A stretch of DNA of 42,292 nt from Flavobacteriales bacterium (GTDB lineage: Bacteria > Bacteroidota > Bacteroidia > CAIKAF01), in assembly GCA_025451295.1 (NCBI GenBank), contig JANWKQ010000085.1, positions 1-42,292 on the forward strand. The letters are read 5' to 3'. Positions 1 through 42,292 of this stretch are shown here, piece after piece. The translations under genes were made by a program, and so were the position numbers. Each line of letters opens with the position of its first letter. Positions within the stretch are counted from its first letter, which is position 1. The notes beneath the pieces are model-generated. The model ran no database searches and was not told where the DNA came from. It was given only the letters and a program-made list of their open reading frames with translations.

Positions 1-2197
1 CAAGATCTCTACGAACGCTTGGGTATTTGGGCAATGCGTTAAAAGAATTATGGACTGACGGAATATTTTCCAATACCACATCCCAGTTAAACTGAACATA
101 ATAAACCGGATACTTGATATCCATCAACTTTAACAGACCGGAATTTACTTCGCCATAAACAACCAACGGCTGTTGTGCATTCTTAAAACCGGCAACCTCA
201 TAACCAAGTCTAAAAAACGGATGTTTGGTTTTTACCGGTGTAGGATGAGGAATACCTAAAAGATCAAGCGATGTTTCCACCATTCCTTTGGCATGATAAA
301 AGTCAGCTGCCATTTCTTTCTCCGACCATGCTTCTTTGTTTATAGAACCAGAGATCCAAACGCCCAATCTATTTTGCTCCTGGTAACGATCCCTGAAAGC
401 GTCTGTTTTTTCATCCGAGAAAGAATAGGTCTTCCCGAATTCAAATATTTTAATGGATGATGACTTATGATTCAGATTATGAGCTACTACTTCCAGTCCA
501 CTATAGATAAATTCATTTCTTAAAATATCCAGTTCCGAGCTGATCGGGTTGAGAAGAGGGATCGCATTCGATGATACTTCGCCGTTTAGTTTCTCCTGGT
601 ATTTAGAATTGATCAATGAATTGGTAAGTATCTCGAAATAGCCGTTCCCAATCAAATGTTCAGCCACCTTCTTTTTTGGTGCAAGGCCCCCTTTATCGCC
701 ACTACCATAAAATACCGCGGTCAGTTTCGGATTGATCTCAATTTCATTGAATCCATAAATGCGAATGATCTCTTCGATCACATCCACATCCCTGGTGACG
801 TCTACTTTATAGGCAGGTATTCTTAACTGAAGTGTTTCGATGGATTCTTTTTCAATTTCAATACCTAGCGCTATCAGAATATTTTTTATTTTTTCTTTAG
901 GAATATCTATTCCCAGCAATAACCGTATCTTTTGATAATCCAGCGAAACAGTTTTGTTTTCAATCTTCACAGGATACACATCCATCATATCAGAAGCAAT
1001 CTTTGCACCACAGATCTCCACCAATAATTGAACTACCCTGGAAGCGGCAGTCAGCGTAATATTGGGATCTGTGCCCCTTTCAAATCTGAAAGAAGCATCT
1101 GTATGCAGACCATGGGCTTTGGCCGTTTTACGAATGGAAACCGGACTAAAATAAGCGGATTCTATAAATACGGTCTGTGTGGTTTCGGTTACACCTGATT
1201 CGATACCTCCAAACACCCCGGCTATACACATGGGTTTGGTGGTGGAGCAAATCATCAGATCATCGGCATTTAATTTTCGATCTATTCCGTCAAGTGTAAC
1301 AAAAGAAGTTTGATTCGCCACATTTTTTACAATCACTTTGCTTCCATCAATTTTTGACATGTCAAAAGCGTGAAGCGGATGTCCATATTCAAATTGAACA
1401 AAATTGGTAATGTCCACAACATTATTGATTGGGCGTAATCCCACCGCTAACAATTTATTTTGTAACCATTGTGGCGAGGGACCTACTTTTAAATCTGTTG
1501 CAACAATCCCGGAATACCTCGGACAAGCCTTGGTATTTTCAACAACCAGTTCTATCGGATGATCACTATCCTTTTTCAGAGCTGGAATTTTCGGATATAC
1601 GAGTGTTGCTGTTGAATCGGTGAGTCGCTGGTAAGCAACTACATCCCTGGCTACCCCAATATGTGAAGTAGCGTCACAACGATTTGGTGTAATATTCAGT
1701 TCAAGTGAAAAATCATTTTCAAGCTGAAAAAATTCGGCGGCATTTGTTCCGATTTTTGTTTCGGAAGGTAAAACCATGATCCCATCATGGGAGGTACCAA
1801 TGCCAATTTCATCTTCGGCACATATCATTCCCTGCGATTCAACACCTCTTATTTTCGATTTTTTTATTTCCAGTTTTTCACCACCGGGATACAGTGTTGT
1901 GCCCACAGTTGCGACCACCACTTTTTGTCCGGCGTCTACATTGGGAGCTCCACAAACGATCTGAAGTAATTCACCCGAACCAATATCAACCTTGGTAACT
2001 GATAAGCGATCCGCATCAGGATGTTTGGATTTTTCCTTCACCTCTCCGATCACCACACCTTTTAATCCTCCTTTGATGCTTTCAAAGAGTTCCACATCTT
2101 CCACCTCCAATCCAACATTGGTCAAAATTTCCTCAGCTTCTTCAACGGAAATTTTCTTTGATAAATAATCATTTAACCAATTCAGTGAAATCCTCAT
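1..2197 (-). CDS. pheT: phenylalanyl-tRNA synthetase beta subunit (partial, 3' end outside window)
   Basis: Reverse-strand translation from ATG at 2197: MRISLNWLNDYLSKKISVEEAEEILTNVGLEVEDVELFESIKGGLKGVVIGEVKEKSKHPDADRLSVTKVDIGSGELLQIVCGAPNVDAGQKVVVATVGT; typical PheT N-terminal tRNA-binding domain. Open to the window edge, so missing from the ORF track. Confidence 0.95.
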   Translation of the reverse strand, partial: MRISLNWLNDYLSKKISVEEAEEILTNVGLEVEDVELFESIKGGLKGVVIGEVKEKSKHPDADRLSVTKVDIGSGELLQIVCGAPNVDAGQKVVVATVGTTLYPGGEKLEIKKSKIRGVESQGMICAEDEIGIGTSHDGIMVLPSETKIGTNAAEFFQLENDFSLELNITPNRCDATSHIGVARDVVAYQRLTDSTATLVYPKIPALKKDSDHPIELVVENTKACPRYSGIVATDLKVGPSPQWLQNKLLAVGLRPINNVVDITNFVQFEYGHPLHAFDMSKIDGSKVIVKNVANQTSFVTLDGIDRKLNADDLMICSTTKPMCIAGVFGGIESGVTETTQTVFIESAYFSPVSIRKTAKAHGLHTDASFRFERGTDPNITLTAASRVVQLLVEICGAKIASDMMDVYPVKIENKTVSLDYQKIRLLLGIDIPKEKIKNILIALGIEIEKESIETLQLRIPAYKVDVTRDVDVIEEIIRIYGFNEIEINPKLTAVFYGSGDKGGLAPKKKVAEHLIGNGYFEILTNSLINSKYQEKLNGEVSSNAIPLLNPISSELDILRNEFIYSGLEVVAHNLNHKSSSIKIFEFGKTYSFSDEKTDAFRDRYQEQNRLGVWISGSINKEAWSEKEMAADFYHAKGMVETSLDLLGIPHPTPVKTKHPFFRLGYEVAGFKNAQQPLVVYGEVNSGLLKLMDIKYPVYYVQFNWDVVLENIPSVHNSFNALPKYPSVRRDL

Positions 2198-2272
2198 ATT
2201 ATTGTTAAAAAGCCCTGTTTTAAAAGGGAGGGTAAAGATAATGTTTTCGGTTAAAATATTACTTTTGTTAGG

Positions 2273-3226
2273 ATGCAGGCATTAATTGATACTGACCTTG
2301 ATCTGGCCGCCCAGCTTTTAATTGATGGGCAATGTGTAGCGATCCCAACCGAAACCGTTTATGGATTGGCCGCCAATGCACTGGATAAAAGTGCCGCTGC
2401 TCAAATATTCAAGATCAAAGACAGGCCTGAGTTTGACCCATTGATTGTGCATGTGGATTCAATGCGGTCTGCCATGAAATGGGTAACCGATTTCCCCGAC
2501 AAAGCAGAAGTATTGGCCCGCAGATTCTGGCCCGGCCCCCTCACCCTCATCCTACCCAAACGAAAAGAGATTCCTTATGAGGTAACTTCTGGTCTTGAAA
2601 CCGTTGGATTAAGGGTGCCTTTGCATGATCTTACACTGCAACTATTAGAAATGCTTGATTTTCCATTGGCAGCACCCAGTGCCAACCCGTTTGGATATGT
2701 TTCTCCCACCAATGCTGACCACGTTTTCGATCAGCTTAGGGATAAGATCCCCTATATTCTTGATGGCGGTGAATCTCAGATTGGAATTGAGTCGACCATA
2801 GTTGGTTTTGAAGAAGGTATTCCGGTAATCTATAGGAAAGGGGCCGTAACCGAAGAAATGATCGCCGAAGTTTGTGGTGATGTTCGTACCCAGGACCATA
2901 GCATATCCAATCCTAAGGCACCCGGTATGTTAACCTCCCACTATTCACCTCATGCGGATGTGGAGATCATTACCCGTTTTATTCGTCAGGTTAGAGATAA
3001 CGAAGGGTATATTGCATGGAAAGAGCTTCCTAAAGGAATGGAAGTAAAAAATAAATTTATTCTCTCACCTACAGGTGATTTGTACGAAGCAGCCCGCAGA
3101 CTGTATGCCGGTTTGAGATTGCTGGATAGAAAAGGTCTGGTCAGAATTTTTATCGAGCTGGTACCCGAAGCTGGTATTGGTGCTTCAGTGAATGATCGGA
3201 TCCGCAGATCGGCAGCCGAAAAATAA
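2273..3226 (+). CDS. tsaC: L-threonylcarbamoyladenylate synthase (Sua5/YciO/YrdC family, long form)
   Basis: 317 aa; IPTETVYGLAANA, PGPLTLIL, PSANPFGYVSPTNADHV, and C-terminal Sua5 region APGMLTSHYSPHADVEII. Confidence 0.93.
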   Translation: MQALIDTDLDLAAQLLIDGQCVAIPTETVYGLAANALDKSAAAQIFKIKDRPEFDPLIVHVDSMRSAMKWVTDFPDKAEVLARRFWPGPLTLILPKRKEIPYEVTSGLETVGLRVPLHDLTLQLLEMLDFPLAAPSANPFGYVSPTNADHVFDQLRDKIPYILDGGESQIGIESTIVGFEEGIPVIYRKGAVTEEMIAEVCGDVRTQDHSISNPKAPGMLTSHYSPHADVEIITRFIRQVRDNEGYIAWKELPKGMEVKNKFILSPTGDLYEAARRLYAGLRLLDRKGLVRIFIELVPEAGIGASVNDRIRRSAAEK

Positions 3227-3230
3227 TGCT

Positions 3231-3989
3231 ATGCAAAAGTTATCCGTCGCCATTATTACACTCAACGAAGAAGCGAATATAGCTGCTTGCATTGCTGGTG
3301 TAAAGAAAATAGCGGATGAGATCATTGTCGTTGATTCAGGTTCTTCTGATAAAACCGTAAAAATTGCAACTGAACTTGGTGCAAAATGCATCCAGCATAC
3401 GTTTGAAGGTTATGTGCAACAAAAGAATCTTGCTTTGCTTGAATGTTCGAATGAATACGTCCTTTCCTTAGATGCGGATGAAAGGTTAGAGGATAAGTCC
3501 GTACAAGAAGTATTGGAGCAAAAGGAAAAAGATTTTCCACACGACGGATATATTTTTCGCAGAACCGGTTTTATCGGTACCACCCATATCAAATACGGCT
3601 CCTGGAATCCGGATAAAAAACTACGTCTGGTAAAAAAAGAGATGGCGATCTGGCAGGGAAAAGGGGTTCATGAGAGCTTATTTGTAAACTCTACTAATAT
3701 ATATACGCTGAAAGGAAAAATACTTCACTACAGCTATAAAAATACGAATGAATTGTTGGAAAGAACCAAAAAATATGCTGAATTGGCGGCACAGCACCTA
3801 CACTCCGAAGGAAAAAAAATATCTCCTTTAATGATCTATCTCAAAGCATGGATGAGATTCGTTAAACATTATTTTATCAAATTGGGTTTTCTTGATGGGT
3901 CACTTGGTTGGAAGATCGGGAAACAGCAGTATTGTGAGGCACTATGGAAGTACCGGGGTCTCTATTCTTTGAGTAAAAAACAATCTTAA
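3231..3989 (+). CDS. glycosyltransferase family 2 (WaaE/KdtX-like)
   Basis: SVAIITLNEEANIAACI, DEIIVVDSGSSDKTVKIA, LSLDADERL; start taken at ATG 3231 rather than 3192, which would overlap tsaC. Confidence 0.88.
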   Translation: MQKLSVAIITLNEEANIAACIAGVKKIADEIIVVDSGSSDKTVKIATELGAKCIQHTFEGYVQQKNLALLECSNEYVLSLDADERLEDKSVQEVLEQKEKDFPHDGYIFRRTGFIGTTHIKYGSWNPDKKLRLVKKEMAIWQGKGVHESLFVNSTNIYTLKGKILHYSYKNTNELLERTKKYAELAAQHLHSEGKKISPLMIYLKAWMRFVKHYFIKLGFLDGSLGWKIGKQQYCEALWKYRGLYSLSKKQS

Positions 3990-4113
3990 ACCCTCGTTTA
4001 TTCTTCTAAATCTGTGTTCTCAATACTTCATTGATAAGAATGTTAATCATCAAAATTACTCTGCATGCATAACCTTATAATAGCCTTTTCCGTCTCTTTT
4101 TCAATAATGTATA

Positions 4114-4121
4114 TACCTTTG
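4114..4121 (+). promoter_or_regulatory. putative Bacteroidota -7 element (TACCTTTG) upstream of malic enzyme
   Basis: Matches TAnnTTTG consensus, 19 nt before the ATG at 4140. Confidence 0.5.
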
Positions 4122-4139
4122 CACACTTAAGATTTAGAT

Positions 4140-5330
4140 ATGGATTATTTTGAACAGTCTCTTTTCCTTCATGAAAAGCTCCGCGGTAAGATCCGCATTC
4201 AACCCAAAATGGATATTCAAAGCAAGGAAGACCTTGCCCTCCTATACTCTCCCGGCGTAGCCGAGCCTTGTTTACGCATTGCCGAAAATCCGAATGATGT
4301 ATGGAAGTATACCATTAAAAGAAATACAGTCGCAGTTATCTCCGATGGTAGCGCTGTACTCGGACTAGGGAATATTGGTGCCCTGGCATCCATTCCTGTG
4401 ATGGAAGGTAAGGCTATGCTTTTCAAAAAATTTGCCGGCATTGATGCGTTTCCGATTTGTATTGATACACAGGATACCGAAAAAATAATTGAGACCATTA
4501 AATTTATCTCTCCCATTTTTGGAGGAATAAATCTGGAAGATATATCAGCCCCCCGTTGTTTCGAAGTGGAAGATCGTCTGCAGGATCTTGGAATTCCTGT
4601 TTTTCATGATGATCAACATGGTACAGCCGTAGTTGTGTTGGCGGGTATAATTAATTCATGCAAAATTTTAGGTCGTGAAATAAAAGATCTCAAAATTGTG
4701 ATCAATGGCGCCGGTGCTGCCGGTATCGCCATTGCTAAACTTCTGCGAAGCGCCACTTCCGGTGAGTCCAATGATCCGGCCATTGCGGTTAAAGAAGTTA
4801 TTTTATGTGACACGAAAGGAATCGTACATAAAGATCGTGATGATCTGAATGATACCAAAAGAGGAATTCTTAGCTGGACCAATCCAAATAATCATCATGG
4901 AACAGTGCAGGATGCATTGAAAAATGCCGATGTGTTTATTGGTGTAAGTCAGGCCAATTTATTAACGGCTGATGATATTCGCACCATGAATAAAGATGCC
5001 ATCATTTTCGCATTGGCTAATCCTGTTCCGGAAATTATGCCCGATGAAGCAACCAAGGGTGGTGCTGCCATTGTTGGTACAGGCAGATCCGATCTTCCTA
5101 ACCAGATCAACAATGTACTGGCCTTCCCCGGAATTTTCAGAGGTGCATTGGATGGTAAAGCAAAAAGAATTACCACCGCCATGAAGTTGGCTGCCGCTTA
5201 TGCGATCGCAGAAAGTGTATATAACATGGCCCGTGATAAGGTAGTACCTTCTACTTTAAATTTACGAGTGGCACACGAAGTAGCCCTGGCTGTTCAGGAT
5301 GCTATTAAAGACGAAGATCGTTTGTTTTAA
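4140..5330 (+). CDS. malic enzyme, short form without phosphotransacetylase domain
   Basis: 396 aa; LALLYSPGVAEPC, SDGSAVLGLGNIGALASIPVMEGKAMLFKKFAGIDAFPI, VFHDDQHGTAVVVLAGI, VINGAGAAGIAIAKLL. Confidence 0.93.
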   Translation: MDYFEQSLFLHEKLRGKIRIQPKMDIQSKEDLALLYSPGVAEPCLRIAENPNDVWKYTIKRNTVAVISDGSAVLGLGNIGALASIPVMEGKAMLFKKFAGIDAFPICIDTQDTEKIIETIKFISPIFGGINLEDISAPRCFEVEDRLQDLGIPVFHDDQHGTAVVVLAGIINSCKILGREIKDLKIVINGAGAAGIAIAKLLRSATSGESNDPAIAVKEVILCDTKGIVHKDRDDLNDTKRGILSWTNPNNHHGTVQDALKNADVFIGVSQANLLTADDIRTMNKDAIIFALANPVPEIMPDEATKGGAAIVGTGRSDLPNQINNVLAFPGIFRGALDGKAKRITTAMKLAAAYAIAESVYNMARDKVVPSTLNLRVAHEVALAVQDAIKDEDRLF

Positions 5331-5400
5331 TTCCCTCCCCTTTAAGGTTTTTTGAGGAGACGTGGCACAGCACGTCCTTACTATTCCTTATCTTTGTTTT

Positions 5401-5817
5401 ATGAAATTTAAATTTGTTTTCTTCCTTCTCCTCCTTCTTTCTGCCTGTACACCAGGACCCAAAAATCCGGGACCCGGTATGAATTATTTTTCCGGAAATT
5501 TTGATCTGGCCATTGAAGAAGCAACCAAACAAAACAAACCTGTTTTTATTTACGGCTATACGGATTGGTGTGGATACTGCAAAAAGATGAACAAATCTAC
5601 TTTCCAGGAAAAAGAGGTGAATGAATATATGAATGCGAATTATATCAACCTCTCCTATGATATGGAGAAAGGTGACGGCACCTATATTGCCGGTAAATTC
5701 GGACTGAAATCTTATCCTGCATATGTGATCCTCAATAGTAAGGGGGAATTGGGGGGCATTCGTTTTGGTTTTATGGATGTTCAAAAATTTCTGGGGTGGG
5801 TAAAAAATAAACCCTGA
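5401..5817 (+). CDS. thioredoxin-like lipoprotein
   Basis: MKFKFVFFLLLLLSACTPG lipobox; CxxC in YTDWCGYCKKMNKSTF; a TATCTTTG -7 element at 5389-5396 lies just before this ATG, arguing against the upstream start at 5362. Confidence 0.85.
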   Translation: MKFKFVFFLLLLLSACTPGPKNPGPGMNYFSGNFDLAIEEATKQNKPVFIYGYTDWCGYCKKMNKSTFQEKEVNEYMNANYINLSYDMEKGDGTYIAGKFGLKSYPAYVILNSKGELGGIRFGFMDVQKFLGWVKNKP

Positions 5818-5838
5818 CGGGTCAGGTGGCGAAGGCCT

Positions 5839-5913
5839 GCAGGGCGGAGAGGCGCAGCCCGCAGCTACCCCGAGGAACGAGGGGTACCAGGGCAGCCTGA
5901 AGGAGCCGCCTGC
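5839..5913. repeat. GC-rich imperfect foldback element (REP-like or structured)
   Basis: Nested arms: GCAGGGCGG(5839-5847)/CCGCCTGC(5906-5913), AGGC/GCCT (5850-5853/5895-5898), GCCC/GGGC (5857-5860/5890-5893), TACCCC/GGGGTA (5866-5871/5881-5886). Much higher GC than surrounding DNA. Confidence 0.6.
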
Positions 5914-5929
5914 ATCAAAAACAAAAACT

Positions 5930-5937
5930 TATCTTTG
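5930..5937 (+). promoter_or_regulatory. putative -7 element TATCTTTG upstream of phosphohexomutase
   Basis: TAnnTTTG match 21 nt before ATG at 5959. Confidence 0.5.
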
Positions 5938-5958
5938 TATCCATTAGTTTTTTAAGGT

Positions 5959-7353
5959 ATGTACAAAATTCAATTCGGGACCGACGGTTGGAGAGCCCTC
6001 ATCGCTAAAGATTTTACGGTTGACAATGTAAAAAGAGTAACTGATGCCGTAAGTGAATGGCTACTCGAAAGAAATGACACTCCTTCCATAGTGATCGGTC
6101 ACGATTGCCGGTTTGCAGGGAAATTATTTTTAGAAGAAGCATCCCGTGTTTTTATCGCCAACGGAATTAAAGTTTATTATAGTGATGTTTTTGTGAGTAC
6201 TCCGATGGTATCACTCGGAACGCTGAGAAAAAAAGCGGATTTGGGTATTGTGATCACCGCATCCCATAATCCACCAGAATATAGCGGATATAAACTAAAA
6301 GGAAGTTTTGGTGGTCCTTTGCTACCGGAAGACATTGGAGATATTGAAAAGATCATTCCGAATGAAATTCCGGATGCTTCACATATTTCATTGGAAAACA
6401 ATAACCTGTTCGAAAAGGTTGATCTACGAAAAATGTACATTGATCATGTAAAGGCGTCTTTTGATCTGGAGGCTATTTACAATTCGGATTTTCAATGGGG
6501 ATATGATGCGATGTATGGCGCCGGTATGGCAGTTATGAATGACCTTTTCCCGGAAATAGAATTATTGCATTGCAATGAAAATCCCGGATTTAAAGGAACT
6601 GCACCAGAGCCCATTTTAAGGAACCTGCAGGAGTTTGCCGATTTTATTAAAATATCGGAGGCCATCGATTGTGGATTGGCCACTGATGGTGATGCGGATC
6701 GAATCGGTTTGTTTGATGCCAAAGGAAATTTTATTGATTCCCACCACATTATTTTATTGTTGATCCATTATCTGGTAAAATATAAAAATCAAAAAGGTAA
6801 AGTGGTAACCGCTTTCTCCACCACAGAAAAAATTTCCAAACTATGTAAACATTATGGTCTGGAACAAACCACCACAAAAATAGGATTCAAATATATTACG
6901 GGTTATATTCTCAATGAAGATGTATTGTTGGGTGGCGAGGAATCAGGAGGTATTGCGATCAAAGGCCATATTCCTGAACGTGATGGGATCTGGATGGGAC
7001 TTATCATCTGGGAATTTATGGCGAAGACCGGAAAAACACTTGAACAACTGATCGAAGAAGTCTACGAAATTGTGGGCTCATTTAAATACAACCGGAACGA
7101 TCTGCACATCACAGAAGAACTTAAACAACGTGTACTTGAAAAATGTAAAGCTGGTGTTACTTCCTTTGGTGATTATAAAGTTTTAAGGTCAGAAAATATT
7201 GATGGATTCAAATATCATTTCGAAAATGATCAATGGTTGCTTATCAGGGCTTCAGGCACTGAGCCAGTGTTGCGGGTATATGCAGAAAGTAAAGATGAAG
7301 AATCCGTAAAAAAACTACTTAATACGGCGACCGAGGCTGTTCTTCAATTCTAA
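5959..7353 (+). CDS. phosphoglucomutase/phosphomannomutase family protein
   Basis: 464 aa; FGTDGWRALI, TASHNPPEYSGYKLK, DGDADRIGLFD, GGEESGGI, RASGTEPVLRVYAES. Confidence 0.92.
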   Translation: MYKIQFGTDGWRALIAKDFTVDNVKRVTDAVSEWLLERNDTPSIVIGHDCRFAGKLFLEEASRVFIANGIKVYYSDVFVSTPMVSLGTLRKKADLGIVITASHNPPEYSGYKLKGSFGGPLLPEDIGDIEKIIPNEIPDASHISLENNNLFEKVDLRKMYIDHVKASFDLEAIYNSDFQWGYDAMYGAGMAVMNDLFPEIELLHCNENPGFKGTAPEPILRNLQEFADFIKISEAIDCGLATDGDADRIGLFDAKGNFIDSHHIILLLIHYLVKYKNQKGKVVTAFSTTEKISKLCKHYGLEQTTTKIGFKYITGYILNEDVLLGGEESGGIAIKGHIPERDGIWMGLIIWEFMAKTGKTLEQLIEEVYEIVGSFKYNRNDLHITEELKQRVLEKCKAGVTSFGDYKVLRSENIDGFKYHFENDQWLLIRASGTEPVLRVYAESKDEESVKKLLNTATEAVLQF

Positions 7354-7359
7354 AAAAAA

Positions 7360-7386
7360 GGAAGAGACCCATTGTCCCTTCCCTTT
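7360..7386. terminator. bidirectional intrinsic terminator between converging genes
   Basis: A-tract then GGAAGAGAC-CCATT-GTCCCTTCC then CTTTTC, lying between converging 5959-7353(+) and 7414-7839(-). Confidence 0.75.
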
Positions 7387-7413
7387 TCTTAACTAACCAA
7401 GAGAAAACGCTAT

Positions 7414-7839
7414 TTATTGAATCGGTACTTCTTTCTTCACTGATTCACTTCCGGGTTTAACGGAAAGACTCAATTGCAATACACCCGCTTCATACTTAGC
7501 TGAGATGTTTTCAAGATCGATGCTATCATCCACCTTAAAAACCCTTTTGAAGCTGCCACGACTATATTCTCTGCGAACCCATTCTAGATTCGAGGTATCT
7601 TCCGTCGGCTTATAGTTGATGGATAATTCATTCCCTTCAACTTCGATGTGAAAGTTCTCCTTTACTCTTCCCGGCGCAAAAAGAAGCAATTCATATGTTT
7701 TTTCAGTTTTATAAATACTAACCGGTGCCCTGAAAACTGATGAAAAGGATCTACCGAACTGTTCTCCATAGTGAGAACCATACCTGTGAGGTCCGCAGCC
7801 TGCTGCAGTTCCTCTTTCTGTTGAACATGTGTTATACAT
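7414..7839 (-). CDS. Hsp20/alpha-crystallin family small heat-shock protein
   Basis: APVSIYKTEKTYELLLFAPGRVKENFHIEVEGNELSINYK ... FKRVFKVDDSIDLENISAKYEAGVLQLSLSVK. Confidence 0.9.
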   Translation of the reverse strand: MYNTCSTERGTAAGCGPHRYGSHYGEQFGRSFSSVFRAPVSIYKTEKTYELLLFAPGRVKENFHIEVEGNELSINYKPTEDTSNLEWVRREYSRGSFKRVFKVDDSIDLENISAKYEAGVLQLSLSVKPGSESVKKEVPIQ

Positions 7840-7867
7840 AATTTTTATTTCTGTGATTTATATAATC

Positions 7868-7928
7868 GGGGCTTAAGCCCCTGTTGATTTCAGGGTGTTA
7901 AGTACCCCGACCTGAAGGTCGGGGTTTT
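7868..7928. repeat. cluster of inverted repeats between 77-aa gene and hsp20
   Basis: GGGGCTTAAGCCCC palindrome (7868-7881) and CCCCGACC-TGAA-GGTCGGGG (7905-7924) followed by TTTT; further competing complementarities TTCAGG/CCTGAA and GGGT/ACCC. Confidence 0.8.
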
Positions 7929-7933
7929 ACACC

Positions 7934-8167
7934 TTAGTGTTTCGTTGTATCTGTAGGGGTAGTTGAATTATTCCAGTTACATCCCCATGGATTTGCACAG
8001 TTGTTGGGTTGATTGTTACAACCTCCTTGATTCCAGTAGCCATGGTGATTATAATTGTTGGGACCACATTGCCCGTTTCCACAATTACCCCAGAAGGCAG
8101 CATGCAATCCAAAATTTGTTGCTGCTGCAACTACCACTACGATCAGTATTTTTACTCCTCTTCTCAT
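7934..8167 (-). CDS. small secreted Asn/Gly/Cys-rich protein of unknown function
   Basis: 77 aa; signal-like N-terminus MRRGVKILIVVVVAAATNFGLHA, then WGNCGNGQCGPNNYNHHGYWNQGGCNNQPNNCANPWGCNWNN; tightly packed behind the 8176-8541 gene. Confidence 0.6.
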   Translation of the reverse strand: MRRGVKILIVVVVAAATNFGLHAAFWGNCGNGQCGPNNYNHHGYWNQGGCNNQPNNCANPWGCNWNNSTTPTDTTKH

Positions 8168-8175
8168 AATTTCAA

Positions 8176-8541
8176 TTATTGATTGTTAGATGTTTCATTT
8201 TTACTATCTGTTTTCTTCTCATTTTTATCCCAGCCCCAGCAGCTATCATTATTATAATAACTTCCGCAACCATAATAGCCACCGCAGGATGAATCCATTT
8301 TTTCTTTGAATGCTTTATATTCTTCTTCGTTCATGTTGCGGATCTTATCAGCATAGGCATAATGATATCCACCCCAGCCGCGACCTTTCCATCCTCCGCG
8401 ACGTCCACCCCACCAAAGACGACAGATCGCACCGATGAGTAAAAAGAAAATAAAGATCTTGAGTAAAAAGAATGGAGCCATAAAGATGACGACCCCTAAA
8501 AGAATACCTATAAGTATGGTACTAAAAATTTGCTTTGCCAT
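8176..8541 (-). CDS. small membrane protein with Gly/Trp/Tyr/Cys-rich soluble region, unknown function
   Basis: 121 aa; two hydrophobic helices then WWGGRRGGWKGRGWGGYHYAYADKIRNMNEEEYKAFKEKMDSSCGGYYGCGSYYNN. Confidence 0.7.
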   Translation of the reverse strand: MAKQIFSTILIGILLGVVIFMAPFFLLKIFIFFLLIGAICRLWWGGRRGGWKGRGWGGYHYAYADKIRNMNEEEYKAFKEKMDSSCGGYYGCGSYYNNDSCWGWDKNEKKTDSKNETSNNQ

Positions 8542-8627
8542 GATTACATTGTTTAGTTTGTTATATCATGGGTGACGAAGCAAAAAAAGGATTACTCTAA
8601 GCTCAAAACAAAAAATTTGTTAACTAG

Positions 8628-9299
8628 CTAAGAAACAGGGGATATAATGATGACAATTTCGCCTTTGGGAGGATGATCGGTATAATATTGAAGCAGTTCT
8701 GCTGCTGTTCCTCTTTTTGTTTCGTGATAAATTTTTGATATTTCACGACAAACCGCCAGTTGTCTTTCGGCCGGTAAAAATTCTTTTGCTTCTTCCAATG
8801 CTTTTAAAAGACGATGTGGAGATTCATATACGACAAAAGTTTTTTCAGATAATGCAATCTCCTTCCATTTTGTCTGTCGTCCTTTTTTATGAGGTAGAAA
8901 ACCATCATATACAAAACTATCACATGGGAATCCGGATTGAACCAATGCAGGAACAAAGGCGGTTGGTCCAGGCAGACATTCCACCTCAATTTCGTTTTTC
9001 ACACATTCCCGGATCAATAAAAATCCCGGATCTGAAATGCCAGGTGTGCCGGCATCACTTACTAGTCCGGCTGTTTCCACCATTTGGATCTCGTCTACAA
9101 TTCTTTGTAATACTTTATGTTCATTGTGCTGATGAAAAGCAATGATCTTTCGGTCAATTCCAAAATGCTTCAATAAGTTTCCGGTGGTCCTGGTATCCTC
9201 GGCATAAAGCACATCCACCTCTTTTAATAGGCGAATGGCTCTATGAGTAATATCTTCCAGATTGCCGATAGGGGTAGGTATGATAAAGAGGCGGGCCAA
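8628..9299 (-). CDS. rsmI: 16S rRNA (cytidine(1402)-2'-O)-methyltransferase
   Basis: LFIIPTPIGNLEDITHRAIRLLKEVDVLYAEDTRTTGNLLKHFGI; SDAGTPGISDPGFLLI. Confidence 0.95.
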   Translation of the reverse strand: MARLFIIPTPIGNLEDITHRAIRLLKEVDVLYAEDTRTTGNLLKHFGIDRKIIAFHQHNEHKVLQRIVDEIQMVETAGLVSDAGTPGISDPGFLLIRECVKNEIEVECLPGPTAFVPALVQSGFPCDSFVYDGFLPHKKGRQTKWKEIALSEKTFVVYESPHRLLKALEEAKEFLPAERQLAVCREISKIYHETKRGTAAELLQYYTDHPPKGEIVIIISPVS

Positions 9300-10598
9300 T
9301 TATTTTATCTGGATTTGATCGATAAAATCTCTGAATAGATAATGAAGGTCTACAAATTCATTCAGAGGTAATGTTTCAGGCCGATCATCAATATCATGAT
9401 AAAATTTCACCGCCCCCATGGTATAAGCAAAAAAACACCTTACTTTTTTTTCGAAGAATGGATAATGGTCACTGTTGGCAGCAGGTCCTCTTTTCTTGAT
9501 CAGTGTTAAGTATTGTTTCTTTACGTTAATGCTATCCAGCAGATCAAATTCTTTTTTGAACTCTGTGGCATTAACCACCGTAATGCCTTCTTCACCCGTT
9601 CCCATGATATCGACGTTGAAAAGAAATTTGATTTGTGACAATGGGAAAACAGGATACATAGTATAACGGGTGGACCCAATTAATCCTGCCTCTTCGGCTC
9701 CAAATGCCATAAAAACAATGGAACATTTAGGTTGATTTTCCTTCATCGAATACCATTTGGCCAAACTTAGCATCATCGCGATTCCACTGGCATTGTCATT
9801 CGCTCCCGGGAAATAAACTGTTCTTCCGATCTTTCCCAGATGATCATAATGTGCACTGATCACAATAAATGAATCTGGTTTTTCCTTGCCTTCTACATAT
9901 CCGATCACATTTCGACAAGGATAATCATCAATAAATTTTGAATCCACTACAATACGCATCTGTTGAGAAGTCTTTGAAATATTTCCCTGAACAATCTCAA
10001 TGATAGGGAAAGGTGCTACTTCTGTGGCAACGCTCCATGTAATTTTTGATCTTACATAGATCAGTCCTTTTGCTCCAAAAGGATTCAAAGCCATGTTCTT
10101 AAATATCTTTTTTTGATCCGGATCAGTAACACCTTTGTCGTCAACCACAATAAAGTAGGTGGAAAAATCACGTCTGGCAAATTCTTTATAGGCCGCATCG
10201 TTAGCAACGGTAGCACTGTCAAGCCAGATAATATTCCAGGTGCCCTTTACATCCGGACATCCGGCATCAGGAACAAAATCTCTTCCGCAGATCAGGTATT
10301 GATCGTCGATGGCCACAAATACATCCCGTGGAAATACATTGACGGGGAAATTAAAGTTCTGATAATAGTTTTTTGCTCCAACAAATTTCTTGAGTCCCAA
10401 TTTATAAAACTCCGAGGCAACATAATAGGCTGCCAGATTGTCTCCTTCTTTGATATAACCTCTTCCTTTAAAAAATGAAGATGCCAGGGTATCAACAACG
10501 GTCCGGCCATATTTAAATATATCAAAGTTCAGATTATCCTGGCTTCGGAGAGAGCCAAGAGATAAAATGAAAAAGAAAACAATCAGTGATTTTTTCAT
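9300..10598 (-). CDS. M28 family metallopeptidase (secreted)
   Basis: Signal peptide; SFIVISAHYDHLGKIG, YFPGANDNASGIAMMLSLA, VFMAFGAEEAGLIGS, SDHYPFFEKKV. Confidence 0.92.
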   Translation of the reverse strand: MKKSLIVFFFILSLGSLRSQDNLNFDIFKYGRTVVDTLASSFFKGRGYIKEGDNLAAYYVASEFYKLGLKKFVGAKNYYQNFNFPVNVFPRDVFVAIDDQYLICGRDFVPDAGCPDVKGTWNIIWLDSATVANDAAYKEFARRDFSTYFIVVDDKGVTDPDQKKIFKNMALNPFGAKGLIYVRSKITWSVATEVAPFPIIEIVQGNISKTSQQMRIVVDSKFIDDYPCRNVIGYVEGKEKPDSFIVISAHYDHLGKIGRTVYFPGANDNASGIAMMLSLAKWYSMKENQPKCSIVFMAFGAEEAGLIGSTRYTMYPVFPLSQIKFLFNVDIMGTGEEGITVVNATEFKKEFDLLDSINVKKQYLTLIKKRGPAANSDHYPFFEKKVRCFFAYTMGAVKFYHDIDDRPETLPLNEFVDLHYLFRDFIDQIQIK

Positions 10599-10600
10599 TT

Positions 10601-11524
10601 TTAATCGAAGCGTCGTTGTATTAACGCAATGAACTGCAATGCTGTTTTATTTTCAGGATCCCATTTATACATCGAAGCCGCCTGGGCCAGTAAAGTCTCT
10701 GCTTCTTTCCATGTTTGCTTTGTATTCATCGCATCCACAAACTGGTTATAATGATCACTATTTTTACCAAAGAGTTCATTCGTATAATGGAATTTTTCAT
10801 GAAGGGGTATTGCTTTTTTCAAATCCTTCACTTTGGAATTCATCATTTTTTCGGCAATATTTTCCATTGACCCATCAATGATCGACTCATTCAGGGACGT
10901 GATCACCGTTTTCTTTTGATGCTCTTCTGTTTCATGTTCATATTTTGAATGAAGTGATTGAGGAACCTCTACTTTCTTTTCTTCCTTTACCAATATGTCC
11001 TCTTCTTTGAAAATTTCTTTTTTCGAAAATTCTCCTTCTGATGAATGAACTGTTAGAGGAACATTCGTTTCTGTTTTTTCCACTTCAGAAACAGGCTCGA
11101 TCAATGTATCCTCCAATAAATCATTTTTTGCCAGAGAAGAATTGGAATCTATTTTATCTGATATAACCGGAATGTCTACGTTAAAAGCATCAGCCAGGTG
11201 CTTATGCTCTTCCACTTTCTTTTCAAGTTCTTTATTGGTCTGGCGAAGTTTTTCTGCATCCTGTTCTGCCGTCTTTAATTGCTCGGTTAACACCCTCAAC
11301 TTATCCTGCAGATCACGAAGTTTGATCTGTTCATCAGAATTGGTAGCTGATGCCGGTTGATGTTTGATCACAGCAGCGAATTCAATGATCTTCGCAGCAT
11401 TGTTCACCATCATATCTATTTCACCGGGGGTAAAAGCCTCCGGGTTTTTTGCCAGTTGGTTATAAATATCCACCACCTTTTTCAGGTGGATGCCAATTTC
11501 TCTGAGTAGTTCGGGTTTTGTCAT
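10601..11524 (-). CDS. coiled-coil protein of unknown function
   Basis: 307 aa; central heptad-like region LRDLQDKLRVLTEQLKTAEQDAEKLRQTNKELEKKVEEHK; abuts the M28 peptidase gene. Confidence 0.75.
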   Translation of the reverse strand: MTKPELLREIGIHLKKVVDIYNQLAKNPEAFTPGEIDMMVNNAAKIIEFAAVIKHQPASATNSDEQIKLRDLQDKLRVLTEQLKTAEQDAEKLRQTNKELEKKVEEHKHLADAFNVDIPVISDKIDSNSSLAKNDLLEDTLIEPVSEVEKTETNVPLTVHSSEGEFSKKEIFKEEDILVKEEKKVEVPQSLHSKYEHETEEHQKKTVITSLNESIIDGSMENIAEKMMNSKVKDLKKAIPLHEKFHYTNELFGKNSDHYNQFVDAMNTKQTWKEAETLLAQAASMYKWDPENKTALQFIALIQRRFD

Positions 11525-11587
11525 GGTTTTAAAATGGTTAATCCGTTATAAAACAACGGTTTTATTATACATTTGTGTACAATTAAG

Positions 11588-11621
11588 GTTCTTAAATATC
11601 CTTATAAAAGAGCTTAAGAAC
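11588..11621 (+). promoter_or_regulatory. perfect 8-bp inverted repeat in probable leader of tdk
   Basis: GTTCTTAA (11588-11595) and TTAAGAAC (11614-11621), downstream of a TACATTTG -7-like element at 11568-11575. Confidence 0.4.
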
Positions 11622-11667
11622 AGTATGGTATCACAGCCGAAAATTACAAATTATTGGCAGGAAAAGT

Positions 11668-12243
11668 ATGTTTGTTGAAAACACATTAAAACAGGGCGAA
11701 AAACGGGGTTGCATTGAGGTGATCTGTGGCTCTATGTTTTCAGGAAAAACCGAAGAACTCATCCGGCGGCTTAAACGGGCTAAAATCGCGAAACTCAAGG
11801 TGGAGATCTTTAAACCCGAAATCGATACCAGATACCATGCGGAGGACGTCGTCTCTCATGAAGGAAACACCATAAAATCAACTCCGGTGCCTATTTCAGG
11901 GAATATTCTTTTACTGGCCAACGACATGGATGTGGTAGGTATTGATGAGGCCCAATTTTTTGATGATGGTCTCGTAGATGTATGCAATACCCTTGCAAAT
12001 AATGGGATAAGGGTGGTCGTAGCCGGATTGGATATGGACTATACCGGAAAACCTTTTGGAGTAATGCCCCGGCTTATGGCAGTGGCGGAATTTGTGACCA
12101 AGGTGCACGCTATTTGTGTTGATTGTGGCCATATAGCCAATCATTCGTATAGGGTAGGAGATGATGAAAAATTGGTTCTTCTGGGAGAAACCGATTCTTA
12201 TAAACCCCTTTGCAGAGATTGTTTTATTAAACATCAGGCATGA
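11668..12243 (+). CDS. tdk: thymidine kinase
   Basis: [47 protein letters not shown]; zinc-type [13 protein letters not shown] ... CRDC. Confidence 0.95.
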
Positions 12244-14708
12244 AACCGGGAAACTATACACTTCAGGACATCAGCCGGATCGTTGAGGGTGACCTTATTG
12301 GAAATTCCGATCCACAGGAGATCATCTACCTGATAATTGACAGTCGTAAAATTGTTTTCCCAAAGAATTCTATCTTTTTTGCTATTCATGGACCTCAGCA
12401 TGACGGACATCAATATCTCAATGATGCCATCAAAGCCGGAGTCAGGAATTTTATTATTTCCAATAAAAAAAATATTTCCAATACCCCACCCGATTGTCGC
12501 TTTATCGTGGTAAATGATACATTGGCAGCTTTGCAAAAACTGGCAGGCCATCACCGCCGGCTATTTCACATACCGTTGGTTGGAATAACCGGTAGCAATG
12601 GCAAGACCATTGTAAAAGACTGGCTCAGCCAGGTGCTTTCGATTCAGTACAATGTTTGTAAAAGTCCGAAAAGTTATAACTCACAGGTTGGGGTCCCGCT
12701 TTCTGTATGGAACCTTCACACCGAAAATGAGATCGGGATCTTCGAAGCGGGTATTTCCCAAAAAGGGGAAATGCAACGACTCGAAACCATCATCCAACCC
12801 CAAATAGGTATCTTCACCAATATAGGAACGGCACATGAGGAGAATTTCTCATCGATGGAAGAAAAGATACGGGAAAAACTTCTCTTGTTTCAACATGCAG
12901 ATACGATCATCCTTCGAAATGATTCCCCGCTTGTTGAATCCGAAAGCAGGAAAATATATTCTTCAAAAAATATTGTTTCCTGGGGAAGGACTGAGCAGTC
13001 CCGATTCAAATGTAGCACCATTGAAAAATCAGGGGATACGGAAATCTATCTGACGGATGGTGATACCAATTATACATTTACCATTCCATTTGCTGATCCG
13101 GCGTCAGTAGAAAATGCTGTTCATGTTTTTGTGGCTGCCATTATTTTAAAAGCTGATATGGCCATCATTACCGAACAAATGAAATGGTTGTCGAAAGTAA
13201 ACATGCGTCTTTCTTTTAAAACCGGGAAAAACAATTGTTTTATTATTGATGATACCTATAGCAACGACCTGGATTCATTAAAGATCGCAATTGATAGCCT
13301 CACCAACCTGGCACAATATCCAAAAAAGACAATTATTTTATCCGATATAGCCCAATCCAAAACAAAAAAAGAAGATCTATATAAAGAAGTGGCCCAGATC
13401 CTGCAGCAAAAGAAAATTGACAAGGTCATAGGGATTGGAGAGGAGATTAATCAATATCAGTCATTTTTTAAAGGTGATCTGCATTTTTTTAAAAATGCAG
13501 ATACTTTGGTTCATCATCTTCATGACATTCATTTCAACAATGAAGCTATCCTGATAAAAGGAGCCAGAAGTTTTGGTCTGGAAAAAATTGTGACCCGGTT
13601 AGAAAATAAAGTACATGATACCGTTCTTGAAGTGAATCTGAATGCGATGGTCAACAATCTCAATTATTACAGAAGCCATATACCAGCAGGCACGAAGATT
13701 ATGGCGATGGTAAAGGCATCCGGTTATGGTACCGGTACACATGAGATTGCACATGTGCTTAATTTTCATCATGTGGATTATTTATCAGTAGCATATACTG
13801 ATGAAGGAATTGAGTTGCGGAACCGTGGGATTGAATTACCTATTATGGTGATGAATGCGGAGGCGACCAGTTATGAATTGTTGATTGAGAAAAAACTGGA
13901 ACCGGTGATCTATAATTTCGAATACCTGTTACAACTAACCGATCATAAGCAAAACGGAGGTAATATTCCCCCCATCCATCTTGAAATAGATACAGGTATG
14001 CATCGGTTGGGGTTTGATGTAGAAAAAATCGATGAACTCATTGCATTGCTCAAAAAAGAAAGAGGAGTAGAAATAAAATCAATTTTTTCTCATTTGGCGG
14101 CTTCAGATGAACCCGACATGGACCCATTTACAATTGAACAATTGAATTTGTTTAAAGAGATCGCGGGCAGAATAGAAAAAGAACTTGGAATAAAAGTCAT
14201 CAAACATATTGCCAACTCTGCCGGAGCCAGCAGGTTTAACGAAGCAGCATTCGACATGATCCGTTTGGGTGTTGGATTATATGGGGTTGGGTCAAATGAA
14301 TCCGAACAAGCTAAACTTCAACCTGTGGTCCAGTTATTTTCCACTATCACACAAATCACTTCCATTAAAAAAGGATCTTCTGTTGGATATGGCCGAAGTT
14401 ATATAGCTGAAAAGGATATGAAGATCGCTACCGTTCCTATTGGTTATGCGGATGGTTATCGAAGAAGTCTCGGCAATGGAAAAGGAAAAATGTTTGTGAA
14501 TGGTATACCGGCACATGTGATCGGGCGGGTATGCATGGATATGACAATGATCGATATTACGGGTATTGAAGCAGAGATCGGGGATCAGGTAGAAATCATT
14601 GGAGAAAATCATCCAATCGGTATTTTTGCCAAATCAATTGATACCATTCCTTACGAGGTACTCACTTCTATTTCGCAAAGGGTGAGAAGGGTGTACACCC
14701 AGGAATAA
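12240..14708 (+). CDS. bifunctional UDP-N-acetylmuramoyl-tripeptide:D-Ala-D-Ala ligase / alanine racemase (MurF-Alr fusion)
   Basis: 822 aa; MurF part with [15 protein letters not shown]; Alr part with [33 protein letters not shown]; starts in a 4-bp ATGA overlap with tdk. Confidence 0.93.
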
Positions 14709-14712
14709 AAAA

Positions 14713-14742
14713 ATCCCATCTGGTGTTTAACCGAGACGGGAT
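14713..14742. terminator. hairpin terminator downstream of murF-alr
   Basis: AAAAAAA then ATCCCATCTGGT-GTTTA-ACCGAGACGGGAT; convergent with the gene at 14765-15073. Confidence 0.6.
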
Positions 14743-14764
14743 CTTCTGAATTTTATTTAAAAAA

Positions 14765-15073
14765 TTATTTTTCTACTTCAGTGGTTGTGGTCCCTTTTGA
14801 AGCTGTTTTTAAAGCGCTTGATCTTGCCAAAGCAATCGTAGTTTTTGGTCCATCAGTAGTTGTAGTTGAAGAATGATCTCCACCTTTCATGCAACATGAT
14901 TTGGTTGTGGTAGTGTTCGTGGTAGTATTGGTACTTGTTGAAACAGAGGTACTGTTCTTGCTACAACATGATTTGGTTCCATGCTCAGAACCACATGATT
15001 TTGTAGTTGTTTGGGCAGATACAGCTAATGTTGCACCTAGAACAAAAACGGAGGCTAATAATATTTTTTTCAT
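14765..15073 (-). CDS. secreted Thr/Ser/Cys-rich low-complexity protein with repeated TKSCC motifs
   Basis: MKKILLASVFVLGATLAVSAQ signal peptide; TTKSCGSEHGTKSCCSKN ... TTTTKSCCMKGGDH; underlying DNA repeat CAACATGATTTGGTT at 14892 and 14964. Confidence 0.75.
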   Translation of the reverse strand: MKKILLASVFVLGATLAVSAQTTTKSCGSEHGTKSCCSKNSTSVSTSTNTTTNTTTTKSCCMKGGDHSSTTTTDGPKTTIALARSSALKTASKGTTTTEVEK

Positions 15074-15229
15074 CGTTATTTCGTTTATATGAAGTCAAAT
15101 ATACGAAGATTTTGGATAGAGTCCCAAAATCCTCTCAATCCGCCACCCGTTAAGCTGTCCAAAAGGCCTAAATGTGGTCAAATCCAATTAACGATTGTTA
15201 AAGGATTTAAAAAAATCACTCTTTTAGCT

Positions 15230-15237
15230 TAAATTTG
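15230..15237 (+). promoter_or_regulatory. putative -7 element TAAATTTG upstream of first HMA gene
   Basis: TAnnTTTG match 20 nt before ATG 15257. Confidence 0.45.
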
Positions 15238-15256
15238 AAATATAGATCAGGATACT

Positions 15257-15601
15257 ATGAAACAGATCATTTTTTTAATCGCCAGCATCGTTTTTATTTC
15301 TTCCGGAATTTTTGCTCAGAAAAATGCAATTACGGAAGTAAAGATTAAAACATCGGCCCAATGTGACATGTGTAAGGAAAGAATAGAAAACGGACTCTAT
15401 ACACAAAAGGGCGTTGTTTCGGCCATTCAGGATTTGGAAACCAAAACACTTACGATTAAATACCGTGCAGCTAAAATTTCGGTTGCCAGTTTACGCCTTT
15501 TTATCAGTAGCCTTGGATACGATGCGGATGATATAATCGCTGACAAAAATGCGCATGATCACTTACCCGCCTGTTGCCAGGTAGGATCCACCCTCCACTA
15601 A
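15257..15601 (+). CDS. secreted heavy-metal-associated (HMA) domain protein
   Basis: Signal peptide ending FAQ; ITEVKIKTSAQCDMCKERIENGLYTQKGVVSAIQDLETKTLTIKY; C-terminal LPACCQ. Confidence 0.88.
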   Translation: MKQIIFLIASIVFISSGIFAQKNAITEVKIKTSAQCDMCKERIENGLYTQKGVVSAIQDLETKTLTIKYRAAKISVASLRLFISSLGYDADDIIADKNAHDHLPACCQVGSTLH

Positions 15602-15651
15602 ACGATGAACTCATTCATAAATAATGTATATTTGAATATTAATATTTTCTT

Positions 15652-16011
15652 ATGAAACAACTAACCGTTTTTATTTTAGGACTTTTATTTTTACCACTGG
15701 GCCTATTGGCTCAAACCACCGAAAACCAGGAAGTGGCCGACATAAAGGTTAAAACCACAGCGGTATGTGGCATGTGTAAAGGAAGAATTGAAAGTAACTT
15801 AGGTACTCAAAAAGGTGTTGTTTCTGCTAAACTGGATCTTCCTACCAACATTATTTCTATTCAATATAAAACTACGGAGGTCACTAAAGAAGTTCTGCTT
15901 GCATTTATAAGTAATATGGGATATGCGGCTGATGATATTCCAGCCAATCAGGTATCTTACGACAAATTGCCCAAATGCTGCCAGATCAATTCTGGTGTAA
16001 AAATGGAATAG
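15652..16011 (+). CDS. secreted heavy-metal-associated (HMA) domain protein, paralog of preceding gene
   Basis: ADIKVKTTAVCGMCKGRIESNLGTQKGVVSAKLDLPTNIISIQYKT; C-terminal LPKCCQ; own TATATTTG element at 15627-15634. Confidence 0.88.
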   Translation: MKQLTVFILGLLFLPLGLLAQTTENQEVADIKVKTTAVCGMCKGRIESNLGTQKGVVSAKLDLPTNIISIQYKTTEVTKEVLLAFISNMGYAADDIPANQVSYDKLPKCCQINSGVKME

Positions 16012-16013
16012 CC

Positions 16014-17030
16014 TCAAATATTCCTTATTTTCTTTTCCCATAACCAGGCATGTAACATAGCATCCTCTAAAGAATATTTTGCTTTCCAGTTGAGTTCTTT
16101 TTCTGCCCTGTCTACATTGGCCCAGATCTTTTCTATATCCCCCTCTCTCCTGCCTGTGATCTTATAATTTACCTTTACACTTGTTGCTTTTTCAAAAGCC
16201 TTCACTACTTCCAGCACTGTATTCCCTTTTCCGGTTCCAATATTATAAAATGAAACCTGTAAATCCGATTTTTTGCTGATCAGTTTTTTCAGGGCAGCCA
16301 CATGTGCACCCGCCAGATCACTTACGTGAATAAAATCACGAATACAAGTTCCATCAGGCGTTTCATAATCATTCCCAAAAATATTCAGTAGTGGCAAAAT
16401 ACCGGCTGCGGTTTGGGTAATATAGGGTCCCAGGTTGTTGGGAACACCTCTCGGCAATTCCCCAATTGTTCCGCTTTTATGAGCACCTACCGGATTGAAA
16501 TACCGGAGAATAATACTTCTGAAATTCGGATTTGCTTCAGCAAAATCTGCAATTACCTGTTCGCAAACCTGTTTGGTATACCCATAGGGAGTAGCAGCAT
16601 CTTTAATGGGTGAATCTTCAGTAACCGGTAAATGATCCGGTTGTCCATACACCGTACAGGAAGAAGAAAAAACCAGCAGATACACATTGAACGACTTCAT
16701 TACATTTAATAAAGTAATGGTAGCTCCAATATTATTCCGATAATATTCCAATGGTTTTTCTACCGATTCATTCACACTTTTAAAGGCGGCAAAGTGTATA
16801 ACCGCATCAATTGAGTGGGAAGAAAATATTTTCCGAAGTGCTTCTTCGTTGGTGATGTCCTCGCAGATAAAAATTTGTTTATTACCAGTAATGGCATCTA
16901 CATTCTCATTGATAAAGGCTTCAGAATTGCAGAGGTTATCAATATTGAGCACATCCATGCCGGCCTCATACAATTCAACAATGGTATGCGATCCGATAAA
17001 TCCAGTTCCGCCGGTTACGAGAATGTTCAT
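16014..17030 (-). CDS. galE: UDP-glucose 4-epimerase
   Basis: MNILVTGGTGFIGSHTIVELYEAGMDVLNIDNL; SSSCTVYGQP; YGYTKQVCEQ; RYFNPVGAHKSGTIGE. Confidence 0.95.
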   Translation of the reverse strand: MNILVTGGTGFIGSHTIVELYEAGMDVLNIDNLCNSEAFINENVDAITGNKQIFICEDITNEEALRKIFSSHSIDAVIHFAAFKSVNESVEKPLEYYRNNIGATITLLNVMKSFNVYLLVFSSSCTVYGQPDHLPVTEDSPIKDAATPYGYTKQVCEQVIADFAEANPNFRSIILRYFNPVGAHKSGTIGELPRGVPNNLGPYITQTAAGILPLLNIFGNDYETPDGTCIRDFIHVSDLAGAHVAALKKLISKKSDLQVSFYNIGTGKGNTVLEVVKAFEKATSVKVNYKITGRREGDIEKIWANVDRAEKELNWKAKYSLEDAMLHAWLWEKKIRNI

Positions 17031-17078
17031 TATTACAAACCTAGTGATTTTTTTTAGGGCTGCCTATCCGGTAGCGAT

Positions 17079-17939
17079 TTAATGGTGGTTTTTCTCCTTC
17101 AAATAATTCTTATAGAATCCCGCAAATTTTTTCAGCTTATCCACATTGATCCAATCCACACCAGCATCAAGTAAATATCTCCAGACTTTTTTATTCTCCG
17201 GAGCTGCATAAAATCTTAACTGTTTATTACGTGAATGAGTTGACTCTGCATATATCTTTAATGTCTGTACATCTCTTTGATCAGGATCACCCATACCTCT
17301 ATACTTTAATAGCTTAAAATAAGGGTCACTTCTTCTTTCTATAATAAATAATATATCGGCAGGATATACACTTGGAGACCAATACAAATAATCATGACAT
17401 AATTCATTAGCAGGTCCAAAGCCAACATCAATTTTTACCATTTGCCAATCTTCCTTAATGATTGCTAAATCAGGTGCCTTTCCGGATAAACAAATCTTTA
17501 ACGGAGCCTGTACAATTGAATCGTTTTTATAACAATATCTGGTAATATATTTTTCATATTTACTCAATACAAGTTTTAAATATTTATAGGTACTGTCTCT
17601 GTTTGTTTTAATATCAATCATTAAAATCAATGGATGTTCTTCGGAATATTTGAAAAGGGTATCATTTTCTTTGATCATTCTTACAATCGGATCCAGATAC
17701 ATTTCTTCTATTGTTTTTTTTCCTGATAGAAGCCAGGGGTTATGGGCGACCTTTATCTTGTTCGTCTTATCCAGACAAACATCGATTTCAATACTTGCGT
17801 AACCAAATTCAACAGCTGTATATAAAGGTCGTTGTTGCAGATAATCATTATGCGAATGCCCACATGGAATAGCTGGTTGAGCCAAAAGCTGAAGCCAGAA
17901 AAAGGGAGAGAAAAAGAAAATTTTTGAAATTTTATTCAA
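17079..17939 (-). CDS. secreted phosphatidylinositol-specific phospholipase C-like / AIM6-like phosphodiesterase
   Basis: PCGHSHNDYLQQRPLYTAVEFGYASIEIDVCL ... HPLILMIDIKTNRDSTYKYLKLVL ... AGVDWINVDKL. Confidence 0.75.
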   Translation of the reverse strand: MNKISKIFFFSPFFWLQLLAQPAIPCGHSHNDYLQQRPLYTAVEFGYASIEIDVCLDKTNKIKVAHNPWLLSGKKTIEEMYLDPIVRMIKENDTLFKYSEEHPLILMIDIKTNRDSTYKYLKLVLSKYEKYITRYCYKNDSIVQAPLKICLSGKAPDLAIIKEDWQMVKIDVGFGPANELCHDYLYWSPSVYPADILFIIERRSDPYFKLLKYRGMGDPDQRDVQTLKIYAESTHSRNKQLRFYAAPENKKVWRYLLDAGVDWINVDKLKKFAGFYKNYLKEKNHH

Positions 17940-18012
17940 CTTATTATCAGTATTTTAAATAATTTTTGACAAGTTTACTGTCAGAAGACTTGACAATTTA
18001 ACTAACTGGATT

Positions 18013-18020
18013 TACATTTG
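18013..18020 (+). promoter_or_regulatory. putative promoter of XRE-S24 gene: TTGACA (17990-17995) and TACATTTG (18013-18020)
   Basis: 17-bp spacing; overlapping TTGACAA direct repeats and a TGACA/TGTCA inverted repeat at 17966-17996. Confidence 0.45.
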
Positions 18021-18037
18021 CTCTAAACTTAACTGCA

Positions 18038-18865
18038 ATGATATACTTTTCTAAAAATATCCAATTACTCCGTAAACGCAAAAAGCGTTCACAGGAAGAA
18101 ATGGCCGGGGTCTTAGGTTTAAAAAGATCCACTTTAAGTGCTTATGAACTGGGCACTGTTGAACCAAGTCTCGAAACGCTGACCCGTTTCTCCAGATTTT
18201 TTAAAATTACCATGGATAAGCTGGTCACCCTTGATCTGGCATCCATATCCGAATTTTACCTCAGTGACCTTGAAAAAGGGTTTGATACAGATATTACGGG
18301 GAAAAAATTACGTATCCTGGCGACCACGATCGATAGTGAGAATAATGATAATGTAGAGTTGGTGCCCATGAAAGCCAAGGCTGGTTATACCGCAGGCTAT
18401 GCTGATCCGGAATATATCAGGGTATTACCAACCTTCCAATTACCCTTTTTAAGCAAGAGTAAAAAATATCGGGCTTTTCAAATCAGTGGTGATTCAATGC
18501 CACCAGTGGCTGATGGGAGCTATGTAACCGGGGAATACGTACAAAACTGGGAAAGCATTAAAAATGGTCAGCCTTATATAATTGTCACCCGTGATGAAGG
18601 TGTGGTTTTTAAGATCATATATAATAAGATCGTGGAAACCCAAACGCTTACCTTATGCAGCACAAACCCCATGTATGCTCCGTATGATGTTCATATTACG
18701 GAGATCATCGAGGTATGGAAATTTGTAAATTATCTCAGTGAAAACCTGGAAATACAGGAAGACAGTGAAAAAGATCTTACCAAAGCCTTACAAAATCTTC
18801 AGAAGGATATACTGCATATGCAAAAGAAGATTGAGAATTTTCCGGGTCAGAATAAGCCTGAATAA
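18038..18865 (+). CDS. XRE-family transcriptional regulator with C-terminal S24 (LexA/CI-like) peptidase domain
   Basis: N-terminal HTH IQLLRKRKKRSQEEMAGVLGLKRSTLSAYELGTVEPSLETL; S24 dyad context FQISGDSMPPVADGSYV and EGVVFKII. Confidence 0.9.
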   Translation: MIYFSKNIQLLRKRKKRSQEEMAGVLGLKRSTLSAYELGTVEPSLETLTRFSRFFKITMDKLVTLDLASISEFYLSDLEKGFDTDITGKKLRILATTIDSENNDNVELVPMKAKAGYTAGYADPEYIRVLPTFQLPFLSKSKKYRAFQISGDSMPPVADGSYVTGEYVQNWESIKNGQPYIIVTRDEGVVFKIIYNKIVETQTLTLCSTNPMYAPYDVHITEIIEVWKFVNYLSENLEIQEDSEKDLTKALQNLQKDILHMQKKIENFPGQNKPE

Positions 18866-18900
18866 ACTACACATGGATTAAACGAATTTTTCCTGATAAA

Positions 18901-19332
18901 ATGGAACTTCAACCTACAGATCTAAGCGGTAAAATCATCAAGGCATTCTACAAAGTGTATAATGAGCTTGGTTTTGGGTTTTCGGAGAAAGTCTATGAAA
19001 ATGCCCTCATCATGGAATTAAGATCCATGAACCTGGTTTGTGTAAAACAAAAACCAGTTAAGGTATTCTACAATGGACAAATCGTAGGCGAATACTTCGC
19101 TGATGTTATAGTGAATGAAGCCATCGTTTTGGAGTTGACAGCAACTGATGCAATCGTAGAAGAATATGAATATCAATTGATCAATCAATTAAAAGCATCA
19201 GAACTTGAAATGGGGCTGCTTCTGAATTTCGGCCAAACACCCCAGTTTAAAAGGAAGGTCTTTACCAACGACCGAAAGAATATTCAACCATTCAAGTTCC
19301 CTGCTCCGCTACCAGTAGTAAAATCCGCGTAA
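18901..19332 (+). CDS. GxxExxY protein (PDDEXK-like nuclease fold family)
   Basis: 143 aa; IIKAFYKVYNELGFGFSEKVYENALIMEL (GFSEKVY), QKPVKVFYNGQIVGEYFADVIV, LNFGQTPQFKRKVF. Confidence 0.88.
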   Translation: MELQPTDLSGKIIKAFYKVYNELGFGFSEKVYENALIMELRSMNLVCVKQKPVKVFYNGQIVGEYFADVIVNEAIVLELTATDAIVEEYEYQLINQLKASELEMGLLLNFGQTPQFKRKVFTNDRKNIQPFKFPAPLPVVKSA

Positions 19333-19363
19333 ATCCGCACCATCCGTGTTATCGGTGTTCCAT
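19320..19363 (+). repeat. degenerate short tandem repeat (AATCCGYGT-like units) downstream of GxxExxY gene
   Basis: AAATCCGCGT AAATCCGCACC ATCCGTGTT ATCGGTGTTCC. Confidence 0.55.
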
Positions 19364-19464
19364 TAAAAGATCACTGCACCACATACTACTTATTAACCTT
19401 CCTACGTTAATAGTTAGGTAAATCCAACATAATCCTAACACTTATACGCCACTATCTTTGTGAT

Positions 19465-20697
19465 ATGAAGCCAAAAATGGGCAGATACTTACTTATCATA
19501 CTGTTATGTATTTCTACATTTCAGCTATCTTATTCCCAAAGCAAGACCCAGCTTCAGAATAAAAAAAAGAAACTCCAGAAAGAGATCAGCTATACCAATG
19601 AACTGCTCAAGAAAAATAAAAAGAAGCAGGATGCATCCTCCAAACAAATTGAAAAACTCAATACAAGCAGTGAAACCAGGACAGAGCTGGTCAATAATTT
19701 CACGGAAGAATTAAAACTTATAGCCCAGGAGATCAATTTGAACGAAAATCAGGTGATCTCACTGGAAAACCCACTCACATCCCTTAAAAAAAGTTATTCG
19801 AAAATGGTCTTTCAAGCCTGGAAAACAAGAAACACCATGTCAGCATGGATGTATATTTTTTCAGCAAAAAATTTCAATCAGGCGGTACGACGTTATCGTT
19901 ATTATAAACAGGTGAACGAATTGAGAACAATTCAGTCAAAATCGATTGCCTACAACAAAAATGAATTACTGTCAAAAATTGGAATACTGAAAAACTCGAG
20001 AGTGGAAAAAGAAATGACCATAACCGAACAAAGTAATGAGATCGCTTCACTCGAAACGGAAAAAAATGAAAAAGATGTTTTACTCAAAAAACTCAGAAAA
20101 AAGGAAAAAGATCTCAAGGCCCAGGTAAAAAAGCATGAAAAGGAAAGAGATGCACTGTCAACCAAGATCAATTCGATCGTTGAAAAACTTGAACCGGTAA
20201 AAAAGAAAGAAAAAACTACTACTACCAAAACTACAGACAAAAAAAACACAACCACCACTATCAAAAATACCCAGGGAAGTACCAACTCCAATGGTTTTGA
20301 GACTAATAAAGGTAAAATGAGCTGGCCTGTTGCCAAAGGAGTGATCACCAGTAAATATGGAGTACATCAACATCCTGTTCTTGACAAAGTAGAAGTGAAA
20401 AATGACGGGATTGATATTTCAACGGATAAGGGGTCATCTGTAAAAGCAGTGTATAAAGGAACCATAAGCGGAGTGTTCAAGGTAGACGGGTACGAAAATG
20501 TTGTGATCATCCGGCATGGAGAATATTTAACCGTTTATTCGCATCTTTCACAGGTATCCGTAAGTAAAGGCAATGAAGTAAGTACAGATCAGAAGATTGG
20601 AACAGCAGCTACAAATTCTGAAGGTGACACCTACATTAATTTTCAGGTGAGATACGGATCAACCACCCAAAATCCGACCAGTTGGCTCACCAAATAG
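19465..20697 (+). CDS. EnvC-like murein hydrolase activator: coiled coil plus degenerate LytM/M23 domain
   Basis: Signal peptide, long coiled coil, C-terminal MSWPVAKGVITSKYGVHQHPVLDKVEVKNDGIDIST ... YLTVYSHLSQVSVSKGNEVSTDQKIGTAATNSEGDTYINFQVRYGSTTQNPTSWL. Confidence 0.88.
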   Translation: MKPKMGRYLLIILLCISTFQLSYSQSKTQLQNKKKKLQKEISYTNELLKKNKKKQDASSKQIEKLNTSSETRTELVNNFTEELKLIAQEINLNENQVISLENPLTSLKKSYSKMVFQAWKTRNTMSAWMYIFSAKNFNQAVRRYRYYKQVNELRTIQSKSIAYNKNELLSKIGILKNSRVEKEMTITEQSNEIASLETEKNEKDVLLKKLRKKEKDLKAQVKKHEKERDALSTKINSIVEKLEPVKKKEKTTTTKTTDKKNTTTTIKNTQGSTNSNGFETNKGKMSWPVAKGVITSKYGVHQHPVLDKVEVKNDGIDISTDKGSSVKAVYKGTISGVFKVDGYENVVIIRHGEYLTVYSHLSQVSVSKGNEVSTDQKIGTAATNSEGDTYINFQVRYGSTTQNPTSWLTK

Positions 20698-20802
20698 CAC
20701 GAATACTTTCCGGGAAGGTCACTTTACTAAAATATTATTTGCAATAACCTTTTTTTTAATACTTTACCCGTCTAAATGTATTAAGCGCCCAATTTCAACA
20801 GG

Positions 20803-22812
20803 ATGGATATTCTTATTTTTCAATCCGCGATCCTTTTCTCATTATTGGTGTTTTTCGTTAACATCAGGCTAAAATATTTTTTGGTCTTACTCCCTGTATT
20901 GGCCATTATTGGTGTATCCTCTTATTGGGCAATTGATGTGCTCATTTCTAATCAAACCAAAACCCATTTACTTTCTTTCAATATATCAGAACAAATCTTT
21001 GGGTTTTGGAGCCAGACACCCCACCTGGTTATCGATCAGATCTCAGCTTTGTTCATCCTGATGATCAATGTTGTTTCACTGGGTGCATTTATATATGCCT
21101 ATGGCTATCTGAAAAAATATCTGGCCTTAAAAAGTCCCTTGGGGATGAGTATGCATTATTTTTCTTTTTTCCTTGTTTACATTTCCATGTTGTTGATCAC
21201 GATGATGCGGGAAGGCTTCATGTTCCTGTTCGTATGGGAATTGATGACTTTGTCTGCCTATCTCATGGTTGCCTTTCACGGCGAAAAGGAAAATATTAGA
21301 AAAGTGGCTATCAATTATCTGATGCAAATGCACCTTGGTTTTCTCTTCCTTTTAGCCGGGTTTTTGATCGTTAATAAAGAAACGGGGATTTGGGGATTTG
21401 AAGCCCTCGAAGTTTATTTTGCGAGTCATGATAACTATCTTGTATTCCTACTGTTCTTTGTTGGGTTTGGGGTAAAAGCCGGGCTCATTCCTTTCCATAC
21501 CTGGTTACCACATGCTCACCCGGCTGCCCCTGCGTATGTTTCGGCCACCATGAGCGGGGTCATCGTTAAAATGGGAGTATATGGGGTATTGAGGGTGCTT
21601 ACCCATGTTCAATCACAGTTATTCGAAATCGGATTAACCATGCTGATTGTTTCTTTGGTAACGATTTTGTTCTCCATTTCGATGGCCGTCTTTCAGCGGG
21701 ATTTAAAAAAACTACTCGCCTATTCTACCATCGAGAATATTGGTATTATTTTTCTCGGGATCTCACTTTCCATATTGGGCCGGGCTTATAACGTTCAGGC
21801 TTTAGCTGTATTAGCAATGATGGGCACTTTATTCCATGTATTAAATCATTCATTGTATAAATCCATGTTATTTATGCTTTGCGGAAATATTGAAAAGATC
21901 ACCAATACAAGAAACATCAACGAATTGGGAGGATTGGCAAAAAAGATGCCTTTTACAACTGCATTCTTCTTACTTGGCAGTCTGGCTTTATGCGCTCTTC
22001 CTCCATTTAATGGTTTTGTGGGTGAATTTTTGATATATAAAGGTATATACCGTGCAATTGCTGATGGGGGCTTTTTCATTTCAATTGTTGCCATTGTGTC
22101 GATCATTTTTATGGCACTTTCCGGTGGGATCTGTATATATGCCATGACCAAAGCCTTTGGCCTTTCATTTTTGGGTAGCAGCCGAAAACCATTTCCAGAA
22201 CCTTTGCATGAACCGTCAAAATCCATGTTTTTTCCTGCATTCCTGAATACAATATTGATACTTGCGATTGGACTTGCCCCTGTACTTATTCTTCCACAAC
22301 TCCAGGAAACCCTTAGCGCATTTAAGTTTATTCCCAAAAGCAGTCAGGTTTATCAAGTGCAAACAGCCGTCTTCCAGAAATTTGGATTACTCAGTCTTAT
22401 CCTCATTACGCTGTTTTTCCTGGTTTATTTGGTCAGATATCTTCAACAAAAAAGAGTACAGGTAATGCATGGACCTACCTGGGGCTGTGGTTATGAAGCC
22501 GGCGATGCCAAACATCAATATACTTCCACTTCCTATTCTAAGTCGATGCAAAATATTGTAAGTCCATTGCTGCAGGAGACAAACACATATCAGTCGTTCG
22601 AGGAAGAAGAAATTTTTCCAGGTGAAAGAAAATATCAAACCACTGTAAAAGATCGTTTGGAGGAGTCTGTCATACTAAGGCCTATCAACTACCTATTAAA
22701 TAGAATACCAAAATTGGGGCTGGCACAAACTGGAAGGATACAACATTATCTTATTTACCCAATGGCTTTTCTTTTGCTTATTGCCCTTTTATCCGCGTTT
22801 GGGATCATTTAA
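20803..22812 (+). CDS. HyfB-like proton-translocating antiporter-type membrane subunit (copy 1)
   Basis: 669 aa; FLFVWELMTLSAYLM (TM5 Glu), GFGVKAGLIPFHTWLPHAHPAAPAYVSATMSGVIVKMG, HyfB C-terminal WGCGYEAGDAKHQYTSTSYSKSMQNIVSP. Confidence 0.9.
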   Translation: MDILIFQSAILFSLLVFFVNIRLKYFLVLLPVLAIIGVSSYWAIDVLISNQTKTHLLSFNISEQIFGFWSQTPHLVIDQISALFILMINVVSLGAFIYAYGYLKKYLALKSPLGMSMHYFSFFLVYISMLLITMMREGFMFLFVWELMTLSAYLMVAFHGEKENIRKVAINYLMQMHLGFLFLLAGFLIVNKETGIWGFEALEVYFASHDNYLVFLLFFVGFGVKAGLIPFHTWLPHAHPAAPAYVSATMSGVIVKMGVYGVLRVLTHVQSQLFEIGLTMLIVSLVTILFSISMAVFQRDLKKLLAYSTIENIGIIFLGISLSILGRAYNVQALAVLAMMGTLFHVLNHSLYKSMLFMLCGNIEKITNTRNINELGGLAKKMPFTTAFFLLGSLALCALPPFNGFVGEFLIYKGIYRAIADGGFFISIVAIVSIIFMALSGGICIYAMTKAFGLSFLGSSRKPFPEPLHEPSKSMFFPAFLNTILILAIGLAPVLILPQLQETLSAFKFIPKSSQVYQVQTAVFQKFGLLSLILITLFFLVYLVRYLQQKRVQVMHGPTWGCGYEAGDAKHQYTSTSYSKSMQNIVSPLLQETNTYQSFEEEEIFPGERKYQTTVKDRLEESVILRPINYLLNRIPKLGLAQTGRIQHYLIYPMAFLLLIALLSAFGII

Positions 22813-23050
22813 AATTAAGATCCAAATAAATTTCCTGAAGTGTATTCATCAAAGCATCACCAATTGATGGATGTGGCCATATTCAGATTAATTTTTTTTT
22901 TAGAATTTAACCATTCAACAGATTCAATGTATCAATAATCAGCCTCTCCCATAATTTACTCAATGAAAAGGGGTCAATGATAAAAGGTGTATACAGTGTT
23001 TGTTTTATAATTTACCTTTGTGTTGCAATTTTATCACAGCGATAGAACAA

Positions 23051-23398
23051 ATGAAAAAGGCAGTTTCAATATTCATACTTTGTTGCATCTTCATCGGCAG
23101 CTTTTATGCCCAGAAGGCTCATTCAGGATTATGGATACAACATGCCAGTATTCAAAGTACAGTGCCAGGTTCAGGGGATCCTAACTGTAATAAAAGTCCA
23201 ATCTTTACCGAAATTTCATCCGAAAAGGAAGACTCGGAATCCAAAATGACGATTGAAGCGTTTTGTACCTCCGCAGGACATTTCCATCTCCGTTCAGAAT
23301 TTAAACAAAGTTCAAATATTCTAAATGAATATTCCGATGATCACCTGATCCGGAATTCCATTCCGCTGTTTATCAAAAACAGAAATATCCTTATCTGA
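23051..23398 (+). CDS. small secreted protein of unknown function between two hyfB paralogs
   Basis: ATG at 23051 gives MKKAVSIFILCCIFIGSFYAQ signal peptide followed by a ~95-aa mature region with no motif I recognise. Confidence 0.45.
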   Translation: MKKAVSIFILCCIFIGSFYAQKAHSGLWIQHASIQSTVPGSGDPNCNKSPIFTEISSEKEDSESKMTIEAFCTSAGHFHLRSEFKQSSNILNEYSDDHLIRNSIPLFIKNRNILI

Positions 23399-23474
23399 TT
23401 TTCAAGTTACAGCATTCAACTTTCTGATTTATTAATTACTGTTTAATATTATTTAAAATAAGTATTGTTTTCCT

Positions 23475-25484
23475 ATGGATATCATACTGTTTCAAACAGC
23501 TATTGCCATATCATTACTGGTATTCTTCGCACCGATAAGGATCAAATATTTTGCGATCTTACTTCCGATGCTGGCGATTATTGGAATCACTTCGATATGG
23601 GCGATAGATGTAATCGTTACTCATAAGATAAAGATAGCCTACCTGTCTTTTAATCTGTCAGAAAATATTTTTGGATTTTGGAGTGCAGTTCCAAAGATAA
23701 AGATTGATCAGATTTCTGCACTCTTCATTCTTATGATCAATGTAATAAGCATTGGAAGTTTGATATACGCTTACGGATATCTTAAGAAATATCTATCCAG
23801 CAAAAGTGCACTTGGAATATCAATGCACTATTTTTCATTCTTTTTATTGTACATCAGTCTTCTCCTGCTCACTATGATCAGAGATGGATTTCTCTTCCTT
23901 TTTCTCTGGGAATTGATGTCACTTTCTTCTTTTGTATTGATTGCGTTTGATGGTGAAAAAGCTCAGGTACGGGCCGTGGCCATTAATTATTTGATTCAAA
24001 TGCATATTGGCTTCATGCTTCTGCTGGCCGGATTTTTAATTGCGAACAAAGCAACGGGCATTTGGGGATTTGATGCTTTGCCTATTTATTTTAGCTCACA
24101 TCCCAACACACCTCTTTTCTTCATTTTCTTTCTTGGGTTCGCCGTCAAAGCCGGTTTAATGCCATTTCATACATGGGCTCCAAAAGCTGATCCCATTGCA
24201 CCACCACATGTATCAGCACTTATGAGTGGGGTATTGGTAAAAATTGGTTGTCTTGGTATCATGAGAGTGGCGATGAGTTTGCAGAACAGTTTTTCTGAAA
24301 TAGCAAGTATTCTTCTTGCCTTCTCATTAATTACCATCGTATTCTCCATATCAATGTCCGTATATGAAAAAGATCTGAGAAAACTACTGGCTTATTCGTC
24401 GATCGAAAATGTGGGTGTCATTTGTTTAGGACTTTCATTGTCTATTTTCGGAACAGCTTATAAAATTCCTGCGTTAGCGGTTCTCGGAATACTGGGTTCC
24501 ATCTTTCATGTTTTTAGCCATTCTTTATACAAGTCAACTCTTTTCCTTTTAACCGGTAATGTTGAACGAATTTCAGGCACAAGGAATATCAATGAGTTGG
24601 GAGGACTCGCAAAAAAAATGCCGCTTACCGCATTTTTCTTTTTGTTGAGCGGTTTATCACTCTGTGCACTTCCTCCTTTTAATGGATTTGTTTCAGAATT
24701 TCTAATGTATGAAGGAATATTCAAGGCCATCTCAACCGGTGATTTCTATATTTCAATCATCTGCATTCTTGTAGTAATTGTATTGGCTATTTCAGGAGGA
24801 CTTTCCATTTTCGCGATGACCAAAGCTTTTGGCTTGTCGTTTTTGGGGAGCCAGCGTAAAGAATATACATCTGATATCATTGATCCACCAAAAAGTATGC
24901 TCGTACCTGCTGTGATCAACTCGATACTTATGTTGTTGCTGGGACTCACCCCATTTCTCATTTTTCCAGAAATATATGAAGCCATCGCGGCTTTTAAATA
25001 TCTCCCGGCCGACAATAGTCATTACTTTCAACATGTGGATATTTATCAAAAATTCGGATTATTAAGTGGTATACTTGTTGCATTATCAATGATCGTATTT
25101 GCCATTCGACGAATTCAACAAAAACGAATTCAGGTCAATGTGGGTCCCACCTGGGGTTGTGGATATTCCGGAGGAACGGCCAAACACCAATACACTTCCT
25201 TTTCTTTTTCAGTCCCACTTAAGCGAATTTTAAGTCCAATACTTTCGCAAAAAAATAATTTTATAAAATATCCAGAAGAAGAGATTTTTCCGGGAGAACG
25301 GAAATTCGATGTGGACTCGGTCGATCGATTGGAAAAATATTCAATATCAATCCCGATCAAATTTCTTTTAAAGATTATTCCATTTGTTGGTTTAGCACAA
25401 ACGGGCAGGATACAGCATTATCTGATCTACCCTGTTGGATTTCTTATATTAATTGTAGTGATGACAGCCTTTAATTTTATATAA
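23475..25484 (+). CDS. HyfB-like proton-translocating antiporter-type membrane subunit (copy 2)
   Basis: 669 aa, colinear with copy 1; FLFLWELMSLSSFVL, GFAVKAGLMPFHTWAPKADPIAPPHVSALMSGVLVKIG, WGCGYSGGTAKHQYTSFSFS. Confidence 0.9.
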   Translation: MDIILFQTAIAISLLVFFAPIRIKYFAILLPMLAIIGITSIWAIDVIVTHKIKIAYLSFNLSENIFGFWSAVPKIKIDQISALFILMINVISIGSLIYAYGYLKKYLSSKSALGISMHYFSFFLLYISLLLLTMIRDGFLFLFLWELMSLSSFVLIAFDGEKAQVRAVAINYLIQMHIGFMLLLAGFLIANKATGIWGFDALPIYFSSHPNTPLFFIFFLGFAVKAGLMPFHTWAPKADPIAPPHVSALMSGVLVKIGCLGIMRVAMSLQNSFSEIASILLAFSLITIVFSISMSVYEKDLRKLLAYSSIENVGVICLGLSLSIFGTAYKIPALAVLGILGSIFHVFSHSLYKSTLFLLTGNVERISGTRNINELGGLAKKMPLTAFFFLLSGLSLCALPPFNGFVSEFLMYEGIFKAISTGDFYISIICILVVIVLAISGGLSIFAMTKAFGLSFLGSQRKEYTSDIIDPPKSMLVPAVINSILMLLLGLTPFLIFPEIYEAIAAFKYLPADNSHYFQHVDIYQKFGLLSGILVALSMIVFAIRRIQQKRIQVNVGPTWGCGYSGGTAKHQYTSFSFSVPLKRILSPILSQKNNFIKYPEEEIFPGERKFDVDSVDRLEKYSISIPIKFLLKIIPFVGLAQTGRIQHYLIYPVGFLILIVVMTAFNFI

Positions 25485-25485
25485 T

Positions 25486-26391
25486 ATGATAGCTTTCCTG
25501 TTAATATTAATCTGCGCCCTACTCTATCCAGGTACGATCGATAAGACGAAGGCCATTTTATCTGGGCGAAAGGGTCCTAAGATCCATCAGTTCATTTTTG
25601 ATGCATGGAGGCTTTTCAAAAAAGGGAGTATATACAGTGATAAATCAAGTTTTGTTTTTCAGATATCCGCCACCATCAATTTTGTTTGTTTAATTACAGC
25701 CATCCTTCTCATTCCATTTGCGGGTGAACCGTCTTTATTTTCCTTCGATGGTGATTTTGTATTTATGATCTATTTGCTTGGGCTCGGAAGATTTATGTCC
25801 GTGGTGGCTGCATTGGACGTATCAAGTGGTTTTGAAGGAATGGGAGCAAACAGAGAAGTGCTCTATGCGGCTTTGCTCGAGCCCGCTTTCTTATTACTTA
25901 TGGGTACACTCTGTATTTTCACCGGCTATACCAATTTCAACGATATTTTTACGGCACTTTACGCCGACCAATACCTGGCATCCGTTGTTATTATTATTTC
26001 CTCTATTATTTTGTTTTTATTCATACTCGTGGAGAACAGCAGGATACCTGCAGATGATCCCAATACCCATCTTGAATTAACCATGGTTCATGAAGTAATG
26101 ATACTAGACCACAGTGGTTTTGACCTGGGTCTCATCAAACTCACCGCGGCATTAAAATTTGCAGTATTTGGTTCGCTTATTTGTAATCTGGTAATTCCAA
26201 GTCATTTTCCAATTGGAATAAAGATCCTTCTCTTTATGATTTTTCAGTTTGCACTGGCAGTAGCTATAGGATTTATAGAATCATTTAAACCCAGAAATAA
26301 AATGGCCAGAAATCCCCAGTATATTATCAGTATTTCCGCCATTGCCCTCGTATTATATTGCGTGATGATCATTATAAAAAATAAAATGTAA
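25486..26391 (+). CDS. HyfC/NuoH-like membrane subunit
   Basis: 301 aa; VENSRIPADDPNTHLELTMVHEVMILDHSGFDL. Confidence 0.9.
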   Translation: MIAFLLILICALLYPGTIDKTKAILSGRKGPKIHQFIFDAWRLFKKGSIYSDKSSFVFQISATINFVCLITAILLIPFAGEPSLFSFDGDFVFMIYLLGLGRFMSVVAALDVSSGFEGMGANREVLYAALLEPAFLLLMGTLCIFTGYTNFNDIFTALYADQYLASVVIIISSIILFLFILVENSRIPADDPNTHLELTMVHEVMILDHSGFDLGLIKLTAALKFAVFGSLICNLVIPSHFPIGIKILLFMIFQFALAVAIGFIESFKPRNKMARNPQYIISISAIALVLYCVMIIIKNKM

Positions 26392-26392
26392 A

Positions 26393-27031
26393 ATGGAGTA
26401 TTTAATAAATCTAATCGTCGTCGCATATATTGTATCCCTGATTTATCTTGCAAAGGTAGAGTTGCTTAAAACATATGTGAAAATTCTTTTGGTACAGGGA
26501 CTCATCATCTTCTTCGTGGCACTGGCCGAATTAAAAGAAGTGGATATTCTTCACCTCATGTTTGTATTGGTTGAAACCCTTGTTTTCAAGGCGATATTCG
26601 TCCCGTTATTCATGCAGCGGGTAATCAAAAGATCCAAGCAAACCAAAAATAGTGGAATGTATATCAAACCTTACATTTCTGTGATACTGGCTACAGTTAT
26701 GGTGGCAATTTCCTTTGCATTGGTTGAATCAATACATGATGAACATCTGGAGATCAAATATTTTACAGCCGCGATTTCATCAATCATGATTGGTTTGTAT
26801 GTAGGGATAAACCATCGTGATATCATCACGCATCTTATCTCCTATATGATCATAGAGAATGGGATTTTCCTCATCGCTCTGGCCCTCGGTGGAGAAATGC
26901 CTATTCTGGTGAACAGTGCCATCCTGCTGGATATCTTCTCAACAATACTCATCATGGGAATGTTCTTTAATAAGATCAAAAACTATTTCAATTCAACCGA
27001 CGAAACGGAACTAACCAAACTAAAAGACTAG
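26393..27031 (+). CDS. HyfE/NuoK-like membrane subunit
   Basis: 212 aa, multi-helix; MFVLVETLVFKAIFVPLFM and ISYMIIENGIFLIALALGGEMPILVNSAILLDIF. Confidence 0.87.
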   Translation: MEYLINLIVVAYIVSLIYLAKVELLKTYVKILLVQGLIIFFVALAELKEVDILHLMFVLVETLVFKAIFVPLFMQRVIKRSKQTKNSGMYIKPYISVILATVMVAISFALVESIHDEHLEIKYFTAAISSIMIGLYVGINHRDIITHLISYMIIENGIFLIALALGGEMPILVNSAILLDIFSTILIMGMFFNKIKNYFNSTDETELTKLKD

Positions 27032-27033
27032 AA

Positions 27034-28461
27034 ATGATCATATCAGTTTTTCTCATATCGAGTATTGTTTTTGCCCTGTTGGCATACATTATTAAAAGGC
27101 CAATTCTCAGCCATTTCGTTACTTTTTTGTATTCCGTTTTTCTCTGCATTTTCGTTGGCTATGAATATCTTCACATCAATCAAACCCAGGCTACGTATTT
27201 CAAACCTGATGCAATTGGAATTATATTCCTGATTGTTCAGGCCATCGTAGATTTGATTTCCATCATTCACTATTATAATTATACAAAGTCCAGAGGTGAT
27301 CATCCCAAAAGTATCTCAGTCCATAATATGGGGCGCATCATTTTCAATATGTCGATTGCCGGAGTTTTGCTGGCCAATCACTTTGGTGTGCTTTGGGTAT
27401 TTATGGAAATAACCACATTGGCTCTATCGTTACTTATTTATCATGACAGAACTACAACTGCTTTAGAAGGTACCTGGAAATATGTTTTTATATGTTCGAT
27501 TGGTATTGCTATCGCTTTTGCCGGTGTATTATTCTTAAGTATAGGGGCCAACGAGGTAGGCATCAAGGATCTTTTTTACGATCAGGTGAAGGAAAAAGTA
27601 ACGCTGATCAATCCACTCTGGTTAAAAGCCTGTTTTATTTTTATCCTCACGGGATTTAGTGTCAAGATGGGTCTGGTCCCTTTATTTAATGTCGACATCG
27701 ACGCAAAGGATGTTTCTCCATCACCGGTTGGAGCTAAACTTTCCAGTGTAGTAATGAATTCAGGGTTTGTTGCCATTTTTAGATTTTATGATGCGCTTTC
27801 AGGTTCTTCCATCTTTACCTGGATGAATCATGTACTACTTATTGTTGGAACCATGTCACTGCTGTTCGTGGTGGCCTATTCATTAAAAGTGAACAATGTA
27901 AAAAGATTGCTTGCGTATTCAAGCATGGAACATGCAGCACTGGTTATTATTGCCTTTGCCTGTGGAGGACTTGGTTATTTTATCGCGATCCTTCATCTCA
28001 TTATCCACTCGTTAGTAAAGTCGACCTTATTTTTCCAGTTCGCACAGATGCACAGGATTTTTAAAGACAAGAACTATTTAAACATGGGTGCCTATCTCAA
28101 GATCAATCCGCTGGGAGCTTTAGTTCTTTTTCTGAGTTATATCTCAATTATCGGATTTCCTCCCTCGTGTATGTTCATTACGGAGATACTTATTTTCAGA
28201 AGTATCATCGACTCTCAATATGCCTGGCTGGCGATTGTTATTGGTTTTTTTATGCTGTTCATTATCTATGGAATGTCAGTTCGGATCTTTCATATACTCA
28301 TGGGAAAACCAGGAGTAAAAGAATTCGACGAAAAAGGCAAAAACAATCTTGAATCTCTTATCCAGTTGGTTGTTATTTCAGCCGTATTTTATCTGGGAAT
28401 TGTTAAACCTGATGTTGTGGTCAACTATATCGCCATGGCAGTATCCACTTTACCTCATTGA
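27034..28461 (+). CDS. HyfF/NuoN-like antiporter-type membrane subunit
   Basis: 475 aa; LWVFMEITTLALSLLIY, ILTGFSVKMGLVPLF, VKRLLAYSSMEHAALVIIAFACGG, HSLVKSTLFF. Confidence 0.88.
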   Translation: MIISVFLISSIVFALLAYIIKRPILSHFVTFLYSVFLCIFVGYEYLHINQTQATYFKPDAIGIIFLIVQAIVDLISIIHYYNYTKSRGDHPKSISVHNMGRIIFNMSIAGVLLANHFGVLWVFMEITTLALSLLIYHDRTTTALEGTWKYVFICSIGIAIAFAGVLFLSIGANEVGIKDLFYDQVKEKVTLINPLWLKACFIFILTGFSVKMGLVPLFNVDIDAKDVSPSPVGAKLSSVVMNSGFVAIFRFYDALSGSSIFTWMNHVLLIVGTMSLLFVVAYSLKVNNVKRLLAYSSMEHAALVIIAFACGGLGYFIAILHLIIHSLVKSTLFFQFAQMHRIFKDKNYLNMGAYLKINPLGALVLFLSYISIIGFPPSCMFITEILIFRSIIDSQYAWLAIVIGFFMLFIIYGMSVRIFHILMGKPGVKEFDEKGKNNLESLIQLVVISAVFYLGIVKPDVVVNYIAMAVSTLPH

Positions 28462-28463
28462 TC

Positions 28464-29981
28464 ATGGAAAAATTATTTGAAACAAAAAATAACCTCCCTG
28501 TTAGGATAGCTGATATTCCGGTTGTTCCTTACAATAAGTTTTTTGAAGTAATCACTTTTTTATTACGGTCACAGGATTATCATATTCTAACCTATCTGGC
28601 TTATCCCACTGATCAGGGCCTGAGTTTTGTTTGCGCCATAGCAGATGATCAGAATAAATCCATTTCCCTTATTTCACATCTTATACCGAATGGTGCTCCC
28701 TTGAAAGTGTATTCTATGATGCCAAAGTATGATGTATTCCATTCGTGTGAAAGAGAGATCCACGAAAAATACGGAGTAGTGTTCGAGGACAATCATTTTC
28801 TCAAACCGATCCGTTATTCTCATGACAGGATTAACAAAGAATCGAAGATTACTGATTACCCTTTTTATAAGATCGAAAGCGATGAGTTGCATGAAGTGGG
28901 AGTTGGGCCCATCCATGCCGGGATTATCGAACCTGGACACTTCAGGTTCTTATGTGCCGGAGAAAGAGTACTCCATCTGGAAGTACAGTTGGGTTGGCAA
29001 CATCGTGGAATTGAAACATTGTTTCTACAAAAGAAAAAATTGTTACAACGTGCTGTGCTGGCCGAAAATATTGCTGGTGATACAGCTGTTGGACATACCC
29101 TCGCCTACTCTCAGGCCATCGAATCACTCGCCGGTTTGAAGATCCGTGAAAAATTAAACTACGAAAGGGTTATTGCACTCGAAATTGAGCGGATTGGTAT
29201 GCATATTTTTGATCTTTCAAATCTATGCACAGGTGCCGCTTACCAGTTGGGTAATGCTTCACTGGGAGTTTTAAGGACCCCTACTATTAATTATTTACAA
29301 ACCTGGTGTGGAAATCGTTTTGCAAAAGGACTCATCAGACCTGGAGGAACTCACTATCCTTTTACACGTGAATTGCAGGAAAAGCTCCTCACCTACCTTG
29401 ATTCGTTTGAGGAAAAATATGCAGTGATTTCCGACAAGCTTTTAAATCTTTCAGGAATTCAACTTCGTTTTCAGGATATAGGAACATTGACCAGAAAACA
29501 GGTTTATATGATAGGTGGTGTGGGAACTACAGCCAAAATGGCTGGCCTAAAAAGAGATACCAGATGGAGTCATCCATTTGCTGGCTATCATGAGTTGCAC
29601 CATGAACCGGTCATTTTCGATGCCGGAGATATTTATGCAAGGATCCAGGTACGTCATTATGAAATTTTACAAAGCATTAAATATTTACGCCGAATCGCCG
29701 AGATCATGAATTTTCAAAACCAGGTACCATCACCTATCACGGATGAAAATATCCGATTGGCCAAAAGTTGCCTAACGGTTTCCATCACGGAAGGTTGGAG
29801 AGGAGAAATTGTACATACAGCTATTACTGATCAGGAAGGAAATATCTGTTGTTATAAGATCAAAGATCCCTCCCTGCATAATTGGTGGGCATTGGCACTT
29901 TCATTGAGAGATCGAGAAATCAGTGATTTCCCTATCAATAATAAAAGTTATAATCTTTCATACTGCGGACACGATCTATAA
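28464..29981 (+). CDS. HyfG-like fused NuoC/NuoD large subunit lacking NiFe-binding cysteines
   Basis: HSCEREIHEKYGVVFEDNHFLKPIRYSHD (NuoC part); GPIHAGIIEPGHFRF, HLEVQLGWQHRGIE, LAENIAGDTAVGHTLAYSQAIE (NuoD/hydrogenase large-subunit part). Confidence 0.9.
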   Translation: MEKLFETKNNLPVRIADIPVVPYNKFFEVITFLLRSQDYHILTYLAYPTDQGLSFVCAIADDQNKSISLISHLIPNGAPLKVYSMMPKYDVFHSCEREIHEKYGVVFEDNHFLKPIRYSHDRINKESKITDYPFYKIESDELHEVGVGPIHAGIIEPGHFRFLCAGERVLHLEVQLGWQHRGIETLFLQKKKLLQRAVLAENIAGDTAVGHTLAYSQAIESLAGLKIREKLNYERVIALEIERIGMHIFDLSNLCTGAAYQLGNASLGVLRTPTINYLQTWCGNRFAKGLIRPGGTHYPFTRELQEKLLTYLDSFEEKYAVISDKLLNLSGIQLRFQDIGTLTRKQVYMIGGVGTTAKMAGLKRDTRWSHPFAGYHELHHEPVIFDAGDIYARIQVRHYEILQSIKYLRRIAEIMNFQNQVPSPITDENIRLAKSCLTVSITEGWRGEIVHTAITDQEGNICCYKIKDPSLHNWWALALSLRDREISDFPINNKSYNLSYCGHDL

Positions 29982-29990
29982 AACAACCTT

Positions 29991-30749
29991 ATGCTGAAAG
30001 AAATAAAAATATTAAGAAATCATGGCAAGCAATTTATTGCGGATGTAACGCAGCCGGTTTTACCATCCACTTTCAAAGGGAGACCCATCATTTCGGAAGA
30101 GGAAGTAGATAATGCCGAACTCATCAGCCTTTGTCCTACGGACGCGATCAATGACAACAACGGCATCGAAATTGATCTCGGTAAATGTATTTTTTGTGGG
30201 GAATGTATGTTTCGTTTTCCGGAAAAAGTAAAATGGGTGAATGATTATAAGACTGCTACCAATAAAAGAGAATCACTCATTATTAAGGAAGGGAATGAGC
30301 AACTGGTCCAAATCGATCAATCAATTATCAGCAAACAAATTAAATCGTTGTTTGGAAGATCTCTTCGTCTAAGAGAAGTAAGTGCTGCCGGGGATAACAG
30401 TAGTGAACTGGAATTAAATGCAACGGTGAATCCAAATTTTGATCTTGCCAGATTCGGGATAGACTGGGTTGCCTCTCCACGTCATGCAGATGGACTTGTA
30501 CTCACCGGCCCGATCAGCGATAATATGGCCGAGCCATTGCAAATTTGCTATGATGCCATACCAGACCCAAAGATCCTGATCCTGGTAGGGACGGATGCCA
30601 TCAGTGGGGGAATATTTGCCGGAAGTCCGGCTCTTAACAGAAAATTTCTCGAAGGGAAACATGTGGATCTGTTTGTACCTGGCAATCCTGTTCATCCACT
30701 CACTTTTGTAAACGGGATACTTGAATTAACAAGAAAAATTAAATCGTAA
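29991..30749 (+). CDS. fusion of 4Fe-4S ferredoxin-like domain and NuoB/HyfI-like small subunit lacking proximal cluster cysteines
   Basis: LCPTDAI ... KCIFCGECMFRFPEKVKWV then FDLARFGIDWVASPRHADGLVLTGPISDNMAEPLQICYDAIPDPKILILVGTDAISGGIFAGS. Confidence 0.9.
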   Translation: MLKEIKILRNHGKQFIADVTQPVLPSTFKGRPIISEEEVDNAELISLCPTDAINDNNGIEIDLGKCIFCGECMFRFPEKVKWVNDYKTATNKRESLIIKEGNEQLVQIDQSIISKQIKSLFGRSLRLREVSAAGDNSSELELNATVNPNFDLARFGIDWVASPRHADGLVLTGPISDNMAEPLQICYDAIPDPKILILVGTDAISGGIFAGSPALNRKFLEGKHVDLFVPGNPVHPLTFVNGILELTRKIKS

Positions 30750-30770
30750 ATATTTTTTATATATCATTCA

Positions 30771-32474
30771 ATGAAAACTCAAATGAAAATTCCGGCAGAC
30801 GGATTAAAAGGACTCAAAGAAAATTGGTCAAAAGACCTGGTCTCAGGTCTCATTGTTTCTCTATTGGCATTGCCCCTGAGCTTAGGAATTGCACAAGCTT
30901 CGGACTTCCCACCAATCATGGGGGTTTTAACCGCCATCATCGGTGGAACCATTGTTGCCCTTCTTGCGGGTTCACAATTAACCATTAAAGGTCCCGCAGC
31001 CGGGCTTATTGTTATTGTTGCAGGGGCAGTAAGTGAGTTTGGAGGAGGGACAACCGGTTGGTCAATGGCATTAGGAGCTATTGTGGTCGCCGCACTTTTA
31101 CAAATTCTCTTAGGGTTTCTAAAGTTGGGAAAACTGGTAGATTATTTTCCTCATACTGTAGTTCATGGAATGTTGGGAGCCATTGGTTTCATCATTTTAT
31201 CCAAACAATTACATCTTTTAATGGGTGTAAACCCAGTCCATACTGAAGGAATCATGAAAGGAAAACCTCTGGTGGAACCACTCGAATTATTCAGAGCATT
31301 GCCTGATTCCTTTCGATCGCTCCAGGAAAACCAGGAACACAAGGAAATATTTCTCATCGGAATCATTTGTCTCCTTATCGTGTTTGGATGGACAGTTATT
31401 TCCGACAAGTTTCTTAAAAAAATCCCTGCTCCTTTAGCTGTATTGGCGCTATCAATACCACTTGGTGCACTGTTAGGCTTTGGTAAAATTGATGGCGGTT
31501 TGTTAAAGGTCGACAACATTTTTAAGGCGGTCGATTTCAATGTAAGCTTTGACGGATTTTCAAAACCAGGCGTGTTTATTAAATATGTTCTCATGTTTGC
31601 GTTGATCGGCAGTGTTGAATCCTTGTTAACTGTAAAGGCCATTGATATTCTTGATCCATTTAAGCGAAAAGCGAAAGCGAATAAGGATCTGGTGGCTATC
31701 GGTGTTGGAAATGCTGTTTCAGGTGTGCTGGGAGGTTTACCGATGATCTCAGAGGTGGCACGGAGCAGTGCAAATGTAAACAGTGGAGCAAAAACCCGGT
31801 GGGCAAACTTTTTCCATGGTACTTTTCTCATACTTTTTGTCGTTATCCTTGTGCCAGTAATCGAGTTGATCCCTAAAGTGGCGCTTGCGGCAATTCTTAT
31901 TGGAGTTGGTTATAAGCTTGCCTCGGTAAAAGAGTTTGTTCATATTTTCAAAGTCGGATGGTGGCAATTACTTGTGATGGTATCAACTACGATTGCCATT
32001 CTTCTTACCGACCTTTTAATTGGTGTAGGTATTGGTCTTGCTATCAAATTTATTATCCACTACATGGGCGGACTTCCGTTTAGATATACTTTTAAACCGG
32101 ATATGGAATTTTTACAGGATAAGGATCGAACCATCGTCTATATAAGAAGCGGGGCTGTTGTAACCAATTTGCCTGGTATTATGAAAAAACTGGAAACTCT
32201 GCCAAAAGGTCAAACGATTTTCTTCGATCTTTCCGAATGTTTCCTGGTGGATCATACATCGATGGAAACCTTCAAAGCCTTTCAAAGGGAATATATAGAA
32301 GATGGTGGTCGCTGTGAGTTTACAGGAATGGATCGTCATAAACATATTTCAAAACACGAATTCAGTACCATGTTCCTTCCAAAAAACATAAGGGCAGACA
32401 TTAAAAGTCGCAGAACAGGAGCCGTAACTGAACGAAGAAAAGATGATCCGAATCACGAACACAGAATTAATTAA
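30771..32474 (+). CDS. SulP family inorganic anion transporter with C-terminal STAS domain
   Basis: 567 aa; KDLVSGLIVSLLALPLSLGIAQASDFPPIMGVLTAIIGG, AGSQLTIKGPAAGLIVIV; STAS region IFFDLSECFLVDHTSMETF. Confidence 0.93.
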   Translation: MKTQMKIPADGLKGLKENWSKDLVSGLIVSLLALPLSLGIAQASDFPPIMGVLTAIIGGTIVALLAGSQLTIKGPAAGLIVIVAGAVSEFGGGTTGWSMALGAIVVAALLQILLGFLKLGKLVDYFPHTVVHGMLGAIGFIILSKQLHLLMGVNPVHTEGIMKGKPLVEPLELFRALPDSFRSLQENQEHKEIFLIGIICLLIVFGWTVISDKFLKKIPAPLAVLALSIPLGALLGFGKIDGGLLKVDNIFKAVDFNVSFDGFSKPGVFIKYVLMFALIGSVESLLTVKAIDILDPFKRKAKANKDLVAIGVGNAVSGVLGGLPMISEVARSSANVNSGAKTRWANFFHGTFLILFVVILVPVIELIPKVALAAILIGVGYKLASVKEFVHIFKVGWWQLLVMVSTTIAILLTDLLIGVGIGLAIKFIIHYMGGLPFRYTFKPDMEFLQDKDRTIVYIRSGAVVTNLPGIMKKLETLPKGQTIFFDLSECFLVDHTSMETFKAFQREYIEDGGRCEFTGMDRHKHISKHEFSTMFLPKNIRADIKSRRTGAVTERRKDDPNHEHRIN

Positions 32475-32479
32475 ATGCG

Positions 32480-33844
32480 ATGAAACAAAAGATCATTTTG
32501 TTGGTTGCATGCATATGTTTTGTGGTTATCAACTCTTTTTCTCAAAATGCAGACGAGGATGAAAAACGTGATCTGAAATTTAACCTGAACAAAACAGGGA
32601 CCAAATATTTTAAATTTACCATCACCAACCAGGTTTGGGTCAGGTTTAATGAAAGCAATCCCGGTACTATTGTGAACAGTCTGCCAAAGCCACAAACTTT
32701 TGACGTTGGTTTGAGAAGATTGAGATTCCAGATTATTGGACAAATACACGATAAATTTTTTATCTATGTTCAGTTCGGGATTAATAATTTTACTCCACTC
32801 TCTGCCCGAAAGTTCGGCGATTTTTTTCACGATGCAATTGTGGAGTACACGCCTGTAAAGATCATGAGTAAAAAAGAAGGAAAAGAAAACCTTACCATGT
32901 TCAGTCTTTCGTTGGGTACAGGTTTAGCGGCATGGACAGGTCATAGCAGATTTTCGAGTCCGGGTGTAGCTTCCTTTTTAGGAATTGATGCCCCGCTTTA
33001 CCAGCAAAGTACGAATGATGCAACCGACCAGTTTTTTAGAAAGTTTGCGGTCTATATAAAAGGTAAAGTATGGAAGTTTGATTACCGTTTTATTCTGGCT
33101 GATCCGTTTACGATTACTTCGAGTAATTTATTTGATCCATTTATTTCACAATATGCCAACTTCACACCTATTGGCAGATCGATCCAACCCAGCGGATATG
33201 TAAGTCTTCAGTTCTTCGATCAGGAAAGCAATCAAACGCCATACAACAATGGCACCTATCACGGAACAAAAAGAATATTGAACATTGGGTCTGGATTTCA
33301 GTATCAAAAAGATGCCATGTGGTATACAAGAACCGGAACGGATACCACTTTCTCCGATATGTTCCTCGTAGGAGCTGATGTATTTTATGATACGCATCTG
33401 GGGAAAAACAAGGACTGGGCGTTTTCTTTATATGCTGCCTACAACTATTATAATTTCGGACCGGGGTATTTGCGTCAGGTAGGTGTGATGAATCCAGGTC
33501 AATCAGTTGCGGCAGGAACTGCCACCATCAATGGTACAGGAAATGCCTTTCCCATGATTGGCACCGGTCATGTAGGATACTTACAAACAGGTTTGATGTT
33601 ACCCAAAAAATGGTTTGGTAAAGGAACATTTACAATAATGCCGTATTTTTCTTCACAGGTCGCTATGTGGGAAAGGTTAAATGATCCAATGGTTACTTTT
33701 GATACTGGGTTGAATTTTTTATTTGACAGCCATCGTTATAAAATGACGATCAATTATCAGAACAGACCGGTTTTTGACAATACTAATTTCCTACAGGTAC
33801 AAAGGAAAAGTATGGTTACCTTCCAGTTTCAAATTGCTATTTAA
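32480..33844 (+). CDS. outer-membrane beta-barrel porin-like protein
   Basis: 454 aa; signal peptide; DVGLRRLRFQIIGQIHDKFFIYVQFGINNF; alternating barrel-like pattern ending VTFQFQIAI. Confidence 0.75.
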   Translation: MKQKIILLVACICFVVINSFSQNADEDEKRDLKFNLNKTGTKYFKFTITNQVWVRFNESNPGTIVNSLPKPQTFDVGLRRLRFQIIGQIHDKFFIYVQFGINNFTPLSARKFGDFFHDAIVEYTPVKIMSKKEGKENLTMFSLSLGTGLAAWTGHSRFSSPGVASFLGIDAPLYQQSTNDATDQFFRKFAVYIKGKVWKFDYRFILADPFTITSSNLFDPFISQYANFTPIGRSIQPSGYVSLQFFDQESNQTPYNNGTYHGTKRILNIGSGFQYQKDAMWYTRTGTDTTFSDMFLVGADVFYDTHLGKNKDWAFSLYAAYNYYNFGPGYLRQVGVMNPGQSVAAGTATINGTGNAFPMIGTGHVGYLQTGLMLPKKWFGKGTFTIMPYFSSQVAMWERLNDPMVTFDTGLNFLFDSHRYKMTINYQNRPVFDNTNFLQVQRKSMVTFQFQIAI

Positions 33845-33871
33845 TTTTTTTGCATCCGGGCTAGCATTCAA

Positions 33872-34828
33872 TTATTTGGCCGGCAACAAAAGATCATAGG
33901 TCTTGCCTCCACCCACTTCCAATCTTCCACCTCTTATCCATGGATTCAGATATTTCAGCATGCGGTAATCTGTTCCTTGTTGGATACTCCAGGCTACCAG
34001 GTCATCAATAGAACTGCTCACTTTAACAGATCGGGTTGCCGGTAATTTTTGACCCATCTCCGGCTTCCAATCCAGGCCGATCAAAGATGGATCACCTATA
34101 ATATATTTCCAGGTAATGATGCGAAATAAATATTTCGAAGTTTCGGAGTTCAAACGCAGTTTATAATAACTTTCCTGTTTTTGTACCGTGAGTTCATCAG
34201 ACAATCCACCTTGTCCCATATTATAGGAAGCAGCCGCCAATGTCCAGTTACCAAACATGTCATAAGCAGCCAGTAAATATTTACAAGCCGCTTCTGTGGC
34301 TTTTGCTACATCATATCGTTCATCCACCGATCTGCTGATCTCCAAACCAAAAGCCATCCCCGTAGGTTGCAGGAATTGCCAGAATCCCTCCGCATCAGCA
34401 GGGGAAGTTACATTGGCCAGATTGCTTTCGGCCACGGCTAGGTATTTAAAGTCATCAGGAATGTTGTATTTTTTGAGAATAGGTTCGATGATCGGGAAAT
34501 AGCGGGTAGATCGTTTTAAAATGATCCAATTCGCAGTTGTACGATGTTGCGCTGCTACCCATTCAAATTCCATGCGTTCAAAAACCTCCGCATCATCCAG
34601 TGGAACCGTTTCTCCGCAAAAATCCATTTTCGAAGGAATAGCTGACAATGTATAACGGGCAGTTCCAACGGATGGATCAATTATGTTGGTTTGTACACTG
34701 TCTTTCTGCGAAACCTGTTTTTTCTTATCCTGATAAAGATTATAAATAAAGTAGGATTGTAAAAGAATGATAATACCAAAAACAATGGTAACGATGTAAA
34801 ACAGGTATTTTAGTTTAGACTGATTCAT
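33872..34828 (-). CDS. membrane-anchored lytic transglycosylase (SLT domain, MltD-like)
   Basis: YLAVAESNLANVTSPADAEGFWQFLQPTGMAFGLEISRSVDERYDVAKATEAACKYL ... NWTLAAASYNMGQGGL. Confidence 0.88.
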   Translation of the reverse strand: MNQSKLKYLFYIVTIVFGIIILLQSYFIYNLYQDKKKQVSQKDSVQTNIIDPSVGTARYTLSAIPSKMDFCGETVPLDDAEVFERMEFEWVAAQHRTTANWIILKRSTRYFPIIEPILKKYNIPDDFKYLAVAESNLANVTSPADAEGFWQFLQPTGMAFGLEISRSVDERYDVAKATEAACKYLLAAYDMFGNWTLAAASYNMGQGGLSDELTVQKQESYYKLRLNSETSKYLFRIITWKYIIGDPSLIGLDWKPEMGQKLPATRSVKVSSSIDDLVAWSIQQGTDYRMLKYLNPWIRGGRLEVGGGKTYDLLLPAK

Positions 34829-35915
34829 TTTTAAACTTTTTGGTTACAACGAACAACGAAATAAAAATGGAAAATAATATAACTCCAAACAAAACAACTA
34901 CCATCCAGTCGTTATACAAATGATGATAATAAATCAAAAAACCTCCTAATGCACTTATTACACTAACGAAAATATATAATAATGCCACTGTACGTTGTTT
35001 TAAACCCGCATATACCAAATGATGCGTGGTATGATCCTTTCCGCCAACAAACGGTGATCTTTTTTTAAGCAATCGGTTAATCGAAACCGTTGTGGTATCA
35101 GAAATAGTAATAATAAAAAAGGAAACGGGTAGAAGCACCTGGAATAAGAAGGTTGAACCGGAATTAATATCAATTGGAATATTCCATAAAACCTTCACTG
35201 CAGCATAGGCAAGAAATGCGCCAAGAAACTGGCTGCCGCTATCTCCCATATAAATGGTAGATGGATGCCAGTTATATCGCATAAAAGCAAGGATACTGGC
35301 TGCTACTCCTATGATCAGTATACTATCATAAGTGAAAAGCGTTTGGGTATAATAACATATCACCAACATGAATACACTTGCTACAGCAGAAACCGATGAA
35401 GTAATACCATCCATGTTATCCAGCATATTTAAAGAATTCATAATACCAACAAACCAGAATATAGTAATGAGATAATTGCAAATGTCATTTGAAAACAAAT
35501 GGATGTAGTTGCCACATAGGATAGAAACCACTCCGCAAAAGATCTGCACAAAAAATTTAAGCCAAGGCTTCGTGTTATATGCATCATCAGCCAGTCCCAT
35601 AATAAATCCCATCGTGCAACTCACAACCATTCCCAAAAATTCTATATTGTTGAATTGTGCATTTTCAGAAAGGATAATGAGATAAAAAACGATGGACAAA
35701 AGAAAGGCGAAGAAAAACAAGATCCCTCCCAGGGAAGGTTTGGTGGTGGCAGTCCATCTAACCACTCCATCTCCATGATTCCGAACACCTAGGTTCGTGG
35801 CAAATTTTAACAGGATCACCCCAAGTAAAAAAGCAAATATTCCCTGCAATAGAAAAAATCCCAACAGGATCAAAAGACTATTTTGCTGAGAAAATCCAAT
35901 GAGATGTTCCATCAA
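34815..35915 (-). CDS. MraY/WecA-like polyprenyl-phosphate sugar-1-phosphate transferase
   Basis: 366 aa multi-pass; GLADDAYNTKPWLKFFVQI, NSLNMLDNMDGITSSVSAVAS, YMGDSGSQFLGAFLAY, TTHHLVYAGL. Confidence 0.92.
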   Translation of the reverse strand: MMEHLIGFSQQNSLLILLGFFLLQGIFAFLLGVILLKFATNLGVRNHGDGVVRWTATTKPSLGGILFFFAFLLSIVFYLIILSENAQFNNIEFLGMVVSCTMGFIMGLADDAYNTKPWLKFFVQIFCGVVSILCGNYIHLFSNDICNYLITIFWFVGIMNSLNMLDNMDGITSSVSAVASVFMLVICYYTQTLFTYDSILIIGVAASILAFMRYNWHPSTIYMGDSGSQFLGAFLAYAAVKVLWNIPIDINSGSTFLFQVLLPVSFFIITISDTTTVSINRLLKKRSPFVGGKDHTTHHLVYAGLKQRTVALLYIFVSVISALGGFLIYYHHLYNDWMVVVLFGVILFSIFISLFVVTKKFKNESV

Positions 35916-36454
35916 AAGGGGGATTTTAACAGTTCAAAGGGCATTCCTCCAATATCTTTGATTGATACTTTTGGTGATTTATTCTTCCAATCAATATTCA
36001 AGATAGGATCATTCCAGTCAATACATTCTTCTGATTCCTGGTTATATATGTTGGTACATTTATAAGAAAAGATAGTATCATTCTCCAATGCTATAAAACC
36101 ATGTGCAAATCCAGCCGGTATCCAAAACATGGTTTTATTTTCTGCGCTTAGGATGATGGGATGATGCTTACCATACGTTGAAGAGTCTTTCCTGATGTCA
36201 ACCGCCACATCGAGAACACTTCCCGTAATTACCCTCACCAGTTTACCCTGGGCATAAGGTGGTTTTTGAAAATGAAGACCCCGTAAAACACCCTCTGCCG
36301 ATAATGATTCATTGTCCTGTAAAAACTGATTGGGAATTCCCATCTTTTCAAAAACATGGATATTATAACTCTCAAAAAAATACCCCCTGTTATCGGAAAA
36401 GATCTTTGGTTTTATGACCAATAGTCCTTCTATGGATGTATTTTCGACCTCCAT
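35912..36454 (-). CDS. rfbC: dTDP-4-dehydrorhamnose 3,5-epimerase
   Basis: PKIFSDNRGYFFESYN, FLQDNESLSAEGVLRGLHFQKPPYAQGKLVRVITGSVLDVAVDIRKDSSTYGKH, IPAGFAHGFIAL. Confidence 0.93.
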   Translation of the reverse strand: MEVENTSIEGLLVIKPKIFSDNRGYFFESYNIHVFEKMGIPNQFLQDNESLSAEGVLRGLHFQKPPYAQGKLVRVITGSVLDVAVDIRKDSSTYGKHHPIILSAENKTMFWIPAGFAHGFIALENDTIFSYKCTNIYNQESEECIDWNDPILNIDWKNKSPKVSIKDIGGMPFELLKSPF

Positions 36455-36456
36455 TA

Positions 36457-38850
36457 TTATTTTCTTCTTAGAGAGAATTTGCCTTTTTTCTTCTTACCTT
36501 CATCATCATAATATCCATATCCACTCGAAGTATATCCGTAGTTACCATAGCCATATCCATACGATTTACCTCCCTTCTGATCCATTCCGTTTAACACGAT
36601 GGAAATGTTTTTGATCTTATTATCAAATACCAGCTTTTGCAGGTTGTTCACAAAATATTTTCTGGAAACACCAGCTCTGAATACATAGATCGGATAGTCT
36701 GCCTTACCCAGAAGCGCCATGGCATCGGTTACAATACCTACAGGCGGATTATCGACCACCACATAATCATACTCTTTCTGCAATTCCTCAATAAGTTTAG
36801 TCATCCCGGTCCCCAACAATAACTCAGATGGATTTGGAGGAATAGGCCCTGCCGTAATAAAATGTAAATTCTCCAATGAACTCTTGTTGATGGTTTCTTC
36901 CAATTTATTCTTTCCGATCAATAAATTACTGAGTCCTTTTTCGTTCGATACATCAAAACCAACGTGGATTTTTGGCTTCCGCATATCCGCATCAATGATG
37001 ATCACCTTCTTACCGGTAAATGCCAGGATACCCGCCAGGTTAATAGACACAAAGGTCTTACCTTCACCGGAGATGGTAGATGTAACGGCTATAAGTTTGG
37101 CATCAGGTGCATTCGAAATAAAATCAAGGTTCGCACGGATGTTTCTGAATGATTCCGCTATAAGCGATTTTGGCTTTTTGTCAACCACCAGTTGGGAAAC
37201 CGGAATATCACTCTTGTATTTCGAAACCGTTCCCAAAACCGGAACATTACAATACTTAGTAATATGCGCAACATCCATGATCGTATCATGCGAAAGGTAT
37301 TTAAAAGTCAAACCAATCGCAGAGATCAGCAACCAAAGCCCAATAACTCCAACAATCACGTATAATTTTTTTGGATACACCGGACTGCTTGCAGGTTCAG
37401 AGTATTGCAGTACACGATATCCGGAAGTATATCCCTTGCTTAACAGATCATACTCCACTCTTTTTTGAATAAGCAGATCGTAATAGGTTTGATTCACCTC
37501 GAAATATCTTTTTCTCTGCATGTACTCCACCTGATTAGGAAGGTCACCGTTTCCATAATCAATCAGGCCCTCAAACTTGTTAATGCTGAGTTGCAATTCC
37601 TGGATCTTTGTTTCAACAGAAATTTTCATACTCTCCAGAGATCTCAACAAGATAATTTTCTGACTTTCAATTTTCTCTGTAGCTTCAATTACATCCGGAT
37701 GTGTATCCTTCAAACTTCTTCTAAGTTGATCGCGGTAAACAATACTTGCTTTAATTTCACTAACCTGGCTAAGTAAATAGCCGTCCGTTTTTATTTGAGA
37801 TATTTGGGTAAGGATCTCGTCGATGTCAACATTTGGTTTGCTAACCACTTTAACTACATTGTTCAACACGAGTAATTGAATATCGTATTCAAACTTTTGG
37901 TTTTGTAGCTGTTGAACCAGATTTAGATTCTTTTCCTGTATGGGATCATTCTCATTCTCTTTTCGTTCCTTAATATTATGCTGCTGTCTGAATGAGGTTA
38001 AACTACTATCAGCTACATTCAGATTGATCTTAACATGATTGAGTGTTGTGTCGATGTAAGCGATAATGTTGTCTACGCCTTCTCGTTTCTTCTCAAGGTT
38101 AAAATTGGCAAACTCCTTAGCTACCCGATTGGCCACATCACTGGCCCGGAATGCATTTACATCCACAAAATAGATCTTGATTGTACGAGCCGCTTCACTT
38201 TGTATCTGGATCTTTAATTTTGACTGGAATACATCGAGCAGCTCGGAAGGTTTATTAATCCGGAAGTAAAACGGATTGTCGGGTTTGAGACAGGAAGTTG
38301 TATCCTTCACAACGACGTTCAGTGCAAAATGCTCCGTCTTTTGGGGTAAATCGGTGTTTAAAGAGTATTCAAACTTCTGCTTATCTATCTTATACTTCAG
38401 GTTGTATTTCGTTGGACTGGTAAATTTAATATAGATCGGAATATTATAAATCTCAGGCGACATCCCTGCAGCATCAACCGAATAAGATGCCTGGTTATAA
38501 TTATCAAAATCGAGAATTCTTCCCTCTTTGAAATAAGTGATCTCCAGCGGCAGACTATCTATGATCCGTTTTATAAAAACCTGTGATCTTAAAAGCTCTA
38601 TATCTGCGGCAATATTTTGATCCCCAAGTTTTTTCTTCTCATCGAAAAAATCGAATTTCGATTGTTCCTCGGTTAACTGAATAACGGTCTCCGCATCATA
38701 ACGGGGAATCGTATATCTCAAATATAAAAAAGCAAGAACCGTAAGTATAACAAGCACAGCCAATACCCAAAGCAGATTTTTTTTGAGGATCAGCAGGATC
38801 AGAGGAAATTCCAGGTCCTGGTTAAATCTGGGTACGTGTTTCCTTTCCAT
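36457..38850 (-). CDS. polysaccharide biosynthesis tyrosine autokinase (Wzc-like)
   Basis: 797 aa; Wzz-type N-terminus; ATE-like kinase AVTSTISGEGKTFVSINLAGILAFTGKKVIIIDADMRKPKIH; Tyr-rich C-terminal tail YGYGYGNYGYTSSGYGYYDDE. Confidence 0.92.
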   Translation of the reverse strand: MERKHVPRFNQDLEFPLILLILKKNLLWVLAVLVILTVLAFLYLRYTIPRYDAETVIQLTEEQSKFDFFDEKKKLGDQNIAADIELLRSQVFIKRIIDSLPLEITYFKEGRILDFDNYNQASYSVDAAGMSPEIYNIPIYIKFTSPTKYNLKYKIDKQKFEYSLNTDLPQKTEHFALNVVVKDTTSCLKPDNPFYFRINKPSELLDVFQSKLKIQIQSEAARTIKIYFVDVNAFRASDVANRVAKEFANFNLEKKREGVDNIIAYIDTTLNHVKINLNVADSSLTSFRQQHNIKERKENENDPIQEKNLNLVQQLQNQKFEYDIQLLVLNNVVKVVSKPNVDIDEILTQISQIKTDGYLLSQVSEIKASIVYRDQLRRSLKDTHPDVIEATEKIESQKIILLRSLESMKISVETKIQELQLSINKFEGLIDYGNGDLPNQVEYMQRKRYFEVNQTYYDLLIQKRVEYDLLSKGYTSGYRVLQYSEPASSPVYPKKLYVIVGVIGLWLLISAIGLTFKYLSHDTIMDVAHITKYCNVPVLGTVSKYKSDIPVSQLVVDKKPKSLIAESFRNIRANLDFISNAPDAKLIAVTSTISGEGKTFVSINLAGILAFTGKKVIIIDADMRKPKIHVGFDVSNEKGLSNLLIGKNKLEETINKSSLENLHFITAGPIPPNPSELLLGTGMTKLIEELQKEYDYVVVDNPPVGIVTDAMALLGKADYPIYVFRAGVSRKYFVNNLQKLVFDNKIKNISIVLNGMDQKGGKSYGYGYGNYGYTSSGYGYYDDEGKKKKGKFSLRRK

Positions 38851-38856
38851 CCAGAT

Positions 38857-39636
38857 CTATTTGGTTAAAGCAATAATAAGTGCAACAGAAGTAACTACAG
38901 ATGCAATACTACCCAGCGCCGTGAGATACGGTGTAACATTCCGGTTGAAGATAACCGCGGGAACCTCAAAAGGTTCCACATAAATTATATCACCAGATTG
39001 TAAAGCGAGATCAGCCTCCTTCATCCCGGACAATGTAGAAAGATCAATATTATAAACTTTCGGATTTTTGAGATCCCCTCTTATAAGCTTTACTTTTTTT
39101 GCTTTTCCGGAATTGCTTATCCCACCCACTTCGGCCAATGCTTCCAGTAAGTTCATATTATCCCCGGTAAAACTCACCACCTTCGCATTACTTCCGGAAC
39201 CCGGAAATACTAATACTTTTCGGTTGTTGATAGTGATCGTGATAAAGGGATCTTTATATTGCTGCTGGTAACGGGCCTGCAATGTATCTTCAGCTGCTCT
39301 CCGTGTAAGACCTGCAACGGTTATGCGTCCAACCAAAGGGAATTTGGCCGTACCGTCGTACTCAACGAGTATGGGAATACCTCCAAACTGCGGATCACTC
39401 GAAGAATTTTTCGATTCAGCATCACCGGTTACGTTAATTAAGTTTTCGCCGTTGTTAGTAAGAATCCTTACGTTAATAATATCATTGGCGGCAAGTCGGT
39501 AAAGAGAATCCGGGCCGGTTACAAACTTATCATATTGAAAGTCAGGTGGCACCCGAATCATTACGCTGGGGTTGAAGGTTGCACAGGAAGTAAAAACAAA
39601 TAGAAAGGCAATAAGTATGAAATAGGCCCTCTTCAC
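38857..39636 (-). CDS. polysaccharide export outer-membrane lipoprotein (Wza-like, SLBB)
   Basis: FVFTSCATFNPSVMIRVPPDFQY lipobox; YRLAANDIINVRILTNNGE; LLEALAEVGGISNSGKAKKVKLIRGD. Confidence 0.9.
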   Translation of the reverse strand: MKRAYFILIAFLFVFTSCATFNPSVMIRVPPDFQYDKFVTGPDSLYRLAANDIINVRILTNNGENLINVTGDAESKNSSSDPQFGGIPILVEYDGTAKFPLVGRITVAGLTRRAAEDTLQARYQQQYKDPFITITINNRKVLVFPGSGSNAKVVSFTGDNMNLLEALAEVGGISNSGKAKKVKLIRGDLKNPKVYNIDLSTLSGMKEADLALQSGDIIYVEPFEVPAVIFNRNVTPYLTALGSIASVVTSVALIIALTK

Positions 39637-39653
39637 TTTTTTTACGGTTTTAA

Positions 39654-39661
39654 CAAAGGTA
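39654..39661 (-). promoter_or_regulatory. putative -7 element TACCTTTG upstream of wza-like gene
   Basis: Reverse-strand TAnnTTTG match 17 nt before ATG at 39636. Confidence 0.45.
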
Positions 39662-39712
39662 AGAATAATTCCAATACGAAAAACTATTAGTTAGTTTGTA
39701 CCGGTAAGGCCA

Positions 39713-40924
39713 TCAGGCAGTTGCAAAAGAATGCTTCTTCAAACCCGCGTTCATCAACTGATTCCAGTAAAGAGCTTCCATATCCTTTACCAGTCGCGAG
39801 TAGTGGAACTTGCTCTCCACAAAAGCCCAGCCCAATTCCTGCATTTTTAAACGCAAATTAGCATCAGATGCCAGCTTCAGAATTTTTTCTGCAAAATCTT
39901 GCGATTTATTATTAGTCAGAAGAGCTGTTTTACCGGGTAGAACCACATCCTCTATACCTCCTACATTCGTAGCTACGATCGGTGTACCCGACGCCTGGGC
40001 TTCGATCAAACTTACCGGGGTTCCTTCATTTAATGAGCAAAGTGTGATAATATCCATTCCTGCATTTACCTGATCAATTTCCTTGATCCATGAAGTAAAG
40101 GTTAGCAATGCTTTTTCTCCCTTCTTACTGGTATATTCTATACCTTTTAAACGGGCATAATTTTCAATTTCCGATCTGCATTCACCATCCCCTATAATAA
40201 AAAAGCGCAAAGGCAGCTGTGAATGTTTTTTTATGTACGCAATCGCATCAATAAACAATGGATGGTTCTTAATGGGAACAAGCCGCCCGATAATACCGAT
40301 GGCGATTTCGTTGTCACCAATACCATACTCATTTCTGAATTGCTCTCTTTTCAATTCCTTATTTTCCTGGAACCTACCCAGATCAAAGCCCAATGGCACC
40401 ACACTTACCTTTTCCTCCGGAGCTATTTTATGTAAATTACATAATTCATTTTTTTGTTTTTCGCTGATGGCCACAATTGAGTTCGATATTTTAGCCAATG
40501 ATCTTTCAACAGATTTTACAAGTGAAGTTTTGGCAGGTCCAAAATATGAATGGAATACATGTCCATGAAAAGTATGCACTACAACAGGTACATTACATCG
40601 GTAAGCCGCCCATCTGCCAAGACTTCCGGCTTTAGATGCATGCGTATGTATAATATCCGGTTTAAACCGATGAATGATCTCCTTTAACTTATAGTATGCG
40701 ATGAGATCATTATTATAATTGATGGATCTGCGCATTTCCGGAATAATGATCGGCTTAACATTCAACTCATCTAATATATGCATAGAGGAGTTCTCATTCT
40801 TATCAATCTCTCCGCCTACCAATAGTGTTTTATATTCAGAAGATAAATACTTGGTTAAAAATGCCGCATTATAGGTGGGTCCACCTAAATTAAAACGATT
40901 GAGAATTCGTAACACTCTTATCAT
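39713..40924 (-). CDS. glycosyltransferase family 4
   Basis: LRILNRFNLGGPTYNAAFLTKYL, PDIIHTHASKAGSLGRWAAYRC, IGIIGRLVPIKNHPLFIDAI, SLNEGTPVSLIEAQASGTPIVATNVGGIEDVV. Confidence 0.93.
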   Translation of the reverse strand: MIRVLRILNRFNLGGPTYNAAFLTKYLSSEYKTLLVGGEIDKNENSSMHILDELNVKPIIIPEMRRSINYNNDLIAYYKLKEIIHRFKPDIIHTHASKAGSLGRWAAYRCNVPVVVHTFHGHVFHSYFGPAKTSLVKSVERSLAKISNSIVAISEKQKNELCNLHKIAPEEKVSVVPLGFDLGRFQENKELKREQFRNEYGIGDNEIAIGIIGRLVPIKNHPLFIDAIAYIKKHSQLPLRFFIIGDGECRSEIENYARLKGIEYTSKKGEKALLTFTSWIKEIDQVNAGMDIITLCSLNEGTPVSLIEAQASGTPIVATNVGGIEDVVLPGKTALLTNNKSQDFAEKILKLASDANLRLKMQELGWAFVESKFHYSRLVKDMEALYWNQLMNAGLKKHSFATA

Positions 40925-40939
40925 AGCGGCTCTTTTACT

Positions 40940-42292
40940 TTACACAGAGGGATTATTCTTACTAAACCAATACTGAAACACGATTAAAGACCACAACCTG
41001 AAACCCACATTCCCCATTTTACCAGCACCTTGTGCACTCTCTAAGAGTTTTTGGATATAGTTTAGGTCAAATAATTGATGACTCAGTTTATTATTAGACG
41101 TTAGCTCCTTGATCATGGGTTGCATGGGTCCCTTGAGCCAGTTCTCCATAGGCACCTCAAAACCCATTTTTCGACGATTATAGACCTCTTTTGGCAGATG
41201 ATCGGCATATGAATCCCACAATATTTTTTTGCTCCGAACGGAATCAATTTTAAAATCAGAGGGCAGATTATTTACAAAATTAACGATCCGAAAATCCAGC
41301 AAAGGTACCCGAACCTCCAATGAATTAGCCATACTCATCAAATCCACCTTCACCAGCATATCATTTGAAAGCACAAGTTGAATATCGTTCCAAAGAAAAT
41401 CATTCAGTCCTTTTTTATGTTCTTCGATCCTGATTCTTAAATTTTCATTAAACTTTATTTTATTCAACCAGGTGAGATCTGTGATTGGGATCACAGAAGC
41501 CAGCTCAACATACCGCCCTTCGGCTGTTTTAGATGATATCGCACTGAATTTTTTGAGTTTTCTTATAAAATCAGCGGAGGAACTTTCGCGGGAACCCGCA
41601 AAACCTTTTAAGAATGGATTCATCATCCGGGCAAGAACCCTTTTACCGGGGCTGTTTCGAATCATCCATTCAGCACGGTGCTTACGATACCCACCAAACA
41701 ATTCGTCACCACCATCTCCCGAAAGACTCACCTTTACCTGTCCTGCTGTTTGCTTGCTCAATGCATATACTGCAATGGCCGAAGAGTCTGCAAAAGGCTC
41801 GTCAAGATAATCCAGCACATTTTCAAGGTCGCCCAGCATATCATCCGCATTCAGATCAAACACGGTGTGCCGGGTACCTAAATGCTGAGCCACCATATTT
41901 GCGTACTTGGTTTCATCAATATAGGCAGATTTACTGAAGCCTATTGAAAAAGTATGCAATTGGGCCGTATGTTCTGCCGCTGCTGCACAAATAATTGATG
42001 AGTCAACCCCACCGCTTAAAAAAGCACCCACCGGCACATCTGCTACCAGTCGGATCTTCACGGCATCCGAAATCATTTTCTTTAATTCCAGTCTGGCCTC
42101 CTCATAATCCATTTTTGATTCCTGGGTCTGTGTAGGAAAAACCAACTCGTAATACGTTTTTTTCCTGATCTCCTTCCCGATTTCAAATTCTATATAATGT
42201 CCTGGTTCGAGCTTATAAATATTTTTATAAATAGATGCAGGAGCAGGAATATATCCCAATGAAAAATAATGCGGTAGTACATCTGTATTGAG
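40940..42292 (-). CDS. asnB: asparagine synthase (glutamine-hydrolysing) family protein, partial (5' end outside window)
   Basis: Frame stays open beyond ORF-track start (LNTDVLPHYFSLGYIPAPASIYKNIYKLEPGHY); VPVGAFLSGGVDSSIICAAA, SLSGDGGDELFGGY, VRVPLLDFRIVNF. Confidence 0.92.
   Translation of the reverse strand, partial: LNTDVLPHYFSLGYIPAPASIYKNIYKLEPGHYIEFEIGKEIRKKTYYELVFPTQTQESKMDYEEARLELKKMISDAVKIRLVADVPVGAFLSGGVDSSIICAAAAEHTAQLHTFSIGFSKSAYIDETKYANMVAQHLGTRHTVFDLNADDMLGDLENVLDYLDEPFADSSAIAVYALSKQTAGQVKVSLSGDGGDELFGGYRKHRAEWMIRNSPGKRVLARMMNPFLKGFAGSRESSSADFIRKLKKFSAISSKTAEGRYVELASVIPITDLTWLNKIKFNENLRIRIEEHKKGLNDFLWNDIQLVLSNDMLVKVDLMSMANSLEVRVPLLDFRIVNFVNNLPSDFKIDSVRSKKILWDSYADHLPKEVYNRRKMGFEVPMENWLKGPMQPMIKELTSNNKLSHQLFDLNYIQKLLESAQGAGKMGNVGFRLWSLIVFQYWFSKNNPSV

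Follow-up and report, generated by a model that had tools for sequence, protein, structure and literature searches.

The window, a contig of 42,292 nucleotides from a Flavobacteriales bacterium (GenBank JANWKQ010000085.1, assembly GCA_025451295.1), carries an operon for an energy-converting-hydrogenase-related (Ehr-type) complex, with genes in the order hyfB-hyfB-C-E-F-G-I-sulP-porin (20803-33844). Intergenic gaps are of 1–21 bases from the second hyfB through the porin gene. The genes, and the former and retained cofactor sites discussed below, were located as follows.

20803..22812, + strand: hyfB-like antiporter-type subunit, copy 1 (Proton_antipo_M, E 5e-54)
23000..23398, + strand: small open reading frame with apparent signal peptide, before hyfB (blastp match to 4557-4928 of locus L001)
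23475..25484, + strand: hyfB-like antiporter-type subunit, copy 2 (61% identical to copy 1)
25486..26391, + strand: hyfC, NuoH-like membrane subunit (NADHdh, E 4e-27)
26393..27031, + strand: hyfE, NuoK-like subunit (hydrogenase 4 membrane subunit model, E 6e-18; Oxidored_q2, E 8e-4)
27034..28461, + strand: hyfF, NuoN-like antiporter-type subunit (Proton_antipo_M, E 9e-37)
28464..29981, + strand: hyfG, EhrL-type large subunit with NuoC and NuoD domains, without NiFe ligands (domain and structure searches, alignment)
29064..29096, + strand: former N-terminal NiFe motif ENIAGDTAVGH, HyfG residues 201-211 (DRVCGICGFAH in HycE; alignment)
29943..29978, + strand: former C-terminal NiFe motif KSYNLSYCGHDL, HyfG residues 494-505 (alignment)
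29991..30749, + strand: hyfI, EhrS-type small subunit with fused N-terminal ferredoxin-like domain, N2 site lost (Oxidored_q6, E 4e-18; homologous to MbhJ and HycG)
30132..30206, + strand: HyfI C48, C66, C69 and C72, ligands of the retained ferredoxin [4Fe-4S] cluster (16/16 in the clade described below)
30393..30404, + strand: HyfI D135 and S138, former N2 ligands 1 and 2 (ligand-column alignment)
30594..30596, + strand: HyfI D202, former N2 ligand 3 (Asp 16/16 against Cys 21/21)
30684..30686, + strand: HyfI N232, former N2 ligand 4 (Asn 16/16 against Cys 21/21)
30771..32474, + strand: SulP-family anion transporter, 21 bp past hyfI (Sulfate_transp, E 1e-59)
32480..33844, + strand: porin-like outer-membrane protein, 5 bp past sulP (ExtI-type porin model, E 2e-7, below cut-off)

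The first hyfB copy also matched a hydrogenase 4 subunit B model (E 2.5e-138, below the model cut-off), and no NADH module NuoEFG lies within the operon. A related species (genome G408, locus L001) has the identical gene order but a single hyfB; in a tree the two copies here grouped only with that single copy, so the duplication is specific to this lineage. The small signal-peptide open reading frame before hyfB is present in L001 as well; it is fast-evolving (36% identity, E 6e-21), and searches of Pfam and NCBIfam with the version at 23000-23398 gave no match.

The former NiFe site of the large subunit

The hyfG reading frame is intact and encodes 505 residues. It matched Complex1_49kDa (E 4e-29) and, weakly, Complex1_30kDa, and its best relatives of solved structure were Pyrococcus MbhL (6cfw_L, 1.5e-38) and E. 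coli HycE (7z0s_E, 1.3e-32). An earlier, sequence-only reading had described the product as a NuoC/NuoD-type HyfG homolog; the protein indeed aligned with HycE, HyfG and MbhL, and its motifs read as quoted there. That reading had also counted three of four NiFe ligands as absent, taking the cysteine of NLSYCGHDL as the fourth. The loss stands, but the count does not: aligned with HycE and HyfG, all four cysteine columns hold other residues (A204, T207, S499 and G502), and the cysteine of YCGHDL occupies an x position rather than a ligand column, where relatives have Cys, Ser or Ala. HyfG has nine cysteines in total and no CxxC anywhere in its 505 residues, and none of the neighbouring genes scanned encodes a NiFe subunit.

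HycE carries a C-terminal extension that is cleaved off during NiFe maturation, and HyfG stops about where HycE runs on into it. With four non-cysteine ligand columns, no CxxC and no extension for maturation, hydrogenase activity is excluded for the complex at the level of sequence, as the earlier reading had concluded. In its own genome (78% complete) we found no NiFe large subunit, HypA or HypD, and in the congener G408 (98% complete) no HypD; HypD is present in eight other Ehr carriers. The two CxxC motifs and the hyp genes that mark group 4 NiFe hydrogenases are thus both missing from what was searched here.

The HyfG copy of L001, independently assembled and 87% identical, carries the same changes, which rules out a sequencing artefact or assembly fault. 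For this pair, in which dS is saturated, only pN and pS were compared, and values of 0.09 and 0.81, respectively, place hyfG under purifying selection. AlphaFold models built from two-sequence alignments were unusable (pLDDT 33 for HyfG and 30 for HyfI).

In all, 40 Ehr-type large subunits, the one at 28464-29981 included, came from two draws of genomes (396 of Bacteroidota and 395 of the class) and from seven plasmids belonging to other lineages. The residues that replace the NiFe site form a conserved pocket (G205 in 40/40, D206 in 39/40, K494 in 40/40, S499 in 38/40, G502 in 40/40 and D504 in 40/40), with the signature E-x-[IV]-[AST]-G-D-[ST] plus NKS[FY]..[SN]Y.G.D in nearly all sampled; Gly205 occupies the position of the quinone-site Tyr. 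All four NiFe cysteines are absent from 39 of the 40. The exception, L100, has a stray cysteine at a single former ligand column (it reads ESICGDT) and comes from a reduced cluster of hyfF and hyfG only (9147-11953), with no small subunit seen nearby.

In a tree that did not include the published Geobacter EhrL, the NiFe-less complexes, this one among them, split from E. coli Hyf/Hyc with 100/100 support. Tree position, subunit set and operon order all fit the Ehr membership proposed earlier: like Ehr (ehrABCDLS; Geobacter GSU0739-0745 type), the complex has antiporter-like, NuoH, HyfE, large and small subunits and no NiFe ligands, whereas a doubled hyfB and the genes for SulP and a porin distinguish its operon. 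That there are Ehr complexes, and that they have no NiFe site, was already known (PMC6349859, PMC10284858, PMC3569383), and the remark that its physiological reaction is unresolved agrees with the literature, in which the function is called unknown (PMC10284858, PMC6349859).

Replacement of the N2 ligands in the small subunit

The proximal [4Fe-4S] cluster of complex I and group 4 hydrogenases, N2, is held by four cysteines of the small subunit. In HyfI these columns hold D135, S138, D202 and N232, whereas the other Ehr small subunits aligned keep all four cysteines (21/21). HyfI belongs to an N2-less clade of 16 Bacteroidota complexes (this locus, L001, L033 and L087-L099), supported at 100/98 with the ligand columns masked, in which ligands 1, 3 and 4 are fixed as Asp, Asp and Asn (16/16) and the second column (138) is Cys in 12 members, Ser in two and Asn in two. 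Among 252 small-subunit positions the only clade-diagnostic columns are C135D, G137S, C202D and C232N; the chance of three of these four falling on ligands is ~6e-6. Because Asp/Asp/Asn and Gly137Ser are the sole diagnostic columns, the change looks like replacement and not decay. The clade's large subunits show only two clade-specific switches, R40H and G139S, and being otherwise unchanged they retain the pocket despite the loss of N2.

It is this loss that, as judged from the alignments, sets the clade apart from ordinary Ehr, in which N2 is usual (21/21 of the others aligned) and stands outside the published definition consulted. No paper in the literature searched, from which the founding ones (Coppi 2005, Marreiros 2013) and a review of 2016 were missing, describes an Ehr clade whose N2 ligands have been replaced. 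The genome's own canonical complex I (contig C59) has the N2 cysteine columns in NuoB and the Tyr at the quinone-site position in NuoD.

Within the ferredoxin-like part of HyfI, C48, C66, C69 and C72 are invariant across the clade (16/16) and the ligands of the second cluster are lost. We take the retained cluster to be N6b by complex I numbering; with the other ferredoxin cluster and N2 both gone, it would then lack both of its partners in the wire. Among proteobacterial and actinobacterial Ehr, five small subunits carry N2 without the fused ferredoxin domain; together with the N2-less clade, this leaves no iron-sulfur site that every Ehr sampled shares.

An Ehr copy on plasmid pMESIL01 of Allomeiothermus silvanus (Deinococcota; L054, 12254-13126) has lost the same site (T, D, E and S at the ligand columns) and was placed elsewhere in the tree. 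One joint origin of the two losses was rejected by an AU test (p 9e-7, with a long-branch warning), which indicates two changes. The N2 motifs of this copy read GNTGLDD, GNEAIGG and PGSPARP, and its pocket motif is also altered, to GGE.

Membrane arm and adjoining genes

The charged residues of the membrane arm are complete in this operon (both HyfB copies, HyfF and HyfC) and nearly invariant in the rows aligned: E146, K225, K256 and E408 of HyfB in 39/39, E125 and K211 of HyfF in 30/30 and its E384 in 27/30, and E132, E183, D190, E197 and E265 of HyfC in 27/27. We take those of the antiporter-type subunits to be the TM5 Glu, TM7/8 Lys and TM12 Glu/Lys, and HyfC to be the charged NuoH channel. 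By sequence, the arm has the features expected of the ion-translocating complex I superfamily.

SulP adjoins Ehr in nine of the Bacteroidota loci examined, in three arrangements: past hyfI with a porin (this locus, L001 and L034), upstream of hyfB together with an HTH-EIIA_2 gene (L039 and L043-L046), and, in L048, within the operon as a SulP-STAS-EIIA fusion. Within the N2-less clade it is limited to one lineage, and most members are without it; in L033 the contig ends soon past hyfI. The best models for the transporter at 30771-32474 were sulP, DauA and BicA, all below cut-off. The count leaves out L087, whose SulP-like match is weak, 181 residues long and without the transporter part.

Proposed function and its alternatives

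Loss of NiFe and N2 with the proton-moving parts intact suggests that the complex works without electron transfer, and for the N2-less clade the case is fairly strong. The electron wire would be cut twice, once at the NiFe site (in Ehr generally) and once at N2 (in this clade, with Asp, Asp and Asn instead), and the antiporter-like membrane arm retains a charged route for protons or cations. With the pocket and that route both outlasting N2, and none of the iron-sulfur sites shared by every Ehr sampled, the simplest reading is that a complete electron wire is not needed for the conserved function; the single ferredoxin [4Fe-4S] cluster kept in 16/16 may mean some electron role for the complex. 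On balance we favour an Ehr-type derivative acting as a non-redox ion-translocating machine, probably tied to anion uptake via SulP and the porin. Such a machine might be an H+/cation antiporter, or its ion transport might be coupled, through conformational change, to a non-redox event involving a ligand of the conserved pocket (D206, K494, S499 and T207); the SulP transporter and porin would couple it to anion uptake, and the Asp/Asp/Asn site could bind a cation or join in proton transfer. The sequences themselves show that both sites are lost, that pocket and membrane residues are conserved and that the gene order is shared; we infer the absence of electron transfer, the ion and direction of transport, and the coupling to SulP.

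More tentatively, the clade may have abandoned redox wholly: a proton or a cation would bind at Asp/Asp/Asn, and the membrane arm would be driven or gated by ion exchange or by the binding of a ligand rather than by electron transfer. In that case the function that Ehr complexes have in common may be something other than redox. The clade is a natural mutant, with pocket and ion path kept and the pocket-adjacent iron-sulfur site replaced. If the complex works, N2 electron transfer would be dispensable for Ehr function, the search for that function would turn away from redox partners and towards the physiology of ions, pH or anions, and the clade would offer a test bed for a complex I membrane arm running without redox, a central question in bioenergetics.

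A residual oxidoreductase, in which the retained ferredoxin cluster passes electrons to a nearby partner or acceptor, bypassing N2 and still driving ion pumping, would account for the invariance of C48, C66, C69 and C72 and for the oxidoreductase gene past hyfI in L088, with like-sized genes in L089 and L096. However, both wire neighbours of that cluster are lost, this operon has no electron-input subunit and, by complex I geometry, the cluster would lie too far from the pocket for direct tunnelling, so we regard this as unlikely. Geobacter raises Ehr abundance on formate (PMC7894505), which would fit such an enzyme and hints at redox in ordinary Ehr. We are more doubtful still of vectorial CO2 hydration or bicarbonate supply, similar in function to DAB or cyanobacterial NDH-1MS, in which the pocket hydrates CO2 or binds bicarbonate, the arm uses or expels the proton and SulP is a bicarbonate transporter. 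In its favour are the operon's SulP and porin, which L001 and L034 also have; SulP beside other Bacteroidota Ehr in two further arrangements; a fusion of SulP to carbonic anhydrase encoded elsewhere in this genome; and the precedent of complex I-type subunits paired with CO2 systems in DAB2 (PMC13144422). Yet no zinc-site motif was recognised in HyfG or HyfI, the SulP substrate models all fell below cut-off, two beta-carbonic anhydrases are already encoded in the genome and most relatives are without SulP.

Two successive cofactor-site losses could also be read as the mark of a remnant, a decaying or purely structural complex without transport or catalysis, but purifying selection, an intact ion path and the same Asp/Asp/Asn fixed across 16 genomes from many families make this very improbable. 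Homology to HycE and MbhL is what a true NiFe hydrogenase with unusual ligands could claim; the sequence refutes it, with no CxxC, no HypA/HypD or NiFe subunit found in the 78%-complete genome and no C-terminal maturation extension, and we give it practically no weight.

Among related systems, the Mrp antiporters and DAB/MpsAB have complex I-type antiporter subunits that run without redox, as they would here; neither is known to have NuoB/NuoD-type peripheral subunits, unlike the complex here. Identity with DAB/MpsAB was rejected, DabA (PF10070) not being found in the genome (78% complete). E. coli hydrogenase-4 and formate hydrogenlyase (HyfBCEFGI, HycCDEG) share the order B-C-E-F-G-I and the charged membrane residues, but here there is no NiFe, no N2, no hyp gene found and no formate dehydrogenase partner, and HyfD is absent. 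Respiratory complex I (NuoB/NuoD of C59) is built from the same subunit families, with its ion path in NuoH/L/M/N; it differs in having N2, a quinone-site Tyr where HyfG has Gly205, and NuoEFG. Pyrococcus Mbh and Mbs/Mbx (6cfw, 6u8y) have homologous large and small subunits; Mbh has NiFe, and Mbs/Mbx, which has no NiFe site, is nevertheless described as an oxidoreductase (PMC6349859), whereas in the complex here N2 is gone as well. In Methylacidiphilum, Ehr has been linked to pH homeostasis (PMC6688271).

Other genes beside Ehr loci were also recorded. A conserved neighbour of ~223 residues in relatives, considered as a carbonic anhydrase, proved to be an HTH plus PTS EIIA_2 protein; its gene precedes hyfB in many Bacteroidota Ehr operons (L035-L046). 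HPr genes lie near Burkholderiales Ehr (L056 and L059), and regulation of Ehr may involve the PTS. At L034 (12952-20000), kdpA and the gene for a Kdp-type P-type ATPase lie next to the Ehr operon in divergent orientation, and hyfC went undetected there between hyfE and hyfB; a Kup-type transporter gene lies beside the operon of L090. The Kdp, Kup, SulP and HPr neighbours point to ion and anion physiology, though no more than suggestively. The gene past hyfI in L088, L089 and L096 encodes ~355 residues, and the L088 copy, the one scanned, is an FAD/NAD/2Fe-2S oxidoreductase; L088 also has a PaaA/PaaC-type gene upstream of hyfB. The SulP fused to a beta-carbonic anhydrase domain in the same genome (C254:1165-1617; L062) is likely a bicarbonate system.

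Ehr-type matches are common on plasmids of Rhizobium, Azospirillum and Burkholderia (L055-L059; 125 plasmid records matched), some of them near stress-type genes such as those for a universal stress protein and spermidine synthase. A Variovorax plasmid (L053, 5725-23248) has two different Ehr operons next to each other, a Burkholderiales-type one and one of the fused-ferredoxin type that resembles those of Bacteroidota.

Follow-up and report, generated by a model that had tools for sequence, protein, structure and literature searches.

The window, that is, the whole stretch of 42,292 nucleotides analysed from a Flavobacteriales bacterium, encodes a machine of the complex I superfamily whose small subunit, here called Fd-HyfI, has no ligand set for the N2 cluster and keeps the ligands of a single [4Fe-4S] cluster in a fused ferredoxin domain. 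The complex is a relative of the Ehr (energy-converting hydrogenase-related) type, and the same N2-less state recurs in other Bacteroidota with the same residues in place of the lost cysteines. We give about an even chance to the reading that this N2-less Ehr branch runs without the N2 electron route, probably in ion-coupled transport or antiport, and that its hydrophilic arm is redox silent.

Former N2 site and ferredoxin domain of Fd-HyfI

Fd-HyfI has 252 amino acids, and Pfam assigns residues 139-246 to Oxidored_q6 and, weakly, 59-73 to Fer4; the nearest proteins of solved structure are MbhJ from the Pyrococcus Mbh complex (6cfw_J) and HycG from the formate hydrogenlyase of E. coli (7z0s_G). 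The reading frame 29991-30749, its motifs and its NuoB-like identity had been proposed in an initial annotation made from the DNA letters, and these matches bear them out. In the alignment to MbhJ and HycG, the ligands of the proximal cluster, named N2 in complex I and G1 in HycG, lie in C-x-x-C, GAC and PGC, and the corresponding segments of Fd-HyfI read D135-N-S-S138, GTD202 and PGN232; the tandem-cysteine N2 site of NuoB is absent. The initial annotation was right in substance about the replacement at the three motifs but misplaced one of them: the counterpart of CNGC is AGDNSSE (residues 133-139), and ELNATVNPNFD, to which it had been assigned, lies a few residues downstream. As for the fold, the AlphaFold2 model of Fd-HyfI has a mean pLDDT of 89 and a pTM of 0.87, and its C-terminal domain superposes on MbhJ with a TM score of 0.82 and an rmsd of 1.7 Å; as had been anticipated, the modelled small-subunit fold is intact despite the loss of the N2 ligands.

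Homologs were taken from samples of Bacteroidota genomes, and 55 were compared, 20 N2-less and 35 with N2 (hereafter N2-bearing). D135, D202 and N232 are invariant in all 20 N2-less sequences, cysteine occupies the four sites in 35 of 35 N2-bearing relatives, and neither set holds an intermediate at positions 135, 202 and 232, which are the only ones among 252 that are fixed but different between the two groups. At position 138, 12 of the 20 N2-less sequences retain Cys; the other eight, the window's among them, have Ser, Ala or Asn. A different cofactor at this site, namely a mono- or dinuclear metal on D135, D202 and N232 (plus Cys138 where present) through which electrons or chemistry would still pass, is an unlikely explanation; the invariance of the three residues speaks for it, as do the cysteine at 138 in the 12 sequences and the adjoining ferredoxin cluster, which is always kept, but eight sequences have no thiolate left, and no extra conserved His or Cys sets the N2-less group apart. 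In these eight, the lack of any thiolate ligand makes an ordinary Fe-S cluster very improbable.

Regarding the ferredoxin domain, C48 together with C66, C69 and C72 makes up one complete [4Fe-4S] ligand set, and the partner set has gone, with F76 in place of CP, so that both calls made from the letters hold. Judged by how two-cluster ferredoxins are usually arranged, the retained cluster is presumably the one adjoining N2 (N6b in complex I). Its ligands are present in 55 of 55 homologs, for which reason some redox or sensing role is favoured and a purely redox-free machine is disfavoured. The partner cluster is absent from all 20 N2-less sequences, and 13 of the 35 N2-bearing relatives have also lost it or have a damaged site; its loss is therefore not unique to the N2-less branch, and a strict family-wide co-loss of N2 and the partner cluster, for which a taxonomic survey had been suggested, is ruled out. 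One N2-bearing relative of Fd-HyfI (L076, in genome G213), 52% identical to it, has both ferredoxin clusters, and no other Hyf gene was recognised nearby.

A sensing role, which the initial annotation raised as a possibility beside a docking site, could mean that the lone cluster responds to redox state or oxygen and, by changing the arm's conformation, gates the membrane transporter. This we consider quite unlikely: no cofactor site other than the lone cluster is conserved throughout the 55 homologs, and both its partner and N2 are lost in all 20 N2-less sequences, but a structural role explains the conservation of the cluster equally well.

The gene run, its large subunit and its neighbours

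Fd-HyfI is the seventh gene of a run with the order HyfB1, HyfB2, HyfC, HyfE, HyfF, HyfG, Fd-HyfI, which is followed by a SulP gene and a porin-like gene (Table 1).

Table 1. Coordinates in the window of the Hyf-type genes, the ligand codons of Fd-HyfI and the genes that follow
Feature	Position	Strand	Matches and remarks
HyfB/HycC-type antiporter-like subunit, copy 1	20803..22812	+	Pfam Proton_antipo_M 5e-54; HycC 7z0s_C 4e-54
HyfB-type antiporter-like subunit, copy 2	23475..25484	+	Pfam 7e-50
HyfC/HycD/NuoH-type subunit	25486..26391	+	Pfam NADHdh 4e-27; HycD 7z0s_D 2e-19
HyfE-type subunit	26393..27031	+	NCBIfam hydrogenase 4 membrane subunit 6e-18, under cut-off
HyfF-type antiporter-like subunit	27034..28461	+	Pfam 9e-37; NCBIfam hydrogenase 4 subunit F 1e-56, under cut-off
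HyfG/HycE-type large subunit (30 kDa and 49 kDa parts)	28464..29981	+	MbhL 6cfw_L 2e-38; HycE 1e-32
Fd-HyfI, single-[4Fe-4S] ferredoxin fused to HycG/NuoB-type small subunit without N2 ligands	29991..30749	+	
Codons of C48, C66, C69 and C72, retained ferredoxin cluster ligands	30132..30206	+	
Former N2 ligand codons	30393..30686	+	GAT 30393 (D135), AGT 30402 (S138), GAT 30594 (D202), AAT 30684 (N232)
SulP-family anion transporter, 21 bp 3' of Fd-HyfI	30771..32474	+	Pfam Sulfate_transp 1e-59
Outer-membrane porin-like protein, after SulP	32480..33844	+	No Pfam family; porin label a guess from sequence character

The two HyfB copies are identical at 408 of 669 residues, and the genus mate of the window's organism (G001) has one copy only. 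The best NCBIfam match of copy 1 is hydrogenase 4 subunit B, under the cut-off; its transmembrane charges E146, K225, K256, K353 and E408 are conserved, and so are the acids of E-channel type in HyfC (E183, D190, D191, E197, E203, D208 and D213). N2-less and N2-bearing complexes alike conserve the pump residues of HyfB, HyfC and HyfF and, in the large subunit, the HRGxE motif. Between the two HyfB copies, at 23000-23398, lies a small open reading frame with a signal-peptide-like start and no Pfam family, and a similar one precedes the single HyfB of the genus mate. Upstream of the run, at 18901-19332, is a gene for a small protein of the PD-(D/E)XK nuclease superfamily (PF13366), which adjoins a repressor-like HTH/S24-peptidase gene (18038-18865); both are conserved in the genus mate.

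In the large subunit of the window, IAGDTAVGH replaces the CGxC segment and the C-terminus has no Cys pair. The large-subunit alignment has the NiFe cysteines missing from all members of the family (IAGDTxxGH and variants), which makes the complex an Ehr-type relative; the HRGxE motif is kept, and H161, H182, R183, E186, D208 and H213 are conserved. A hydrogenase was rejected because the NiFe ligands are lacking (the two CxxC motifs are missing), and no NiFe hydrogenase large subunit was found elsewhere in the window's genome. Nor is this the organism's only complex I, as a separate, conventional nuo operon is present on another contig. The Hyf operon has no NADH-oxidising module, and no extra redox partner or electron-input subunit was found in it or in the neighbours examined. 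Two further candidates were set aside: a DAB inorganic-carbon pump, since no DabA (PF10070) was found in the genome, whose assembly is about 78% complete, and an Mrp antiporter, since hydrophilic arm subunits are encoded at 28464-30749.

As for SulP, this gene and the porin-like gene lie directly 3' of the small-subunit gene in the window, in the genus mate and in four N2-bearing sister loci, where the porin-like gene has a counterpart of 34-38% identity after SulP. In other N2-bearing operons SulP is upstream, adjoining an HTH-PTS EIIA gene, and in a third arrangement beside Hyf genes a SulP-STAS-PTS_EIIA fusion (L089:6939-9137) separates the large-subunit gene of an Ehr operon from its small-subunit gene. 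The N2-bearing Ehr operons of the other Bacteroidota class (L080-L087, L091, L122, L123) consistently have, upstream of HyfB, a gene encoding an HTH and PTS EIIA type 2 protein of about 223 aa, likely a regulator. Only two SulP genes were found in the window's genome; the second (G000:C254, L125) encodes 735 aa, with a beta-carbonic anhydrase match in the same open reading frame. In Acidithiobacillus caldus, a Hyf cluster adjoins carbonic anhydrase (PMC3826726).

A possible mechanism without the N2 route

Because three of the four N2 cysteines are replaced by fixed Asp, Asp and Asn, the usual electron transfer is probably blocked in the N2-less machine, with the ion-pumping parts intact; a broken electron route had been foreseen in the initial annotation, and the replaced ligands agree with it. 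Without N2, the lone ferredoxin cluster would be too distant from the pocket for ordinary turnover, and with so long a gap the hydrophilic arm would not be a working electron wire. Tunnelling estimates, which use distances from general knowledge, are about 10^4-10^7 per second at 9-14 Å, about 5-80 per second at 18-20 Å and less than 1 at 22 Å.

The intermediate rates could sustain a slow quinone reductase, in which electrons tunnel directly from the lone cluster to a quinone in the pocket and N2 is dispensable; the pocket residues and the HRGxE motif, both retained, also suit it. Even so, we regard it as distinctly improbable, given that the clusters of formate hydrogenlyase are spaced by less than 14 Å throughout (PMC9474812), that the R121M variant of Yarrowia complex I, in which the HRGxE arginine is changed, N2 is lost and the rest is native-like, has zero quinone reductase activity (PMC8042128), and that the operon encodes no subunit for electron input.

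In the preferred reading, that of ion-coupled transport beside a redox-silent hydrophilic arm, the membrane subunits (one or two HyfB, HyfC, HyfE and HyfF) would together act as an ion-coupled antiporter or secondary transporter, and the hydrophilic arm would serve as a structural or regulatory cap, with the lone ferredoxin cluster either structural or a sensor of redox state or oxygen. The two Asp would match an oxidised [4Fe-4S](Cys)4 centre in formal charge (-2), a putative charge mimicry; the pair may also fix the coupling loops via a putative salt bridge to the arginine of HRGxE (R183), which in complex I is 3.7 Å from N2 (PMC8042128). For the window's genus, the adjoining SulP gene points to an anion, bicarbonate or sulfate, as the probable partner substrate, and transport of this anion by SulP may be energised by the complex or coupled to it. 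Among the N2-less loci, only the two of this genus have a SulP neighbour; no SulP adjoins the other operons over the stretches read, and the link to an anion may therefore be confined to this lineage. A broader proposal, that of a widespread complex I-superfamily machine that gave up redox chemistry at N2, mimics the cluster charge with Asp, Asp and Asn and couples its membrane arm to ion or anion transport, is possible but more tentative.

Spread, ancestry and relation to known complexes

The N2-less form was found in 20 genomes of 15 family-level groups, in two Bacteroidota classes, and none of its 20 genes has an internal stop. An in-frame stop within the small-subunit match occurs in two N2-bearing relatives, L108 (G905) and G893:C42:32719-33477. 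A comparison of Fd-HyfI from the window with that of the genus mate gives a dN of 0.156 and a saturated dS, much like the other subunits, and the gene is under purifying selection. Changes from Cys to Asp and from Cys to Asn take two base changes each, which argues for a selected replacement and not for simple decay. A pseudogene, a sequencing error or an ordinary Ehr small subunit decaying under relaxed constraint is excluded for practical purposes, because 19 other genomes share the loss with invariant replacements and intact reading frames, and the Cys-bearing relatives, whose existence the initial annotation would have taken as a sign of such an error, do exist (the 35 above) but form a separate set. 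The change of the N2 ligands, on these comparisons, is neither error nor decay.

Regarding ancestry, a tree of HyfC, HyfE, HyfF and HyfG places the N2-less loci within the Cys-bearing family and needs two changes of state, with a single N2-less clade not rejected (AU p 0.15); the small-subunit tree, built with the ligand columns left out, needs one change, with a moderate branch support of 79. The trees are thus consistent with one loss of N2 inside a Cys-bearing family. The nearest N2-bearing branch (family code f91; L079, L116-L118) keeps N2 and two ferredoxin clusters.

The main unsolved problem of complex I is how electron transfer at N2 drives distant ion pumping, and a natural, conserved N2-less family in which arm, pocket and pump residues are retained is a test of the role of the arm without electrons; it could show whether the pump can run as an antiporter and in what way the coupling loops depend on the charge at the N2 position. 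On the broader proposal above, the complex would amount to a naturally occurring complex I that has its full hydrophilic arm and no electron wire to the pocket. The family also extends the Ehr complexes past the loss of NiFe.

From its sequence, the N2-less complex is filed as an Ehr variant and not as a wholly separate kind. No N2-less member is reported in the literature searched, whose coverage stops short of Marreiros et al. 2013, reportedly the original Ehr paper. In common with Ehr, the complex has a Hyf/Mbh-type subunit set, antiporter-like subunits and a large subunit without NiFe ligands; unlike Ehr as described in the available portions of two papers, which set these complexes apart by missing NiFe ligands and name that loss only (PMC6349859, PMC10284858), the window's small subunit has no N2-type ligands and carries a single-cluster ferredoxin. 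The proximal or N2-type cluster, present in the 35 N2-bearing relatives, is not stated in those portions as a defining Ehr feature.

With formate hydrogenlyase/Hyf (HycG, HycF, HycE) and Mbh (MbhJ, MbhL), the complex shares the small-subunit fold and the membrane subunits; those systems have NiFe and the proximal cluster, and HycF has two ferredoxin clusters, whereas the window complex has no NiFe, no proximal cluster and just one of the two ferredoxin clusters, and its ferredoxin is fused to the small subunit. Respiratory complex I (NuoB, NuoI, NuoD) has a homologous arm and the HRGxE motif, but the window complex lacks its tandem-cysteine N2 site and its NADH module. Finally, Mrp has no hydrophilic arm, unlike the window complex, and DabA was not found in the window's genome; Mrp and DabAB/MpsAB nevertheless have the same antiporter-like subunits, are ion-driven and non-redox, and are possible functional analogues of the N2-less complex.
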